Source of the DNA: a bacterium SCSIO 12827
Lineage (GTDB): Bacteria > Pseudomonadota > Alphaproteobacteria > Rhodospirillales > Casp-alpha2
DNA length: 64,000 nt
NCBI GenBank assembly: GCA_024397995.1
Contig: CP073746.1
Coordinates: 682,001-746,000, forward strand
Reading direction: 5' to 3'
Shown here in pieces: positions 1 through 64,000 of the stretch (positions are counted from its first letter, which is position 1; every line of letters starts with the position of its first letter). The notes beneath the pieces are model-generated. The model was not told the DNA's origin. It ran no database searches and worked only from the letters and a program-made list of their open reading frames with translations. Position numbers and translations under genes: made by a program.

Positions 1-7
1 GTCGGTT

Positions 8-862
8 TTAGGCGAAGCGGTCTGTGAAAAAGGCCCGGATACGGGCGTTGGCCAGGTCCGGGCTTTCCCAGGCGACGAAATGCCCGGCGCCTGGGGCCTG
101 TTCCAGGGTGATGTCGGTGAACACGCCGGTCAGGGTTTCCTGCCATTCGGCGCGTAGGATCGGATCGGCCGCACCCCATAGGGAATAGGCGGGGATATCC
201 AAGGGTGGATGGTTCTCCCCGCCCGCCGCCATGGCCTTGAGCCGCCGGTCGTTGGCGCAGGCGTACCAGCGGAACCCGCCCGCCAGGTTTCCGGGCTTGA
301 GGAAATTATCGACCCATTCTTCCAGCACGGCCCCGTCGAAGGCGTCGGCTGATCCCGCCCAATGGCTAAGGAAATGGCGGAAATAGACGCGGCAGCTGTC
401 GCGCGACGCGCCGACCAGTTCCTGGGCCAGGGGCAGTTGATGAAACGACTGATACCAGATTTCCCGCAGCTGCTGGCCCTGGACCCAGCGTGGCCCGATG
501 CCGAAGTGCGGGCAGTCGAAAAAGAACAGGCCAGCCACGCGCTCGGGATGCTTGCGGGCGTAGTCCTGGGCCAGGAATCCGCCGATGTCGTGGCTGACGA
601 TGCCGACGCGGTCCAGCCCCAGGCCGTCGACCAGGGCTTCGATATCGGAAACGTAATGGGCGACGTTGCGGGCCTCCGCCCCCCGGCTGTCACCGAAATT
701 GCGCAGGTCCGGGGCAATAACGTCGAAGGTTTCGGCCAGCACGGGCAGATTGTTGCGCCATACGCCCGACCATTCGGGCCAGCCGTGCAGGAACAGCAGC
801 GGCGGGCCGCTGCCTTGGCGGCGGTAGTGAAGGCGCAGGTCGGGCAGGTCGAGGAAATTCAT
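8..862 (-). CDS. alpha/beta hydrolase, epoxide hydrolase / dehalogenase type
   Basis: A 284-residue soluble alpha/beta hydrolase. The oxyanion-hole motif HGWPEW lies near residue 26. The nucleophile elbow reads SHDIGG with Asp at about residue 92 in place of Ser, and a catalytic His follows in GAGHFVAWE near the C-terminus. An Asp nucleophile is the mark of the epoxide hydrolase and haloalkane/haloacetate dehalogenase branch, which attacks an epoxide or C-halogen carbon through an ester intermediate. The ATG at 862 is preferred over a TTG nine bases upstream. It lies 18 bases downstream of an iron-ADH-like gene on the same strand, so the two may be cotranscribed. The substrate cannot be read from the sequence. 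Confidence 0.82.
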   Translation of the reverse strand: MNFLDLPDLRLHYRRQGSGPPLLFLHGWPEWSGVWRNNLPVLAETFDVIAPDLRNFGDSRGAEARNVAHYVSDIEALVDGLGLDRVGIVSHDIGGFLAQDYARKHPERVAGLFFFDCPHFGIGPRWVQGQQLREIWYQSFHQLPLAQELVGASRDSCRVYFRHFLSHWAGSADAFDGAVLEEWVDNFLKPGNLAGGFRWYACANDRRLKAMAAGGENHPPLDIPAYSLWGAADPILRAEWQETLTGVFTDITLEQAPGAGHFVAWESPDLANARIRAFFTDRFA

Positions 863-880
863 GGCCGTCAATCTGCCCGT

Positions 881-2095
881 CTACCAGGCCAATTCCAATA
901 GGTCGAGGGATCGGGCGATGCGGTCCTCGGGCGAAGTCAGGTCGGCGCTGGCGTTGAAGATCTTCACCGTGCGCGCTGCGATGCCCGGCAGGTCGTCACG
1001 CTCGATACCGAGGGCGCGCAAGCCGGTCGGCATGCCGGCGGTGCGGTAAAGGCCTTGCAGCGCGCTCGCAACGGCCTCGGCGGTGGCGGCCGCATCCATG
1101 CCGTCCCGCCACACGCCCAGGGCCTCGGCCGGAGGGCGCGCCTGGGCCGGCGTGACGTCCCGCGCCCGGCGGATGGTGGCGGCGTGGACGGCGGCGGTCG
1201 TTTCTCCCTGGCCCAATTCCGGGGCATGCAGGTGCAGAGCCGTCGCCACGGCATAATCGCTGGCGAAGGGGCCGCGCCGGAACAGGGCCTGGCCGTCGTC
1301 CTCGGCCCGGTTCTGCAAAAAGGCGGCGAGACAGAGATCGCGGCGCAGCCCGGGGGCATCCATGGCGCCGTTCATGCGCAGGTAGGCGTCATGGGCCAGG
1401 CGGAAGGCCTGGGCATGGTCGCCCGCGACCAGCGGGTTCACCTCGGCGAGGGACAGCGCTCCCAGGGCCCAGGCGAACACGGTCGTCGCCGTGGAACGCA
1501 GCAGCCCCGGTGGCGCCGACATCAAGGCCCCGTCGTCCAGGAAGACCGCCTGCGGCCGGGTCTTGGGATCGAAGTATTCCATGCGGTGGTCCAGGTCCGG
1601 ATTCTTCAATCCGGTGCCGCCCCGGTTCATGGCGCTGGTCGGCGTCGTCGGCACGTTGATAATCGGCACCTTGGGCACTTCCAGGCGGGGGCTGAAGGGC
1701 CGTCCGTCCTTTGGATACTGGGTCATCAGGTCGAACGGGCTGGCCGTTTCCGACAGGAAGATGGAAACGGCGCGAACCGCGACCAGGACGCTGCCGCCGC
1801 CCACGGCTATCAGAAGGTCGGCGTTCTGGTCCCTGGCAGCCTGCGTGGCGGCGGTGACGGAGGCATAGGTCGAATCCTTGGCGATTCCATCGAACACGCC
1901 GGCGTAAAGGTCGCCGAGTGCGGCCCGGATGCGGGTGACGCAGTCGGTCTTCTGATTGACGGAAGGAGAGCAGACGACCAGGGCGCGTTTCGCCCCCGCG
2001 CGGGTCACAGCACTTTTGAGGTTCGCCTCGATAACCTCCGGGCCGCAGAATAGCCGCAGCGGATAGCTTGCGCTTTTGAAGCCGTCCCGGGCCAT
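881..2095 (-). CDS. iron-containing alcohol dehydrogenase / maleylacetate reductase-fold protein, divergent
   Basis: A 404-residue protein with the two-domain layout of iron-containing alcohol dehydrogenases: an N-terminal dinucleotide domain with DLLIAVGGGS and a helical C-terminal domain. The usual metal site is not evident. Where family members have an Asp-x3-His motif followed by two more His residues, this protein reads TATTVFAWALGAL and shows no matching His pair. The GGGS loop also lacks the usual following Asp and Lys (GGGSVLVAVR). It could be an enzyme with altered chemistry or a non-metal member such as some maleylacetate reductases. It sits between a transaminase gene (13-base gap) and a hydrolase gene, all on the minus strand. 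Confidence 0.7.
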   Translation of the reverse strand: MARDGFKSASYPLRLFCGPEVIEANLKSAVTRAGAKRALVVCSPSVNQKTDCVTRIRAALGDLYAGVFDGIAKDSTYASVTAATQAARDQNADLLIAVGGGSVLVAVRAVSIFLSETASPFDLMTQYPKDGRPFSPRLEVPKVPIINVPTTPTSAMNRGGTGLKNPDLDHRMEYFDPKTRPQAVFLDDGALMSAPPGLLRSTATTVFAWALGALSLAEVNPLVAGDHAQAFRLAHDAYLRMNGAMDAPGLRRDLCLAAFLQNRAEDDGQALFRRGPFASDYAVATALHLHAPELGQGETTAAVHAATIRRARDVTPAQARPPAEALGVWRDGMDAAATAEAVASALQGLYRTAGMPTGLRALGIERDDLPGIAARTVKIFNASADLTSPEDRIARSLDLLELAW

Positions 2096-2108
2096 GGCCG
2101 GGCGGACC

Positions 2109-2963
2109 CTAGACCGCCGCCGCCTTGGCTTCGGCGATGTAGAGTTCGCGCAGCTTCTGGGTCACCGGGCCGGGCACGCCGTTGCCCAGGATGTGGTCGT
2201 CGATCTTGATCACCGGCATGACGAAGGCGGAGGCGCTGGTGGAAAAGGCCTCCCGCGCCTCATAGGCTTCTTCCGGTGTGAATGCGCGTTCGATCAGGGT
2301 CAGGCCCGCCGCCTCGGCGCATTTCAGCACCGCCTTGCGGGTGATGCCGTGCAGGATGTCGTTGGACAATTGGCGGGTGATGATCTTGCCGTCGTCGGTG
2401 ACGATGAAGGCGTTGTTGGAGGTGCCTTCGGTGATGAAACCGTCCTCGATCAGCCAGGCGTCGTCCGCCCCCATGTCCTTGGCGGTCTGTTTGGCCAGGG
2501 AGGAAGCCAGCAGCTGCACGGTCTTGATGTCGCGGCGGTGCCAGCGGATGTCCGGCAGGGTGACGACGGCAAGGCCCTTGGCGGCGTTCGGGCTGTTCAG
2601 GATGTTCTTTTCCTGGGTGAACATGACCAGCGACGGCGTCGCGTCCTTGGGAAAATTGAAATCCCGGTCGGCGGCGCCGCGGGTGATCTGCATGTAGACC
2701 ACGCCCTCGGTCAGGTTGTTGCGCTTGATCAGTTCCTTCTGGATGGCCAGCAGATCGTCATCCGAACAGGGCCGCGCCATCTTCAGTTCCGACAACGACC
2801 GGGCGAGCCGCGCCATATGCCCGGCGTTGTCGATCAACTTGCCGTCCAGCACCGACGACACTTCGTAAATGCCGTCGGCGAACAGGAAGCCGCGATCAAA
2901 GATCGAGACCTTGGCCTCTTCCTCGGCAACGTAGTCGCCATTGACGTAGACGGTGCGGGACAT
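2109..2963 (-). CDS. dat: D-amino-acid transaminase (class IV aminotransferase)
   Basis: A 284-residue PLP enzyme of fold type IV, the family of D-alanine aminotransferase and branched-chain aminotransferase. The sequence shows the N-terminal signature VNGDYVAEEEAKVSIFDRG, the PLP lysine in ASSLAKQ, and EGTSNNAF, which cradles the cofactor phosphate. The family interconverts D-amino acids and 2-oxo acids, supplying D-Ala or D-Glu or feeding D-amino acid catabolism. The ATG at 2963 follows a clear GGAGG. A perfect 9-bp inverted repeat lies just upstream of that ribosome site. D-amino acid rather than branched-chain specificity is inferred from overall resemblance. Confidence 0.85.
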   Translation of the reverse strand: MSRTVYVNGDYVAEEEAKVSIFDRGFLFADGIYEVSSVLDGKLIDNAGHMARLARSLSELKMARPCSDDDLLAIQKELIKRNNLTEGVVYMQITRGAADRDFNFPKDATPSLVMFTQEKNILNSPNAAKGLAVVTLPDIRWHRRDIKTVQLLASSLAKQTAKDMGADDAWLIEDGFITEGTSNNAFIVTDDGKIITRQLSNDILHGITRKAVLKCAEAAGLTLIERAFTPEEAYEAREAFSTSASAFVMPVIKIDDHILGNGVPGPVTQKLRELYIAEAKAAAV

Positions 2964-2992
2964 GATGGAGGCCTCCGGGCTCGAATTGCGAT

Positions 2993-3016
2993 GGGCCCGG
3001 TTATACCACCGGGCCC
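2993..3016. repeat. 24-bp perfect hairpin upstream of the transaminase gene
   Basis: GGGCCCGGT and ACCGGGCCC form a perfect 9-bp inverted repeat around a 6-base loop (TATACC). It lies between the stop of the CMD-family gene and the ribosome site of the transaminase gene. No T-run follows on either strand, so it is not a classical intrinsic terminator. It may be an RNA processing or stability hairpin, or an operator. Confidence 0.6.
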
Positions 3017-3032
3017 GAGGAATCAGATAGGG

Positions 3033-3620
3033 TCAGACCGCGCCGAACGGGCGGTCCACGCCATCGGGGAACGGCGGGCGGAACACGTTCAGATTGGCCG
3101 ATACCATGCAGTAGCAGCCGCTCAGCAGCACCAGTTCGACCATGCCCTGGTCGCCCAGGATGGCATGGGCGGCGGCGTAGGTGGCGTCCGACACCTTGCG
3201 TTCGGCCAGCATTTCCCAGACGAAACCGGTGATGGCGGCGTGCTTGGGATCGGCGGGGGCGTTGCCCTGGCGCACGGCCTCGATGGTCGCTTCATCGACG
3301 CCTTCGTTCCGCGCCACCTTGGCATGGGCGTAGAATTCGTAATCGGCCTTCCAGTGCTGACCCACGGCGCAGATGGCGAGTTCGCGCAGGTCGCCCGGCA
3401 ATACCGATTCAAAGCGCAGCAGCCCGGCCAGGGTCTGCGCCGCGTCGCCGATCTTGGGCGTGTACAGATAAGCGTTGAACGGGCCGATCAGGCCGCCGTC
3501 CTGGTCCATGAAATCCATGGCGTTGCGGCCCTTGGACCGGGGGCCGGAGGTGATCTTGCCGAACAGGTCGAGCTGTTCCGGTTTCATGGAGTCCTTGGTG
3601 ACGGCGGGCAGGCGGCGCAT
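3033..3620 (-). CDS. carboxymuconolactone decarboxylase (CMD/AhpD) family protein
   Basis: A 195-residue all-helical protein of the CMD/AhpD superfamily. The central part, with RELAICAVGQHWKADYEFYAHAKVA, is the typical helix pair in which a His and nearby acidic residues form the active site. The AhpD-type Cys-x2-Cys-x3-His is absent because the segment reads VGQHWKADYEFYAH, so peroxidase reduction is unlikely. Homologues of this length are mostly annotated as uncharacterised decarboxylase- or peroxidase-like proteins. The start at 3620 is chosen over a longer frame because AAGGAA stands just upstream, and the longer version overlaps the neighbouring isomerase gene. It may be cotranscribed with that isomerase. 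Confidence 0.8.
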   Translation of the reverse strand: MRRLPAVTKDSMKPEQLDLFGKITSGPRSKGRNAMDFMDQDGGLIGPFNAYLYTPKIGDAAQTLAGLLRFESVLPGDLRELAICAVGQHWKADYEFYAHAKVARNEGVDEATIEAVRQGNAPADPKHAAITGFVWEMLAERKVSDATYAAAHAILGDQGMVELVLLSGCYCMVSANLNVFRPPFPDGVDRPFGAV

Positions 3621-3646
3621 GGCGGATGTTCCTTGTGGTTGGTGGT

Positions 3647-4336
3647 CTATGCTTGTTTGATTTTTTCTTCGGGCCGGCGGCGGCGCGCCCCGACCTGGCA
3701 ATCATCGGCGGCCTGCATGACGGGCTCGGCGAACATGTCCGGATTGTCCAGCCAGTCGAGCATCCAGTCCCCGGCGTCGAAGCCCCAGAACAGGCGCCAG
3801 CCGTTCTCGGCGGTGGCGTCCTCGATGGCGAAGGTCGGCACGCCGTAAACGCCCTTGGCCACGGCGGCGTCCGTATTTTTCTTCAATGCCTGCTTGGCGG
3901 CCTGGTCGTCCAGCTCCGGGCCCGGCGCAGGGCCGAGTGAGGCCTTCAGGTCGGCGAACACCTCGGGGTCGGCGACGTCGAGGCCCTGTCCCCAGATGGT
4001 ATCGAAGATTTTTTCAACGTCCGGGGCGTTGCCCCCCCGCGCCAGGGTCAGGCGCAGGGTCGCCAGCGGATTGTAAGGATGGGTCGGCGGGGTGCGGAAC
4101 GGCAGCCCCATGCGCCCGGCCTGCCAGGTGCAGAATTTGTAGGTCGCGATGCGCTTTTGCGGGATTTCCGCCGGGCCCAACTGGCCCCAAGCGTTCAGAA
4201 GGCCCGCGAACAGCACCGGCTCCAGGGTGATGTCCAGACGCTCCGTAAAGCGGTCCATCTGATGGAACTGCAGATAGGCGTAAGGCGAGATGTAATCGAA
4301 ATACCAATGGGCCTTCGGCTTCGCGGGCGTGTTCAT
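3647..4336 (-). CDS. 2-hydroxychromene-2-carboxylate isomerase family (DsbA-like fold)
   Basis: A 229-residue thioredoxin-fold protein of the kappa-class GST / HCCA isomerase family. It begins with the typical WYFDYISPYAYL strand-turn, where Ser replaces the redox Cys and can activate glutathione. An inserted helical domain follows, then GVYGVPTFAIED with the cis-Pro loop. NahD-type members convert 2-hydroxychromene-2-carboxylate to the trans-benzalpyruvate isomer in naphthalene breakdown. Without other nah genes nearby, a broader glutathione-dependent isomerase role is as likely. The gene begins 7 bases after glnS ends and runs into the CMD gene, so the three may be read together. Confidence 0.8.
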   Translation of the reverse strand: MNTPAKPKAHWYFDYISPYAYLQFHQMDRFTERLDITLEPVLFAGLLNAWGQLGPAEIPQKRIATYKFCTWQAGRMGLPFRTPPTHPYNPLATLRLTLARGGNAPDVEKIFDTIWGQGLDVADPEVFADLKASLGPAPGPELDDQAAKQALKKNTDAAVAKGVYGVPTFAIEDATAENGWRLFWGFDAGDWMLDWLDNPDMFAEPVMQAADDCQVGARRRRPEEKIKQA

Positions 4337-4343
4337 CGGTGGT

Positions 4344-6065
4344 CTATCCCTGTTTCTTTACCTTGGCCCAGGTGTCGCGCAGCGTCATCGTGCGGTTGAA
4401 CACGGGCGCATCCGCCGTGCCGTCCTTGTCGGCGCAGAAATAGCCCAGGCGTTCGAACTGCAATGTCTTGCCGACCGGCCAGCCGGCCAGTGACGGCTCC
4501 AGCATGGCGTCCTCGATCACCTCAAGGGAGTCGGGGTTGAGGTCGTCCAGATAATCGCGGCCGCCGGAACCGGGGGCTTCTTCCCGGAACAGGTGATCGT
4601 AGAGCCGGACCTGGGCCTTCACCGCATGGGTTGCGGACACCCAATGCAGGGTGCCCTTGACCTTTCGCCCGTCCGGCGCGTCGCCGCCTCGGGTCGCGGG
4701 ATCGTAGGTCGCGCGGATTTCGACGATGTTGCCCTGGGCGTCCTTGATGACGTCCGTGCAGGTGATGAAAAAGGCATAGCGCAGGCGCACTTCGCGGCCG
4801 GGCCCTAAGCGGAAGAACTTCTTGGGCGGGTCCTCCATGAAGTCGTCTTGTTCGATATAGATTTCCCGGGTGAACGGCACGGTATGGCCGCCGCCGTCCG
4901 GGTCTTCCGGGTTGTTGATGGCGTCCAGGTTGTCGACCTCACCCTCGGGGAAGTTCTCGATCACCACCTTGAGGGGGCGCAGCACCGCCATCCGGCGTTC
5001 CGCCGACTTGTTCAGATGCTCGCGCACGCAATGTTCCAGCAGCGAGAATTCGACTTGGCTGTCCTGCTTGGTGATGCCCAGGCGGGAAATGAAATCACGG
5101 ATGGTTTCCGGCGGGATGCCGCGCCGGCGCAGGCCGGTCAGGGTCGGCATGCGGGGGTCGTCCCATCCCGATACGTGGCCGTCGGCGACCAGTTGCGTCA
5201 GGCGCCGCTTGGACAGCACGGTGTAACCCAGGTTGAGGCGCGCGAATTCGTACTGGCGCGGGCGCGACGGCACCGGCAGGTTCTCGATCAGCCAGTCGTA
5301 GAGCGGGCGGTGATCCTCGAACTCCAACGTACAAAGCGAATGAGTCACCTGTTCCAGGGCGTCCGACTGGCCATGGGCATAGTCATAGGTCGGATAGATG
5401 CACCAGGCATCGCCCGTGCGCGGATGGGGTTTCTTGACGATGCGATAGATGACCGGATCACGCATGTTCATGTTGCCGTGGCCCATGTCGATCTTGGCGC
5501 GCAGCACCTTGGCGCCGTCGGCGAATTCGCCCGCCCGCATGCGGCGGAACTGATCCAGGCTTTCATCCACGGGCCGGTCGCGCCAGGGGCTTGGTTTGCC
5601 CGGCTGGGTCAGGGTGCCGCGGTATTCGCGGATTTCGTCGGCCGACAGTTCATCCACATAGGCCCGGCCGTTTTCGATCAGATGTTCGGCCCATTGGTAG
5701 AGCTGTTCAAAATAGTCCGAGGCATGGAACAGGTTGTCGCCCCAATCAAAGCCGAGCCAGCGCACGTCAGCCATGATGGCGTCGATGAATTCCTGTTCTT
5801 CCTTGGCCGGGTTGGTGTCGTCGAAGCGCAGATTGCACACGCCGCCGAATTCCTGGGCGACGCCGAAATTCAGGCAGATTGACTTGGCATGGCCGATGTG
5901 CAGATAACCGTTGGGTTCCGGCGGAAACCGCGTGACCACGCCTTGGGCCCGCCCCTCCGCCAGGTCGTCGCGGATGATGTCACGGATGAAATCGCGGGGG
6001 CCGTCCGCGTCCGGTTCGGCGGAAGTTTTGCCGTCAACGGCCGCAGGGGGCGTGGGGTCGGTCAT
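4344..6065 (-). CDS. glnS: glutamine--tRNA ligase
   Basis: A 573-residue class I aminoacyl-tRNA synthetase that charges tRNA-Gln. The HIGH motif appears as HIGHAKS within [16 protein letters not shown], followed by FDDTNP, and the KMSKS loop is present as VLSKRRL. The C-terminal half has the two beta-barrel anticodon-binding domains. The length is close to the Escherichia coli enzyme (about 554) with a short N-terminal addition of about 20 residues. Many alphaproteobacteria instead make Gln-tRNA through GatCAB, so a true GlnRS is worth noting here. An 87-bp gap separates it from the upstream kinase gene. Confidence 0.97.
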
Positions 6066-6152
6066 GGATGGAATTGCTCCGGTTCAGAAAAATGGGCAGC
6101 CCCGTGTTCTGCCAAAAAAACGCCGCCGCGCCAAGGAGTATACGTCCGCAGC

Positions 6153-8432
6153 CTAGGCCGGGTCCGGGATGGAAAACGCGACCTCGGTGCCCTTTCCGAC
6201 CTCGCTGTCGATGGTCAATTCGCCCCCGTGCAGTTCGACCAGGGAGCGCGCGATGGCCAGGCCCAGGCCCGTGCCGTCGGCGGTGGCATAGGCGCTCGAT
6301 TGGCCCCGTTCGAAGGCGCGGGTGATGTTTTTCAGGTTTTCCTTGGGAATGCCCTTGCCCGTGTCGGCGACGCTGAAGGTGGTCCGGTCCCCGGTCCGGC
6401 GGGCGCTCAGGACGATTTTTCCTTCCGGCGGTGTGAACTTCAAGGCATTGGACAACAGGTTCAGGATCACCTGTTTCAAGGCCCGGCGGTCGGCCTTGAT
6501 GGGGCGCATCTCCGGGTCCAGGTTTACGCCGACGGTCGCGCCGTTGGCGACCCGCGCAGTTGCCGCCTTGGTACATTCGGCAAAGAAAGGCGCAAGGCGG
6601 ATTGATTCGCGGCGGATCGCGCGCTGGCCGGCCTCGATGGTGGAAATGTCCAGCAGGTCATTGACCAGATCCAGCAGATACGTGCCGCTGTCGCGGATGT
6701 CCTTGGCGTATTCGACGTATTTGGGATGGCCGACGGGGCCCAGAAGCTGCTGCTTGATGATCTCGGAGAACCCCAGGACCGCGTTCAAGGGGGTGCGCAG
6801 GTCATGGCTGACGTTGGCAAGAAAGGCGGATTTCGCCCGGTTGGCGTCCTCGGCCACCTCCAGGGCTTCCAGGCGTTCGGTCTCCGCCTTGATACGGGCG
6901 CCGACGTCGCGGATGACGGCGATGAACCCGATGATGTCGTCGTTTTGGGCGCGCAGGGATGAGGCCACGGTCTCGCCGGGAAAGACCTCTCCGTTCTTGT
7001 GCCTGTAGGGGATGATACAGGGGTCCAGAATGGTATCCCCCGCCGCCTCGATGCGGGCGCAGCCGTCCCGTTTGTACACGTCTTCGTTTTCATAAAGAAA
7101 TTCCGCCGTGCGGCCGATGACGTCGTCGACCTCGAAGCCGAACATCCGGGTAAACGCCGGATTGCACATGCTGATACGACGGTCCGCATCGACCAGGATC
7201 ATGGCGTCGGGAACATCGCGGAACACGGTTTCCAGCAATGCCTTCTGCGAGTGAAGTTCCTCGGCCGTGCGAATCTGTTCGGTCGTGTCGCGGAAACTGA
7301 TGACGCGGCCGATGATGGTGTCGCCCAGGTACTGCGGGCGGGTGTAGCGCTCGATGATCCGGCCATCCTTTAGTTCCAGGATAGAGTGGAACTCATGGCT
7401 CGGGTCCGCATAAAGCCGCTCCACATCGGCAATGAAGGCCTCTGGCTGTTCCGCAAGGTCGGCGACCCAGTCGCGCACCTTCCAGGCGTCTCGTGAGGCG
7501 ATCAAGTCGTCGGGCACGGCGAACATTTCAACGAAACGCTGGTTGAATGCCTGAATGCGGCGGTCCATGGCCGTCACCAGAATGCCGTCGGCGGTCGCGT
7601 CCAGGGTCGCCTGCAGCAACGAGACGTTGGCCTTTAATGCCGTTTCGGCGGCATTCTCGCTGGTGACGTCACGCCCGACGCCACGGTAGCCAAGGAAATC
7701 CCCTTCAGGCCCGAACACCGGCTTTCCGCTGATCGAAATGTGGCGAATGTCGGCGCCGGGCGGGCGGATGTCATAGCGGAAGTCCTGGAACGGGCGGTGC
7801 GCTTCCAGATCGTCCAGGTGGTCACGCCATTTCCGGGCATTGATGTTCTCGGGCGTGACGTCGGTGCGCCGTTTGCCGATGATGGAGGCCATGTCGAACC
7901 CCAGCATTTCCCGATTGCGGTCCGAGAAGTAGGAAAACCGCAGGTCCGTGTCCATTTCCCAGAACCAGTCCGAGGCGATCTCGGCGATGTCGCGGAACCG
8001 TTGTTCGCTCTGGCGGAGCGCTTCCGCCGCTTGGTGGCGGTCTGTCACGTCGGTGGTGACGGCGATCATACCGCCGTCGGGCAGGGGCGAGCGGCGGATT
8101 TCGACGAACCGCCCAGTGCTCAGCTGGCTTTCAGTATTGAAGCGCCGGCCCTGGCGGATCAGATCCAGCATGTTTTCGGTGATTTCGTCCGGGTCGCCGG
8201 GTCCGTAATCGCCCCGCAGGGCAAGGAAGCGAAATACATCGGCCATGGGCATGCCGATGCGGATGAAGCCCTCGGGAAATTCGTAGATGTCGTAAAGAAT
8301 GCGGTTTCCGGCGCGGACCATCAGGTCGGCGCCAATGACCAACACCCCCTGGTCCAGATGGTCCAGACCGGAGAGCAGGGCCGTGTCAGGCGCATCCACG
8401 GGGTGCGCTGATTTTTTATCCCTTCCCGTCAT
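6153..8432 (-). CDS. multi-PAS sensor histidine kinase, soluble
   Basis: A 759-residue kinase without membrane segments. Four PAS-type domains can be read in order: a PAS_7-like one (about 20-130, starting LDHLDQGVLVIG), a second at about 145-260 (ASDWFWEMDTDLRF), a third at about 270-390, and a fourth at about 400-510. HisKA follows with SHDLRTPLN (phospho-His near residue 541). The ATPase domain has N, G1 and G2 boxes (NLLSNALKF, DTGKGIP, GTGLGLAI). It presumably senses a cytoplasmic signal and passes phosphate to an unlinked regulator, since none is adjacent. Its kinase core closely resembles those of the two kinases at 54.6-57.6 kb. Confidence 0.93.
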   Translation of the reverse strand: MTGRDKKSAHPVDAPDTALLSGLDHLDQGVLVIGADLMVRAGNRILYDIYEFPEGFIRIGMPMADVFRFLALRGDYGPGDPDEITENMLDLIRQGRRFNTESQLSTGRFVEIRRSPLPDGGMIAVTTDVTDRHQAAEALRQSEQRFRDIAEIASDWFWEMDTDLRFSYFSDRNREMLGFDMASIIGKRRTDVTPENINARKWRDHLDDLEAHRPFQDFRYDIRPPGADIRHISISGKPVFGPEGDFLGYRGVGRDVTSENAAETALKANVSLLQATLDATADGILVTAMDRRIQAFNQRFVEMFAVPDDLIASRDAWKVRDWVADLAEQPEAFIADVERLYADPSHEFHSILELKDGRIIERYTRPQYLGDTIIGRVISFRDTTEQIRTAEELHSQKALLETVFRDVPDAMILVDADRRISMCNPAFTRMFGFEVDDVIGRTAEFLYENEDVYKRDGCARIEAAGDTILDPCIIPYRHKNGEVFPGETVASSLRAQNDDIIGFIAVIRDVGARIKAETERLEALEVAEDANRAKSAFLANVSHDLRTPLNAVLGFSEIIKQQLLGPVGHPKYVEYAKDIRDSGTYLLDLVNDLLDISTIEAGQRAIRRESIRLAPFFAECTKAATARVANGATVGVNLDPEMRPIKADRRALKQVILNLLSNALKFTPPEGKIVLSARRTGDRTTFSVADTGKGIPKENLKNITRAFERGQSSAYATADGTGLGLAIARSLVELHGGELTIDSEVGKGTEVAFSIPDPA

Positions 8433-8573
8433 CCGAATTCTTCTCCGTCCGGAATTATGTAACAGTACTACGCCAGCGGTGGGAAATCATCTAAGCCATC
8501 GGTAGTATAACGGCGACGCGATGTTGCCGCGAAGATGAACCGCCGCCGCTTAACGGGCGCAAAGGAAATCCGC

Positions 8574-8969
8574 GTGACCAGGGCTGCCAGGAACGCCGTG
8601 CTGATCGTTCTCGGCTGGGGCTTCGTCGCCCTGGGCGTGGTCGGCGTCATCCTTCCGGTATTGCCGACGACGCCGTTCATGCTGATCGCGCTGTGGTGTT
8701 TCGCGCGCTCCAGCAAACGATTTCACGACTGGCTCTATCATCACCGCCTGTTCGGCCCACCACTGCGCAAGTGGGACCGTTACGGGGTCATTCCGGTTTC
8801 GGCCAAGGTTTTCGCCTGCACGGCAATGTCGGCGAGCCTTATCTACATCGTCTTTTTCCGTGATCTGCCGGTTTATCTGGTCGCCCTTACCGCCGCGGTC
8901 ATGGCCTATGGTGCCTGGTTCATCCTGACCAAGCCGTCGCACGTGCCGACGGACGGGGAATCGGCCTGA
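8574..8969 (+). CDS. DUF454 (YbaN-like) inner-membrane protein
   Basis: A protein of about 131 residues with the DUF454 signature: a first hydrophobic helix (LIVLGWGFVALGVVGVILPVLP), the conserved LPTTPFMLIALWCFARSS, then RFHDWLYHHRLFGPPLRKW, and two more helices. The function of the family is unknown. I place the start at a GTG (8574) because AAAGGAA stands 6-7 bases before it. An in-frame ATG at 8535 would add 13 residues but has no visible ribosome site. It is transcribed divergently from the multi-PAS kinase. Confidence 0.85.
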   Translation: MTRAARNAVLIVLGWGFVALGVVGVILPVLPTTPFMLIALWCFARSSKRFHDWLYHHRLFGPPLRKWDRYGVIPVSAKVFACTAMSASLIYIVFFRDLPVYLVALTAAVMAYGAWFILTKPSHVPTDGESA

Positions 8970-8982
8970 GGGGCATTACGCC

Positions 8983-9040
8983 GCCGGGCGGTTGTTGATC
9001 AGGCGACCGCTGCCGGGTGGTTGTTGATCAAGCGACCGCT
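8983..9040. repeat. 29-bp tandem duplication at the 3' end of the MlaF-like gene
   Basis: Two adjacent 29-bp units, 8983-9011 and 9012-9040, differ at only two positions, and a partial third copy (GCCGGGT) follows at 9041. The second unit contains the stop codon of the ABC ATPase gene, and the first is a copy just beyond it. This looks like a recent slippage duplication of the gene end that placed a second in-line stop downstream. Confidence 0.85.
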
Positions 9041-9810
9041 GCCGGGTCGACGATGGTCGGAATCGGGCCCTCGGCGCGGCTGTGGACGAACTGATCGACG
9101 TAAGCATTATCGCTGTCGCGCATGTCCGCTGTCGGCCCGTGCCAGATGATGCGCCCGTCATAGATCATGGTGGCATTCTGGGCCGTGCGCGCCGCACCCC
9201 GCATGTCCGAATTGACGGAAATCACCGTCGCCCCGGTCTTGTCCATGACCTCCAGGATCAGGTCGTTGATGACGTTGGACATGATGGGGTCGAGGCCCGC
9301 CGTGGGCTCATCAAGCAGCAGCACGTCCGGATCCGCCGCCATGGCGCGCGCGATGCCGACGCGTTTTTGCATGCCGCCGGACAATTCCGACGGAAACAAA
9401 TCCGCCTCGCCCGGGGGCAGGCCGACCAAGCCCAGTTTCTCGATGGCGCGGTCGCGGGCGTCACGGCGGGTCATGCCGTCCTTCTGCAGCAGGCGGAAGG
9501 CGACGTTTTCCCAAACAGGTAATGAATCGAACAATCCCGATTTCTGGAACAGCATCCCGAACCGGCCGTAAAGCGCGCGTTTGTCGGCGCCGTCGAGGGA
9601 TGACACATCCGTGCCGTCGATGGTGATGCGCCCGCCGTCGGGGGCGTGGACGCCGATCAGCGTCTTCAGCAAGACCGTCTTGCCCGTGCCCGATGGTCCG
9701 ATGACGACCAGCGACCCGCCCGCCGGCACGCCGAGGTCGATGCCCCGCAGCACCTTGTTGTCGGCGAAGCTTTTGCTGACGTTTTCCAGATTGATGGCCG
9801 GACCGGCCAT
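9028..9810 (-). CDS. ABC transporter ATP-binding protein, MlaF type
   Basis: A 260-residue ABC ATPase with Walker A GPSGTGKT, Q-loop FQKSGLFDSLPVWENV, signature LSGGMQKR, Walker B VLLLDEPTAGLD, and an atypical switch region (VISVNSDM) where most ABC proteins have His. The FQKSGLFDS loop and the tail YDGRIIWHGPTADMRDSDN match the MlaF/Ttg2A branch, which powers phospholipid trafficking for outer-membrane asymmetry with MlaE, MlaD and MlaB. None of those genes is adjacent, so the ATPase is an orphan here. The C-terminus ends in a tandemly duplicated 29-bp segment. The promoter region is shared with DUF1491. Confidence 0.85.
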   Translation of the reverse strand: MAGPAINLENVSKSFADNKVLRGIDLGVPAGGSLVVIGPSGTGKTVLLKTLIGVHAPDGGRITIDGTDVSSLDGADKRALYGRFGMLFQKSGLFDSLPVWENVAFRLLQKDGMTRRDARDRAIEKLGLVGLPPGEADLFPSELSGGMQKRVGIARAMAADPDVLLLDEPTAGLDPIMSNVINDLILEVMDKTGATVISVNSDMRGAARTAQNATMIYDGRIIWHGPTADMRDSDNAYVDQFVHSRAEGPIPTIVDPAAVA

Positions 9811-9875
9811 GGGCGCTCTCCCATTTCTAACCTGGGGCGGATAGTATCAACCGCGTTAGGACCAGGGAACGCTAA

Positions 9876-10214
9876 ATGGTCGACGATCGACTTTCATCCG
9901 ATATCTGGATCATGGCCCATGTGCGCCGCTGCAACGCCGACGGTGTGCCGGCCATGGTGGTGCGCCGAGGCGACGACCGGGCAGGGGCGCTGATCCTGAA
10001 GCTGAACCGCCTCGACGGCACCTGCCGGCTGCTGACCCAAGCCACGGACATGGAGGGTAAACGCGGCTGGCTCGAGGCCTTCAAGGGTGAAACCGTGCCG
10101 GAGGCCGAGGCCGACGACTACATCCAGCGCGCGATCAAGCGCGACCCGGACCTATGGGTGGTCGAGATCGAGCACAAGGACGGCTGGCATCCGTTCGAAG
10201 GAAAAAAGCTTTAG
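9876..10214 (+). CDS. DUF1491 family protein
   Basis: A 112-residue acidic cytosolic protein matching the alphaproteobacterial DUF1491 family: an early WIMAHVRRCNADGVPAMVVRRGD, a central GALILKLN strand, and a closing DPDLWVVEIEHKDG motif. The function is unknown. The start has AGGGAAC a few bases upstream. It is transcribed divergently from the MlaF-like gene, and its stop overlaps the stop of the convergent PAS kinase by three bases. Confidence 0.85.
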   Translation: MVDDRLSSDIWIMAHVRRCNADGVPAMVVRRGDDRAGALILKLNRLDGTCRLLTQATDMEGKRGWLEAFKGETVPEAEADDYIQRAIKRDPDLWVVEIEHKDGWHPFEGKKL

Positions 10215-11788
10215 TCCTTGGGTTGTGGTGCGACCGCCCCCGTAATGGACACGGTCGTTCCATGCCCCGGTCGGCTGTTGAACGTAAGGTCGACACCGTT
10301 CAAGTCGCACAGGATATTGACGATATGGAGCCCGAGACCAAGGCCGTCATGAGCAATCTGGTGTCCCTCGCGGATTTGAAAGAACGGGCGCTGGATGTTT
10401 TCGATATGTTGCGGCTCGATGCCGGGACCATTGTCGGACACGGCAATCCGGAACGTATCTTCATCGGTGTCGATCTTGATCATGACTTTTTCGTCTGAAG
10501 GCGAGAACTTGAGGGCATTGCTGGCGATGTTTGTGACGATGCGTCGAAAGTGTTCGGGGTCGAAGCAGATCGCAGACGGTGCCGCCGAGAAGTCGATGAG
10601 GATACGGCTTTTGTCGTTGGGGTCGACGAAAACGACCTCGAAGGTTGCGACGATGCCTGCAATGACCGTTCGAGGATCGAATACTTCTTGCGACGCGACG
10701 ATTTGACCGTTTTCGATGCTGCTGAGGTCGAGAATTTCTTCGATCATGAATTTTAGGCTGTCCGACGCCTTGAGAATATCATCGATATATTCCTTATACT
10801 TGTCCTGCTTCACCTCACCGAAAACACCCATCTGCATGATCTCGGCGTAACCTGAGATAGCGTTCAGGGGGGTTCGGAATTCGTGACTGATGCACGCCAA
10901 GAATTCAGACTTTGCCTTGCTGGCCTTTTCGGCGGTGTGCGTCGCGGTTTGTAGTTTCCGGGTGCGTTCGAGGACTTCAAGTTCCAGGCGATTGTTTAGC
11001 TCGCGCATCTGCGTTTCCGCTTTCTTGATTGGCGTTACGTCCTGATGCCAGACCACGCGTGCGGGCTCCCCCTTGAAGACGAGATGCCGGGAAGTCAGCA
11101 TCAACCACATCTCCGTGCCGTCGAACTTTCGGCGGAGAGAGGGGTAATCCCGCACGTCCACATCGCCTTTCTGCAATTCGCGAAATGCAGCAAGGGCATC
11201 CGGATCGACCCAAGTCGGGTCGACCGTGTGGGACAGCATGTCGGACTTATCCTTGGCGCCGAACATCTTGACCAGGGCATGGTTTACGAACAGTCGCCGG
11301 TCCGTTGACGTCGAAATGATGCCGATGCCCACGGGACTGCGGTCCATGAAATCCTGAAAGATGCGTTCACCTTCCAGGTGGTCCGTAATGTCCGATTGAA
11401 TGGTGACGTAACCGTAGCCGGGCAACGACTTATGGCGGACGCGGAGCGTCCGTCCGTCGGCCCTGGTGTAGACTTCGTGGCCGACCTTTCGGGCACGGTG
11501 AATGGCGGCGATGCGTTGCGTAGTGAGGTCGGCGGGGTCGCCGGGACCGTACCTGCCCGCCTCGGAAAGGAAACGGAGAATGTGAGCCATCGGTCGCCCG
11601 GCCCACGTGTACCCACGCGGGAAGCCCCAAAGGTCAAGATAGGCATCGCTGCAGTACAACAGATGATCGTCTTTGCTCCAGATGACGATGGCGTCATCCA
11701 TGCCGTCGAATACGGCTTCGAGCACCCAAATCGGGACGGGATCGCGCGTTCGCCTTTCATCGATCCCTGTTACGTTGCTGACTTCCAT
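10211..11788 (-). CDS. PAS sensor histidine kinase, soluble
   Basis: A 525-residue kinase without membrane helices. A PAS_7-like domain (about 20-140, containing DDAIVIWSKDDHLLYC and GRYGPGD) is followed by a second PAS (about 150-265), a coiled-coil stretch (MRELNNRLELEVLERTRKL), HisKA with SHEFRTPLN (His near residue 300), and an ATPase domain (NIASNALKF, DNGPGIE, GLGLGLHI). The start at 11788 (MEVSNVTG) is preferred. A longer frame begins 60 residues earlier with composition unlike the family. The base composition is somewhat richer in A+T than its neighbours. No response regulator is adjacent. Confidence 0.88.
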   Translation of the reverse strand: MEVSNVTGIDERRTRDPVPIWVLEAVFDGMDDAIVIWSKDDHLLYCSDAYLDLWGFPRGYTWAGRPMAHILRFLSEAGRYGPGDPADLTTQRIAAIHRARKVGHEVYTRADGRTLRVRHKSLPGYGYVTIQSDITDHLEGERIFQDFMDRSPVGIGIISTSTDRRLFVNHALVKMFGAKDKSDMLSHTVDPTWVDPDALAAFRELQKGDVDVRDYPSLRRKFDGTEMWLMLTSRHLVFKGEPARVVWHQDVTPIKKAETQMRELNNRLELEVLERTRKLQTATHTAEKASKAKSEFLACISHEFRTPLNAISGYAEIMQMGVFGEVKQDKYKEYIDDILKASDSLKFMIEEILDLSSIENGQIVASQEVFDPRTVIAGIVATFEVVFVDPNDKSRILIDFSAAPSAICFDPEHFRRIVTNIASNALKFSPSDEKVMIKIDTDEDTFRIAVSDNGPGIEPQHIENIQRPFFQIREGHQIAHDGLGLGLHIVNILCDLNGVDLTFNSRPGHGTTVSITGAVAPQPKD

Positions 11789-12159
11789 AACGACATCCCT
11801 GTCATTGAAAATGAAATGGCGTTGTTTTTTTGTGGGAGGAATTTGCAAGAAACCTTCCGCCTCGAAACCTTGGACGCAATTTCCAGGCCAAAACACTAAT
11901 GTTTCCGCGCGGCCGGTTGGGGGCGGAAATAAACCATTCAATTTCAGTTTATTAAAAGCGGGGGACACGTCTGAAAAATGTGGGGCGACGGGCCGCCCGT
12001 GCTTTCAGGCCGCCTCGCGCAGGGGGATGCGGGGCGGAGTCGTAAATTGAAAAATTCGCTTTTCAGGTTTCGCATTTACGGGACGCGCACCCCGCGGGCG
12101 CAGGGGCGGCTGGTCACGCGATGGCGTTTCTGGGCGTCTTGACGGGATCGCCCCGGCGT
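11789..12159. other. 371-bp non-coding gap between kinase and dehydratase genes
   Basis: No convincing gene is seen. The kinase promoter should lie at 11790-11960, where A+T is raised (GTTGTTTTTTTG, ATTAAAAG). The part near 12000-12150 returns to high GC. I find no intrinsic terminator with a T-run for the dehydratase gene that ends at 12160. Confidence 0.5.
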
Positions 12160-13338
12160 TTACTGGTCGACGATAAAGCCGTCCGCATGGGGGCGCATGC
12201 GCACCTTGCGCGGGAACGGCGGGAACTTCTCGGCCGCCCCGGGGGCAAGCTTCACGCCCAGGCCCGGCGCGGTCGGGATGTCGACGAAGCCGTCCTTGAA
12301 GGTCGGCACGTTGGTGACGACGCCCTTGTCGGCCAGTTCGGTGCCCGGCTCGTTGGACGTGCCCTTGTCTTCGAAGCCGACGCCGACCGTGGGATATTCC
12401 TGAATGGCGAAGTTGGGGATGGCGGCATCCAGTTGAAGTTCCGCGAACAGGCACACGGGCGACAGCGGGTTGTGCGGGATGACCTGCACGTCGTGGGCCT
12501 CGGCCAGGGCGGCGATCTTGCGCGCCCCGGTGATGCCGCCGCACAGACAGGCGGAAATGCGCACGTAATCGACGCCCTCGCGGGTCAACAGCGCTTGAAA
12601 ATCATAGATCGAATTGAACCGTTCGCCGGTCGCCAGCGGAATGCTGATGCGGTCCTTGACCCGCGCCATGGCGTCGTGGCTGTCGGGGCGGATCGGGTCC
12701 TCGTAGAACATGGGGCGCAGGGGGGCGAGTTCCTGGGCGAACACCACGGCTTCGGCCGGGGTCAGGCGGCGGTGGATTTCGATGCACAGGTCAAGGTCCG
12801 GGCCGCAGGCCTCGCGCACGGCGGCGACCACGGCGACGGCGTCTTCGATCTTGCGTGCGTGGCTTTTGTAATAGGGCTTGTCGCGGTCTTCATCCAGGAA
12901 CGGATTGAAATGGCCGATGGCGGTGAAACCCAGTTCCTGCATCTTCTTGCAGTTGGCGACCATCTCGTCCTTGGTTTCAGCCTTCACATGGCCGTAGACG
13001 CGGGCCTTGGTGCGGGTCGGCCCGCCCAAAAGCGCATGGATGGGTTGGCCCAGGGCCTGGCCCTTGATGTCCCACAAGGCGATGTCGATGGCGGAAATCG
13101 CGCCGCAGATGGCGGCCCCCCGGAAATGGCTGAACCGATGCATGACGTTCCAGTGATGCTCGATCGGCCCGGGATCCTTGCCGATCAGGTAATCGGCGAA
13201 TTTCTCGACCGCTGTCTGGGCGGCTTCCAGCTGTCCCCAGCTGCCGCATTCTCCCAGGCCGGTGATACCGGCGTCGGTTTCGATCTCGACGAACAGGTAC
13301 TTGCTGATCAGCTTCGGCGTGATTTTAGTGATCTTCAT
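12160..13338 (-). CDS. enolase-superfamily (mandelate racemase / galactonate dehydratase-like) enzyme
   Basis: A 392-residue protein of the mandelate racemase subgroup. The N-terminal capping domain contains EIETDAGITGLGECGSW. In the barrel, metal ligands can be seen in DLCIEIHRR, FYEDPI and ATGERF, and a His lies in VIPHNPLSPV. The His in EIHRR and the PHNPLSP segment resemble D-galactonate and mannonate dehydratases, which remove water from sugar acids. The substrate is not determined. The start at 13338 (MKITKITPK) replaces an 18-residue longer frame lacking homology. It lies about 85 bases after the molybdenum hydroxylase large subunit on the same strand and is probably in its operon. Confidence 0.87.
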   Translation of the reverse strand: MKITKITPKLISKYLFVEIETDAGITGLGECGSWGQLEAAQTAVEKFADYLIGKDPGPIEHHWNVMHRFSHFRGAAICGAISAIDIALWDIKGQALGQPIHALLGGPTRTKARVYGHVKAETKDEMVANCKKMQELGFTAIGHFNPFLDEDRDKPYYKSHARKIEDAVAVVAAVREACGPDLDLCIEIHRRLTPAEAVVFAQELAPLRPMFYEDPIRPDSHDAMARVKDRISIPLATGERFNSIYDFQALLTREGVDYVRISACLCGGITGARKIAALAEAHDVQVIPHNPLSPVCLFAELQLDAAIPNFAIQEYPTVGVGFEDKGTSNEPGTELADKGVVTNVPTFKDGFVDIPTAPGLGVKLAPGAAEKFPPFPRKVRMRPHADGFIVDQ

Positions 13339-13423
13339 GGTCGGGTCTTTCAACAGATGATATCGGGCCGCCCCTTGGGGGCGGCCCGACAATCAGGTCA
13401 AGGTGCCAATTCAGGCAGGCGGA

Positions 13424-15784
13424 TCAGGCCGCGCCGCCCAGAAGTTTCTTGGGGTCGAACGCGCCCTTGGCCTGGATCGCTTTCCACACTTTCTGCGGCG
13501 TCAGCGGCATGTCGATATGGGTGACGCCGTAATCGTTCAGCGCGTCCAGCACCGCATTGACCACCGCAGGGCAGGCGCCGACGCAGCCGGCTTCACCGGC
13601 CCCCTTGACGCCGAGCGGGTTCTTCTTGGTCGGCGCACCCTCGTAATAGCCGATCTCCATGTTGGGGATTTCGTCGGCATGGGGCAGGCCGTAATCCATC
13701 AGCGAGCCGGTCACCAACTGGCCATTGTCCGGATCGTAGACGATGTCTTCCAGCAGAGCCTGGCCGATGCCCTGGGCGACGCCGCCCATGACCTGGCCGT
13801 CGGCCAGCATGGGATTGATGATGGTGCCGAAGTCGTCCATCACCCAATAGCCCAGGAATTCGACCATGCCTGTGTCCGGATCAACCGCCACGGCCGCTGC
13901 ATGGACGCCGTTGGGGATCGAAATCACGCCCCGTTCGAACACCGACGAATGGTCCAGACAGCCTTCATCCATGCCTTCGGGCAGCTTGTCCTTGTCCATG
14001 GAGGCGTCGATCACGTCGTTCATGGACACGGACGATGCGCCCGCCTTGAAGGTGCCGTCCTCGAATTCGACCTCGTTCGTTTCCGACTGCAACAGACGGG
14101 CGGCAACGGGCTTGGCCAGTTCGATGATTTCCTGCGCGGCCTGCTGGACGGCGTTGCCGCCGACCTCCATCCCGCGCGATCCGCCATGACCGCCGCCCAA
14201 GGGTGTGGCCGTGGTATCGGATTGGCGGAACTTGATGCGATCCATATCGACGCCCAGGTTGGCGGCGAGAATTTGGGCCAGGGAGGTTTCATGCCCCATG
14301 CCCGTGGAGGACGTGCCGACGGCAAGGTCGATGGAGCCGTCCTTGTTGAAGGTTACGCCCGCGTGCTCCTTCGGTCCGCCGCCCGTGCATTCCAGATAGG
14401 GGGCGACGGCGAAGCCGAATTTCTTGCCGGCCGATTCCGCCTTGGCCCGAAGCGCACCCAGGTCTGCCTTTTCCGCCATCTTGAGGGTTTCCTCGAACAG
14501 CAGCGGGAAATCGCCGGAATCCACATCCAGGCCCATGGGGGTCTTGTGCGGCAGCATTTCCTTGGGCATCAAATTCTTGCGCCGCAGTTCGATGGGGTCG
14601 AAGCCCAGCGTCCGGGCCGCGTATTCGACGATGCGTTCGGTCTGGAAGGTCGCTTCCGGCCGCCCTGCCCCCCGGTAGGGGTCCATGGGCGCGGTGTTGG
14701 TCAGCACGGCCTTGCCCGAATAAAACATGGCCGGGAAGTTGTAGGGCCCACCCTGGGTCCGGGCCGAGCCACCCGTGGGCGTGAACGGCCCCACGGTCCA
14801 GGCATAGGCGCCGATGCCGCCGACGGTGGTCGTGCGCAATCCTAAGAACGTGCCGTCCTTGGTCAGCGCCAGTTCCACGCGGGACGACTGGCCCCGGCCG
14901 TGGGTATCCGACAGGAAGCTTTCCGAACGCGAATTGATCCACTTCACCGGCCGGCCCAGGCGCTTGGCAGCATAGAGGCACAAGGACGGTTCCGGATAGC
15001 CCGAGTTCTTGGCCCCGAAACCGCCGCCCACGTCGGGCGCGATATGGTCAAGCTGGCTTTTGTCGATGTTCAAAACCTCGGCGAAGGTGTCGCGGTTGGC
15101 GTGCACGTTCTGCGAGGCGTTCCACAAGGTGTACTTGTCCGCCGCCGCGTCATAGGCGGCGACGCAGCCGCGCGTTTCGATCGGCACGGCGGTGACGCGG
15201 TTGTTCAACACGTCGAGGGAGACCACATGGTCGGCCTCGGCAAAGGCCTTGTCCGTACCGGCCTTATCGCCCAGTTCGAAATTCAGGCACAGGTTATTGG
15301 GGATGTCGTCCCACAATTGGGGTGCTCCGGGCTTCAGGGCTTCGACCGGATCGATCACGGCGGGCAGTTCCTCGTAATCGACCTCGACCGCGTCCGCCGC
15401 CGCCTGGGCCTGGCCCAGGGTTTCGGCGACCACCAGGGCAACCGGCTCACCCACATAGCGTACCCTGTCGATGGCCAGCGCGTGGCGCGGCGGCTCCTTC
15501 AGTGGCGTGCCGTCGGCATTGTTTTTCACGCCCGATTTGGTCGGCATGGGCTTGAAGCCCTCGCGCAGCCAGTCGTCGCGGGTGACGACCAGAAGCACGC
15601 CGTCCATGGCCATGGCGGCCGAGGTGTCGATGGCGTTGATGACGGCATGGGCATAGGCCGCACGCACTACGACGGCGCGGGTCTGACCATCCAGGTTGAT
15701 GTCGTCGATATAGCGGCCGTGGCCGGTCAAGAAGCGCTGATCCTCGAACCGCTTGAGGGATTCGCCGATTTTTACGTTGCTCAT
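13424..15784 (-). CDS. molybdenum hydroxylase large subunit (xanthine dehydrogenase family, CoxL form II-like)
   Basis: A 786-residue molybdopterin-cytosine-dinucleotide-binding subunit. An N-terminal hammerhead domain begins GESLKRFEDQRFLTGHGRYIDD. The Mo domain includes GGGFGAKN, the active-site loop PYRGAGR at about residues 365-371, and KGAGEAG near 728 with the catalytic Glu. True aerobic CO dehydrogenases (form I) carry a Cys-containing AYRCSFR loop. The loop here is the form II type, so CO oxidation is unlikely and hydroxylation of an aromatic or aldehyde substrate more so. The small and medium subunit genes lie immediately upstream, and a maturation operon lies opposite. Confidence 0.93.
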   Translation of the reverse strand: MSNVKIGESLKRFEDQRFLTGHGRYIDDINLDGQTRAVVVRAAYAHAVINAIDTSAAMAMDGVLLVVTRDDWLREGFKPMPTKSGVKNNADGTPLKEPPRHALAIDRVRYVGEPVALVVAETLGQAQAAADAVEVDYEELPAVIDPVEALKPGAPQLWDDIPNNLCLNFELGDKAGTDKAFAEADHVVSLDVLNNRVTAVPIETRGCVAAYDAAADKYTLWNASQNVHANRDTFAEVLNIDKSQLDHIAPDVGGGFGAKNSGYPEPSLCLYAAKRLGRPVKWINSRSESFLSDTHGRGQSSRVELALTKDGTFLGLRTTTVGGIGAYAWTVGPFTPTGGSARTQGGPYNFPAMFYSGKAVLTNTAPMDPYRGAGRPEATFQTERIVEYAARTLGFDPIELRRKNLMPKEMLPHKTPMGLDVDSGDFPLLFEETLKMAEKADLGALRAKAESAGKKFGFAVAPYLECTGGGPKEHAGVTFNKDGSIDLAVGTSSTGMGHETSLAQILAANLGVDMDRIKFRQSDTTATPLGGGHGGSRGMEVGGNAVQQAAQEIIELAKPVAARLLQSETNEVEFEDGTFKAGASSVSMNDVIDASMDKDKLPEGMDEGCLDHSSVFERGVISIPNGVHAAAVAVDPDTGMVEFLGYWVMDDFGTIINPMLADGQVMGGVAQGIGQALLEDIVYDPDNGQLVTGSLMDYGLPHADEIPNMEIGYYEGAPTKKNPLGVKGAGEAGCVGACPAVVNAVLDALNDYGVTHIDMPLTPQKVWKAIQAKGAFDPKKLLGGAA

Positions 15785-15801
15785 GTTTCCGTACTCCCCC
15801 T

Positions 15802-16608
15802 TCAGCCTTGCCCGTTGGCTTGATTGACGGCCCGTTTGGCCATGACGCCGATCAGATTGGCGCGGTACTCCGCGTCGGCATGCATGTCGGTCATCAGGTC
15901 GTCGGCCGGTACGGTGACGCCGCTCAGGGCGTCGGCTGAGAAATTATTGTTCAAGGCGTCTTCGATTTCCGCAGCACGGAACACGCCGTCCTGGCCTGCC
16001 CCCGTAACCGCGACGCGGACACCCGATGCGGTCTTGGCGACGAACACGCCGACCAGGGCATAGCGCGAGGCCGGGTTGGGGAATTTGCCGTAACCGGCCT
16101 TTTCCGGAACCGGAAACTTGACCGCCTTGATGATCTCGCCGGGTTCCAGGTTGGTTGCGAACATGCCGTCGAAATAGTCCTCGGCGGACAATTCGCGCTG
16201 ATCGGTGACCACCGTGGCCCCCAGCCCCATGACGGCGGCGGGGTAGTCGGCGGAAGGATCGTTGTTGGCGAGTGAGCCGCCGATGGTGCCCCGGTTGCGG
16301 ACCTGGGCGTCGCCGATGCCGCCGGCCAGGACCGTCAGCGCGGGCAGCACGTTCTTGATCTCGGCCGATGCGGCGACGACCGCGTGGCGGGTCATGGCGC
16401 CGATGGTCACGAAGCCGCCGGCGACCTCGATCCCCGCAAGGCCGTCGACCTTGTTCAGATCAACCACGTCCGTCGGCATGGCCAGGCCCTGCTTGAGGAC
16501 CGGGATCAGCGTCTGACCGCCGGCCATATACATGGCGTCGTCGGCATTCGAATGGGTGGCGGCGGCATCGGAAAGCGACGCGGGCCGGGTGTCATTGAAA
16601 TCTTCCAT
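15802..16608 (-). CDS. molybdenum hydroxylase FAD-binding (medium) subunit
   Basis: A 268-residue FAD subunit of the CoxM/CutM type. The two FAD pyrophosphate motifs are visible as AGGQTLIPVLKQG (about residues 30-42) and RNRGTIGGSLANNDPSADYP (about 108-127). The C-terminal CO_deh_flav domain follows. It carries electrons from the 2Fe-2S subunit to the final acceptor. A strong GAGGGGAA lies before the ATG. It starts 11 bases after the small subunit gene and ends 17 bases before the large subunit gene, the usual small-medium-large order. Confidence 0.93.
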   Translation of the reverse strand: MEDFNDTRPASLSDAAATHSNADDAMYMAGGQTLIPVLKQGLAMPTDVVDLNKVDGLAGIEVAGGFVTIGAMTRHAVVAASAEIKNVLPALTVLAGGIGDAQVRNRGTIGGSLANNDPSADYPAAVMGLGATVVTDQRELSAEDYFDGMFATNLEPGEIIKAVKFPVPEKAGYGKFPNPASRYALVGVFVAKTASGVRVAVTGAGQDGVFRAAEIEDALNNNFSADALSGVTVPADDLMTDMHADAEYRANLIGVMAKRAVNQANGQG

Positions 16609-16619
16609 GTCGTTTCCCC

Positions 16620-17087
16620 TCAGCCCCGAAGTGCCTTGGCGCCGTCAAGGACGGCGGCGACGATGTTCTGATAACCCGTGCAGCGGCAAATGTTGCCTTC
16701 CAGTCCATGGCGCACATCGGCCTCGGTCGGGGTCGGGTTGTCTTTGACCAAGGTCATGGCGCGCATGACCATGCCGGGAGTGCAGAACCCGCACTGCAGA
16801 CCGTGATGGTCGTTGAAGGCTTTCTGCATGGGGTTCAGCTGACCTTCCGGGGCAAGGCCCTCGATGGTCGTGATTTCGGCGCCGTCGGCCTGGGCCGCCA
16901 GCATGGTGCAGCTTTTCACGGCCTGGCCGTTCAGATGCACGGTGCAGGCGCCGCATTGGCTGGTGTCGCAGCCGATGTGGGTGCCCGTCAGTTTCAGGGT
17001 TTCGCGGATGAACTCGACAAGCAACGTACGGCCCTCGACGGACTTGGTAACCTGCTCGCCATTTACGGTTAGGGATATTTCTGGCAT
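16620..17087 (-). CDS. molybdenum hydroxylase 2Fe-2S (small) subunit
   Basis: A 155-residue subunit with both expected clusters: a plant-ferredoxin-type cluster in [16 protein letters not shown] plus a later Cys (VKSC), and the helical second cluster in CGFCTPGMV and ICRCTGY. It moves electrons from the molybdenum centre to FAD. It is the first gene of the minus-strand operon. Its 132-bp upstream region is shared with the divergent cytidylyltransferase gene and contains a TTGTATACAA palindrome. Confidence 0.95.
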
Positions 17088-17161
17088 GGCCCTTTCAAAC
17101 CCTTGTTCAGGGCTTGTCCTGGATGATTTTTGGATGAATGGCGTCTACGCGCCTGGAATAA

Positions 17162-17171
17162 TTGTATACAA
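17162..17171. promoter_or_regulatory. TTGTATACAA palindrome, possible GntR-family operator
   Basis: A perfect 10-bp palindrome in an A+T-rich patch between the divergent hydroxylase and maturation operons. The core TGTATACA is typical of sites bound by GntR (FadR/VanR-like) repressors. It lies 75 bases from the small subunit start and 49 bases from the cytidylyltransferase start, so one protein could control both. No GntR gene occurs in the window. Confidence 0.45.
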
Positions 17172-17219
17172 ATCATATAACAGGACTCCACCATCAGGAA
17201 AACCCGCTAACAGGCCCAG

Positions 17220-17840
17220 ATGCAAGTTACAGATCGAAAAAACGGTGCCGATCCGGCCCCTTCGCGGGTCACGGCCGTCGTGTTGGCGGCGGGGCGGTCG
17301 ACGCGCATGGCGCCGGTCAACAAGTTGACCGCCGACTATCAGGGGGCGGCACTGGTGCGGCACGCGGCCGCGGCGGCCCTGGCATCCCGCGTGGCGGAGG
17401 TGATCGTCGTCGTCGGCCATGAAGCCGAGGCCGTGCGGGAAGTACTTTCCGGAATGGACATACGCATCGTTGCCAATTCGGATTACGCCACGGGCCTTGC
17501 GTCTTCGGTCAAGGCCGGGATCGCCGCCGTGGGGCCGGATGCCGCGGGCGCGATCATCCTGCTGGGCGACATGCCGGGGGTTACCGCCGGCGTCGTCAAT
17601 GCCCTGATCGACGCGTTCGAAAAGACCGGTGGGGGAAAAATCTGCCAACCGCGATATGATGGGCGGCCCGGCAATCCGGTGCTCTGGCCGCGTGCCCTGT
17701 TCCCCGAATTCGATGCGCTGTCCGGCGATATCGGCGCCAAGCCACTGTTGGCCCGCCATAAATCCGACGTGTTGGGGGTGGACGTGGCTACCGATGCTAT
17801 CCATATGGACATCGACGCGCCCGCCGATCTCGGTATCTGA
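17220..17840 (+). CDS. molybdenum cofactor cytidylyltransferase-like (MocA/MobA family)
   Basis: A 206-residue nucleotidyltransferase. The sequence shows [17 protein letters not shown] (nucleotide-binding Gly loop and Lys), LLGDMPGVT with the metal-binding Asp, and [10 protein letters not shown] typical of MocA. MocA attaches CMP to molybdopterin to make the cytosine dinucleotide used by xanthine-oxidase-family enzymes such as the hydroxylase encoded opposite. The first motif reads APVNKL where MobA has GxxKP. The ATG at 17220 has only a weak ribosome site, but no better start exists before the nucleotide-binding loop. Confidence 0.85.
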
Positions 17841-17865
17841 TCATTCCCGACATGACTTTTCGAAC

Positions 17866-17893
17866 ATATCGAGGCATAAAGAGCCCTCGATAT
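17866..17893. repeat. 28-bp inverted repeat upstream of coxG
   Basis: ATATCGAGG-N10-CCTCGATAT, a perfect 9-bp inverted repeat between the cytidylyltransferase and CoxG genes, ending 34 bases before the CoxG start. No T-run follows. It could be a dimer operator for an internal promoter or a processing hairpin in the operon mRNA. Confidence 0.6.
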
Positions 17894-17927
17894 CCCGCAG
17901 ACAACCCAAGAAGGACGTGAAAGACCC

Positions 17928-18545
17928 ATGGATCTGAAGGACCAACGCCGCATCGCCGCCCCGAGAGAAGCCGTGTTCGCCGCCCTCAATGACCCGGAAA
18001 TTCTGGCCAAGGCGATCCCGGGCTGTGAAAGCCTGGACAAGGTTTCGGACACGGAATTCGCCGCGGTCGTGACCGCCAAGGTCGGGCCCGTGCGCGCCAA
18101 GTTCAACGGCCAAGTCACCCTGTCGGACCTTAACCCGCCGGAAAGCTACACCATCACCGGTGAGGGCAAGGGCGGCGCTGCCGGCTTCGCCAAGGGGGGT
18201 GCGGTCATCACCCTGGTCGAGGACGGCGACGGCACCCTGTTGAATTACGAGGTCAAGGCCGACGTCGGCGGCAAGCTGGCGCAACTCGGCGGCCGTCTGA
18301 TCGAAGGCACCTCCAAGAAGTTGGCCGGCGAGTTCTTTTCGACCTTCGAACAACTGGTCGTCGAAAGCGTCGGCGCTGCGCCCGCCGACGATGCGGCCGC
18401 GCAACCAGCCCCCGCCGTGGGTGAGCCGATTGCAGCCCCGTCGGCGTCCGGCCCCGGCAAACGGGTGTGGATCTGGATCGCCGTCGCCGCGGCCGCTGCG
18501 GCCGCCGCGGCCTTTGCGCTGTCGTCCACGAATTCGGCCGGCTAA
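17928..18545 (+). CDS. coxG: CoxG family protein (SRPBCC fold) with C-terminal membrane anchor
   Basis: A 205-residue protein. Residues 1-145 form an SRPBCC domain of the CoxG type, with FAALNDPEILAKAIPGCESLDKV and an Asp/Gly-rich EGKGGAAGFAKGGAVITL. A Pro/Ala-rich linker follows (about 150-180), then one C-terminal hydrophobic helix (VWIWIAVAAAAAAAAAFAL). In Oligotropha carboxidovorans CoxG helps place CO dehydrogenase at the membrane. The tail anchor seen here fits that role for the hydroxylase encoded nearby. The start is supported by AAGAAGGA upstream. Confidence 0.88.
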   Translation: MDLKDQRRIAAPREAVFAALNDPEILAKAIPGCESLDKVSDTEFAAVVTAKVGPVRAKFNGQVTLSDLNPPESYTITGEGKGGAAGFAKGGAVITLVEDGDGTLLNYEVKADVGGKLAQLGGRLIEGTSKKLAGEFFSTFEQLVVESVGAAPADDAAAQPAPAVGEPIAAPSASGPGKRVWIWIAVAAAAAAAAAFALSSTNSAG

Positions 18546-18563
18546 GGATAGAGGTCTCCGGCC

Positions 18564-19583
18564 ATGTCCCTGCCTACGGATCAAATGCTGCCCGCCGATG
18601 ACGTGTTCGACGCCGCCTTTGCCTGGCGCGACGCCGGCAAGCCCGTGGCGTTGGCGACCGTGGTCTCGACCTGGGGGTCGTCGCCGCGCCCGCCGGGAAG
18701 CCATCTTGGTGTCTCGGTCGATGGTGAGATGACGGGATCCGTCTCCGGCGGCTGCATTGAGGGCGCGGTGGTCAAGGAAGCCCTCGACATTCTCAAGGGG
18801 GCTCCGGCCCAGGTCCTCGACTTTGGCGTCACCGACCAGCAGGCCTGGGACGTGGGCCTGGCCTGCGGCGGGGCGGTCAAGGTTTTGGTCCGCGATTTCG
18901 TGCCCTTGATTCCATTGTACACACAGGCCCGCGCGGCCCTCGCGTCCGGTGAGCCCTCGGCCCTGGTCACCCGCCTGGACAGCGGCGAAACGGTGACGTT
19001 GGACGCGGGCGCCCTTCCCGATGCGGTCGCCGAGGCCGCGCGCAAGGCGCTCAAGGACGATAAGTCCCGTGCCTATTCCGGCGACGATGGCGACTGGTTC
19101 ATCGAGATCGTGGCCCCGCCGCGGCGGCTGATCGTGGTCGGCGCGGTGCATATCGCCCAGGCCCTGGTGCCCATGGCGGCCATGGCCGGGTTCCGGGTTT
19201 CGGTTGTCGACCCACGCCGGGCCTATGCCTCCGACGCCCGGTTTCCCGGCGTCGACGTGCGCACGGACTGGCCGGACGAGGCCTTGGAAGACCTGAAGCC
19301 CGACAGCCGCACGGCCATCGTCACCCTGACCCATGATCCCAAGTTGGACGATCCGGCCCTGGACAGGGCGCTGCGCTCACCGGCGTTCTATATCGGTTCT
19401 CTCGGCAGTTCGCGGACCCAGGCCAAACGGGTTGAGCGTCTGGCCGAAGTCGGGTTCGATGAGGCCGCCATCGCGCGCATCCACGGCCCCGTCGGGCTGC
19501 GCATCGGGGCGCAGTCGCCTGCGGAAATCGCCGTCAGCATCCTGGCCGAGATCATCGCCCGGATGCGCAGCACCCCGGATTAG
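18564..19583 (+). CDS. xdhC: XdhC family molybdenum cofactor maturation protein
   Basis: A 339-residue protein with the N-terminal XdhC/CoxI domain (ATVVSTWGSSPRPPGSHL and GSVSGGCIEGAVV) and a C-terminal Rossmann domain (LIVVGAVHIAQALVPMA, VTLTHDPKLDD, YIGSLGSSRTQAKR). XdhC binds the molybdenum cofactor, protects its sulfurated form and inserts it into the large subunit. In Rhodobacter capsulatus it works with a NifS-like desulfurase. A desulfurase gene begins 14 bases downstream here, which fits that partnership. GGATAGAGG precedes the start. Confidence 0.93.
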   Translation: MSLPTDQMLPADDVFDAAFAWRDAGKPVALATVVSTWGSSPRPPGSHLGVSVDGEMTGSVSGGCIEGAVVKEALDILKGAPAQVLDFGVTDQQAWDVGLACGGAVKVLVRDFVPLIPLYTQARAALASGEPSALVTRLDSGETVTLDAGALPDAVAEAARKALKDDKSRAYSGDDGDWFIEIVAPPRRLIVVGAVHIAQALVPMAAMAGFRVSVVDPRRAYASDARFPGVDVRTDWPDEALEDLKPDSRTAIVTLTHDPKLDDPALDRALRSPAFYIGSLGSSRTQAKRVERLAEVGFDEAAIARIHGPVGLRIGAQSPAEIAVSILAEIIARMRSTPD

Positions 19584-19597
19584 GGCAGGGGCGGCCC

Positions 19598-20800
19598 ATG
19601 TTGTCCCTGCGCGATCAGTTTCCCTCTCTGGCCTCGGGTCTGGCCGGGACGTATCTGGATAATGCGGCGATGACCCAGATCGCGACCCCCGTGCTGGCCC
19701 GCATGACGTCGTTCGAAACCGGTGGCCGAGCCAACGTGAAGCGCGGTATCTATCCTCTGGCGACGCAGGCGACGGCGGCTTTCGAGGGCGCGCGGGCGGC
19801 CCTGGCGCGCTATCTGGGGGCAGAAAACCCGAACGAGGTGGTGTTCACATCCGGGGCCACGGGGGCGATCAATCTTGTCGCCCATGGTTTCGGTGCCGGT
19901 TTGACGGCGGGTGATGAAATCATCATCGGCGAGGCCGAACACCATGCCAACATCGTGCCCTGGCAGATGCTGCGTGACCGCGCGGGCGTGATCCTCAAGG
20001 TGCTGCCGGTCGACGATGCGGGCTATCCCCGGCTGGATGCCCTGGACGATCTGATGACGGCGCGCACCCGACTGATCACCATCACCCATGCCTCCAACGT
20101 GACGGGGGCAGTGACCGATATCGCGGCGATCTGCGACCGGGCCCGCGCCCGGGGTGTGCGGGTGCTGGTCGACGGCGCGCAGATGGCGGCCCATGGACCC
20201 GTCGACGTGACCACCCTGGGCTGCGACTTCTATGTCGTCACCGGGCATAAGATGTTCGGGCCGACGGGTGTCGGCGTATTGTGGGCGCGGGCGGAGGTTC
20301 AGGAAACCATGACGCCGTTCATGGGGGGCGGCGAAATGATCCGCCGCGTCACCTTCGGCGAAACCACCTACGCCCCGCCGCCCCACCGGTTCGAGGCCGG
20401 AACCCCGCCGGTGACCCAGGCCGTTGGCTTGGGCGCGGCGGCGGACATGCTGTTGGGGCTCGACTGGCCGGAAATTCGCGCCCATGAACAGATCCTTTTC
20501 GGCATCCTGATGGAACGGCTTGCTGCCCTGGATCGCGTCACGGTCATCGGCCCGGGTGGCAACGCCAGGCGGTTGCCGATCCTGTCCTTCACCGTGGCCG
20601 GTGCCCATCCCCACGACATTTGCGAGTTGATGGGGGCCAGGGGGGTCGCCCTGCGCGGCGGCCATCATTGCGCCCAGCCGTTGATGGATCGCTTTGGCGT
20701 CGAGGCGACGACCCGGGCCAGCCTGGCGCTGTACAACGTGCAGGGCGATATCGACGCCTTCACGGACGCCCTGGACGAAACATTGAAGGTATTGGCATGA
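19598..20800 (+). CDS. SufS-type cysteine desulfurase (class V aminotransferase)
   Basis: A 400-residue PLP enzyme of the SufS/CsdA group. PLP-binding Lys218 lies in TGHKMFGPTG, the cofactor site also includes DGAQMAAHGPVDV, and the catalytic Cys358 is in GGHHCAQP. It takes sulfur from cysteine as a persulfide. Its position between XdhC and a scaffold-protein gene suggests a dedicated sulfur donor for molybdenum-cofactor sulfuration (like NifS4 of Rhodobacter) or for the 2Fe-2S subunit, not the housekeeping SUF pathway, whose other genes are absent. Its stop overlaps the next start (ATGA). Confidence 0.93.
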   Translation: MLSLRDQFPSLASGLAGTYLDNAAMTQIATPVLARMTSFETGGRANVKRGIYPLATQATAAFEGARAALARYLGAENPNEVVFTSGATGAINLVAHGFGAGLTAGDEIIIGEAEHHANIVPWQMLRDRAGVILKVLPVDDAGYPRLDALDDLMTARTRLITITHASNVTGAVTDIAAICDRARARGVRVLVDGAQMAAHGPVDVTTLGCDFYVVTGHKMFGPTGVGVLWARAEVQETMTPFMGGGEMIRRVTFGETTYAPPPHRFEAGTPPVTQAVGLGAAADMLLGLDWPEIRAHEQILFGILMERLAALDRVTVIGPGGNARRLPILSFTVAGAHPHDICELMGARGVALRGGHHCAQPLMDRFGVEATTRASLALYNVQGDIDAFTDALDETLKVLA

Positions 20801-21234
20801 GCGGCGCCGACGGCATCTACGACACGCGGATCAAGGAATTGGCGGCCACGGCCCGGGATCTGGGGCCGGTCGAGCACGCCGATTGCCGGCACGAGGCCGA
20901 TAATTTCCTCTGCGGCGACCGGGTCGCGGTCGAGGTCGCGCGGGATGGTGAGCGGATCAAGGCGGTCGGCGGCAAGGTGCGCGGCTGTCTTTTGACCCAG
21001 GCAGCCGCCGCCCTGGTCGCCCAGGCGGCGCCGGGGCTGAAGGTGGCGGACCTCCGGGGCGGCATCAAACAGGCCGAAGCCCTGATGGCCGACGGCACGC
21101 CGGCCACGGGAGCATGGGAAGGACTCAACGCCTTTACGCCGGTCCATGATGCGAAGCACCGCCACGACTGCGTGCTGCTGCCGTTCCAGGCGCTCGCCGC
21201 CTGTCTTGACCAGACCGAACCTCGGGACGGCTGA
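20797..21234 (+). CDS. IscU/SufU-like iron-sulfur cluster assembly scaffold
   Basis: A 145-residue protein of the NifU N-terminal family. The three scaffold cysteines can be placed: NFLCGDRV, VRGCLLTQAAAALV and HRHDCVLLPFQAL, corresponding to the CGD, GC and final Cys of IscU/SufU. An extra Cys lies in HADCRHEAD. It would accept sulfur from the desulfurase encoded just before it. The ATG at 20797 overlaps the desulfurase stop, which implies translational coupling. A longer in-frame reading that begins inside the desulfurase gene is rejected. Confidence 0.87.
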   Translation: MSGADGIYDTRIKELAATARDLGPVEHADCRHEADNFLCGDRVAVEVARDGERIKAVGGKVRGCLLTQAAAALVAQAAPGLKVADLRGGIKQAEALMADGTPATGAWEGLNAFTPVHDAKHRHDCVLLPFQALAACLDQTEPRDG

Positions 21235-21240
21235 TCCCTC

Positions 21241-22266
21241 ATGGACCCGCTCAGTCAGGGCGCCCTCGGCGCGGTCCTTCCGCTTGCCACGCGTCGGCGC
21301 ACCCAGGCCGCCGTGGCCGGGGGCCTCGGCTTCATCGCCGGGATGATGGCGGACCTGGATGTGCTGATCCGGTCACAGACCGATACCCTGCTGTTCCTGG
21401 AATATCACCGCCAGTTCTCCCACTCCCTGATCTTCATCCCCGTGGGCGGGCTGATCGCCGCCCTTCTTCTGTATCGGCCGTTTCGACGATGGCACGGCCT
21501 GACGTTCCTTCGGACGTGGATGTACTGCGCCCTGGGATACGGCACCCATGGGTTGCTCGACACGGCAACCTCTTACGGTACCGTGTTGCTGTGGCCATTC
21601 AGTGATGAGCGGTTTTCCTGGAGCATCATCTCCATCGTTGATCCCGTGTTCACACTGCCGGTCCTGGCGTTGGCCATCATCGGCGTGGTTCGGCGGAACG
21701 GCGTCTGGGGCCGGGCGGCGCTTGTCTGGGCGCTGCTTTATCTGGGGTTTGGCGCGGTTCAGCACCGCAATGCCTTGGCCATGGGGCATGCCCTTGCGGC
21801 CGAACGGGGGCATGCGCCGCTGCGGCTTGAGGTCAAACCCAGCTTCGCCAACATCCTGGTGTGGAAGGTGATCTACGAGACCACCGGCCGCTTCCACGTG
21901 GATGCCGTGCGCGCCGGCATCGGCCCCACGGTGATGCCGGGCACGTCCGTTCCGCGGCTTGATCCGGCACGAGATTTCCCCTGGCTGCGGGCGGAGTCAC
22001 GGCAGGCGCGCGATATCGCGCGGTTCGCCCGGTACAGCGACGGTTACGTGGCCCGCGACCCGGTCCGCCCCGACCGCGTGATCGACGTGCGCTATTCCTT
22101 CGTGCCGAACGAGATCGCGCCCCTGTGGTCGATCGGCCTTAGGCGCGATGCCGCGCCGAATGCCCATGTCACCTTCGACACACATCGGGAGTCGGTGCGC
22201 GCGCGGCTTCCCGACCTGTGGCGGATGATTGCCCAGCCGACGGCAAGGCATGACGCGGCCGATTGA
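21241..22266 (+). CDS. membrane-bound metal-dependent hydrolase (YdjM/DUF457 family)
   Basis: A 341-residue protein beginning MDPLSQGALGAV, typical of the family. Conserved polar residues lie at the membrane edge (MADLDVLIR, HRQFSHSLI, GTHGLLDTATSYGT). Four to five hydrophobic helices fill the first 190 residues, and the rest is a soluble domain. Homologues are called metal-dependent hydrolases on the basis of these His and Asp residues, but the reaction is unknown. It starts 6 bases after the scaffold gene, so it may ride on the maturation operon without sharing its function. Confidence 0.85.
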   Translation: MDPLSQGALGAVLPLATRRRTQAAVAGGLGFIAGMMADLDVLIRSQTDTLLFLEYHRQFSHSLIFIPVGGLIAALLLYRPFRRWHGLTFLRTWMYCALGYGTHGLLDTATSYGTVLLWPFSDERFSWSIISIVDPVFTLPVLALAIIGVVRRNGVWGRAALVWALLYLGFGAVQHRNALAMGHALAAERGHAPLRLEVKPSFANILVWKVIYETTGRFHVDAVRAGIGPTVMPGTSVPRLDPARDFPWLRAESRQARDIARFARYSDGYVARDPVRPDRVIDVRYSFVPNEIAPLWSIGLRRDAAPNAHVTFDTHRESVRARLPDLWRMIAQPTARHDAAD

Positions 22267-22289
22267 TTTTCAATACGTCGACGCGTGGC

Positions 22290-23006
22290 CTACATCAACG
22301 CCCGTTGTTCCAGGCGGCCCCGGTCGGGGATCGCCAGGCCCTTGTCCGTGCGCTGGACGATGTCGTCGTCGCGCAGGCGGCCCAGGATACGAGATACGGT
22401 TTCCCTGGACGCGCCGATCATGTTGGCGAAGTTGGTTTGCGTCGGCACCGGGAACACCAAGTAGCGTTCGGGGTCGTTCGGGTCCGGTTCGGCCATGCGG
22501 ATCAGTTCCATGCAGACCCGCTGTTCGGCACCCAACAGGCTGACGTCGGCCAGCCGTTCGTCGCCCAGGCGGATCACGGCGGCCAATCGTTTGAGCAACG
22601 CCATGGCCATGTCCCGGTTGCTGGTGACGAGATCGAGGAACGCCGGGCCGGGCACGGCGCCGACGATGCAGCGTGTAATGGTGCAGACCCAGGCGGAGCG
22701 CGGCAGACCGTCGATGGCGGCCAGTTCGCCGAACACGTCGCCGTTCTTCAGCGCGGCATAGGACACGGCGCGCCCGGATTCCGAATAGTTCAGGACATGG
22801 GCGGTGCCGGTGATCAGAAAATAGACGCTGGTATATTCCTCGCCCCGCTCGATGATCTTTTCACCGGGCCCGAAGTCCATCCATCGGCATTGCCGTTCCA
22901 GGCCGGCCCGCTCCTTCGCGCTTAGACAGTCCAGCAGCGACACGCCGTCCAGGCTTTGCGGCGTCTTGGCAAGATTGCCGGATTTGCTTGGATCACTGCG
23001 GCCCAT
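22290..23006 (-). CDS. Crp/Fnr family transcriptional regulator, CRP-like
   Basis: A 238-residue regulator: a cyclic-nucleotide-binding-type beta roll (about 40-150, with NGDVFGELAAIDGLPRS) and a C-terminal winged HTH with recognition helix GASRETVSR. There is no N-terminal cysteine cluster, so oxygen sensing through an Fe-S centre is not expected. The RETVSR helix resembles CRP, which reads TGTGA-type sites, more than FNR. The start at 23006 follows AAGGGGAA and discards 24 unlikely residues. It lies downstream of ccoS on the same strand with about a 125-bp gap. Confidence 0.88.
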   Translation of the reverse strand: MGRSDPSKSGNLAKTPQSLDGVSLLDCLSAKERAGLERQCRWMDFGPGEKIIERGEEYTSVYFLITGTAHVLNYSESGRAVSYAALKNGDVFGELAAIDGLPRSAWVCTITRCIVGAVPGPAFLDLVTSNRDMAMALLKRLAAVIRLGDERLADVSLLGAEQRVCMELIRMAEPDPNDPERYLVFPVPTQTNFANMIGASRETVSRILGRLRDDDIVQRTDKGLAIPDRGRLEQRALM

Positions 23007-23131
23007 GCGTCCATTCCCCTTTGTTGGGCTGCACGCGGTGACGGTGCCGCCGAAACCTAAGATACGGCGCAAAAGCAAACGGGTTCAACGCAGAAATGGC
23101 GGAAACGGGCCTGGTCCGGCGGGATGTCTCG

Positions 23132-23314
23132 TCAATGGCAGGGCGGATGGATGCCGAACCAGGTGCCGGGTTTGTCCTCGTCATCCATCAGGATGCGCTC
23201 GGCAGCGCCGTCCAGATCGTCGAACTGGCCCGACTTCAGCGCCCAGAAAAACGCCCCCAGGCCCAACAGGCCAAGGAACAGGGCGGCGGGGATCAGGTAG
23301 ATCAGGACATCCAT
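23132..23314 (-). CDS. ccoS: cbb3-type cytochrome oxidase assembly protein CcoS
   Basis: A 60-residue protein with one N-terminal membrane helix (LIYLIPAALFLGLLGLGAFFWAL) followed by the family motif SGQFDDLDGAAERILMDD. CcoS is needed for insertion of cofactors into cbb3 oxidase. It starts 10 bases after ccoI, with AGGAA before the ATG, and closes the ccoNOQPGHIS gene order. Confidence 0.93.
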   Translation of the reverse strand: MDVLIYLIPAALFLGLLGLGAFFWALKSGQFDDLDGAAERILMDDEDKPGTWFGIHPPCH

Positions 23315-23324
23315 GAGACGGTTC

Positions 23325-25520
23325 CTACTTTACAAGTTTCAGGCGCAGCGCATTGAGCGTCACCAGGATCGAGGAGGATGACATGGCGACGGCGGCGACC
23401 AGGGGCGTCGCGAAACCGGCCACGGCGATCGGCACGGCGATGACGTTGTAGAGCAGGGCCAGGGCGAAGTTCTGCTTCACATGCCGGGTCGCGGCGCGGG
23501 CCACGGCGACGGCCTCGGCCACGGGGGCGAGGGAGCGGCCCTGAAACACCATGTCGGCGGCGGTCTGGCTGATGTCGGCGGCGGTTGCGGGTGACAGGGA
23601 GGCATGGCCCGCCGCCAGGGCAGGGGCATCGTTCAGGCCGTCGCCGACCATCACCACATGGCGGCCCCCGGCGGCCAGATCCTTGAGGCGCTGGACCTTG
23701 GCGGCGGGGGGACACTGGGCCCGCCAATCCTTGATGCCAAACTCACCCGCGACGGTGCGCACGACGTCTTCGCGGTCGCCGGACAGAAGTTCGATGCCCA
23801 GCCCCATGGCCCGCAGCCGCGCGATGGTGTCGCGGGCATCGTCACGCAGCCGGTCGGCGAAGACGAAGCGCACGGGCGTGTCGTCGCCGTCGGCCAGCCA
23901 GAATTCCGGCCCGGTTGCAGCGCCGGTATCGGACGCCGTGATGTCCGCATGGCACCAGGCCGCGCTGCCCAGGCGGAGCAGGCGGCCGCCGTGATGGGCG
24001 GACAAACCGCAGCCCGGCGTTTCCGCGATGTCGGCAAGGTCGATCCGGGCGTTATCGTCCTGGGGGGCGGCCTTGACCAGGGCGCGGGCCAGGGGATGGC
24101 GGCTGTGGGCGGCCAGGGCGGCGGCCAGGCGCAGGCTGTGCGGCGGAATATCATCGGCGTTGACCAAAGCCGGTTCGCCCAGGGTCAGGGTGCCGGTCTT
24201 GTCGAACACCACATGGTCCACCTGGGCCAGGCGTTCCAGCCCGTCGGCGGCCTTGAGCAGCACGCCGCGCTGGAGAAGGCGGCCGGAAGCGACGACCTGC
24301 ACCGCCGGCACGGCAAGCCCGAGCGCGCAGGGACAGGTGATGATCAGCACGGCCACGGCGGTCAGCAATGAGCGTTCCCAGTCGCCGGTCGCCAGCCACC
24401 ATCCGGCGAGGGTGCCGGCGGCCAGGATATGCACGGCCGGGGCATAGATGTGGGCGGCCCGGTCGGCAAGCTTCACGTATTTGGCGCGGCCCTGTTCGGC
24501 GGCCTCCATCAGGCGCACGATCTCGGCCAGCAAGGTATCCTCGCCGGCGGCGGTGATACGGACCTCGACCGGGGCGGTCAGGTTCAGCGTTCCGGCATAG
24601 ACGGCGTCGCCGGGGGCGGCGGCCTGCGGCAGGCTTTCGCCGGTGACCAGGGAGGTATCCATGTCCGTGCGGCCGGTGGCGATCTCGCCGTCGGCGGCCA
24701 GCCGCTCACCGGCGGCGACGGCCAGCACCATGCCGGGGACCAGGCTTGTGGTCGCGACGGCGCGTTGCTTGCCGTCCGCGCCGATGACCATGGCTGTCGC
24801 GGCACGCAGGCCGAGCAGACGGGTCGCCGCCGACCGTGCCTTGGTCCGCGCCCGGCGGTCCAGGTAACGTCCGATCAGCAGGAAGAACAGCAGCGTCACG
24901 GAGGCGTCGAAATAGGCGTGCTCGGCCCCCTTCATGGTCTGCTGCAGGCTCATGCCCGCGGCCAGGATCACCGCCAGCGAGATCGGCACGTCCATGTTCA
25001 GCGCCCGGTTGGCAAGTGCGCGCGCGGCGGAGGCGAAGAACGGCATGCCCGCATAGACCACGGCAGGCAAGGCGATCAGCGCCGAGACCCAGTGGAACAG
25101 GTCGCGGGTCGCGCCGCCCATGCCGGAGAAATGCCCTGACCACACGGACACCGACAGCAGCATCACGTTGGCGGCGGCGAACCCGGCCACGGCCATGGCC
25201 TTCAAAAGGCGCCTGTCCTCGGCCTCGCCGCCGTCTTCCAGGGCGGCAGGATCGAAGGCGCGGGCGGGAAAGCCCAGGTCGGTGACCGTCTCGGCGATGG
25301 CGTCGGGGGTGGTCTGGCCGGGCAGCCAGTCAACCCGCAGGCGCTTGGTCGATAGGTTGACGCGCGACGCGGCGACGCCCGGCATGTTCGCCAGCGTGTT
25401 CTCGATCCGCTTGATGCAGCCCGCGCAATGGACGTTCTCGACCATCAGGTGCAGGGTCTCGGGCGAGGCGGATGTGGACTCTGCGGCGGGGACCGGGGTG
25501 GCGGCGGTGACCTGGTTCAT
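23325..25520 (-). CDS. ccoI: copper-translocating P1B-type ATPase CcoI/FixI
   Basis: A 731-residue copper pump. The N-terminal heavy-metal domain has CAGC at residues 32-35. Eight hydrophobic helices follow in the CopA2-like layout, including the CPC motif (TCPCALG, about residue 397). The phosphorylation site is DKTGT (about residue 440), with the HP motif (SRHPLARAL) and GDGLNDAPAL. CcoI supplies copper for the binuclear centre of cbb3 oxidase. Its start overlaps the ccoH stop by four bases, so translation is coupled. Confidence 0.96.
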   Translation of the reverse strand: MNQVTAATPVPAAESTSASPETLHLMVENVHCAGCIKRIENTLANMPGVAASRVNLSTKRLRVDWLPGQTTPDAIAETVTDLGFPARAFDPAALEDGGEAEDRRLLKAMAVAGFAAANVMLLSVSVWSGHFSGMGGATRDLFHWVSALIALPAVVYAGMPFFASAARALANRALNMDVPISLAVILAAGMSLQQTMKGAEHAYFDASVTLLFFLLIGRYLDRRARTKARSAATRLLGLRAATAMVIGADGKQRAVATTSLVPGMVLAVAAGERLAADGEIATGRTDMDTSLVTGESLPQAAAPGDAVYAGTLNLTAPVEVRITAAGEDTLLAEIVRLMEAAEQGRAKYVKLADRAAHIYAPAVHILAAGTLAGWWLATGDWERSLLTAVAVLIITCPCALGLAVPAVQVVASGRLLQRGVLLKAADGLERLAQVDHVVFDKTGTLTLGEPALVNADDIPPHSLRLAAALAAHSRHPLARALVKAAPQDDNARIDLADIAETPGCGLSAHHGGRLLRLGSAAWCHADITASDTGAATGPEFWLADGDDTPVRFVFADRLRDDARDTIARLRAMGLGIELLSGDREDVVRTVAGEFGIKDWRAQCPPAAKVQRLKDLAAGGRHVVMVGDGLNDAPALAAGHASLSPATAADISQTAADMVFQGRSLAPVAEAVAVARAATRHVKQNFALALLYNVIAVPIAVAGFATPLVAAVAMSSSSILVTLNALRLKLVK

Positions 25521-26029
25521 TTCGTGTCCCCGGCCTGAATCTCGTGGACCATGCGGAAGTTACGGCCATCCGGGGCCCGGGCGGTGACCTCGACCTGCCA
25601 ACGGCCCAGGGCCGGAAGACGCAACAAGGCGGCGTAGAGGCCCGGGCGGTCCTCGGCCAGTCTGGCGTCCACGGTCAGGCCTTCGCCCAACGGGCGGGTG
25701 AGGCGGGCCTGGGCGGCAAGCCCGGCAAGGGGGCCGTCGGGCCCGGCCATGGTCAGGGTCAGCATGCGGGTTCCCTTGGGCGTCGACGGGCCCAAGGCAA
25801 CGTGGGAACGCCAGCCCATGGCATCCTGGCGGGCGGCGCTTTCCAGGGTCTTGTTGTAGGCGATGCCTTCTTCATAGGCTTTCTGGGTGGTCAGTCCCGG
25901 CCAACTGTCGAGCGCGAAATAGACGAAGGTCAGGTTGACGGCGATGATCACGGCGAAAAAGGCGACGATCCAGATCAGCACCATCTTGCCGGTGATCGGC
26001 CGCGCGGCGGACGGCAGGGTAATGCTCAT
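25517..26029 (-). CDS. ccoH: CcoH/FixH assembly protein
   Basis: A 170-residue protein with one membrane helix near the N-terminus (MVLIWIVAFFAVIIAVNLTF) and a periplasmic beta-rich domain, matching FixH. It contains the family motif SWPGLTTQKAYEEG shortly after the helix. CcoH is a stable partner of the oxidase during assembly. It overlaps ccoG by one base and ccoI by four, so the three are tightly coupled. Confidence 0.94.
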   Translation of the reverse strand: MSITLPSAARPITGKMVLIWIVAFFAVIIAVNLTFVYFALDSWPGLTTQKAYEEGIAYNKTLESAARQDAMGWRSHVALGPSTPKGTRMLTLTMAGPDGPLAGLAAQARLTRPLGEGLTVDARLAEDRPGLYAALLRLPALGRWQVEVTARAPDGRNFRMVHEIQAGDTK

Positions 26030-27528
26030 TACTGGGGCCCTCGGAACAGGCTGTTGTAGGACGCGGTCTGGCCCGTGTTGATTTCCTTCAATACGAAGCG
26101 CAGGTCGGCGGCGTCACCTTTCAGGATACCCGGCGGCACGGTGACCAGCAGGCGGAACGACTGCAGGCGGTCGGGCTTCACGGTGAAGTAGGGGTCGGGG
26201 CTGTCGCCCATGTCTTCGGAGCCGACAACCTTCAGCTTGATCCCCGGCAGGCCCGAGGCATGCAGGGTCAGGGTGCGCTGCTCACGCGCCTTGTTGAGAA
26301 TTTTGAAGGTATAGCCGTTGCGGATGCTGCCGTCCGAAAGCGTCGTGTACAGCGGGTTGCGGTCATGGATCACGTTGATGTCCAGGTCGGACCGGGTCAG
26401 CAGCACATAGACCATGCCGAGCCCGATCAGCGCCCAGAGCGCGAAATAGAACAGAGTGCGCGGGCGGAACAGGCGCAGCTTGGTTTCCTTGCCTTCGCGG
26501 CGGCGTTCGTCGTTGGCGATGGAATCATAATCGATCAGCCCGCGCGGCCGGCCGATCTTACCCATGACGTCATCACAGGCGTCGATGCATAGCGCGCAGG
26601 TGATGCATTCCAACTGCTGGCCGTCGCGGATGTCGATGCCCATGGGGCAGACGACGACGCAGGCCTTGCAATCGATGCAGTCGCCGCGTTTGTCCCAGTC
26701 GGCGTTCTTTTCGAACGGTTTGCGCGGTTCGCCCCGGTCCGTGCGGTAGGTGACGGTCAGGCTTTCCTCGTCCATCATCGCCGCCTGGATGCGCGGCCAC
26801 GGGCACATGTAGGTGCAGACCTGTTCACGCATGAAGCCACCCAGGGTGAAGGTGGTGAAGGTCAGCACCCCGACGGTGGCATAAGCGACCGTGGCGGCCT
26901 GGCCGGTGAACAGATCGACCAGCAGCGTCGGCGCGTCGGCGAAATAGAACACCCAGGCGCCGCCGGTACCCATGGCGATGATCAGCCAGATCACGTATTT
27001 GGTCAGCCGCTTCGTGGCCTTGGCCGCCGACATCGGCTCCTTATCCAGGCGGATGCGCGCCCCGCGATCCCCTTCGACCAGGCGTTCGACCCAGATGAAC
27101 AGGTCCGTCCACACGGTCTGCGGGCAGGCATAACCGCACCATGCCCGGCCGACCACGGAGGTAACCAGAAACAGGCCGAGACCCGCCATGATCAGCAGGC
27201 CCGCGATGTAATAGAATTCCTGGGGCCAGATCTCGATGAAGAAGAAATAGAACCGCCGGCCCGGAATATCGACCAGTACGGCCTGATCGGGCGCCCCCGG
27301 TCCCCGGTCCCAGCGCAGCCAGGGGGTGACGTAATAGATGCCCAGGGTCACGGCCATGACCCACCACTTGAAAGTGCGGAAAAAGCCGTGGGTGCGGCGC
27401 GGATGGATCTTCTTGCGCGGCACGTAAAGTGGTGGCCGCGTTTCCTTGCGGTTGACGGCTTCGACGTCGTACTCCCGAATTTCCGGGGCGTCGATGACCG
27501 AGTCCAACAGGCTGCCCATGCTGCGCAT
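26029..27528 (-). CDS. ccoG: CcoG/FixG cytochrome oxidase accessory protein (polyferredoxin-like)
   Basis: A 499-residue membrane protein. Several hydrophobic helices (for example FFFIEIWPQEFYYIAGLLIMA) surround cysteine motifs: CGYACPQTVW, CTYMCPWPRIQ, then two 4Fe-4S motifs (CIDCKACVVVCP and CITCALCIDACD). A C-terminal periplasmic Ig-like domain contains FKILNKAREQRTLTL. CcoG reduces copper(II) for delivery to cbb3 oxidase in Rhodobacter. The gap of about 80 bases from ccoP contains a long hairpin. Confidence 0.95.
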   Translation of the reverse strand: MRSMGSLLDSVIDAPEIREYDVEAVNRKETRPPLYVPRKKIHPRRTHGFFRTFKWWVMAVTLGIYYVTPWLRWDRGPGAPDQAVLVDIPGRRFYFFFIEIWPQEFYYIAGLLIMAGLGLFLVTSVVGRAWCGYACPQTVWTDLFIWVERLVEGDRGARIRLDKEPMSAAKATKRLTKYVIWLIIAMGTGGAWVFYFADAPTLLVDLFTGQAATVAYATVGVLTFTTFTLGGFMREQVCTYMCPWPRIQAAMMDEESLTVTYRTDRGEPRKPFEKNADWDKRGDCIDCKACVVVCPMGIDIRDGQQLECITCALCIDACDDVMGKIGRPRGLIDYDSIANDERRREGKETKLRLFRPRTLFYFALWALIGLGMVYVLLTRSDLDINVIHDRNPLYTTLSDGSIRNGYTFKILNKAREQRTLTLHASGLPGIKLKVVGSEDMGDSPDPYFTVKPDRLQSFRLLVTVPPGILKGDAADLRFVLKEINTGQTASYNSLFRGPQ

Positions 27529-27550
27529 TTATTTTACCCCAAGGTGTTCC

Positions 27551-27602
27551 CGTTTCAGGAACCGGCGGCCCCCTCCCCGGGCCGGTGGTGTTTCCTGAAA
27601 CG
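27551..27602. repeat. long intercistronic hairpin between ccoP and ccoG
   Basis: CGTTTCAGGAA at 27551-27561 is matched by TTCCTGAAACG at 27592-27602, and the interior can pair further through ACCGGC and GCCGGT. On the mRNA this forms a strong stem just after the ccoP stop. No T-run follows, so readthrough into ccoGHIS is likely. The hairpin may protect the ccoNOQP transcript or cut down expression of the assembly genes. Confidence 0.7.
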
Positions 27603-27606
27603 CGGT

Positions 27607-28479
27607 CTACTTGCCGCCTCCCAGCGAGTGGACATAGATGGCCAGTTGCTTGACCGTGGCTTCGTCTAGGTGGCGGCCCCAGGCCGGCATGACGCCGCGG
27701 CGGCTGTTGGTGACGGTCTCGACGATGGATTGCTTGTCACCGCCGTAGAGCCAGATGTTGTTGTTCAGCGCGGGGGCGCCGAATTCGGTGCTGCCCTGGC
27801 CGTTGTCACCGTGACAGGCGGCGCAGTTGTCGGTGAACAGGGGTTTGCCGCGGGCGGCCGCGGTGGCGTCCGCCGCCTGCCCGGACAGGGACAGAACGTA
27901 TTCGGCCACGTCGGAAACCTGTGCCTTGGTCAGGATGCCGTCGCGCCCGAAGGCCGGCATCTCCGACTGATGGGCGTTTTCGTCCTCGGTGTTGCGGATG
28001 CCGTGGGTGATGGTGCGGAAGATGGCGTCGATGGTGCCGCCCCAGATCCATTCGTCGTCGTTCAGGTTGGGAAAGCCCTTGAACCCCTGGGCGCCCGAAC
28101 CATGGCACTGCGAACAGTTGACGTTGAACGCCGACCGGCCGCCGGCCAGCGCGAATTCACGCAGGCCCGTGTCGGTGCGGATCTGTTCGAGCGGCGCCTT
28201 GCGGATGCGCTCCAGCTGCCCGGCCATGCCCGCCGTCGCCGTCTTGATCTCCTGGGCGACCTCGGCCCGCGAGGAATACCCGATCATGCCCTTGGTATGG
28301 CTGGAGACCAGCGGCCAGGCGGGATAAACCACCCAATAGCCGACCGACCACACCACGCAGGCCCAGAACACCCATTGCCACCAGCGCGGCAGGGGATTGT
28401 CCAGTTCGCGGATGCCGTCCCATTCGTGGCCGGTCGTCTCGACGCCGGTAAATTCGTCAACATGACGGTGATCAGACAT
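27607..28479 (-). CDS. ccoP: cbb3-type cytochrome c oxidase subunit III, dihaem CcoP/FixP
   Basis: A 290-residue subunit: an N-terminal membrane helix after GIRELDNPLPRWWQW, then two c-type haem domains with CSQCH and CAACH. Axial Met residues lie in the EMPAFG and GVMPAWG stretches. It accepts electrons from cytochrome c and passes them to CcoO. The start overlaps the GGAGG-rich end of ccoQ, three bases after its stop. Confidence 0.97.
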   Translation of the reverse strand: MSDHRHVDEFTGVETTGHEWDGIRELDNPLPRWWQWVFWACVVWSVGYWVVYPAWPLVSSHTKGMIGYSSRAEVAQEIKTATAGMAGQLERIRKAPLEQIRTDTGLREFALAGGRSAFNVNCSQCHGSGAQGFKGFPNLNDDEWIWGGTIDAIFRTITHGIRNTEDENAHQSEMPAFGRDGILTKAQVSDVAEYVLSLSGQAADATAAARGKPLFTDNCAACHGDNGQGSTEFGAPALNNNIWLYGGDKQSIVETVTNSRRGVMPAWGRHLDEATVKQLAIYVHSLGGGK

Positions 28480-28481
28480 GA

Positions 28482-28646
28482 TCAGTCCTCCTTGAACGGA
28501 ATCTGGGCGGCGTCCTGGAATTTCTTCTTGGCGCTGGGCCGCAGGGCATAGATCAGAACCCCGGCGAACAGGACCGCGAGGTACACGAGGCCCCAGGTCT
28601 GGGCGAACATGGCGACCTGTTCGAAGGCCGTACCGGTGGTTTGCAT
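28482..28646 (-). CDS. ccoQ: cbb3-type cytochrome c oxidase subunit IV, CcoQ/FixQ
   Basis: A 54-residue protein read from the gap between ccoO and ccoP. It starts MQTTGTAFEQ, has one membrane helix (WGLVYLAVLFAGVLIYAL) and the family tail RPSAKKKFQDAAQIPF. CcoQ stabilises the interaction of CcoP with the CcoNO core. AGGAGG stands just before its ATG, and the gene lies 12 bases after the ccoO stop. Confidence 0.93.
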   Translation of the reverse strand: MQTTGTAFEQVAMFAQTWGLVYLAVLFAGVLIYALRPSAKKKFQDAAQIPFKED

Positions 28647-28658
28647 GGCAACGTCCTC

Positions 28659-29384
28659 CTAACGGTAGTTGTCTTCGGCCTTGTAGGCCTTGAAGTCGAC
28701 CATGGTGCCAAGCACCTGGAGATAGGCGATCAGGGCGTCCATTTCCGTGGCCGGTCCCGGCTGTGCGTCGAAGTTGCGGGCCTGGGCGCCGGGATAGCGC
28801 TGTTGAAGGGCCTCGACACCGTCACTGTCCGGGTTGACCTGGGCTTCCAGGTCGGCCTTGGCGGCGGCGATCATGGCATCGTCATAGGGCACGCCGACCA
28901 TCTTGTTGGCGGTCAGGTGGTCTTTGATGTCCTTGTACTTGAGCGCCGTGGTGGCCAGGAACGGATATCCGGGCATCACCGATTCCGGCACCAGAGCGCG
29001 CGGGTCGATCAGGTGCGTCATGTGCCATTCGTCGGAATACTTGGCGCCGACCCGCGCCAGATCCGGGCCCGTGCGTTTGGAGCCCCATTGGAACGGGTGG
29101 TCGTACATGCTTTCCGCGGCCAGGGAATAATGGCCGTAGCGTTCCACTTCGTCGCGGAACGGACGAACCATCTGGCTGTGGCAGTTATAGCAGCCTTCGC
29201 GGATGTAGATGTTGCGCCCGGCCAGTTCCAGCGGGGTGTAGGGGCGCATGCCCTTGACCTTCTCGATGGTGCTTTCCAGGTAGAACAGGGGGGCGATTTC
29301 CACCAGCCCGCCGATGGACACGACGATCAGGATCCCGATCAGCATCAGGATCGAGTTCTTTTCGAGCTTTGAATGATCGAACAT
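28659..29384 (-). CDS. ccoO: cbb3-type cytochrome c oxidase subunit II, monohaem CcoO/FixO
   Basis: A 241-residue subunit with an N-terminal signal anchor ([21 protein letters not shown]) and one c-type haem site, [11 protein letters not shown]. The Met ligand is probably in [10 protein letters not shown]. It hands electrons from CcoP to the CcoN active site. It lies 21 bases after ccoN. Confidence 0.97.
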
Positions 29385-29405
29385 GAATGTCTCCTTGCCC
29401 GGACG

Positions 29406-31031
29406 TTATTCAGCAGGCGCCGTCGCGGGCGCGGCCGGCGTGGTTTCATAGGGGCGTTCGTCGCGGATGCGCCCCTGCGCGGTCTGGTAGACGTTCCACG
29501 CCATGACCAGCCCGCCGATGACGTAAAGCAGTCCGCCCAGGGACCGGATGACGTAGAAGGGATGCATGGCCTCGACCGTTTCCGCGAAGGAGTATTCGAG
29601 GAAGCCGAGCGAGTCGTAAGCCCGCCACATCAACCCCTGCATGATCCCCGAGACCCACATGGCGGAGGCGTAGAGCACGATGCCCACGGTCGCGAGCCAG
29701 AAATGGGCGGACACGAGACGCAGGGAATAGAGCTTGTCCGCCGCGAACATGCGCGGTGCGAGGAAGTAGATCGCGCCGAACGACACCATGCCGACCCAGC
29801 CGAGCGCCCCCGAGTGCACATGACCGATGGTCCAGTCGGTGAAGTGGCTGAGGCCGTTGACGGCCTTGATCGACATCAGTGGGCCTTCGAAGGTCGACAT
29901 GCCGTAGAACGCGATGGAGATCGCGAGCAGACGCAGGACCGGGTCCGTGCGCAGCTTGTCCCAGGCACCGGACAAGGTCATCAGGCCGTTGATCATGCCG
30001 CCCCAGCTGGGCATCCACAGCATGATCGAGAAGGTCATGCCCAGCGTCTGTGCCCAGTCGGGCAGGGCCGTGTAATGCAGGTGGTGCGGGCCGGCCCAGA
30101 TATAGAGGAAGATCAGTGACCAGAAGTGCACGATCGACAGGCGGTAGGAATAAACCGGCCGTTCGGCCTGTTTCGGCACGTAGTAATACATGATGCCGAG
30201 GAAGCCGGCGGTCAGGAAGAAGCCGACGGCGTTATGGCCGTACCACCACTGGGTCAGGGCATCTTGCACGCCGGCGAACAGCACGTAGCTTTTGGTCGAC
30301 GTCAGGCTGATCGGCACCGCCAGGTTGTTGATGATGTGCAGCATCGCGATGGTCACGATGAACGCCAGATAGAACCAGTTGGCGACGTAGATGTGCGGTT
30401 CCTTGCGGCGCCACAGGGTGCCCATGAAGACCAGCAGGTAGACGACCCAGACGATGGTCAGCCACAGATCGACGTACCATTCCGGTTCGGCGTATTCCTT
30501 GGATTGGGTGACGCCCAGGATATAGCCCGACGCGGCCATCAGCAGGAACAGCTGATATCCCCAGAATACGAACCACGGCGCCCAACCGCCGGCGAGGCGG
30601 GCCTGGCAGGTGCGCTGCACGACATGGAACGAGGTCATCATCAGGACGTTGCCGCCGAAGGCGAAGATCACCGCCGAGGTATGCAGCGGGCGCAGGCGGC
30701 CGAAATTGGTCCAGGGCAGATCGAAGTTGAGCACCGGAAAGGCGAGCTGCAACGCGATCACGAGGCCGACCGAGAACCCGACGACGCCCCAGAAGGTCGA
30801 GGCGACGACGCCGGCGCGGATCACCCCGTCGTTGTAGTTGACCCCGCCGGGGACGGCCTTGGCCGGGCCACCCATGTCGCCGTCGCGGGCGATGACCCAG
30901 AAGATGCCGAGAAACCCGAACACGGCCATCAGCAGGCCGTGGCCGTACATGACGGTGTCGTCGGCACCGGCGGCAAGGGACAGTCCCAGCAGGCCGATCA
31001 GGCCCAAGGGCAGGAAAATGAGGAAAGACAT
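29406..31031 (-). CDS. ccoN: cbb3-type cytochrome c oxidase subunit I, CcoN/FixN
   Basis: A 541-residue catalytic subunit with 12 or more membrane helices. The haem and copper-B histidines lie in conserved stretches such as [31 protein letters not shown] and [13 protein letters not shown]. cbb3 oxidases have very high oxygen affinity and support microaerobic respiration. The start at 31031 (MSFLIFL) follows AGAGGCGGA, and a longer frame adds 59 Arg-rich residues that do not belong. An FNR/FixK-type box lies about 100 bases upstream. Confidence 0.96.
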
Positions 31032-31107
31032 GGTTCCGCCTCTATCGGTTGCGCATAACCCGTGCGCGCCGAGCCGAGCCCGGCGGCGCTGTCGCTTCTT
31101 CCTCTTT

Positions 31108-31147
31108 CCTATAGAAATCGCCGGCCCGGCGTCTTGACCTAGGTCAA
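31108..31147 (-). promoter_or_regulatory. FNR/FixK-type box and -10 element of ccoN
   Basis: TTGACCTAGGTCAA at 31134-31147 is a perfect palindrome fitting the TTGA-N6-TCAA pattern read by FNR and FixK proteins. Reading toward ccoN, a TATAGG hexamer follows 20 bases later (31113-31108). This places the box centre near -40, the class II activation position. It predicts low-oxygen induction of ccoNOQP. Confidence 0.8.
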
Positions 31148-31176
31148 CCGGGGGGGCTGCTGCGCGGATTTTCGGC

Positions 31177-31206
31177 AAAAAAAGGGCCCCGCGTCGCCGC
31201 GGGGCC
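31177..31206 (-). terminator. intrinsic terminator of the phasin gene
   Basis: On the minus strand GGCCCCGCG, loop GCGA and CGCGGGGCC form a 9-bp GC-rich stem followed by C and seven T. It lies 34 bases after the phasin stop and just before the ccoN promoter, which it insulates. Confidence 0.9.
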
Positions 31207-31239
31207 AATTTTCAGCAAGTGGATTTGGGCGAACTCAGC

Positions 31240-31737
31240 TTAGACAGGCTTGAACTTGGAAGCCGCTTCGAAGGCCTTGGTCATCTGCGTCTGGATCGGC
31301 GCGAACAGATCCTTGGCGACGCCCTGGTAAAGCGCGACCGCTTCCTTGGCCATGGCCTGGGCTTTCTTCTGCTCGGCGGCGATCAGGTCGGCCTGCAGCT
31401 TCATCAGCTCGGACGGGTCAGTGATCGACATCGCCTTGAAGATCACGGCGACGCGGTCTTCGGCGAGTTCGGTCGCCTGGGAGCGGGTCAGCTCTTCGAT
31501 CTTGCTCAGGTTGCCGGCCGCGGCCTTGGTGGCGGCGACGGCGGCTTCGAAATTCTCGCGGTAGGCCGTAACGGCCTGTTCGAACCCTTCGGTGGCCGCG
31601 GTACGGGCCTTGTCGGTTTCAGCCTGGGCGGCGGAAGCAATCTTTTCCTGCTGCGCTTTGGCGGTGTTCACCGCTTCCAGGATGGTTTCCCGGACGGGGG
31701 CGAAGGGGTCAGTGGTGGTCGTTTTCTTGGTAGCCAT
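31240..31737 (-). CDS. phasin family protein
   Basis: A 165-residue, Ala/Lys/Glu-rich helical protein of the Phasin_2 type, with a central heptad-like stretch (FEQAVTAYRENFEAAVAATKAAAGN) and ITDPSELMKLQADL. Phasins coat polyhydroxyalkanoate granules and control their size. MATKKTTTT at 31737 follows CAGGAGA, and a 24-residue longer reading is rejected. Two palindromes with a TGC-N3-GCA core upstream match the kind of site used by the repressor PhaR. No PHA synthase gene lies in the window. Confidence 0.88.
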   Translation of the reverse strand: MATKKTTTTDPFAPVRETILEAVNTAKAQQEKIASAAQAETDKARTAATEGFEQAVTAYRENFEAAVAATKAAAGNLSKIEELTRSQATELAEDRVAVIFKAMSITDPSELMKLQADLIAAEQKKAQAMAKEAVALYQGVAKDLFAPIQTQMTKAFEAASKFKPV

Positions 31738-31812
31738 TGTCTTAAATCTCCTGTTTCCCGATATGGCGAAAAGGGCTGAAGCGGGCGGCCCGATCATCGG
31801 CACCGCCATTCA

Positions 31813-31827
31813 TGTTGCGATGCAACA
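31813..31827. promoter_or_regulatory. TGTTGC-GAT-GCAACA palindrome, PhaR-like operator 1
   Basis: A perfect 15-bp palindrome with the TGC-N3-GCA core, 76 bases upstream of the phasin start. PhaR proteins of alphaproteobacteria bind TGC/GCA inverted pairs in phasin promoters and release DNA when PHB is present. Assignment to PhaR is inference. Confidence 0.55.
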
Positions 31828-31868
31828 ATGCTAATATGCCCAAGGTTTACAGCATCGTCAAGGGATTT

Positions 31869-31885
31869 ATTGTGCAGTGCACAAT
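31869..31885. promoter_or_regulatory. ATTGTGCAGTGCACAAT palindrome, PhaR-like operator 2
   Basis: A perfect 17-bp palindrome centred on one G, again with a TGC-N3-GCA core (TGC-AGT-GCA). It lies 132 bases upstream of the phasin start and 154 bases upstream of the divergent dehydrogenase. The shared core with the site at 31813 suggests both bind the same dimeric regulator. Confidence 0.55.
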
Positions 31886-32038
31886 TCACCTAAAAAGGCC
31901 GCCGCGCATTGCATTCCGCCGCTTTCGCGGCCGTCAGGGGCGAACGTGCCGCTTGATTATCGGCCGCCGCTGGCTCCTAAATGGCGGCCGATGGGGGCAT
32001 CACAAGAAACGACGATCCTTGGGAGGGATAGATCCGCC

Positions 32039-33037
32039 ATGACCATGAAAGCCGTGCTTTGGCGCCCGATGTACGATCCGGGCGGCCATGATCTTTTACG
32101 CGCCGCCGGGATTGAGCTGGTGGTCGTCGACAGCCCCGACGCCGATCAGGTGAAGGCCGCTCTCGGCAATGCCAATGCGCTCTGGGTGCGTACGCCCGAA
32201 CGGGTGACCGCCGAGATCATGGACGCCGCACCCGGCCTGATCGTGATTTCGACCTCGGGCTTCGGCACCGACAACATCGACATTCCCGCCGCGACCGAGC
32301 GCGGCATTCTGGTGGTCAACCATCTGGGCTTCGGGCGCACGCCCGTGGCCGAACATACGGTGATGTTGCTGCTGGCCTGTCTCAAGCAACTGACCTGGGG
32401 CGACCGCGCGGCCCGCGACGGCACCGCCTGGTCGCAGCGCCAGGGCTTGCAGGTTTATGAGCTCGAGGGGCGCACGGTCGGCATCGTCGGCCTCGGCTAT
32501 ATCGGCTCGGAACTGGCGAAGAAGCTGCGCCTTGCCTTCAACTGCCGGGTGCTCGCCTACGATCCCTATGTCAACGCGCGGCTGGCCCTGGTCACCGGCG
32601 CGGAAATGTGCCCGGACCTGCACGCCATGCTCGGGCAATGCGATGCGCTTGCCATGGCGGCGGAATTGACGGACGAAACCCGCAACATGATCAGCACGGC
32701 CGAACTGGCGGCCCTGCCCGAAGGGGCGGTGGTGGTCAACGCGGCGCGGGGGCAATTGATCGATCTCAACGCCTTGGATGGGGCCCTCAAATCCGGGCAT
32801 ATCCGGGCGGCCGGGCTCGACGTCGTGTTCCCCGAACCGCTGCCCGCCGACCATGCGCTGCTCAAAAATCCCAAGGTCATCTTCACGCCGCACACGGCGG
32901 GGGTGACCCAGGAAGCCTCGAAGGCGCTGGCCATCTCGGCGGCGGAGCAGATCACCACGGCCCTCAAGGGCGAGATGCCGCCGTTCCCCCTGAATCCGGA
33001 GGTCTGGGACAGCCCGCAGTCGCGCCGACCGTCTTAA
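32039..33037 (+). CDS. D-isomer 2-hydroxyacid dehydrogenase family protein
   Basis: A 332-residue NAD(P)-dependent oxidoreductase related to phosphoglycerate and glyoxylate/hydroxypyruvate reductases. The Rossmann motif is GIVGLGYIGSELAKKLR. The catalytic residues can be placed as Arg in NAARGQLID, Glu in GLDVVFPEPLP and His in FTPHTAGVTQE. It reduces a 2-oxo acid or oxidises a D-2-hydroxy acid; the substrate is unknown. The ATG at 32039 has GGGAGGGA upstream. It is convergent with the esterase gene that ends 11 bases away. Confidence 0.88.
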   Translation: MTMKAVLWRPMYDPGGHDLLRAAGIELVVVDSPDADQVKAALGNANALWVRTPERVTAEIMDAAPGLIVISTSGFGTDNIDIPAATERGILVVNHLGFGRTPVAEHTVMLLLACLKQLTWGDRAARDGTAWSQRQGLQVYELEGRTVGIVGLGYIGSELAKKLRLAFNCRVLAYDPYVNARLALVTGAEMCPDLHAMLGQCDALAMAAELTDETRNMISTAELAALPEGAVVVNAARGQLIDLNALDGALKSGHIRAAGLDVVFPEPLPADHALLKNPKVIFTPHTAGVTQEASKALAISAAEQITTALKGEMPPFPLNPEVWDSPQSRRPS

Positions 33038-33047
33038 CCAAGCCGGG

Positions 33048-33920
33048 CTAAAGCCCCATCAGCTTAAGCGCCGCCTTGTGGACGGGGCCGTCCGCATCGG
33101 CGAGACGGCGGCCCATCTCGAAATGGTTGAGGCCGGGCAGGTCCTGTTCGGTGACCGTCACGCCCGCCGCCCGCAGGGTGTCGGCGAAGGCGTGGCCTTG
33201 GCGGCGGAATTCGGCCAGTTCATTGCCGCCGTAAAACAGGGCGACGGGGGGCAGCCCGGGGCGAATTTGTTTGATCGGGCTGAGGGCCTCGACGGCGGCA
33301 TCGTCCAGATTCAGGTACTTGTTGCGGTAGGTCAGACGCACCGGCGTCAGATCATAGATACCGCTGGTGATGACGCAGCCTTTGACAAGGTCGCCGGGCA
33401 TGCGGGGCGAGGCCCAATCGGTCACCAGCATCATCGACGCCAGATGTGATCCCGACGAATGGCCGGCGATGACGATGCGGTCCGCGTCGCCGTTGATGTC
33501 GTCGGCATGGGTGTGGGCCCAGGCAACGGCGCGGCGGCATTGCTGGACCATGCCTGCCAGCGTGCCCGCCGGGCAGAGCGTGAATTCGACGAGCACCACG
33601 GCGGCCCCGGCAGCGACCAGGGGCGGTGCGATGAAGCTTTCGCTGGATTTGCTGCCCCGGGTCCAGGCGCCGCCGTGGAAAAACACCAGGATCGGCGAAC
33701 CCGGATTGTTGGCCGGAAAAACGTCCAGGGTTTCGTCGGACGTGACACTGTAGGGAATGTCGAGCCGACAGGCGATTTCCGACCGTGCCTGCGCGCTGGC
33801 CTTGGCATCGGCGGCCTTGTAATCGTCGCCGTCGGGCACGACGGAGCGCTGATCGTACTGGCGATCCAGTTCGTCCTGATCATAGTCCAGCCATACCTTG
33901 GCGGCGGCGGTCGCGGTCAT
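33048..33920 (-). CDS. alpha/beta hydrolase (BD-FAE / hormone-sensitive lipase-like)
   Basis: A 290-residue esterase-like protein. The oxyanion-hole motif HGGAW appears near residue 95. The nucleophile elbow is GHSSGS, and the terminal His lies in PGLNHFEMG. Relatives include kynurenine formamidase-like and carboxylesterase enzymes. The start at 33920 (MTATAAAKVW) follows CGGAGA; the longer frame overlaps mgtE and is discarded. It begins 29 bases after mgtE ends on the same strand, so it may be the last gene of the channel/CBS/MgtE operon, although no functional link is evident. Confidence 0.85.
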   Translation of the reverse strand: MTATAAAKVWLDYDQDELDRQYDQRSVVPDGDDYKAADAKASAQARSEIACRLDIPYSVTSDETLDVFPANNPGSPILVFFHGGAWTRGSKSSESFIAPPLVAAGAAVVLVEFTLCPAGTLAGMVQQCRRAVAWAHTHADDINGDADRIVIAGHSSGSHLASMMLVTDWASPRMPGDLVKGCVITSGIYDLTPVRLTYRNKYLNLDDAAVEALSPIKQIRPGLPPVALFYGGNELAEFRRQGHAFADTLRAAGVTVTEQDLPGLNHFEMGRRLADADGPVHKAALKLMGL

Positions 33921-33949
33921 GAAGATCTCCGGTCTTTTTGAAGTGGTCT

Positions 33950-35257
33950 TTACAGAAGTCCGGACAGAATAGTCGCGATGCCGAGGAAGGAAAAGAACCC
34001 GGCGATGTCGGTGACCGTGGTCAGGATGATCGACGACGCGACCGCCGGGTCCTGGCCCAGCTTGGTCAGCACCACGGGCACGATGGCGCCCGCCAGCCCG
34101 GCGGCGACCATGGCCAGCACCATGGACACGGTGATGACCAGAACAAGGCCGAGGGAGCCCGACCAGAAATACACCCCGATGCCGCAGGTCGCGGCGACGG
34201 CGATGCCGTTGACCAGGCCCACGTTGGCTTCCTTGAAGGTCACGGCGAACCATTGGCGCGGCGTGATTTCGCGCAGCGCCAATCCGCGCATGGTCACCGC
34301 CAGGGCCTGCGCCCCCGCGTTGCCCGATTGTCCGGCGACCACCGGCAGCAGCACGGCCAGGGCCGTGAACTTGGCGATGGTGCCTTCGAACAGGCCGACC
34401 ACGGCGGCGGCCATGAAGGCGGTCAGCAGGTTGATCTGCAGCCAGGGCAGGCGCTTTCTGACCGCGAACAGGGGTTTGGACAGGGCGCGTTCGTCCTTGG
34501 ACGCACCGACCATGGTCTGAATGTCGACGGAGGCATCAGCCTGCAGGGCGCCGATCAGGGTGGTGTGCTGGACCACGCCCATCAGTTGGCCGTCGTGGTC
34601 GACCACAGGCAGGTCGACCAGGCGATGCTGTTCCAGAAGGTCGGCGACCTCTTCCTGAGGGGTCAGCGGGCTGACATAGGCCAAAACCGGCGTCGCGATA
34701 TCGGCCAGCTTGGCGGCCGGGTCGGCGACGGCAAGGTCCTGGATGCCGACCTTGCCGGTCAACCGGTTGTCCTCATCGACGAGAAACAAAGAACGCGCCG
34801 TCTTGGCCCGCGCGCGGCGCAAGGCGGCCAACGCCTGCTTGGCGGTCATGGTGCTGCGGAACTGCGCGATGTCGGTGATCATCAGGCGCCCGGCGCTGCC
34901 TTCGGGAAAGTCGCCCAGGCGTTTCAGGTCGTCGGCGATGGCCGGGTCGAGGGCGGCCAGATAGTGCTCGCGGTCGGCCGGTTTCAGGGCGTTGAACACG
35001 CGCAGCGCCTCGCCGGGCCGCAGTTCGCCCAACAAGGCGCAGGCCAGGTCGTCGGGCAGGCGCTTCAACAGCCGCGCCGCCGTTTCCGGCAGCAGCATGC
35101 GCCACAAGGGGGCCAGAACGTTGGCCGGCTGCCGGGTCAGGGTGGGGGCGGTTTCCGCCGCCGGCAGGGTCTCGATGCGGCGCGCCGCCTCCCACGGGAA
35201 ATCCAGCAGGAACCGGCGTTCCAGCTTGACCGTCGCGGCATCCAGATTGCCGCTCAT
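33950..35257 (-). CDS. mgtE: MgtE family magnesium transporter
   Basis: A 435-residue transporter. An MgtE_N superhelical domain (about 1-125, with LLPETAARLLKRLPDDLACALLGEL) precedes two CBS domains (about 130-255, with DLPVVDHDGQLMGVV). Five membrane helices form the divalent-cation domain, with the pore signature PVVAGQSGNAGAQALAVTMRG. It moves Mg2+ and is gated by the metal through its cytosolic domains. Its ATG overlaps the stop of a second, membrane-less MgtE_N/CBS protein, so the two are translationally coupled. Confidence 0.93.
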   Translation of the reverse strand: MSGNLDAATVKLERRFLLDFPWEAARRIETLPAAETAPTLTRQPANVLAPLWRMLLPETAARLLKRLPDDLACALLGELRPGEALRVFNALKPADREHYLAALDPAIADDLKRLGDFPEGSAGRLMITDIAQFRSTMTAKQALAALRRARAKTARSLFLVDEDNRLTGKVGIQDLAVADPAAKLADIATPVLAYVSPLTPQEEVADLLEQHRLVDLPVVDHDGQLMGVVQHTTLIGALQADASVDIQTMVGASKDERALSKPLFAVRKRLPWLQINLLTAFMAAAVVGLFEGTIAKFTALAVLLPVVAGQSGNAGAQALAVTMRGLALREITPRQWFAVTFKEANVGLVNGIAVAATCGIGVYFWSGSLGLVLVITVSMVLAMVAAGLAGAIVPVVLTKLGQDPAVASSIILTTVTDIAGFFSFLGIATILSGLL

Positions 35258-36111
35258 TCCGGTTCTCCGATCGTGCCGGGGGCCGGGTCGCCGATATGCG
35301 CCACCGTGCGCAGCATGCCGGCGCAGGCCAGCAGATAGGCGGATATAAGATTGCCCATCAGGGTGTCGGCGCCGTCATGGCTTCGCGTGTGGCGGCCGCG
35401 CCGCAGTTCCGCCAGCCCGGCGCCCAGCGCGGCGCGGCTGAGGGCGCCCAGGAAGTTCCCCGTGCGCCCGATCACCGGCAGCGCCAGATAGCTGTTCCAC
35501 TGCGGATTGCCGAGCACTGAGGCCAGGGTCGCGCGGTTCGACAGCGCCGCCACCGTGCCGTCCATCAGGTCGGCGACCGAAGTCTTGCCGTCGGCGCGCA
35601 AAAGGTCGCCGGCCCGAACCGTGCCCAGGAACCGGCCGTCGTCGTCGACCACGAACAGATGGTCCGTGGTCTTGCGTCGGCGGCGCTTCACCAGCTTGGC
35701 GATGTCATCCACCGTGCGCGTCGCGGCGACGGAGACGGCGGTCTGATCCATGACCGCGCCGACCGTGCCCACGGGATAGGTCACGGCGATGCGCAGGTCG
35801 CGGGCCAGATTGGCCGGCAGGGCGTCGGCGATGGTGCCGCGCACGCCCGGCGCCAGGTTGCGAAAAAAGGTCACCGCATCGACGAAGGGCAGTTCCCGCA
35901 GCAGCCCGGCCCCCCGTTCGGCGGGCAGAATTTCCAGGCAGCGCGCGGCGCTGAAGGCCGCCATCTGGCGCAACACCTCGGCGCCGACGCGGGCCGGTAC
36001 CTGGGCGAACAGGGCCGCCGCGTCCTCGGCCGGCATGTCTTCCAGAACCCGGGCCGCGGCATCGGGCCGGGTATCCATGAAGGCCAGGGTGAGGGGGATC
36101 TGGTCAGCCAT
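35254..36111 (-). CDS. MgtE_N-CBS protein lacking the MgtE membrane domain
   Basis: A 285-residue protein with an MgtE_N-like domain (about 1-115, with LEDMPAEDAAALFAQVPARVGAEVLRQM and ILPAERGAGLLRELP) and a CBS pair (about 120-240, with TTDHLFVVDDDGRFLGTVRAGDLL). It ends in a short hydrophobic stretch (LISAYLLACAGML) and has none of the five MgtE transport helices. It looks like a stand-alone copy of the regulatory half of MgtE. It is sandwiched, with overlapping reading frames, between a mechanosensitive-type channel and a full MgtE. A role as gating partner of one or both is inference. Confidence 0.82.
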   Translation of the reverse strand: MADQIPLTLAFMDTRPDAAARVLEDMPAEDAAALFAQVPARVGAEVLRQMAAFSAARCLEILPAERGAGLLRELPFVDAVTFFRNLAPGVRGTIADALPANLARDLRIAVTYPVGTVGAVMDQTAVSVAATRTVDDIAKLVKRRRRKTTDHLFVVDDDGRFLGTVRAGDLLRADGKTSVADLMDGTVAALSNRATLASVLGNPQWNSYLALPVIGRTGNFLGALSRAALGAGLAELRRGRHTRSHDGADTLMGNLISAYLLACAGMLRTVAHIGDPAPGTIGEPE

Positions 36112-36943
36112 CGGCGTCCTCGGGGATGGTCAGGACGATGGCGTCGGTCAGAAAGGTGCGCGCGGGGATCAGGGTCCGCCCGCCCTCGGTCGCGATGATG
36201 ATGGCGGTTGCTGAAATCTCCAGAATTTCGCCGTCGTTGCCGTTCCAGGCGATGCGCTGTCCGGGCAGCAGGTGGCGCCGCGCATGATGGGCGGCGACCA
36301 GGTTGGCGACCAGATCGCGGGCCCCCAGGCCGAAGGCCAGGGCCATGGCGCCGAGCACCCCGGCGATCACCGTGGCGGCAATGATCACCAGGATCGTCAC
36401 GTCGACGCCCAGCTGTTCGACGCCGATGATCACGGCCGCCAGCAGCACCGCCCATTGGGTCAGCGCGCCGATCAGATTGCTTTGCGCGATGTTGGCCGAT
36501 GCCAGGGCGGCGGCCACGACGTCGCGGATGACCAGGGAAACCAGATAGCCGACCAGGATGATGACGCCGCCGGCCACCAGATGCGGCACGTAGACGACGA
36601 TGCGGTCCAGCCAGACAGAAAAGGCATCAAGCCCGGCAACCCGTGTCGCCGCCGTGATGAACAGCAGCATGGTGACCCAGAACACCATGCTGGCGGCGAT
36701 GCGAACGACGCCGGTGGACACCTGGAAACTGGTGAGAAAGCCGGTGCTGGCGACCCGGGTCAAAAGCCGGTTGGCCGTATCGCCCAGGCGGCGCGTGCCA
36801 GCGCGCAGCAGACGGGCCACGAACCAGCCCAGGACAACGATCAGGATCGCGCCCAGCAGGGACGGCAGATAGGCGGCCATGGTTTCGAAAAACTCGCTCG
36901 ACACCTTGCGGATGTCGATGACCCAGGCGGACACTTCTTCCAA
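36104..36943 (-). CDS. small-conductance mechanosensitive channel (MscS-like) family protein
   Basis: A protein of about 279 residues. Four to five hydrophobic helices (AAYLPSLLGAILIVVLGWFVARLL, and further ones to about residue 215) contain the conserved-TM-helix repeats of this family. Then LAFGLGARDLVANLVAAHHARRHLLPGQRI marks the pore helix and start of the beta domain, followed by GDEGEILEI-like GNDGEILEISATAI. Such channels open under membrane tension. I place the start at a TTG (36943) that has AAAGGAGG five bases before it; another TTG at 37003 has no such site. It overlaps the CBS gene by eight bases. Confidence 0.85.
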   Translation of the reverse strand: MEEVSAWVIDIRKVSSEFFETMAAYLPSLLGAILIVVLGWFVARLLRAGTRRLGDTANRLLTRVASTGFLTSFQVSTGVVRIAASMVFWVTMLLFITAATRVAGLDAFSVWLDRIVVYVPHLVAGGVIILVGYLVSLVIRDVVAAALASANIAQSNLIGALTQWAVLLAAVIIGVEQLGVDVTILVIIAATVIAGVLGAMALAFGLGARDLVANLVAAHHARRHLLPGQRIAWNGNDGEILEISATAIIIATEGGRTLIPARTFLTDAIVLTIPEDADG

Positions 36944-37056
36944 CGACGCCTCCTTTGCAAAGGGGACTTCTTGGGCCAGGGTGGCTTGTGGTGACTCTAG
37001 CAAACCCGCACCTTGTTGTATTCAGCTAGTTTCCCTGAACCGGCGGCGGCGCGCAT

Positions 37057-37089
37057 AAAAAAGGCCGCCGGTCGTTATGACCGGCGGCC
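37057..37089 (-). terminator. intrinsic terminator of groEL
   Basis: On the minus strand GGCCGCCGGTC, loop ATAAC and GACCGGCGGCC form a perfect 11-bp stem followed by six T. It begins 28 bases after the groEL stop and separates groESL from the channel operon. Confidence 0.93.
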
Positions 37090-37116
37090 AGGGGGCACTT
37101 GGGTGTTGACGGAGAC

Positions 37117-38763
<1,647 letters not shown>

Positions 38764-38826
38764 TCACTCCTTTGAAGAGAGGCAGCTTTCTAATTGCTGA
38801 TAGATAGATGTCCGGTCAGAACGCCC

Positions 38827-39144
38827 TTAGGCGGCCTTCTTGGTCTTCGCGGTCTGGGCGCCGTCGATGATGCCCAGGATGTCCGATTCCTTCATGATCA
38901 GAAGTTCCTCGCCGTCGAGGGTTACTTCCGTGCCCGACCACTTGCCGAACAGGACCCGGTCACCGGCTTGGACGTCCAGCGGCGTGACCGTGCCGTCCTC
39001 GGCCTTGTGGCCCGAGCCGACGGCGATGATCTCGCCCTCCATGGGCTTTTCCTTGGCCGTATCGGGGATGATGATCCCGCCCTTGGTTTTTTCGTCCTGT
39101 TCGATGCGGCGGACGAGAACCCGGTCGTGAAGAGGTTTGAACAT
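38827..39144 (-). CDS. groS: 10-kDa co-chaperonin GroES
   Basis: A 105-residue co-chaperonin beginning [20 protein letters not shown]. The mobile loop [17 protein letters not shown] binds GroEL, and [17 protein letters not shown] follows. The tail is slightly longer than usual ([12 protein letters not shown]). The start at 39144 follows AGAGGAG, and a longer reading of 24 residues is rejected. A CIRCE-like element lies about 160 bases upstream. Confidence 0.98.
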
Positions 39145-39440
39145 GCGATGGCTCCTCTTGAACATTCCTTGATTGAGCAAGCAAATGACGGGAGAAAACC
39201 CACGGGAATCCGGCATTTTCCCCCGTTTCCGCGAAAAAATTTAGTCGCCGATCCGGGGCCTTCAACCCCTTGCCGGCAAAAAAAATTCACGCCTGCCGCG
39301 AATTGGCAGCACTCTCGTACATCGGCTGCTAATGCATTGATTTAACGCATTAATTCTTGACGGCAGGGGATTTCAGAGGAAACAATTCAGACCGTCCAGG
39401 GAGGATATGCAAGCCACGCAACCAAGACGGAGGGTCTGAC
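39145..39440. other. 296-bp divergent intergenic region, groESL / usg
   Basis: No gene is seen. It holds the CIRCE-like element (39306-39332), the A+T-rich run TTAACGCATTAATTC near 39342-39356, and the usg ribosome site ACGGAGGG. A T-run on the minus strand (TTTTTTTT near 39279-39286) lies in the groES leader without an adjacent stable stem. Confidence 0.5.
39306..39332. promoter_or_regulatory. CIRCE-like element upstream of groESL
   Basis: GCAGCACTC-N9-GGCTGCTAA matches the consensus TTAGCACTC-N9-GAGTGCTAA at seven of nine positions in each arm and has the exact nine-base spacer. CIRCE is the operator of the heat-shock repressor HrcA. The two mismatches per arm suggest weaker binding than usual. 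No hrcA gene is in the window. Confidence 0.7.
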
Positions 39441-39701
39441 ATGTCTTTGGAAGTGCAGCTTTCGGGGTATCGGCTGACCACGGCCGAAATCACCTATCGG
39501 CGGCCGGATCATCTTCACCTTCTTCAGGACTACATCTGGCAGGACATGGACATGGCGCCGGACTTTCCCGTGCTGCGCCGGTTCCTGGAATTCTGGGAAA
39601 ACAATCTGGAGGGCCCGCTGCATTCCGTGCGCGTCGCCTCGGTGGCTTTGGTCAAGCCGGCGGAATTTCGTCTTGTCGGGGGGATGATGCGCCTGCATTA
39701 G
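39441..39701 (+). CDS. usg: Usg family protein
   Basis: An 86-residue protein of the alphaproteobacterial Usg family, recognised by LSGYRLTTAEITYRRPDHLHLLQDYIWQ and DFPVLRRFLEFWENNLEGPLHSVRV. The name comes from an open reading frame upstream of a tryptophan gene, and the molecular function is unknown. The start at 39441 has GGAGGG nearby. Its stop overlaps that of the convergent OPT transporter gene. Confidence 0.9.
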   Translation: MSLEVQLSGYRLTTAEITYRRPDHLHLLQDYIWQDMDMAPDFPVLRRFLEFWENNLEGPLHSVRVASVALVKPAEFRLVGGMMRLH

Positions 39702-41416
39702 CCCGCCATGCGGGGAATCGCCAGGCCGACCCCGATCAGGCTTTCCCCGGCGACCAGCCCGGCGGCGACGGCCGTGCCGTAGCGTTCCGTCCACCGGGGG
39801 TTGAGGTGTGCGGCAACGGCCGCGACCATAGCCCCCAGGCAGAGCGAGATCGAATTCCACGCCGGAATGACGAAGGCGACACCGGCGGCGGGTGCGCTCG
39901 GCAGCCAGCGCGCGATGCGTTCCGGCAGCACACGGTCCGCCACGCCCAGAATCACGCCCAGCACCGCCGCGATGGCCATGGCGGGGGCCGCCCCTTCCGG
40001 GATCGCGCCCAGGCCGGCGGCCATGACCTCGGCCACGGCCTTCCAAGTCGCCACGGCGGGGGCCGGCCATTCGGGGGTCATCAGCATGGCGGCGGGGTCG
40101 GGGATCAGGATCAGATAGACCGCCGCCCCGGCCAGCGATCCCGTCAGCACGCCCAGCGCCTGCGCGTAGATCTGTAATCGCGGTGCGGCACCGATCAGGG
40201 ACCCGGTTTTCAAATCATGCATCATGTCGGCGCATTGCCCGGCAGCACCCCCGGTGACGTTGGCGGTCATCAGGTTGGCCGCCATGTCGCCGGGCGTGAT
40301 GGCGCCATAGGTCAGCTGCGTCACCTTGCCCAGTGCCCCCACGGGCGTGACCCCCGTTTCCCCGGACACGCGGGCGGCGATCACGGCCAGCACGTAGCTG
40401 AGCGCCACCGCCAGCACCGAAACCCAGACGGGCAAACCGAACAGGGTCCATCCGGCGATGCAGATCAACGCCGTGACCACGGCCAGCGCCAGGGCGTAAC
40501 CCCGACCGGTCCGCCCACCCAGGCCGCCCGAGGCTTTCAGCCGTCGGCGCAGACGCAGGACCGAGATCGCGAAGGACGTCAGAGCCGCGACGACCGTGAG
40601 CGTCACCCCCGGCCACAGCAGCCAGGCGACCAGTTCGGAAAACCACACCGTGCCGGGCGCCCCCGCCTGGGCCCAGCCCTGATCCAGCACCCAGGGAGCG
40701 AGCAGGCCCCAGGATGCGACCGCACCGAGCAGCAGCGACAGCCCCGCGCGCGGGCCGATCAGCGCCCCGAAACCGATCATCAACAGCGACGGGTCGAACG
40801 CCAGGCCCAGATTTTTGAAAGTCACGCCCCCGGGCAACGACCCCGGCAGGGCCAGGCGGGGCACCGCCGCCGCCAGATCGACCGCCAGTTTGGCCGCCGC
40901 CGACACCCCTGCCGCCGCCAAAAGGGCGCGCAGGCGGGCGCCTTGTTCACGGCCCTTGCCATGGATGCGCTTCAAGGTTTCCGCCGTGGCCAGGCCGGCG
41001 GGAAAAGCCAGATTTTCGTGTTCGATCATCTGGCGGCGCAGACCGGCGGCGACAACAACGCCCAGGATCGACACGCAGAATACCCAGAAGGCCAGCACGG
41101 GCCATTGCAGGGTTTGCCCGGTCAACAGTGTCAGCGCCGGAATCGGCGCCACCAGCCCGCCCGATACAATGGAGGCCGAGGCAGAGGCTGCCGTTTGGTT
41201 GATGTTGTTTTCCTTGATGCCCAAGGGGGCGGTGCCCAGGCTGCGTTCGGCCAGGCGCCAAGCCCCCACGGCCAGCAGCCCGGCAGCGATCGACATGTTG
41301 AAGGACCAGCCGATCTTCAGTCCTGAATAGACATTGCAGGGAGTCAGCGCCGCACCCAGGATCAGGCCGGTCAGGACCGCGCGGCGGGTGAATTCGGCGG
41401 GGCTTTCCTGTTCCAT
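39698..41416 (-). CDS. OPT family (oligopeptide / metal-chelate) transporter
   Basis: A 572-residue membrane protein with about 15 hydrophobic helices. The family hallmarks are RAVLTGLILGAALTPCNVYSGLKIG near the N-terminus, NNINQTAASASASIVSGGLVAPIPAL, and GDMAANLMTANVTGGAAGQCADMMHDLKTG in the middle. Bacterial OPT members are proton-coupled importers of peptides or metal chelates; the substrate is unknown. It is transcribed away from the receiver gene at 41579, with a 160-bp region between them. Confidence 0.92.
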   Translation of the reverse strand: MEQESPAEFTRRAVLTGLILGAALTPCNVYSGLKIGWSFNMSIAAGLLAVGAWRLAERSLGTAPLGIKENNINQTAASASASIVSGGLVAPIPALTLLTGQTLQWPVLAFWVFCVSILGVVVAAGLRRQMIEHENLAFPAGLATAETLKRIHGKGREQGARLRALLAAAGVSAAAKLAVDLAAAVPRLALPGSLPGGVTFKNLGLAFDPSLLMIGFGALIGPRAGLSLLLGAVASWGLLAPWVLDQGWAQAGAPGTVWFSELVAWLLWPGVTLTVVAALTSFAISVLRLRRRLKASGGLGGRTGRGYALALAVVTALICIAGWTLFGLPVWVSVLAVALSYVLAVIAARVSGETGVTPVGALGKVTQLTYGAITPGDMAANLMTANVTGGAAGQCADMMHDLKTGSLIGAAPRLQIYAQALGVLTGSLAGAAVYLILIPDPAAMLMTPEWPAPAVATWKAVAEVMAAGLGAIPEGAAPAMAIAAVLGVILGVADRVLPERIARWLPSAPAAGVAFVIPAWNSISLCLGAMVAAVAAHLNPRWTERYGTAVAAGLVAGESLIGVGLAIPRMAG

Positions 41417-41484
41417 GCCGTCCAGAATTTGCAGACGGGGTCTTGTCTGTCAAACCGGGCGCAACCGGGATGGCGTCAGAAACC

Positions 41485-41515
41485 TTGCAGCGACGGCGGA
41501 TCTACGGGGTATAAT
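41485..41515 (+). promoter_or_regulatory. sigma-70-like promoter of the receiver gene
   Basis: A perfect TATAAT at 41510-41515 is preceded by TTGCAG at 41485-41490 with a 19-base spacer. It lies 63 bases before the receiver start and probably drives the receiver / small membrane protein / kinase operon. Confidence 0.5.
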
Positions 41516-41578
41516 CGTACAAAAGCCGGCAACGGCACGCGTGCGTGGATCATGCACCGAAAATAATGGGAGACATTC

Positions 41579-41956
41579 ATGGATCACTCCGTCCTGGTGG
41601 TCGAAGACGATGACAACATCGTTCTGTCGCTGAAATTTCTGCTCGAAAAATCGGGGTTCACGACGCGGGTCGTCGGCGACGGAAATGCGGCGCTCGGCGA
41701 AATGCGCGCGGCCAAACCGGATGTCGTGCTGCTGGACGTCATGCTGCCGGAACGGGACGGTTTTTCCGTATGCGAGGAAATTCGCGGCAACAGCGCCTGG
41801 TCCGATGTTCACGTCATCATGCTGACGGCCAAGGGGCGCGAGGCGGACCGCGAAAAGGGCCTGTCCGCCGGGGCCGACGACTTCATCACCAAACCGTTTT
41901 CCACCCGTGACCTGGTCGCCAGGGTCAAGGCCGCGGTCGGGTTGGCCGTGGACTGA
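41579..41956 (+). CDS. single-domain response regulator receiver
   Basis: A 125-residue CheY-like receiver with no output domain. Acidic pocket residues lie in VVEDDD (residues 8-11), the phospho-acceptor is Asp53 (VLLDVMLPE), Thr lies in MLTAKG, and Lys in ITKPFS. Such proteins relay phosphate or act by binding a partner. It is the first gene of a locus with a transporter-like kinase and an HPt protein, so it could be an intermediate in a phosphorelay. The stop overlaps the next ATG (TGATG). Confidence 0.94.
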   Translation: MDHSVLVVEDDDNIVLSLKFLLEKSGFTTRVVGDGNAALGEMRAAKPDVVLLDVMLPERDGFSVCEEIRGNSAWSDVHVIMLTAKGREADREKGLSAGADDFITKPFSTRDLVARVKAAVGLAVD

Positions 41957-42225
41957 TGGTGGACGGTCCGGCACGCGATCCCGAGCGGCGCCGGGCGGGT
42001 GCTCCGGAGCGGGGAGCAAGCCGGGTCGGCGCCTTTTCCGTCTCCTTATTCCTGATTGCCACGCTGCTGTTTCTGCCGCCCCTGGTGACCCTGGGCGAGG
42101 GGCCGGCCGACCTATTCGGGCTGCCGCGGATTTTCGTGATTCTGTTCGCCGTATGGATCGGCGTCGTCGCCATGATCTACCTGATCGCCGAACACGTCGA
42201 CCGGCCTGCCCCGCGGGACGACTGA
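41956..42225 (+). CDS. small two-helix membrane protein, unknown
   Basis: An 89-residue protein with a charged N-terminus rich in Arg (about 1-22) and two hydrophobic helices (VGAFSVSLFLIATLLFLPPLVTL and IFVILFAVWIGVVAMIYLIAEHV). I do not recognise a named family. The two-helix layout and its place directly before a solute:sodium-symporter-like protein recall the small accessory proteins that precede acetate and other SSS transporters. It starts inside the receiver stop and ends one base before the kinase start, so all three are translationally coupled. Confidence 0.8.
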   Translation: MVDGPARDPERRRAGAPERGASRVGAFSVSLFLIATLLFLPPLVTLGEGPADLFGLPRIFVILFAVWIGVVAMIYLIAEHVDRPAPRDD

Positions 42226-42226
42226 C

Positions 42227-44974
42227 GTGCTCGAAGGCTGGGTCATCTTCATCGCGTCGGTGGCTTATCTCGGGCTGCTGTTTGCGATCGCCTTCTGGGG
42301 CGACAAGCGGGCGGATGCCGGGCGCTCGATCCTCAACAATCCCTATATCTACGCGCTGTCCATGGCGGTCTATTGCACAAGCTGGACCTTCTACGGCAGC
42401 GTCGGCCGGGCCGCGACCTCGGGCCTGGATTTTCTGCCCATCTACCTGGGGCCGACTCTGGTGCTGGTGCTTTGGCCCTTCGTGCTGGAAAAAATGGTCC
42501 GCATCTCGGCGGAAAACCGCATCACCTCGATCGCCGATTTCATCGCCTCCCGCTACGGCAAAAGCATCTATCTCGGCGGTCTGGTCACGGTGATCGTGGT
42601 GGTCGGCATCCTGCCTTACATCGCCTTGCAGCTTAAGGCCGTGTCGACCAGCTTTACCGTGCTGATTCAATATCCGGAAATCGTCATGCCGCGGCATCTC
42701 GGGCGTGTGCCGCTGTTCCAGGACACGGCCTTTTTCGTGGCCCTGATCATGGCCCTGTTCGCCATCCTGTTCGGCACCCGCCACATCGACGCTTCGGAAC
42801 ATCACGAAGGCATGGTGATCGCCGTCGCCTTCGAATCGATCATCAAGTTGCTGGCGTTCCTTGCCGTCGGGTTTTACGTCACCTACGGCGTTTTTGACGG
42901 GTTCGGCGACCTGTTCGCCAAGGGCAACGCGGTTCCGGAAATTTCCCATCTGTTCCATCAGGTCGGGGCCGGGGGTTATGCGCAATGGTCGACCCTGCTG
43001 GTGCTGTCCATGTTCGCCATTGTCTGCTTGCCGCGTCAGTTCCAGGTGGGGGTGGTCGAAAACGTCAATCCGGACCATGTGCGCAAGGCGGCCTGGCTGT
43101 TCCCGCTGTATCTGAACCTGATCAACGTGTTCGTGCTGCCGATCGCCATCGGTGGTTTGCTGCAGTTCCCCGACGGCGGTGTCGATGCGGATACCTTCGT
43201 TTTGACGGTGGCCATGGCCAATCAGAACGAGGGCATGGCCCTGTTCGCCTATATCGGTGGGCTGTCTGCGGCGACGGGGATGCTGATCGTCGCGACCATC
43301 GCGCTGTCGACCATGGTGTGCAACGACCTGGTGGTGCCGGTGCTGTTGCGCATGCGGTGGTTCCAGACCCGGTTTACCGGCGACCTGTCCGCGTTCCTGC
43401 TGTTCGTTCGGCGCAGTGCGATCCTGTTCGTGTTGTTGCTGGCCTATACCTACATGCGGCTGATCGGGGAATCCTATGCCCTGGTGACCATCGGTCTGGT
43501 GTCCTTCGCCGCGGCGGCGCAGTTTGCGCCGTCGTTGTTGGGCGGCATTTTCTGGAAGGGCGGCACGCGGGCCGGCGCCATGACTGGCCTTTTGCTGGGC
43601 ACGGCCATGTGGTTCTACACCCTGGTGCTGCCCTCCTTCGCGCGCTCGGGTTGGGTCGACATAAGCCTGATCGAACTGGGCCCCTTCGGGATCGAATATC
43701 TCAAACCTTATGCTCTGTTCGGGCTCAGCGGGATCGATCATCTGTCGCATTCCCTGTTCTGGTCGATGCTGGTCAATATCGGTGGCTTTGTCTGGGTGTC
43801 GTTGCTCAGCCGGCCCAGCGACCTGGAACAATTGCAGGCCGGCGAGTTCGTGCAGAAGCTGGACAGCCCAGGTGCGAAACCGGTCACCGTATGGCGCGGC
43901 TCGGCCGCGGTCGGTGAACTGAAGGCCGTGCTGCGGCGCTTTTTGGGTGATGACCGGGCGGGGGCGGCACTCGCCGATTTCGCCGCACGTCAGGGCCTCA
44001 ATCTGGACCCCCGGGCGGAAGCGGCACCGGCGCTCGTGTCCTTCGCCGAACGGCAGTTGGCCGGGGTCATCGGCGCGGCCTCGGCTCAGGCCGTGGTCGC
44101 CAGCGTGACCAAGGGCGAGGTCGTCAGCACCGAGGACCTGATGCGTATTCTCGACGAAACGTCACAGGTCATCGAGTATTCCCACGAGCTTGAGGAAAAA
44201 TCCAAGGCGCTTGAGGAAACAACGGCCGAATTGCGGGCCGCCAACGAGCGGCTCAAGGAACTGGACCGCATGAAGGACAACTTCATCACCACCGTGGGCC
44301 ACGAGTTCCGCACGCCGTTGACATCAATCCGCGCGGCGGGGGAAATCCTGTCCGACAACCCGGCCCTGCGCGGGCCTGAACGCGACCGTTTCTACAGCGT
44401 CGTGGTCGCCGAAACGCAACGGCTGACGCGCCTGATCGACCAGCTTCTTGACCTTTCGAAGATGGAAGCCGGCAATCTAAAATGGAATATGATCGCGCTT
44501 GATCTGGGTGCGGTCATGGAGGCCGCCGTGGCCGCGGCATCACCCCTGGCCCAGGCCGAGGGCGTGCGCCTGGAATTGGACCTTTCCGGCGGCCTGCCCC
44601 GGGTTCGTGCCGACCGCGACCGGTTGATCCAGGTTCTGGTCAATCTGATTTCCAATGCCGTGAAATTCTGTGATCCGAACGATGGACATATCCGTGTTAC
44701 CGCCACGGTGGATGGTGGCATGGTTACCGTCGATGTGATCGACAACGGCCCCGGTGTGGCGCCCGGCGAACGGGACCGCATTTTCGAACGTTTCCAGCAG
44801 GGCGGGTCGGGCGAAACCCTGACCAACAAGCCGAAGGGAACGGGGTTGGGTCTCGCCATCTGCCGCGAGATCGTGGAACGTTTCGGCGGTAAGGTATGGG
44901 TCGAGGCGGCGCCGGGGCAGGGGTCCGTGTTTCGCTTCACGGTGCCGGCATCAAGCACGGACGCGACAGGCTGA
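42227..44974 (+). CDS. SSS/SLC5-domain sensor histidine kinase (CbrA/CrbS-like)
   Basis: A 915-residue protein with a GTG start. Residues 1-520 form a sodium/solute symporter-like domain of about 13 helices (YALSMAVYCTSWTFYGSVG, AENRITSIADFIASRYGKS). A linker domain and coiled coil (LEEKSKALEETTAELRAANERLKELDRM) follow. HisKA has GHEFRTPLT (His692), and the ATPase domain has NLISNAVKF, DNGPGVAP and GTGLGLAI. It has no receiver domain of its own. CbrA and CrbS, of similar build, respond to histidine or acetate. The adjacent single-domain receiver and HPt protein suggest a split phosphorelay. Confidence 0.93.
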   Translation: MLEGWVIFIASVAYLGLLFAIAFWGDKRADAGRSILNNPYIYALSMAVYCTSWTFYGSVGRAATSGLDFLPIYLGPTLVLVLWPFVLEKMVRISAENRITSIADFIASRYGKSIYLGGLVTVIVVVGILPYIALQLKAVSTSFTVLIQYPEIVMPRHLGRVPLFQDTAFFVALIMALFAILFGTRHIDASEHHEGMVIAVAFESIIKLLAFLAVGFYVTYGVFDGFGDLFAKGNAVPEISHLFHQVGAGGYAQWSTLLVLSMFAIVCLPRQFQVGVVENVNPDHVRKAAWLFPLYLNLINVFVLPIAIGGLLQFPDGGVDADTFVLTVAMANQNEGMALFAYIGGLSAATGMLIVATIALSTMVCNDLVVPVLLRMRWFQTRFTGDLSAFLLFVRRSAILFVLLLAYTYMRLIGESYALVTIGLVSFAAAAQFAPSLLGGIFWKGGTRAGAMTGLLLGTAMWFYTLVLPSFARSGWVDISLIELGPFGIEYLKPYALFGLSGIDHLSHSLFWSMLVNIGGFVWVSLLSRPSDLEQLQAGEFVQKLDSPGAKPVTVWRGSAAVGELKAVLRRFLGDDRAGAALADFAARQGLNLDPRAEAAPALVSFAERQLAGVIGAASAQAVVASVTKGEVVSTEDLMRILDETSQVIEYSHELEEKSKALEETTAELRAANERLKELDRMKDNFITTVGHEFRTPLTSIRAAGEILSDNPALRGPERDRFYSVVVAETQRLTRLIDQLLDLSKMEAGNLKWNMIALDLGAVMEAAVAAASPLAQAEGVRLELDLSGGLPRVRADRDRLIQVLVNLISNAVKFCDPNDGHIRVTATVDGGMVTVDVIDNGPGVAPGERDRIFERFQQGGSGETLTNKPKGTGLGLAICREIVERFGGKVWVEAAPGQGSVFRFTVPASSTDATG

Positions 44975-45108
44975 TCGGTGCCCATGCCGACAACCGCCTA
45001 AAGTCCGACTCGATATTGCCAGCGCAACAATTTAACCTGTCAGGCATCGCAAGGACTTACAAACCATCGGATGCTCAGATATCGCCGGTGCAATGCCGGA
45101 GTTTACCC

Positions 45109-45546
45109 ATGACAGAAACAGCACCTCCGGATAACGCATATCAGCAGCCTGCAATGCCTGGGTCTTCCAGCCGCCTGCCTGACAATCTGCCGGGGATTGA
45201 TATCGACGGGTTTCGTGTGATGGTGCGGGGCAACGACGACATAATCCGCAAGCTGCTGAACAAATTTGCCGATACCTATGGCGGCAAGGCGACGGAGATT
45301 GCGGCCGATGTGGCGGCGGGCAATTTTCAGCAGGCCATCAGTACCGCACATACATTGAAGGGCGTCAGCGGCAATATTCGGGCGACAGCGGTGTTCGAGG
45401 CGGCGAAAGCCCTTGAAGCCGCCTTGAAGGCGGCGCCCGAGGGCCCGGCGATCGAGTCGCTGCTGAACGACCTCGCTGACGCATTGGACCTGGTCATGGC
45501 CGGGTTGGAACATGCGCTTGGGCGTTCGCCGAATTCGCCGGCTTAG
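45109..45546 (+). CDS. HPt (histidine phosphotransfer) domain protein
   Basis: A 145-residue protein. After a flexible first 35 residues an HPt four-helix bundle begins (LLNKFADTYGGKATEIAADVAAGN). The phospho-acceptor is His81 in AHTLKGVSGNI. It would accept phosphate from a receiver and pass it on. The start at 45109 is the only ATG that gives a plausible length; the upstream in-frame part overlaps the kinase gene end. It stands 134 bases after the kinase and in the same orientation. Confidence 0.9.
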   Translation: MTETAPPDNAYQQPAMPGSSSRLPDNLPGIDIDGFRVMVRGNDDIIRKLLNKFADTYGGKATEIAADVAAGNFQQAISTAHTLKGVSGNIRATAVFEAAKALEAALKAAPEGPAIESLLNDLADALDLVMAGLEHALGRSPNSPA

Positions 45547-45594
45547 CCTGTCCGGCCGGTCTTCTCCCCTGGCCCGGCGGATCGTTTGGGGAAA

Positions 45595-45607
45595 GTGAAC
45601 AATTCAC
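45595..45607. promoter_or_regulatory. GTGAA-CAA-TTCAC palindrome upstream of the XRE regulator
   Basis: A perfect 13-bp odd palindrome 162 bases before the XRE regulator start. A related half (GGTGAACAT) recurs near 45670. It could be an autoregulatory operator; this is inference from position only. Confidence 0.35.
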
Positions 45608-45768
45608 CAAAATATCCCGGTTTCTCTTGCCATGTCTTGATTCTGGCATCTGAAATCCCGAAGACAGATAGGTGAACATCGGTTAATATGTCGCCAAACC
45701 TATACCCGGGCGCCACATCAGACCTGGGACAGGGCAATGATTCGTGGAATCCCATGGGGGGAAACATA

Positions 45769-47433
45769 ATGTCGCGATCGCCAATGTTGGGCGCGCGCCT
45801 TCGGCGGCTCCGCAAGGACCGTGGACTGACGCAGGTTAAGCTTGCTGAAATTCTTGGCATCTCGCCCAGCTACCTGAACATGATCGAGCACAACGACCGG
45901 CCCTTGACCGTGTCGCTGCTGCTCAAGCTTTCCGAAGCGCTTGGCGTTGATCTGCGGGACTTTTCCGCGGGCGACGAGGTGCGCATCAAAAGCGACCTGG
46001 AAGAGGCCCTGTCCGACCCCATGTTCGGCGGCACCCGTCCCTCGGCGGCGGAACTGGACGAATTCGTGACCTCCGTGCCCGACATCTGCCGCTCGTTCCT
46101 GCGCCTTTACAGGTCCTACCGCAACAGCCGCGAGGATGTGGAGGCACTGACGGACAAGTTGGCGTCCAGCCCTTATCTGGTGGCCTCCAGCCATTCCGTG
46201 CGCACGCTGCTGACCTCGGTCCGCAGCTTCTCGGAAATCCTGCTCGACAACATCGATCTGGCGGCGGCCGAGCGTCAGCAGTTCCTCGGCATCGTGGTCG
46301 ATGGCACGGAAAAGCTCACCCTTCAGGTCGATGAACTGCTGCGTTTCATCACCGGCGAAAATCTCGACAACCTGCTCGACAGCCGTACGCCGGCGGAAGA
46401 GGTCGGCGACTTCACCGAACGTAACGATAATTTCTTCGACGACCTGGACCGTCGGGCGGAGTCGCTCCGCGCCGAAATCGGAATGGAGACCGTGGGCCTG
46501 TTCTCGCGTCTGTCCGAGGTGCTGCGGGACCGCTTTGGGATCGAGGTCGAAACCTCGGGCGCCGGTGATGGAAATCGGGGCGGGGCGGTGATGCCCGCCG
46601 TGCGCCTGGAACCCGGGCCGGGCGGGACGGGTGGCCGGCTGATCGTGCGCGATGATTTGGCCTTGCCCAGTCTGCGCTTCCACCTGGCGCGCGAAACCGG
46701 CCGCCGGGCCGCCGCCGACCTGATCGATACCTGGGTCGGGGAAGCGGAGTTGTCTCCCGCTTCCGAAGATCTTTGCCGGGATTATCTGGCGGAATATTTC
46801 GCCGCCGCGGTGCTGATGCCCTATGACGCCTTTCTCGACCGCGCCCGGGCCTATCGCTACGACGTGGAGCGCCTGAGCCAGGCCTTCGGCGTCAGCCTGG
46901 AGCAGGCCTGTCGGCGTCTCGCGACCCTGCGCCGCCCGGGCGAAGAAGGCGTGCGTTTCCACTTCCTGCGCATCGACGGTGCGGGCAACGTGTTCCGGCG
47001 GGTGCCTGGCTCGGGTCTGCCGATCCCCCGGTTCGCGGGAATCTGCCCGCGCTGGAATGTGCATGCGGCCAGCGGTCGGCCGGGAACTGTCGATGCCCAG
47101 GTTCTGCAACTGGCAGACGGCAGTGCCTATCTTTCCGTTGCCTTCGGCCAGCGCCGGCCCGGGTCCGGCTATAACGCGCCAGACGGCAGCTATGCGTTGG
47201 CGCTGGGCTGCCGGTTGGAGGATGCGGGTGAGCTGGTCTATTCGGGCGGCCTGGATTTGACGCGCTCGGAAACCTTCCTGCCCGTCGGGGTGACCTGCCG
47301 GCTGTGCGAACGGACCGACTGCGCCCAGCGCGCCCATCCGACCCTTATCCATGCGGTCGAGCACGGGCCGTCTGCGTCGGACAAGCCGGCCCTTAAGACG
47401 GCCCGCAAGCAGGCCGCGTCGCTTTCCGACTAG
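45769..47433 (+). CDS. XRE / ScfR-like regulator with an embedded HisKA-like segment
   Basis: A 554-residue regulator. An XRE helix-turn-helix occupies about 5-65 (LGARLRRLRKDRGLTQVKLAEILGIS). Residues about 138-200 read like a histidine-kinase dimerisation helix pair, with SSHSVRTLLTSVRSFSEILLD around His142. A DUF955/ImmA-like region at about 310-370 has lost HExxH (ARETGRR). A C-terminal DUF2083 region ends CRLCERTDCAQRAHP. DUF955/DUF2083 regulators such as RamB and other ScfR proteins control short-chain fatty acyl metabolism. I chose ATG 45769 with GGGGGGAA upstream over in-frame starts at 45688 and 45754. There is no ATPase domain. Confidence 0.85.
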   Translation: MSRSPMLGARLRRLRKDRGLTQVKLAEILGISPSYLNMIEHNDRPLTVSLLLKLSEALGVDLRDFSAGDEVRIKSDLEEALSDPMFGGTRPSAAELDEFVTSVPDICRSFLRLYRSYRNSREDVEALTDKLASSPYLVASSHSVRTLLTSVRSFSEILLDNIDLAAAERQQFLGIVVDGTEKLTLQVDELLRFITGENLDNLLDSRTPAEEVGDFTERNDNFFDDLDRRAESLRAEIGMETVGLFSRLSEVLRDRFGIEVETSGAGDGNRGGAVMPAVRLEPGPGGTGGRLIVRDDLALPSLRFHLARETGRRAAADLIDTWVGEAELSPASEDLCRDYLAEYFAAAVLMPYDAFLDRARAYRYDVERLSQAFGVSLEQACRRLATLRRPGEEGVRFHFLRIDGAGNVFRRVPGSGLPIPRFAGICPRWNVHAASGRPGTVDAQVLQLADGSAYLSVAFGQRRPGSGYNAPDGSYALALGCRLEDAGELVYSGGLDLTRSETFLPVGVTCRLCERTDCAQRAHPTLIHAVEHGPSASDKPALKTARKQAASLSD

Positions 47434-47456
47434 ACGGCCTGCACCGAACGCCAGAT

Positions 47457-47486
47457 AAAAAAAGCGCGGGCCTTGCGGGCCCGCGC
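47457..47486 (-). terminator. intrinsic terminator of the 26-residue membrane protein gene
   Basis: On the minus strand GCGCGGGCC, loop CGCAA and GGCCCGCGC form a perfect 9-bp stem followed by seven T. It begins 30 bases after the stop of the small minus-strand gene. On the plus strand the hairpin lies after the XRE regulator but has no T-run, so it serves the minus-strand gene. Confidence 0.9.
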
Positions 47487-47515
47487 TCGATCACCAGTCT
47501 TTGGGACGATATGAC

Positions 47516-47596
47516 CTAGCTTGTCAGGATGCCGATCGCGATCAGAATTGCGAAGACAACCGGCAAGATCAGGAATGCTTTGTTGATTTTGCCCAT
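47516..47596 (-). CDS. 26-residue single-helix membrane microprotein
   Basis: A short reading frame encodes MGKINKAFLILPVVFAILIAIGILTS: a basic start (Lys3, Lys6), one strongly hydrophobic helix from residue 8 to 24, and a polar end. GGGAGAA stands six bases before the ATG. The gene is followed at once by a strong intrinsic terminator on the same strand and preceded by an A+T-rich region with promoter-like hexamers. These together argue for a real monocistronic gene. I do not recognise the family. Known proteins of this size, such as CydX and KdpF, are subunits of membrane complexes. Confidence 0.75.
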   Translation of the reverse strand: MGKINKAFLILPVVFAILIAIGILTS

Positions 47597-48158
47597 GACT
47601 GCTTCTCCCATTGTGAAATTCATAAATCCGCGCTTATCCGGAAACCGGTAGAACCGTCTTCGGAAAACGCCCGGCAGGTGCCGGATTTCGTGTTGTTAAG
47701 TTTACACTCATAATTTAGTTCGGCAATTTAAATACTGATTTTATTATAAAAATCACGTTAATAGATGTGTATAATATTATGTGTTTAAGTGAATTGTGTG
47801 AATATAAGAAAGCTTTGTGGATTGTCTGCTGGGCGGGCTCAGTCCATTTTTCGCCGACTGCGACTGTCCTGCGCGCTGTTCCCCAGTGGGCCCGAGGCGC
47901 CGCCCTGATCACGCAACGGGTAGTCAACAGCCTGATGCGGCGCTGGGCCGAGAGTAGCTGACTGCGGCCCGTCCTTTTCTTCTCTCAACAACGGTAAAGC
48001 AGGCTTACAGGCGGGCCGTTCGGTCCGTCGGGGATGCTTGCGCGCTTTCGGAATTTATGCAAAATTACGTCAAATACGTATAATTATGCATAATTTACGG
48101 AATCGCGGGGAAGTCGTCCCACGCGTCCTGGGAATGGGAACGGGCGGACAGCCAGACG
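47597..48158. other. 562-bp intergenic region with an A+T-rich island and tup upstream repeats
   Basis: No protein gene is convincing. 47696-47815 is strongly A+T-rich in a GC-rich genome and contains several TATAAT-like hexamers facing the microprotein gene (for example TTCACA, 17 bases, TAATAT on the minus strand). 47830-48050 is GC-rich and unexplained, with a weak stem at 48010-48029. 48054-48099 holds repeats upstream of tupB. I looked for a Moco/Tuco-type riboswitch and could not support one. Confidence 0.55.
48054..48099 (+). repeat. paired TTATGCA-AATT-ACG repeats upstream of tupB
   Basis: Two near-identical direct repeats, TTATGCAAAATTACG (48055-48069) and TTATGCATAATTTACG (48084-48099), start 29 bases apart. 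The second contains a perfect 14-bp palindrome, AATTATGCATAATT (48082-48095). They lie 60-105 bases before the tupB start in an A+T-rich patch. They are candidate binding sites for the metal-responsive regulator encoded at 50619. Confidence 0.55.
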
Positions 48159-48866
48159 ATGCAGGATTTCGGCGAGGCCTTCTTCACGGCTTTCTCTTTG
48201 CTGTTCAGTTTCGACGCGGACCTGATGGAGGTCATCGGGCTGTCGCTGCGCGTCAGTTTGACGGCGCTGCTGGTGGCGGGACTGATCGGCCTCAGCATCG
48301 GCGCTCTGTTGGCCGTAACGCGGTTCCCCGGCCGCGGTGTGGCGCTGGTCGTCGTCAATTCCATGATGGGTCTGCCGCCGGTGGTGGTCGGCTTGATCGT
48401 CTACATGCTGCTGTCCAACGCGGGGCCGCTCGGGTTCTTAGGGCTGCTTTATACACCGACGGCCATGATCATCGCCCAGGCGGTGTTGATCCTGCCGATC
48501 ATCGCCGCCTTGTCGCGCCAAGTGATCGAAGACCTGCACAATGAATACGCCGACCAGTTCCGTTCGTTCTGCGTGCCCACGGGGCGGATGATGGCGGAAC
48601 TGTTGTGGGATGCGCGCTATTCCCTGCTGACGGTCATGCTGGCCGGGCTTGGCCGCGCCATGGCCGAGGTCGGCGCCGTCATCATCGTCGGCGGCAACAT
48701 CAACCACCTGACCCGCGTCATGACGACGACCATTGCGCTGGAGACGTCGAAGGGCGATCTCGCCCTGGCGCTCGGCCTGGGCGTCGTGCTGCTGACCATC
48801 GCGTTGACCATCAACGCGGCGGTCATGGGGCTGAACGCGACGGCGAAAAGGCAGGCCTATGCGTGA
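48159..48866 (+). CDS. tupB: tungstate-type ABC transporter permease TupB
   Basis: A 235-residue permease with five to six hydrophobic helices and the cytoplasmic EAA loop (SFCVPTGRMMAELLWDARYSLL... followed by GLGRAMAEVGAVIIVGGNI). NHLTRVMTTTIALETSKGD near the end is typical of TupB-type permeases. It forms the membrane channel for tungstate (or molybdate) uptake with TupC and TupA encoded downstream. The last eight bases overlap tupC. Confidence 0.9.
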   Translation: MQDFGEAFFTAFSLLFSFDADLMEVIGLSLRVSLTALLVAGLIGLSIGALLAVTRFPGRGVALVVVNSMMGLPPVVVGLIVYMLLSNAGPLGFLGLLYTPTAMIIAQAVLILPIIAALSRQVIEDLHNEYADQFRSFCVPTGRMMAELLWDARYSLLTVMLAGLGRAMAEVGAVIIVGGNINHLTRVMTTTIALETSKGDLALALGLGVVLLTIALTINAAVMGLNATAKRQAYA

Positions 48867-49629
48867 TCTGCGCCCCGCCAACGTGGTCGACCTGCGGGGG
48901 AAGCAGGACAGCGCCGCCGGCGCGGACCTGTTTCCCGTGACGGTCGAGGACCTGACCTATCAGGCCGGCGGCACGGTGCTGATCAAGGGCGTCGACCTGA
49001 CCCTGGACGGTGGCGGCGTGACCGTCATTATGGGGCCCAACGGGGCGGGGAAAAGCTTGTTGCTGCGCCTTCTGCACGGGCTGTTGGAACCGTCCGGCGG
49101 ATGGATTGCCTGGGGCGGCCAGCCGCTCGACGATGCCATCCGCCGTCGTCAGGCCATGGTGTTTCAGCGCGCGGTGATGCTGCGCCGCTCGGTCGCCGCC
49201 AACATCGATTTCGTATTGCGCCTGCGCGGCCGGGCCGACCCGGCCCGGCGGCGGGAAATTCTCGAACACGCAGGCTTGGCCGCCCATGCGGATCAGCCGG
49301 CGCGGCTGTTGTCCGGCGGCGAACAGCAGCGCCTGGCGCTCGCCCGGGCGCTGGCCACCGAACCGGACGTGCTGTTCATGGACGAGCCGACGTCCAACCT
49401 GGACCCGGCGTCGACCCTGGTGATCGAGGACATCACCAAGGCGGCCCGCGACCGGGGCACCAAGATCGTCTTCATCACCCATGACATGGGCCAGGCCCGG
49501 CGCCTGGCCGACGACGTGGTGTTCATGCACCGGGGCAAGGTGCTGGAGCACAGCCCGGCGGCGGCGTTTTTCAATCAACCGGCCTCGGCCGAGGCCGGCG
49601 ACTACATGGCGGGCAAGATCATCCTGTGA
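48859..49629 (+). CDS. tupC: tungstate-type ABC transporter ATP-binding protein TupC
   Basis: A 256-residue ATPase with Walker A GPNGAGKS, Q-loop FQRAVMLRRSVAANI, signature LSGGEQQR, Walker B VLFMDEPTSNLD and switch His in FITHDMGQ. It has no C-terminal TOBE/mop domain, unlike ModC, which fits the Tup branch. It starts inside the end of tupB, and tupA follows after 68 bases. Confidence 0.92.
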   Translation: MRDLRPANVVDLRGKQDSAAGADLFPVTVEDLTYQAGGTVLIKGVDLTLDGGGVTVIMGPNGAGKSLLLRLLHGLLEPSGGWIAWGGQPLDDAIRRRQAMVFQRAVMLRRSVAANIDFVLRLRGRADPARRREILEHAGLAAHADQPARLLSGGEQQRLALARALATEPDVLFMDEPTSNLDPASTLVIEDITKAARDRGTKIVFITHDMGQARRLADDVVFMHRGKVLEHSPAAAFFNQPASAEAGDYMAGKIIL

Positions 49630-49697
49630 TCGGACAATCTCAAGGGACACCTAACCCCAATAAACCTCAACCGGAACCAGCAATCAGGGAGTTATCC

Positions 49698-50537
49698 ATG
49701 AAAACAATCAAGCGGATCACCTTCGGCGCGGCCGCCCTGGCCCTTGCCGTTGCAGCCTTCCACACGGCCCCGGCCCAGGCCGACGGCAAGTCGATCATCG
49801 TGCAGTCGACGACTTCGACCCAGAATTCGGGCCTGTATGACTACATGCTGCCGATCTTCGAAAAGAAGACGGGCATCAAGGTCAACGTGGTTGCCGTCGG
49901 CACCGGCCAGGCGATCAAGAACGCCCAGAACTGCGACGGCGACGTGCTGCTGGTCCACGCCAAGCCGGCCGAGGAAAAGTTCGTCAACGCGGGCTTTGGC
50001 GTGAAGCGCTCCGACGTCATGTACAACGACTTCATCGTCGTCGGCCCGGCCAACGATCCGGCCAAGGTCGGCGGCATGAAGGATGCGCCCAAGGCCTTCA
50101 AGATGATCGCCGACGCCAATGCGATCTTTGCGTCGCGCGGCGATAACTCGGGCACGCATAAGAAAGAGGTTCGCCTGTGGAAGGCGGCCGAGGTTGACAT
50201 CAAGAAGGCGTCCGGCGAGTGGTACCGCGAAACCGGCAGCGGTATGGGGGCCACCCTCAACGCCGCCGTCGGCATGGGCGCCTATGCCCTGACCGACCGT
50301 GCCACCTGGATCAGCTTCAAGAACAAGGGCACCTACAAGATCCAGGTCGAAGGCGACAAGCAGCTGTTCAACCAGTACGGCATCATCCTGGTCAATCCGA
50401 AGAAATGCCCCAAGGTGAAACAGGCCGAAGCCCAGGCTTTCATCGATTGGGTGCTGTCCAAGGACGGCCAGGATACCATCGCATCCTACAAGCTGAACGG
50501 CCTGCAGCTGTTCTTCCCGAACGGCAAGTCGTCGTAA
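49698..50537 (+). CDS. tupA: tungstate-binding periplasmic protein TupA
   Basis: A 279-residue substrate-binding protein with a Sec signal peptide (MKTIKRITFGAAALALAVAAFHTAPAQA, cleavage likely after ADA-like AQA). Mature residues begin with the TupA oxyanion motif STTSTQNSGL, followed by VAVGTGQAI and SRGDNSGTHKKE, which also help hold the anion. TupA binds tungstate with very high affinity and selects it over molybdate. The start has AGGGA upstream. A strong terminator follows. Confidence 0.93.
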   Translation: MKTIKRITFGAAALALAVAAFHTAPAQADGKSIIVQSTTSTQNSGLYDYMLPIFEKKTGIKVNVVAVGTGQAIKNAQNCDGDVLLVHAKPAEEKFVNAGFGVKRSDVMYNDFIVVGPANDPAKVGGMKDAPKAFKMIADANAIFASRGDNSGTHKKEVRLWKAAEVDIKKASGEWYRETGSGMGATLNAAVGMGAYALTDRATWISFKNKGTYKIQVEGDKQLFNQYGIILVNPKKCPKVKQAEAQAFIDWVLSKDGQDTIASYKLNGLQLFFPNGKSS

Positions 50538-50566
50538 CAGGGCGGACGTTCATATGATTTGGAAAG

Positions 50567-50596
50567 GGCGGGCCTTCGGGTCCGCCTTTTTCTTTT
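50567..50596 (+). terminator. intrinsic terminator of tupBCA
   Basis: GGCGGGCC-TTCG-GGTCCGCC forms an 8-bp stem with one G-T pair and a stable TTCG loop, followed by TTTTTCTTTT. It begins 30 bases after the tupA stop. Confidence 0.93.
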
Positions 50597-50618
50597 GGCG
50601 GCGCCGAAGTAGGGGCCG

Positions 50619-51539
50619 TCACGCCCCGACGAAATGCACCTTGCCCAGGCCGGTGATGTCGTATCCGCCCATGGTGTCGGCCTTGAAGCGGAAAGCTTCG
50701 GAGCGGCAGAAATCCAGGAAGGCCTGCATCGGCGGCTCGAACCAGGCCTTGCGGTCGACCAGAAGGTCGAAGCGTTCGCGCAGCACCGGCACGAATTCCA
50801 GCTTCAGCGGCGCGGCCGAGGCGCGCAGGCCCAGCGTAACTTCGCCCATATGGTCGGCGACGACCTGAGCCGCGTCTGTTTCCGTGCGCGCGGGCTCGGT
50901 CATCGTGCAGTCGCCGGGGGCGATCCCGGCCTCAGCCATAAGGTGTTCCAAAAGCGCCTGGGTGCCGGCCTCGGCCTGGCGCGGCACGATCAGGCGGCCG
51001 CGCAGGTCGGCGATGGATTTGAACTCGGGGGCGGATGCGGGGTCGACGATCAAGCCCCGTTCGCGCCAGGCGAATTCCACCAGCACACAGGGGGCCGTCG
51101 CCGCATGGCGCCGGACCCAGCCGACGTTCCAGGCCGCGTCGTCGTCGCTGCCCCCGGATTCGGGATCGAACATATGCAGGCCGGCGGCCATGCCCTCGGC
51201 ATTGGCGAACCGTTCCAGCCCGTCGGCGGAACCGTCGAAAAAGGTCGCGAGCCCGCAGCGCGATTGGCGCAGGGCCCAATCCAACAGCGGATCGTGGGAG
51301 CCCAGGAACACGCCGGGCCGCACCTTGGCCGGTTGCGGGGCCGCCCCCGTCGCGGCCATGCCCCCGCCGTCGCCGGCCATGCCCCGGGCGACCCAGGCTT
51401 CGATCTGGGCGCGGGGAAACAACAGCTTGCCCATGGCGCGGGAACAGGGAATGCGCCCGGTGGCGGCCAGGTCATAGACCTTGCGCTGCTTGATACGCAG
51501 AAAATCCGCCAGTTCCTTGGTGGTCATATATTCGGTCAT
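50619..51539 (-). CDS. excisionase-type HTH regulator fused to a periplasmic-binding-like domain
   Basis: A 306-residue cytosolic protein. Residues 1-55 form a MerR/excisionase-type HTH (MTTKELADFLRIKQRKVYDLAATGRIPCSR and FPRAQIEAWV). After a Gly-rich linker, residues about 75-300 form a PBP_like domain (VFLGSHDPLLDWALRQS, RLIVPRQAEAGTQALLEHLM). Such HTH-PBP proteins occur beside molybdate and tungstate transporters and probably bind the anion or cofactor. It converges on tupA. A CCGTTAT-N12-ATAACGG palindrome 25 bases upstream of its start resembles ModE sites. Ligand and targets are inference. Confidence 0.85.
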   Translation of the reverse strand: MTEYMTTKELADFLRIKQRKVYDLAATGRIPCSRAMGKLLFPRAQIEAWVARGMAGDGGGMAATGAAPQPAKVRPGVFLGSHDPLLDWALRQSRCGLATFFDGSADGLERFANAEGMAAGLHMFDPESGGSDDDAAWNVGWVRRHAATAPCVLVEFAWRERGLIVDPASAPEFKSIADLRGRLIVPRQAEAGTQALLEHLMAEAGIAPGDCTMTEPARTETDAAQVVADHMGEVTLGLRASAAPLKLEFVPVLRERFDLLVDRKAWFEPPMQAFLDFCRSEAFRFKADTMGGYDITGLGKVHFVGA

Positions 51540-51563
51540 GGAACGGCAGTTTTGCGGAATAAG

Positions 51564-51589
51564 CCGTTATTTACAAGATGACATAACGG
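51564..51589. promoter_or_regulatory. ModE-like palindrome upstream of the HTH-PBP regulator
   Basis: CCGTTAT-N12-ATAACGG, a perfect 7-bp inverted repeat spanning 26 bp. The outer CGTTAT...ATAACG and total spacing resemble the ModE operator of Escherichia coli modA as I recall it. It is 25 bases upstream of the regulator start and so could overlap its promoter (autoregulation). Confidence 0.55.
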
Positions 51590-51656
51590 GCAAAAGACGG
51601 CGGCGGTCATGACTCAAGCGCGATGGGGCGGGCCGGGTCGGCGATCGTGCGCCCTC

Positions 51657-52280
51657 CTAATACTCCCGCCCCCGCCGTGGCCGGTAGGTGGGCAGGGACA
51701 GCCCCCGGACGATGCCCAGGGCGCGCAGGGCGAAGCCGGCCGTGAAGCCCAGGGCGATGGCCGCATCACGCGGCACGTCGAGCCCGGCAAGGACGACATA
51801 GACCGTGGCGGCCAGCGCCGCGCAGGTGGCGTAGACCTCCTTGCGCAGGATCAAGGGCGTTTCCTGGCAGACCACGTCGCGGATCAGGCCGCCGAAGGTC
51901 GCGGTCATCATGCCCATGATGATGGCGATCAGTGGGCTGACCCCGGTCTGAAGCGCCAGTTCGGCCCCCATGACGCCATACAGCGCGATGCCCAGGCCGT
52001 CTGCCCAGAGCAGCAGGGCATGGCGGCGCTGAATCACATGGGCGGTGAAGAACAGGACCGCCGCGACGGTAAGGCAAATGATGACCGGCTTGGGGTCGGC
52101 GATCCAGAACACGTCGCGGCCCAGCAGCAGGTCGCGCAGGGTGCCGCCGCCCACGCCGGTCAGGCAGGCCATCAGGCCGAAGCCGACAAGGTCCATTTCC
52201 TTGCGGCTGGCGACCAGCGCGCCCGACGCGGCGAACACGCAAACACCAAGAAGGTCGAGAAGGGGGAGGACGGATTGCAT
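51657..52280 (-). CDS. TRIC-type (UPF0126/YicG) cation channel protein
   Basis: A 207-residue membrane protein with seven helices in two repeats. The paired Gly-rich motifs GVGGGTLRDLLLG and FGGLIRDVVCQE are diagnostic of the trimeric intracellular cation channel family. The bacterial members conduct K+ or other monovalent cations as homotrimers. It lies downstream of nothing on its strand apart from its own short promoter region. Confidence 0.92.
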   Translation of the reverse strand: MQSVLPLLDLLGVCVFAASGALVASRKEMDLVGFGLMACLTGVGGGTLRDLLLGRDVFWIADPKPVIICLTVAAVLFFTAHVIQRRHALLLWADGLGIALYGVMGAELALQTGVSPLIAIIMGMMTATFGGLIRDVVCQETPLILRKEVYATCAALAATVYVVLAGLDVPRDAAIALGFTAGFALRALGIVRGLSLPTYRPRRGREY

Positions 52281-52504
52281 GGCGTGACTGTCGCGGAATT
52301 TGCCCGGTCCGGCAAGGGGGGGCGGGAACGGGAGGGCGCGGGTGAGACGTCTTGATTATGTAAAATTGGTGCCACCCAAAACCCGCAACATGCCGTATAG
52401 TGATATTTGTCTTATTGACTGCCATGCATCCAAGGATCGTATGTCTCGGTGACAGCCGCTGGACGGATGGATGTTCCGGCAAGGGTGGCGAAAAGGGCCC
52501 GACG

Positions 52505-52837
52505 ATGATCGATCCCCTGCTGTACACCTCTCCCCGCCTGTTCACCTTCGAACACGACCGCCATCTGACCAACGCCAGCCACGGCGCCGGATGGGAGTGT
52601 GAACGGGGATATCGCGAGTCCGAGGGTGTGTGCGTCGCCGTCAAGGTTCCGGAAAACGCCTACTTCGTCGATTCATCCTATGGCGAGGGCTGGAAATGCG
52701 AGCGCGGTTATCGCCTTGAAAACGGCGCCTGCGCCGTCGTGCAGATGCCGCAAAACGCGCACCTCGACCGCACCGGAAACGACTGGGAATGCAACCCGCC
52801 CCTGATGCGACAGATGAACATCTGCCTGCAGCCCTGA
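52505..52837 (+). CDS. small cysteine-repeat protein, unknown
   Basis: A 110-residue protein made of two full repeats and one partial: GWECERGYRESEGVC (about 29-43), GWKCERGYRLENGAC (about 62-76) and DWECNPPLMRQMNIC (about 94-107). Between them lie similar V-PENAYF and MPQNAHL segments. The six Cys residues form three Cys-x10-Cys pairs, suggesting one disulfide or metal site per repeat. No signal peptide is evident from the ATG at 52505, and an in-frame start at 52400 would add 35 residues without a clear signal. I do not recognise a named family. Confidence 0.65.
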   Translation: MIDPLLYTSPRLFTFEHDRHLTNASHGAGWECERGYRESEGVCVAVKVPENAYFVDSSYGEGWKCERGYRLENGACAVVQMPQNAHLDRTGNDWECNPPLMRQMNICLQP

Positions 52838-52849
52838 GAAGGCGGCTTC

Positions 52850-53551
52850 TTACTCCGCAGCCTGGGCCCCGGTCTTTAATGCCCAGGCGAGCGCCCCCCG
52901 GCGTTCCAGGTTCTCATTGAAGGCTTCTGGAAATTCGGGCGGGACGGAGCCGGTCACCGCGTCCGTCGCGAGCAAGGCATCGACCCAGGACGCGACCAGC
53001 GGGAAATCGTCCAGCAGCCCCGTCTTCAGGTGTTCCTCGCACAGCATGAAACGCTGGAAGAAGGGGGCGTAGGCGGCGTCGACCAGGCACATGTCGGGGC
53101 CGTTGAAGTAGGGGCCGTCGTTGCCCCGTTCCTTGGCGATGGCGGCTTCGAGGCGGCTGACGCGCTGGCGCGCCGTTTCCAGTGCTCCGGCCAGGGCATC
53201 CTTGGAATCACAATAGGACAGATTGTTCAGGCCCGGGCCCCAGGCGAAGGTTGGCAGGAAATCGGTCCAGGCCCGGTTCTTGGCCCGCTTGATGGGATCG
53301 GCCGGGTGCAGGCGGGGTTCGAACACTTCGTCCAGGTATTCGGCGATGGCGTTGGATTCGAACAGGACCTCTCCGTCGACCTTCAGCACCGGCACCTTGC
53401 CGTGAGGCGAGAGGGCCAGGAACCAATCGGGCTTTTCCCGAAGGTTTACGTAGGTGACGTCGAAATCCACGCCCTTGGCGCGCAGCATGATGACGGCCCG
53501 CTGCACCCAGGGGCAGGTGACGGCGCTGATCAGGTGGAATGTCTCCGGCAT
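52850..53551 (-). CDS. glutathione S-transferase family protein
   Basis: A 233-residue GST. The N-terminal thioredoxin fold carries TCPWVQRAVIML, where a Cys begins the helix as in omega/beta-like classes, then PHGKVPVLKVDG with the cis-Pro and FESNAIAEYLDE, which binds the glutathione gamma-glutamyl part. The C-terminal helical domain starts near residue 95. It conjugates or reduces with glutathione; the substrate is unknown. It is transcribed in the same direction as the upstream NMT1-like gene (about a 44-base gap). Confidence 0.9.
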   Translation of the reverse strand: MPETFHLISAVTCPWVQRAVIMLRAKGVDFDVTYVNLREKPDWFLALSPHGKVPVLKVDGEVLFESNAIAEYLDEVFEPRLHPADPIKRAKNRAWTDFLPTFAWGPGLNNLSYCDSKDALAGALETARQRVSRLEAAIAKERGNDGPYFNGPDMCLVDAAYAPFFQRFMLCEEHLKTGLLDDFPLVASWVDALLATDAVTGSVPPEFPEAFNENLERRGALAWALKTGAQAAE

Positions 53552-53594
53552 GGCGTCGTCTCCCGGCCCTGGTTGCGTGGTTCGTCGGCTATCC

Positions 53595-54485
53595 TCAATC
53601 GGTCTCGGGCGGCAGGCAGCACACCGCCTCGTAGGGATAGCGTTCCTTCAGCGTGCCGAAGTGTTCGAACACGTCCTGAGTCACTGCATAGGCTTCCTTG
53701 GTGATCTCGACATGGGGCGTCCAGCAGCCGAGTTTTTGATAGGTCGCGATGCAGTCGGCCAGCACGTCCTCGTCGATTTCGGGGAAATAGGAGCTTTCCG
53801 CCTTGGCGATCTCGATGGCCGGGGTTTCGTTCATGTAGATGCGGGTTTTCTTGTAGGCGCGCATGAAGGCCTTGGCCGTGTCCGTCGCCAGCCATTCCGG
53901 CGTGGCGCACAGGCTGGAGAATCCGTTGGGGCCGATCTGCGGGCCGACCTGGGCGACGACATGGCCGATGCCGTCTTTTTCCAGCTGCTGCGGGAACGGG
54001 CCTTGCTGCTGCACATAGTCGCCAAGGCCGTCGCGGAAGGCCTTGTCGATATCGGCGGCGCCGCCCGGGGTGATCAGATTGATTTTCGAGAAATCGATGC
54101 CCGCCTTGTGACAGGCGTACATGAACATGGCGCGCGGCTGCCCGCCGCCGAAACAGACAAGATCGGCTCCTTCGAGCTTTTTCCAGGTGAAATCTGGGTC
54201 TGCTTCGCGCCCGGTGACGAAGAAGCCGTCCATTTCGTTGATCTGGGCAAAATGCTTGACCTTGGGCGTCTCGCCCTTCCCAAGCGTGGTGAAACCCTGG
54301 GACAGGGCCGATTGCACCACATCGGCAGAGCCGTCGAGCAGGGCGTCGATTGCCGACTTGCCCGGCGGTGATACGGACCAGTTCGGCTCAAGGCCCTCGG
54401 CCTTGAGGAAGCCGCCGGACATGGTGGAAATGAGCGGCGAATAGAACGCCGAGAACAGGGTGAACTGGATGTTGATCTTGGTCAT
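53595..54485 (-). CDS. NMT1/THI5-like (ABC substrate-binding type) protein without signal peptide
   Basis: A 296-residue periplasmic-binding-fold protein. It opens MTKINIQFTLFSAFYSPLISTMSGGFLKAEGLEPNWSVSPPGKSAIDALLDGSADVVQSALSQG is the NMT1-type start in outline: two-lobed domain with the SAFYSPL loop near residue 12 and the GSADVVQS segment near residue 53. Most relatives are exported thiamine-precursor or sulfonate-binding lipoproteins, but this one has no hydrophobic signal and no permease or ATPase gene beside it. It may be cytosolic, perhaps catalytic or sensory. The downstream neighbour is a GST gene. Confidence 0.75.
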   Translation of the reverse strand: MTKINIQFTLFSAFYSPLISTMSGGFLKAEGLEPNWSVSPPGKSAIDALLDGSADVVQSALSQGFTTLGKGETPKVKHFAQINEMDGFFVTGREADPDFTWKKLEGADLVCFGGGQPRAMFMYACHKAGIDFSKINLITPGGAADIDKAFRDGLGDYVQQQGPFPQQLEKDGIGHVVAQVGPQIGPNGFSSLCATPEWLATDTAKAFMRAYKKTRIYMNETPAIEIAKAESSYFPEIDEDVLADCIATYQKLGCWTPHVEITKEAYAVTQDVFEHFGTLKERYPYEAVCCLPPETD

Positions 54486-54586
54486 GGTTTCCCCCTTAGG
54501 GACTGGAATTCGGTTGGTTGATCTCGTTGGCCAAGCAGCCTAACGGTTCACGCCCGGACGTCAAGGATGGGGGGGGAGGCCGGCGT

Positions 54587-56083
54587 TCAGGCGGAAACGA
54601 CGCGCAGCGGCGGCTGATCGCCGCCGTCCGGATTCAGCGGAAACCGCGCCGTGACCAACGTGCCTTCGCCCGGTGTGCTGTCGATGATCAGCGTGCCGCC
54701 ATGGGCCTCGGTCAGGGATTTGACGATGGACAGGCCCAGCCCTGTGCCGGTCTGCGACAGATGCGGGTTGGAATGGCTGCGGGTGAAGGGTTCGGTGACG
54801 GTCGCAAGTGCGCTTTCAGGAATGCCGACGCCCGTATCCTCGACCATGAGTGACAGGGTATCGCCGGTCTGCGTCACGCTGACGCTGACGCGGCCGCTGG
54901 GATTCGTGAACTTGATGGCGTTGGACAAGAGATTGAGGGCGACCTGCACCACCGCGCGGCGGTCGGCGGTCAGCGTCGGGATGTCCTGCGCGACATTGAC
55001 CTCGACGGTGATGGCCTTGTCTTCGGCCATTGTCGCGAAGGTTCCCACGCAGTCCTCGATTACGACGCGCAGATTGACCGGCTCCATGATCAGCAACCGC
55101 TTGCCTGCCTCGATGGTCGAGATATCGAGCACATCGTTGACCAGCGCCAGCATCAGTTCGCCGGAATCGCGGATGTTGTCGGCATACCCCTTGTACCGCT
55201 TGTCACCCAGCGGCCCGAAGATCTCGTTGCCGAGAAGCTGGCTGAACCCCAGGATCGCGTTGAGTGGGGTGCGGAATTCGTGGCTCATGGTCGCCAGGAA
55301 CTGGGACTTGGCCCGGTTGGCCTCAATGGCGCTTTCCGTTGCCTCGCGCAGGGACTGCTCGGCCGCCTTGCGCGCCGATATGTCCTGAATGAACGAGACA
55401 TAGTTGAGAACCTCGCCGTCGTCGCCGCGGATGATCGACGACGACACGCTGCCCCAGACCACATGGCCGTCCTTGTGCAGATAGCGCTTTTCCATGGAGA
55501 TGACCTCGACCTCGCCGTCTGCCAGACGCTGGCGAAGTTCAAGGCTATGCAGCAGGTCGTCGGGATGGGTCAGAATCTCGTAGGGATTGTCGAGCAGGTC
55601 GGCCTGCGAATACCCGACAAGGTCGCAGAAGGCGTCGTTGACGCGCACGCGGGTCGATCCGTCGGGCGCGTGCAGGACCATGCCCACGGCGGCGTTGTCG
55701 AACACGCTGCGCAACACGGCGTCTTTGCGCCGGATCTCGTCGACCTCGCGCAGTTCCCGGGGCAGCCAGTGGCGGATCAAAAGAACCAGGACCAAGACCC
55801 CGGCGGCGATGTTAACGCCCTTGGGGAACAGCAATAACGATGGATCGCCAAGGACTTCGGCCCAGCTCTCCGGGAACACGCCCAATCGTGAATTGTGGTA
55901 CGCGCCGAAATAGACGTTTTCAAGCACCGTGCGGAAGGCATCGATCGACAGGATGACCAGCAGCACCGCGATGCCGCCGCCCGCCAGTTTGGACTGACGC
56001 AGCTTGACCACATATAGAACGAGGATGACCAGCCATAAAGCGGTCACCACCCAATAGGAAATTGGTGCGAAATACTCCAGCAT
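54587..56083 (-). CDS. membrane PAS sensor histidine kinase
   Basis: A 498-residue kinase. Three hydrophobic helices occupy about 7-29, 36-54 and 87-107. A PAS domain with PAC-like end follows (about 120-240, VFDNAAVGMVLHAPDG). HisKA contains SHEFRTPLN near residue 266, and the ATPase domain has NLLSNAIKF, DTGVGIP and GTGLGLSI. It ends with a short Pro-containing tail. It is the second of two adjacent membrane kinases with very similar cores. No receiver protein is encoded nearby. Confidence 0.93.
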   Translation of the reverse strand: MLEYFAPISYWVVTALWLVILVLYVVKLRQSKLAGGGIAVLLVILSIDAFRTVLENVYFGAYHNSRLGVFPESWAEVLGDPSLLLFPKGVNIAAGVLVLVLLIRHWLPRELREVDEIRRKDAVLRSVFDNAAVGMVLHAPDGSTRVRVNDAFCDLVGYSQADLLDNPYEILTHPDDLLHSLELRQRLADGEVEVISMEKRYLHKDGHVVWGSVSSSIIRGDDGEVLNYVSFIQDISARKAAEQSLREATESAIEANRAKSQFLATMSHEFRTPLNAILGFSQLLGNEIFGPLGDKRYKGYADNIRDSGELMLALVNDVLDISTIEAGKRLLIMEPVNLRVVIEDCVGTFATMAEDKAITVEVNVAQDIPTLTADRRAVVQVALNLLSNAIKFTNPSGRVSVSVTQTGDTLSLMVEDTGVGIPESALATVTEPFTRSHSNPHLSQTGTGLGLSIVKSLTEAHGGTLIIDSTPGEGTLVTARFPLNPDGGDQPPLRVVSA

Positions 56084-56186
56084 CAGGTGGTCCGGCTTGA
56101 TTCTCCCCTAGACGAAGACTCCCACATTTGTCGCCAGGGTTGCAACCTTTGCGGCTGACTCGCGAATTTCAAGGATGATTGCGGGA

Positions 56187-57560
56187 TCATGCGCGGACCG
56201 CGCGGTCGGCCGGAAAGCGGACGGTCACGGTCGTGCCCTCGCCCGGTGCGCTGATCAGGGTCAGGCTGCCGCCGTGCAGTTCGACCAGCTGTTTGGAGAC
56301 GGACAGGCCCAGACCGGTGCCGATATGGCTGCGGTCCGACGATATGCCGGCCTGCCCGAACGGTTCCAGAACCAGGGGGATGTCTTCGGCCGCGATGCCG
56401 ATGCCCGTATCGGTGAAACTGATGGCGATACGGCCGTCATCCTCGACCCTTGCGGCGACCTCGACCCGTCCGCCCGGAATATTGAATTTCACGGCGTTCG
56501 ACAACAGGTTCAGGACCACCTGCATGACATATCGGGTGTCGGCGAATAGCCTCGGGGTTCCGGTTTCGCAGGTGCAGGTCAGGGCCAAGGCCTTGGCTTC
56601 GGCCTCGGTCTTGAGCATGTGGCAGGCCTGTTCGAGGGTCTCCGGCAGGTCGATTTCGCTTTCATTCAGGGTGACCTGACCGGCTTCGATCTTGGACAGG
56701 TCCAACAGATCGTTGATGAGCTGCAACAGGTGTTCGGCCGAGCGTTGGATGTCGCGGGCATATTCCAGATGTTTGTCCGCAGAAATACCGAAATCCTTGC
56801 CCAACGACATGACTTGCGAAAACCCGATGATGGAATTCAGCGGCGTGCGCAATTCGTGGCTCATGTTGGCGAGGAATTCCGACTTTGCCCGATTGGCCTG
56901 CTCGGCGTCCATCAGCGCATCATTGATGCGCCGTTCCGTCGCCTTCTGTTCCGTGATGTCCGTGGAAAAGGTGCCGATGCCGACGATTGCGCCGTCTTCG
57001 CCGATGACCGGAAACTTGGTGCAGAGATGAACATGGTCGCCGTCCTCATGGGGGATGACATGTTCTTCGCTCACCTCCTGCCGTGTTTCCACGGCCCGGC
57101 ATTCCTGGTCCCGGAATATCTTGGCGAGGTCTTTCGGGAACACGTTGCTGGCATCCAGGCCTTCGGCCTTGGCGGGGTCTAGGCCAAACTGGGTCGTGTA
57201 TTGTTTGTTCATCAGAAGATAACGGCCGTCCGCATGCTTGAGCGCGACCAGCGCCGGAGCATGGTCGATGAAGGCGCGCAAGGTGCCTTCGCTGCGGCGG
57301 TAGGCTTCTTCGGCGGCCTGTTGTTTTTTAAGGATCCAGCCGATGACCCCGGCCGGCACGAACATGGCGACGGCGGCGAAGACGGTGGCCGTCAGTACAT
57401 GTTCCCAGCGGTCGATGCGTTCCGGATGCGGCGATCCATGGGCGAAGGTCTCGGCGGCATCACCCGCAACCGTGAACTCCCATAGGTATGCGAGCCCGAA
57501 CACGGCGGCCAGGGTTGCTCCGTACAACGCGAACAGTTGGCGGTTGTTCAACAGCGCCAT
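56187..57560 (-). CDS. membrane PAS sensor histidine kinase
   Basis: A 457-residue kinase. Two hydrophobic helices (about 8-29 and 54-75) bracket a short periplasmic loop. A PAS domain (about 85-200, FIDHAPALVALKHADGRYLLMNKQY) precedes HisKA (SHELRTPLN near residue 233) and the ATPase domain (NLLSNAVKF, DTGIGIA, GTGLGLSV). It lies about 100 bases upstream of the next kinase gene and about 110 bases after the HMG-CoA lyase gene, all on the minus strand. Confidence 0.93.
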   Translation of the reverse strand: MALLNNRQLFALYGATLAAVFGLAYLWEFTVAGDAAETFAHGSPHPERIDRWEHVLTATVFAAVAMFVPAGVIGWILKKQQAAEEAYRRSEGTLRAFIDHAPALVALKHADGRYLLMNKQYTTQFGLDPAKAEGLDASNVFPKDLAKIFRDQECRAVETRQEVSEEHVIPHEDGDHVHLCTKFPVIGEDGAIVGIGTFSTDITEQKATERRINDALMDAEQANRAKSEFLANMSHELRTPLNSIIGFSQVMSLGKDFGISADKHLEYARDIQRSAEHLLQLINDLLDLSKIEAGQVTLNESEIDLPETLEQACHMLKTEAEAKALALTCTCETGTPRLFADTRYVMQVVLNLLSNAVKFNIPGGRVEVAARVEDDGRIAISFTDTGIGIAAEDIPLVLEPFGQAGISSDRSHIGTGLGLSVSKQLVELHGGSLTLISAPGEGTTVTVRFPADRAVRA

Positions 57561-57673
57561 CCTTCAAGAGCGCCCGCGTTCTTCTGCGCGGGTCGGCGGC
57601 CCGTTCCGGGCCAGTTATTAATCGCATATACCGGGATCCGGCTTGGGTCCAGCATATCCGCATGTTCGGGAGG

Positions 57674-58543
57674 TTACCCGCGATTTTCTTCCCCCAACGC
57701 AAGACCCGCGACAAAGGCTTCGGCGGCGGCCAGGCCGGCCCGGTCGATGCCGGTGGCGAAACCGGCGCGGTCCAGGTAATCGACCACGCGGCCCGTCGCC
57801 ACGTTGCCCTTGGCCCCCGGCGCGTAGGGACAGCCGCCCAACCCGCCGACGGAGGAATCGAAGGTCCTGAGGCCATTTTCCAGGCTGACCGCGATGTTGT
57901 CGAGCGCGCGGCCGCCGGTGTCGTGGAAATGACCGGCAAGGTTGGCGGCTTCGGAAATGTTCAGAACCGCGTCTAGCATGGCGGCGACGGCCTCGGGTGC
58001 GGCCTTGCCGATGCTGTCGCCGAGGGAGACCTCATAACAGCCAAGGGCGAACAACGCCTCGGTCACGCGGGCGGCGGCCTCCGGCGGCACGGAGCCGGAA
58101 TAGGGGCAGTCGGTGACGCAGGACACGTATCCCCGCACGGGAATGCCGTCGGCCTTGGCCGCCTCGACCACGGGGCGAAATCGTTCCAGGCTTTCCGCGA
58201 TGGAACAGTTGATGTTCTTCTGGCTGAAGGCTTCGGACGCGGCGGCGAACACGGCAACCTCGTCGACCCGGGCCGTCTTGGCGGCTTCATAGCCCTTCAT
58301 ATTGGGGGTCAGGGCGGCATAGGTCACGCCGGGCTTGCGGGTGATGGCGGCCATGACTTCGGCGGCGTCGGCCATCTGCGGCACCCATTTGGGAGAGACG
58401 AAACTGGTCGCCTCGATCTTCTGGAATCCGGCCGCGGCCAAAAGGTCGATCAGGCGTACCTTGTCGGTTGCCGGGATCAGGCGTTTTTCGTTCTGCAGGC
58501 CGTCGCGGGGCCCGACCTCGTAAATGGTGACGGTATCGGCCAT
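57674..58543 (-). CDS. hydroxymethylglutaryl-CoA lyase
   Basis: A 289-residue TIM-barrel enzyme that splits HMG-CoA to acetoacetate and acetyl-CoA, the last step of leucine breakdown. The N-terminal EVGPRDGLQNEKR holds metal and substrate residues, HFHDTGGRAL supplies metal His ligands, and GGCPYAPGAKGNVAT carries the catalytic Cys signature. The start at 58543 follows GAGAGGA and drops 45 residues of an overlapping frame. It begins 20 bases after the carboxylase beta gene, completing an ivd-mccB-hmgL operon. Confidence 0.94.
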   Translation of the reverse strand: MADTVTIYEVGPRDGLQNEKRLIPATDKVRLIDLLAAAGFQKIEATSFVSPKWVPQMADAAEVMAAITRKPGVTYAALTPNMKGYEAAKTARVDEVAVFAAASEAFSQKNINCSIAESLERFRPVVEAAKADGIPVRGYVSCVTDCPYSGSVPPEAAARVTEALFALGCYEVSLGDSIGKAAPEAVAAMLDAVLNISEAANLAGHFHDTGGRALDNIAVSLENGLRTFDSSVGGLGGCPYAPGAKGNVATGRVVDYLDRAGFATGIDRAGLAAAEAFVAGLALGEENRG

Positions 58544-58563
58544 GGCGCTCAATCCTCTCGGGC

Positions 58564-60174
58564 CTACATCCGGAAGATGCCGAAGCCACCCTGCGGCGTC
58601 GGGCGATTGAGGGCGATTTTCAGGGAGTGGGCCAGCACCCGGCGGGTTTCCGCCGGGGTGATGATGCCGTCGTCCCACAGCCGCGCGCTGGCGTAGAGGG
58701 GATCGGCCTGTTCGTTGAACTGGGCGATGATGGGGGCCTTGAACGCCTGTTCGTCCTCAGCTGACCATTCGCCGCCGTCGCGCTCGATGCCGTCACGCTT
58801 GACCGTCGCCAGAACGCCCGCGGCCTGTTCGCCACCCATCACGGCGATGCGCGAGTTGGGCCAGGTCCACAGGAAGCGGGGCGAATAGGCGCGCCCGCAC
58901 ATGCCGTAATTGCCGCCGCCGTAGGATGCGCCGATGAACAGCGTCACCTTGGGCACGCGCGCCGTGGCCACGGCGGTCACCATCTTGGCGCCGTCCTTGG
59001 TGATGCCCTCGGCCTCGAACTGGCGGCCGACGATGAAGCCCGAGATGTTCTGCAGGAACACCAGCGGGATGCCCCGCTGGTCGCACAACTCGATGAAATG
59101 GGTCGCCTTCAGGGCCGAGGCGGAAAACAAAATGCCGTTATTGGCGACGATGCCCACGGGCACGCCGTCGATATGCGCGAAGGCGCAGACCACGGTTTCG
59201 CCGTACAGGCGCTTGAACTCGTCAAACCGTGATCCATCGACGATGCGGGCGATGACCTCGCGCACGTTGTAGGGCAGGCGCGGGTCGGCCGGGATGATGC
59301 CGTTGATTTCCTCGGGGTCGTAGGCCGGGTCTTCCGGTGCCGCCAGGGTCACGCCGTGGGTGGCGGGGGCGCGGTTCAGGTGCGACACGGCAGCGCGCGC
59401 GATCTCCAACGCATGGCCGTCGTTTTCGGCGTAATGGTCGGCGACGCCCGACTTGCGGCAATGGACGTCGGCGCCGCCCAGGTCTTCCGCCGTTACTTCC
59501 TCGCCCGTGGCGGCCTTCACCAACGGCGGGCCGCCCAGGAAGATGGTGCCCTGGCCCTTGACGATGACGCTTTCGTCGCACATGGCGGGCACATAGGCGC
59601 CGCCCGCCGTGCAGGACCCCATGACCACGGCGATCTGTGGGATGTTGGCCGCCGACATGTTGGCCTGATTGAAGAAGATGCGCCCGAAATGGTCGCGGTC
59701 GGGGAACACTTGATCCTGATTGGGCAGGTTGGCGCCGCCGGAATCCACTAGATAGACGCAGGGCAGGCCGTTCTCCATGGCGATTTCCTGGGCCCGCAGG
59801 TGCTTCTTCACGGTCACCGGGTAATAGGTGCCCCCCTTCACCGTGGCGTCGTTGCAGACGATCATGCAGTCGGTGCCCGACACGCGGCCGATCCCGGCGA
59901 TCATCCCGGCCCCGGGCACCCCGCCGTCGTACATGTTCCAGGCCGCAAGCTGGCCGACCTCCAGGAACGAGGACCCCGGGTCGAGCAGGCCCTTCACCCG
60001 GTCGCGGGGCAGCAGCTTGCCACGGGCCAAGTGGCGATCACGGGCCTGGTCGCTGCCGCCTTTTTCCACGGTGGCGCGGGTATCCTCCAGCGCGCGGACC
60101 AGAGCGTCCATGCGTTCCTTGTTCTTCTTGAACGCCGGGGTGTTGGTGGCGACCTGGGATTCGAACTTGGGCAT
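58564..60174 (-). CDS. mccB: methylcrotonoyl-CoA carboxylase beta (carboxyltransferase) subunit
   Basis: A 536-residue acyl-CoA carboxyltransferase. The oxyanion-hole Gly pairs are visible in [25 protein letters not shown] and in the C-terminal [20 protein letters not shown]. It moves CO2 from carboxybiotin to 3-methylcrotonyl-CoA in leucine degradation. Neighbouring isovaleryl-CoA dehydrogenase and HMG-CoA lyase genes support this over propionyl- or geranyl-CoA carboxylase. The start overlaps the dehydrogenase stop (TAATG). The biotin-bearing alpha subunit gene, usually adjacent, is not here. Confidence 0.94.
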
Positions 60175-61337
60175 TACGCCGTCTCCTGGAACAGTTCGCG
60201 GCCGATCAGCATGCGCCGGATTTCCGACGTGCCGGCGCCGATTTCATACAGCTTGGCGTCGCGCAGCAGCCGCCCCGTGGGGCTTTCGTTGATGTAGCCC
60301 ATGCCGCCCAGCGCCTGCACGGCCTGCAGCGCGACCTGGGTCGCCTTTTCGGCAGCATACAGGATGCAGCCGGCGGCATCTTTTCGCGTTGTGCGGCCCT
60401 GGTCGGCGGCCTGGGCCACGGCATAGACATAGGCGCGGCAGGCATTCATGTCCGTGTACATGTCGGCGAGCTTCCCCTGCATCAACTGGAACTCGCCGAT
60501 GGCCTGGCCGAACTGTTTGCGGTCGTGGACATAGGGCACGACGATATCCAAACAGGCCTGCATGATGCCGACGGGCCCGGCGGCCAGCACCAGGCGTTCA
60601 TAATCCAGCCCCGACATCAGCACCTTCACGCCGCCGTCGACCGCGCCCAGCACGTTTTCCGCCGGGATTTCACAATCCTCGAACACCAGTTCGCAGGTGT
60701 CTGATCCGCGCATGCCCAGCTTGTCCAGTTTCTGCGCGGTCGAGAACCCGACCATGTCCTTTTCAACCAGAAAGGCGGTGATGCCTTTCGACCCCGCATC
60801 CGGTTGGGTCGTGGCATAGACGACCAGCACGTCGGCCTGGGGGCCGTTGGTGATCCACATCTTGTTACCGTTGAGGATATATCGGTCGTTGCGCCGCTCC
60901 GCCCGAAGCTTCATGCCGACCACGTCGGACCCGGCCCCGGGCTCGCTCATGGCGAGCGCCCCCAGGTGCTCGCCGGTGATCAGCTTGGGCAGGTAACACG
61001 CCTTTTGCTCGGGCGTGCCGTTGCGGTTGATCTGGTTGACGCAGAGGTTGGAATGGGCGCCGTAGGACAAGGCGACGGCGGCCGAGGCGCGGGAGATTTC
61101 CTCCATCGCAACGCAGTGCGCCAGGTATCCCATGGCCGCCCCGCCGTGGTCTTCATCGGCGGTAATGCCGAGCAGACCCAGCTTGCCAAGTTCAGGCCAC
61201 AGGTCGCGGGGGAATTCGTTGGTTTCGTCGATCTCGGCCGCGCGCGGCGCGATCTTTTCCTGCGCGAAGCGGAAAACCGTGTGGCGCAGGGCTTCGACCT
61301 CGTCGCCCAAGGCAAAGGTCATGCCGGTGGTGAACAT
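60174..61337 (-). CDS. isovaleryl-CoA dehydrogenase
   Basis: A 387-residue FAD acyl-CoA dehydrogenase. [21 protein letters not shown] and [17 protein letters not shown] form the FAD/substrate loops. [18 protein letters not shown] contains Glu in the position that serves as catalytic base in isovaleryl-CoA dehydrogenase rather than in the short-chain enzymes. It turns isovaleryl-CoA into 3-methylcrotonyl-CoA, the substrate of the next gene. The start at 61337 follows GGGAGA. It is the first gene of the leucine operon. Confidence 0.94.
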
Positions 61338-61507
61338 TCCGATGTCTCCCAAGAACCTGGGCGCGATTATCCCGGTCCCGGGGGCAGGGCACAAGGGCCG
61401 CCGGTTGACGCAAGGGAAGGGGGCATCACTGGAATTTCAATTGCCCCGGGGCGTCTCACGCTCCAAGAATGGGGGACAAAAACAATCCATCGGAGGAGAC
61501 ATCCCAC

Positions 61508-61852
61508 ATGACCATCGAATATCTGAACTCGGGCGAAATTCTCAGCCAGGGCACGGCGACGGACACGACCGTCTATCTGTGCGGCCTGACGGGCGGCGAC
61601 ACGTCCAAGGACGTCGCCGGGCAGACCCGCGACGTGCTGGCCAAGATCGACAAATGCCTGGCCCATTACGGCACGGACAAGTCGAAGTTGCTGTCCGCAG
61701 TGATCTATCTGGACGACCTGCGCCGCAAACCGGCGATGAACGAGGTGTGGAAGGAATGGCTGGGCGACCTCAAGCGGCCGGCCCGGGCCTGCATCGGGGT
61801 GCAGCTTGAAATGGGCACCGAGGTCGAGATCATGGTGACGGCAGCCCGCTGA
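61508..61852 (+). CDS. RidA (YjgF/YER057c/UK114) family protein
   Basis: A 114-residue trimer-type RidA-fold protein, with VYLCGLTGGDTSKDVAGQTRDVLAKID and the terminal RPARACIGVQLEMGTEVEIMVTA, where the Arg (RPARAC) and Glu bind the substrate imine or carboxylate. RidA enzymes hydrolyse reactive enamines and imines. GGAGGA lies nine bases before the ATG at 61508. It is divergent from the leucine operon and converges on a small unknown gene. Confidence 0.88.
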   Translation: MTIEYLNSGEILSQGTATDTTVYLCGLTGGDTSKDVAGQTRDVLAKIDKCLAHYGTDKSKLLSAVIYLDDLRRKPAMNEVWKEWLGDLKRPARACIGVQLEMGTEVEIMVTAAR

Positions 61853-61865
61853 CCGCTCATTTCAA

Positions 61866-62072
61866 TTAATGCAACTGCCTGCCTGCGCGGGAGGCGCTTT
61901 GTGCGGCGATGGCGGCGGCAACCTGACGCCAGGTTTCCGCGCCGTCGCTGTCGCCTTCGGATTCCAGTTCGTGGGCGCGGCGGTTGGCTTCCGTCAGGGC
62001 GGCCTCACCATAACGCAGGATGAACCGGCGCACGGTTTCGTCGAAGTTTGCGGTACGGGCCCTGTCGGGCAT
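61866..62072 (-). CDS. small conserved-looking protein, unknown
   Basis: A 68-residue helical protein: FDETVRRFILRYGEAALTEANRRAHELESEGDSDGAETWRQVAAAIA. The pattern of Ala/Arg/Glu-rich helix with GD-x3-A-x2-W recalls small alphaproteobacterial domains of unknown function. I cannot assign a name with confidence. The upstream region holds a perfect FNR box with the same 20-base spacing to a -10-like hexamer as at ccoN, so this gene may be oxygen-regulated. Confidence 0.68.
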   Translation of the reverse strand: MPDRARTANFDETVRRFILRYGEAALTEANRRAHELESEGDSDGAETWRQVAAAIAAQSASRAGRQLH

Positions 62073-62124
62073 GTTTCCAGTTCCCCCAGAATAGACGCCC
62101 CGGCTGGCGGGTGGACTCGATCAC

Positions 62125-62164
62125 CCTATCCGGTTGTGCCGGTCGGGGTGTTGATTCAGATCAA
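62125..62164. promoter_or_regulatory. perfect FNR/FixK box between the small gene and the FNR-like regulator
   Basis: TTGATTCAGATCAA at 62151-62164 fits TTGAT-N4-ATCAA exactly. Toward the minus-strand small gene a GATAGG hexamer (62130-62125) follows 20 bases later, the same geometry as box and TATAGG at ccoN. Toward the regulator gene (start 62240) no good -10 occurs at class II distance, so its effect there may be repression or a weak promoter. Confidence 0.85.
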
Positions 62165-62239
62165 TTCCAAGAAACAGAATATGAGCGACACTTCCCCCAT
62201 TGAGGCGCCGATTTCGGTGTCGAACCTTGGGGAAGTATC

Positions 62240-62944
62240 ATGGATAAGTCGTGTTCCAACTGCGCACACCGTCAGGCCGCCGAATGGTCGGTCCTGGAAG
62301 GGGCGAACGTCGCCCAGATGGATGATGCCCGCCGGTCACGCAGCTTTCTGGCCGGCGAAGCCATCTACCACGAAGGCGACGAGGCGACGGGCGTTTATTG
62401 CGTATCCTCGGGCTTGGTCGGCATCCGCAAGGTCGATGCGGATGGGGAATCGGTGCTGCTGCGCCTGGTCCGCCCGGGCGAGACCTTCGGTTATCGGTCG
62501 CTATTGACCGGCACGCCCCACGGCGTCAGCGCCGAAGTCTTGAAAGAAGGCCGCATCTGCCACGTGCCGGCGGCCACGGTGCACCGCATGGCAGCCGACA
62601 GCCCGGCCCTGGTCATGGCCTTTTTCCGCCACCTTGCGCGCGATATGGCCGAGGCCGAGAACAAGGTCATGGAAACGGTCACGGCATCCTGCCGGGTGCG
62701 CTTCCTGCGCCTTCTGGTGGCGTTCGGCGGCGAGGCCGATTCCGATGAAGGAACGCGGGTCCGTCTGGAACTTCCCGTGTCGCGTCAGGACATCGCATCC
62801 CTGATCGGCGTACGCTCGGAAACCATGTCGCGGGTGATCCGCGCCATCGAGAACGAAGGCCTGGCCCACTTCAAGGGCCGCCATGTGGACATTCCCGACG
62901 CCCGCCGTCTGGCTGACGAAAGTTTCGGTTCGCTCGCGGCCTGA
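62240..62944 (+). CDS. Crp/Fnr family regulator, FNR-like with incomplete cysteine set
   Basis: A 234-residue regulator. An N-terminal CSNC (Cys5, Cys8) and Cys107 (GRICHVPA) align with Cys20, Cys23 and Cys122 of Escherichia coli FNR; even the 99-residue distance from Cys8 to Cys107 is equal. The position of FNR Cys29 is Ala14. The effector domain includes LVRPGETFGYRSLL, and the HTH recognition helix GVRSETMSR has the FNR-type E-x2-SR that reads TTGAT. A perfect FNR box lies 76-89 bases upstream. A GGGGAAG ribosome site precedes the ATG. Confidence 0.88.
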   Translation: MDKSCSNCAHRQAAEWSVLEGANVAQMDDARRSRSFLAGEAIYHEGDEATGVYCVSSGLVGIRKVDADGESVLLRLVRPGETFGYRSLLTGTPHGVSAEVLKEGRICHVPAATVHRMAADSPALVMAFFRHLARDMAEAENKVMETVTASCRVRFLRLLVAFGGEADSDEGTRVRLELPVSRQDIASLIGVRSETMSRVIRAIENEGLAHFKGRHVDIPDARRLADESFGSLAA

Positions 62945-62950
62945 CGCGGC

Positions 62951-64000
62951 TTAATCCCCGGAAATCGACGCCATGACCTCGCGGGTCACGGCCTGGGTGC
63001 CCATATCGCCGCCGAATTCCATGGGGCGCAGGCGGTTCTGCTCGAACCCTTTCTGCACGGCATCTTCGATCACCGTGGCCGCGTCGGCCAGCCCGTCGTG
63101 GCCGCCCATGCGGTCGGCGAGGTAATCCAGCATCAAGGCCCCGGACAGGATCGCCGCCAGGGGATTGGCCTTGTCCTGGCCCATGATGTCGGGCGCCGAG
63201 CCGTGGGCCGGTTGGAACAGGGCGTGTTCATCGCCGACCTCGGCGCAGGACGCCATGCCCATGCCGCCGACCAGCCCGCCGGCAAGGTCCGACAGGATGT
63301 CGCCGAACATGTTTTCCATGACCAGAACGTCGAAATCCCAGGGCCGGCGGATCAGATCCAGGGCCTGGGCATCGACATAGTTGTAGGAGGTTTCGACGCC
63401 GGGAAAGGCGCCCTTACGTTCGTCGAAAATTTTGCGGAAGAAGGCCATGGATCGGAACACATTGGCCTTGTCGACGCAGGTCACCATGCCCTTGCCGCCT
63501 TTTGATTTGCGTTTTTCGGCCAGGCGGAAGGCGAAATCGAACAGCTTTTCCGAGGTATGGCGCGTGATGCGCAGAATGTCCTGGACCTCGCTGTCGTTGG
63601 CCACGGTCTCGCGCTTGTTGGCGGCGGCGGAATAGAACAGGCCTTCCGTCGATTCCCTGAGGATGATCAGGTCGATCCCCGCTGCGCGCGGGTCGGCCAG
63701 GCGCTGCGGCGCGTTGGGATAGGCCTTGACCGGGCGTACGCCTGCGTACAGCTGGAAGCGTTCGCGCAGGCGCAGATGGGGCGAGATTTCCGTACCGTCC
63801 GCATGGCGCACCGCCGGTAATCCAATCGCACCCAACAGGATCGCATCGGCCTCGGCCGCGGCGTCTTCGTGCCCGGGTGCGATATCCTGGCCCGTTTCCT
63901 TGAAATACCCGGCCCCGGCCTGAAGGTCATTGCAGGCAAGGCGGAAACCGCCCGTGCGCGCCTTGGCCGCGTCGATTACGGCAAGTGTCGCGTCGGTCAC
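62951..64000 (-). CDS. isopropylmalate/tartrate dehydrogenase family protein, N-terminus outside window
   Basis: About 349 residues of an isocitrate/isopropylmalate/tartrate dehydrogenase-type decarboxylating enzyme are visible. The missing first part must hold GDGIGPE, because the visible sequence begins VTDATLAVIDAA, which directly follows it in this family. LRESTEGLFYS, the Lys/Tyr region (KANVFRSM) and the metal-binding DVLVMENMFGDILSD and LFQPAHGSAPDI are present. The sequence resembles the tartrate / 3-isopropylmalate subgroup more than isocitrate dehydrogenase, but the substrate is unclear. It converges on the FNR-like gene with a six-base gap. Confidence 0.88.
   Translation of the reverse strand: MTDATLAVIDAAKARTGGFRLACNDLQAGAGYFKETGQDIAPGHEDAAAEADAILLGAIGLPAVRHADGTEISPHLRLRERFQLYAGVRPVKAYPNAPQRLADPRAAGIDLIILRESTEGLFYSAAANKRETVANDSEVQDILRITRHTSEKLFDFAFRLAEKRKSKGGKGMVTCVDKANVFRSMAFFRKIFDERKGAFPGVETSYNYVDAQALDLIRRPWDFDVLVMENMFGDILSDLAGGLVGGMGMASCAEVGDEHALFQPAHGSAPDIMGQDKANPLAAILSGALMLDYLADRMGGHDGLADAATVIEDAVQKGFEQNRLRPMEFGGDMGTQAVTREVMASISGD

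Follow-up and report, generated by a model that had tools for sequence, protein, structure and literature searches.

A short-chain acyl-CoA-type regulator with an embedded histidine-kinase dimerisation segment, possibly a docking port for a single-domain receiver

Single-domain response regulators possess no output domain, and their mode of action is often unclear. Phosphotransferases such as Spo0B and ChpT carry a DHp domain without a working ATPase; they act as separate relay proteins and are not transcription factors. To our knowledge, the Caulobacter protein DivL has no DNA-binding domain. In EnvZ, we take the phospho-acceptor to be His243, which would place T250, L254 and A255 at positions +7, +11 and +12 (counted from the His, as throughout). 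The receiver choice of EnvZ is switched through T250, L254 and A255 (PMC2991266), and in CrdS the acidic residue that follows the His is required for kinase activity, not for phosphatase activity (PMC3510030). DivL, which has a Tyr at the His position, binds DivK~P less well when it carries T557N (+7), R553A (+3), Y562A (+12) or H579E, and the Y550H exchange at the His position itself leaves this binding intact (PMC4211667).

The regulator studied here belongs to the family of short-chain acyl-CoA regulators (ScfRs) that includes RamB, PrpR and PccR. M. tuberculosis PrpR (MtPrpR) binds CoA/acyl-CoA and holds a [4Fe4S] cluster through a C-X2-C-X4-C motif plus one cysteine of a GAF-like domain; its residues 81-152, which link the DNA-binding domain to the one that follows, gave no visible density and are possibly disordered (PMC6765138). 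In the acetate two-component system CrbS/CrbR, CrbR activates acs transcription by itself. We considered Brucella PrlS/PrlR as an already described version of the present arrangement and set it aside: it looks different because PrlR is of LuxR type and PrlS is a hybrid kinase, according to a review. Among the top-listed papers from full-text searches of open-access literature, none is described as dealing with an ScfR/XRE regulator that has a HisKA segment.

The window, the whole stretch of 64,000 nucleotides that was analysed, encodes such a regulator, P0001. Its features, all on the forward strand, are:

45769..47433, +: XRE/ScfR regulator P0001, 554 residues, with an embedded DHp segment (open reading frame and translation)
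45799..45963, +: XRE helix-turn-helix, residues 11-65 (Pfam HTH_3, E 4.7e-17)
46147..46371, +: HisKA/DHp-like segment, residues about 127-201 (Pfam, local HMMs, hhalign, AlphaFold helices 135-160 and 166-194)
46192..46194, +: codon of His142, in register with the phospho-acceptor His of kinases (alignment)
46600..46920, +: Peptidase_M78/IrrE-like part, residues 278-384 (Pfam; fold match to PrpR and IrrE)
46924..47364, +: ScfRs domain, residues 386-532 (Pfam; structures 6cyj/6cyy/6cz6; cysteine pattern)

The start used is the ATG after a G-rich stretch; a longer alternative begins at 45688. With an XRE helix-turn-helix, an IrrE-like part and a C-terminal ScfRs domain, recognised by Pfam and fold match, P0001 falls among the ScfRs; at 351.4 bits against a cut-off of 700 (NF038139), it is not a RamB equivalog. 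An earlier note on this DNA had named the C-terminal region DUF955/DUF2083, which we take to be older names of the Peptidase_M78/IrrE-like and ScfRs domains: the region stands, the wording is replaced by the current names. Residues 207-530 match the M. tuberculosis PrpR structures (6cyj/6cyy/6cz6) by sequence, and comparison with solved folds returned PrpR and, more weakly, IrrE. Moreover, C426, C510, C513 and C518, each at least 90% conserved in alignment A2, fit the sequence pattern of the MtPrpR [4Fe4S] cysteines (PMC6765138). It is the Peptidase_M78/IrrE-like and ScfRs domains of P0001 that match PrpR, a regulator that binds both acyl-CoA and a [4Fe4S] cluster. The HisKA-like segment occupies the position of the MtPrpR 81-152 linker.

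The nature of this segment was approached by several methods. Pfam HisKA matched residues 141-193 with E=1.1e-5 and 25.8 bits (curated cut-off 26.9), and in a HisKA scan of the whole genome the segment reached 29.2 bits, above the same cut-off. A HATPase/CA domain, the other mark of a histidine kinase, was sought in P0001 with Pfam and none was found, as the earlier note had said; the acidic residue of histidine kinases at H+1 is Ser in P0001. We then searched the contigs of 84,980 species with a profile made from alignment A1 and kept the best 80 ScfR relatives, although more exist. The segment is present in 38 of these 80 and absent from 42, the spacing between two anchors being 79-96 residues with it and 20-38 without. 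Including P0001, Pfam HisKA (E<=0.1) matched 28 of 39 segment-bearing proteins; for the 42 segment-less relatives, HisKA was not among the matches listed, which covered 25 of 31 Pfam families. A local HMM built on the DHps of SSF kinases matched 38/39 segment-bearing and 0/42 segment-less proteins, and one built from 45 other HisKA domains matched 15/39 and 0/42. For hhalign comparisons the segments were split into sub-groups of 25 and 34 rows, which gave 99.8% and 98.9% against SSF kinases, 99.1% and 93.7% against the 45 non-SSF HisKA domains of the own genome, and linker controls gave 1.1% and 0.8%. An AlphaFold monomer of P0001, computed from 39 sequences (mean pLDDT 86.5, pTM 0.66), contains helices 104-132, 135-160 and 166-194, the last two forming a helical hairpin, with block pLDDT values of 80-91 over 141-190 and 64-71 in the flanking blocks, the blocks directly before and after reaching 68 and 64. 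The HisKA-like stretch that the earlier note had read between the XRE helix-turn-helix and the IrrE-like part is therefore borne out by Pfam, the local HMMs and hhalign, the peptides quoted there, the open reading frame and His142 proved to be as described, and the profile comparison proposed there gave HisKA similarity. These comparisons make the homology of the segment to HisKA/DHp, with His142 in register, secure.

Among the HisKA domains of this genome, those of the SSF kinases are the closest to the segment. The own genome contains 48 HisKA matches, P0001 counted; when the P0001 segment was scored against the 47 others, two SSF kinases came first with 113 and 109, followed by 75, with a median of 54. 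A second ScfR of this kind is encoded in the genome, and its segment scored best with the same two kinases (68 and 64; next 53). A quick tree whose alignment left out the segment places all 57 segment-bearing rows beyond one branch (SH-aLRT 99), which means a single gain, or a single loss should the root lie on the opposite side. A DHp tree of 79 columns is less simple: one branch parts the ScfR segments from the SSF kinases (100/92, 45 other rows left out), and the segments and SSF DHps do not form one group, being together in 16% of 200 bootstrap trees. Constraining them into one group gave a slightly better likelihood and was not rejected (p-AU 0.53). A single capture of the segment from an SSF-type histidine kinase is most likely and is the simplest reading of these sequences, though not proven. 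The named loci come from Alphaproteobacteria and a few Betaproteobacteria.

An SSF-type kinase is also encoded beside P0001, with other two-component genes:

41579..41956, +: single-domain receiver, 125 residues (Pfam Response_reg, E 1.9e-30)
41956..42225, +: small likely membrane protein, 89 residues, overlapping the receiver's stop (no Pfam family above cut-off)
42227..44974, +: SSF-type histidine kinase, 915 residues (Pfam SSF, HisKA, HATPase_c)
44273..44473, +: HisKA of this kinase, residues 683-749, best of the 47 HisKA domains of the genome against the regulator segment
45109..45546, +: HPt protein, 145 residues from the chosen start (Pfam Hpt match with E 3.5e-10, obtained with the longer open reading frame 44896-45546)

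The order in the window is thus receiver, small membrane protein, kinase, HPt and ScfR. A full second module is present elsewhere in the same genome (L165, 2048000-2064000), in the order binding-protein gene, ScfR with segment, receiver, small membrane protein and SSF kinase.

The tie of the regulator to two-component genes, suggested in the earlier note from this one locus, recurs over many genera. An SSF kinase gene was found in the flanks of 29/38 segment-bearing loci and 0/42 segment-less loci (Fisher p 3e-14), some flanks being short in both sets; the 38 loci are one lineage, a single branch, so the counts are not independent events. The commonest arrangement is ScfR, single-domain receiver, SSF kinase, and 27 of the 29 kinase genes begin at most 1.2 kb downstream of the ScfR on the same strand, the exceptions being L045 (4.7 kb downstream) and L054 (on the other side of the ScfR). 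Receivers, with 1-12 residues past the domain, occur in 31/38 segment-bearing loci, namely the 29 plus L046 and L096; the L050 receiver, with 112 residues past the domain, was left out of this count. Nine of the 38 loci have no SSF kinase in the flank. In five of these (L046, L050, L083, L096, L117) the sequence ends soon past the gene on at least one side, in L095 the flanks measure only 1.3 and 3.9 kb, and L041 and L042 group with relatives in G015 and G009 whose kinase sits 9-11 kb off. The ninth is L115, from Rhodocyclus tenuis, where no SSF kinase was found within 10-kb flanks and a Gln stands at the His position; this Gln may reflect decay after the loss of the partner.

Other neighbours are less constant. 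Small likely membrane open reading frames of about 70-105 residues separate the receiver gene from that of the kinase in the window, L040, L045, L064, L086, L092, L061 and L165, and the four that were scanned match no Pfam family above cut-off; in L043, L101 and L114 the small frame at this place is shorter or was not found. A phmmer search with the window's HPt (E<=0.01) found, among the loci searched, HPt only in the window and in three congeners (L009, L010, L011); L012-L014 gave no match, and a diverged HPt could escape such a search. The HPt thus appears to lie outside the conserved module, and its gene is possibly a recent addition to the window locus. An HPt that completes a relay to His142 was dropped as a general mechanism, this search having found HPt only in the window and L009-L011.

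Which function of the kinase domain might survive in the regulator? The earlier note had proposed a survey of homologues for His142. An alignment of 59 proteins with the segment, some of them near-copies, has His at this position in 53, Tyr in three (L015, L019, L043), Phe in two (L022, L024) and Gln in one (L115); in alignment A2 its conservation is at least 90%. In three of the Tyr/Phe cases, L043, L015 (= L176) and L022 (in L177), receiver and SSF kinase genes nevertheless adjoin, and in G052, which holds L024, an SSF kinase was found about 245 kb off. We compared residues in 29 ScfR/kinase pairs, both genes of each pair coming from the same locus. The segments keep D-8 (28/29), His (28/29), T+7 (26/29), R+10 (29/29), S+11 (23/29) and E+14 (28/29). 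In contrast, E+1, R+3 and P+5, each present in 29/29 partner SSF kinases, remain in 3/29, 4/29 and 0/29 segments, respectively. F+12 is kept in 9/29, and over the last part of alpha2 (H+42 to H+51) only 1-5 of the 29 pairs are identical at any position. Of the genome's 45 other HisKA domains, 43 were compared at these positions; T+7 occurs in 6 of them, R+10 in 5 and S+11 in 1. The kept residues are therefore special to the SSF kinase type, and the lost ones belong to the general kinase machinery. Cognate pairs were slightly more similar than shuffled pairs (p 0.010), which we do not take as proof because both genes share descent.

Since residues essential to a kinase are lost and those recognised by receivers are largely kept, we regard as most likely, by a slight tilt of the evidence beyond even, that the segment gives the single-domain receiver of the operon a place to dock, much as DivL serves DivK; the receiver, we infer, is its best-fitting partner. 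A DHp domain of an SSF kinase would have been inserted, probably once, into the linker of an ScfR, between its DNA-binding and acyl-CoA domains. The SSF kinase would detect a solute outside the cell and phosphorylate the receiver. Having no output domain of its own, the phosphorylated receiver would dock on the DHp bundle that the ScfR dimer forms, altering the regulator's grip on its operator in addition to control by acyl-CoA. In this, His142 may serve as a conserved contact, or it may take up phosphate reversibly. The contact would not be identical to that of DivL, against which speak R+3 in only 4/29 segments, F+12 in 9/29, and the window's own pair, in which the regulator has S,F at +11,+12 and the kinase A,A. 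These points also weigh against docking itself, as do the nine loci of 38 without an SSF kinase, the single branch behind the linkage counts, the 16% bootstrap value and the retention of His142, which, in the alignment, exceeds what pure docking requires.

The earlier note had raised direct phosphorylation of the regulator by the kinase. This has become unlikely because the acidic H+1, needed in CrdS, is mostly missing from the segments (3/29, against 29/29 kinases), and further because Tyr or Phe replaces His142 in 5/59 proteins. The same histidine could be used in another manner, with the receiver returning its phosphate to His142 and the regulator, a DHp phosphotransferase in the manner of Spo0B or ChpT fused to a DNA-binding domain, being switched by phospho-histidine. 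Such a back-transfer need not involve the acidic H+1, by our reasoning, and would account for a His kept in 53/59 proteins and 28/29 pairs despite the drift of much of the H-box; we rank it second to docking and consider it unlikely all the same, since five of the 59 have Tyr or Phe, three of them beside receiver and SSF kinase, R+3 is mostly lost and P+5 always.

An improbable alternative is that the segment is a mere dimerisation hairpin that replaces the disordered linker of PrpR-type proteins, its link to kinases being historical. It lies at the very site of the MtPrpR linker without electron density (PMC6765138), and AlphaFold models it as a helical hairpin, but the retained His, T+7, R+10 and S+11 and the receiver and kinase kept nearby would be unexpected for a simple clamp. 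About as improbable is a mixed four-helix bundle of segment and SSF kinase, the hetero-pairing of the earlier note, which would modulate the kinase or anchor the regulator at the membrane, a reading to which the closeness of the segment to SSF kinase DHps and the cognate similarity (equally explained by shared descent) would lend themselves, but against which stand the diverged end of alpha2 and the better conservation of the receiver-facing half of alpha1.

The hexamer TGTAAA was found within 260 bases upstream of 32/36 segment-bearing genes (5.4 expected) and 41/42 segment-less genes (8.0 expected; some near-copies), and TTTGTAAA upstream of 19/36 and 19/42, respectively. TGTAAA being common to both ScfR sets, the DNA side therefore looks unchanged while the input changed. 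Sites of the form TTTGTAAAT may be candidate ScfR DNA-binding sites. Several loci of the series L038-L117 have two TGTAAA sites 31-32 bases apart upstream of the ScfR gene. The genome's second regulator also has TGTAAA upstream; in the window the hexamer is absent upstream of both the regulator and the receiver, which does not fit the pattern. RamB-type TTTGCAAA boxes were discarded as a shared motif, being rare upstream (2/36 with the segment, 1/42 without). With at most one mismatch allowed, TTTGTAAATT occurs at 64 sites in the own genome and the reversed pattern at 41, and no clear regulon emerged. A spaced TTTGTAAATT pair near 1560438, flanked by putative sulfur-assimilation-like and oxidoreductase-like genes, was likewise dropped.

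The genes around segment-bearing ScfRs give a further indication of possible targets. A Peripla_BP_6-type gene cluster lies near the ScfR in 11 of 25 genus labels (19 open reading frames). The members scanned and one permease are parts of Urt/Liv-type ABC importers, the Peripla_BP_6 members scoring far below the cut-offs for urea binding proteins. In L040, L043, L044 and L046 an SSF symporter gene takes the place of the cluster (by clustering; L044 and L043 were scanned). These importer and symporter neighbours suggest that the ScfR with segment controls the uptake of small nitrogen or carbon compounds. In L178, L179 and L180 (the last by likeness of gene order only) a segment-bearing ScfR is divergent from a Urt/Liv-type ABC importer, whose genes are followed by those of the receiver and SSF kinase in L178 and L179.

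A second protein that resembles a histidine kinase adjoins the SSF kinase in G037, G039, G050 and G045. It is a membrane protein of about 700 residues or longer, in the order PAS, pseudo-HisKA, DEDDh exonuclease:

L172:10422-12611, PAS - pseudo-HisKA - DEDDh protein
L173:9432-11525, PAS - pseudo-HisKA - DEDDh protein
L174:1967-4129, PAS - pseudo-HisKA - DEDDh protein
L182:8585-11566, PAS - pseudo-HisKA - DEDDh protein

The His of the HisKA-like stretch is replaced by Glu in three of them and by Arg in one, and on our reading they also hold a degenerate ATPase-like stretch. Pfam HisKA was matched in G039 only (E 0.003, below cut-off), and the local SSF-kinase HMM matches the stretch in 4/4. No match to the ScfR part was among the matches listed for G037, G039 and G050. 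The long form occurs in 11/61 genomes; in G012, G017 and G052 it is on another contig or distant from the SSF kinase. By analogy, this protein fits docking without a phospho-acceptor, and the SSF kinase type may have in it a second output through a kinase mimic. Fused to an exonuclease and encoded next to this kinase type in four genomes, such a His-less kinase mimic is a hint that the wiring recurs.

All together, we propose that the receiver-docking domain of a partner kinase was taken into the chain of a class of transcription factors. By docking on this kinase mimic, the single-domain receiver would gain a gene output, and the signals of a solute outside the cell and of acyl-CoA inside it would meet in one protein. 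The evidence for and against this proposal is, in our judgement, evenly balanced. The recurring gene group offers one output route for such receivers, through a transcription factor that bears the kinase's docking surface. If this is true, there would be a path from membrane sensor to promoter, the regulator would sum an outside nutrient signal and the acyl-CoA state inside the cell, and the idea drawn from DivL, that a kinase fold reads a receiver, would extend from kinases to DNA-binding proteins.

Compared with known systems, P0001 resembles RamB, PrpR and PccR in its XRE helix-turn-helix, IrrE-like part, ScfRs domain and [4Fe4S]-pattern cysteines, and differs from them by a DHp insert of about 75 residues in the linker. 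The insert itself is like the HisKA/DHp of SSF kinases (CrbS-type, SLC5/STAC), its best matches in the genome and its frequent neighbours; unlike these kinases, the regulator has no ATPase domain, and the segments have mostly lost the acidic H+1 and R+3, and P+5 in 29/29. The locus shares an SSF-type kinase with the CrbS/CrbR acetate system, whereas the receiver is here a single domain, unlike CrbR, and the ScfR is the likely output. P0001 has a DHp without ATPase in common with Spo0B and ChpT, and unlike theirs this DHp lies in a transcription factor. A parallel to the proposed docking is DivL, whose kinase-type DHp receives phosphorylated DivK (PMC4211667); the receiver here would be the analogue of DivK. 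Of the putative docking residues, the segments keep T+7, R+10 and S+11, and mostly not R+3 and F+12. DivL retains a CA domain (PMC4211667), whereas the DHp of P0001 sits inside a transcription factor.
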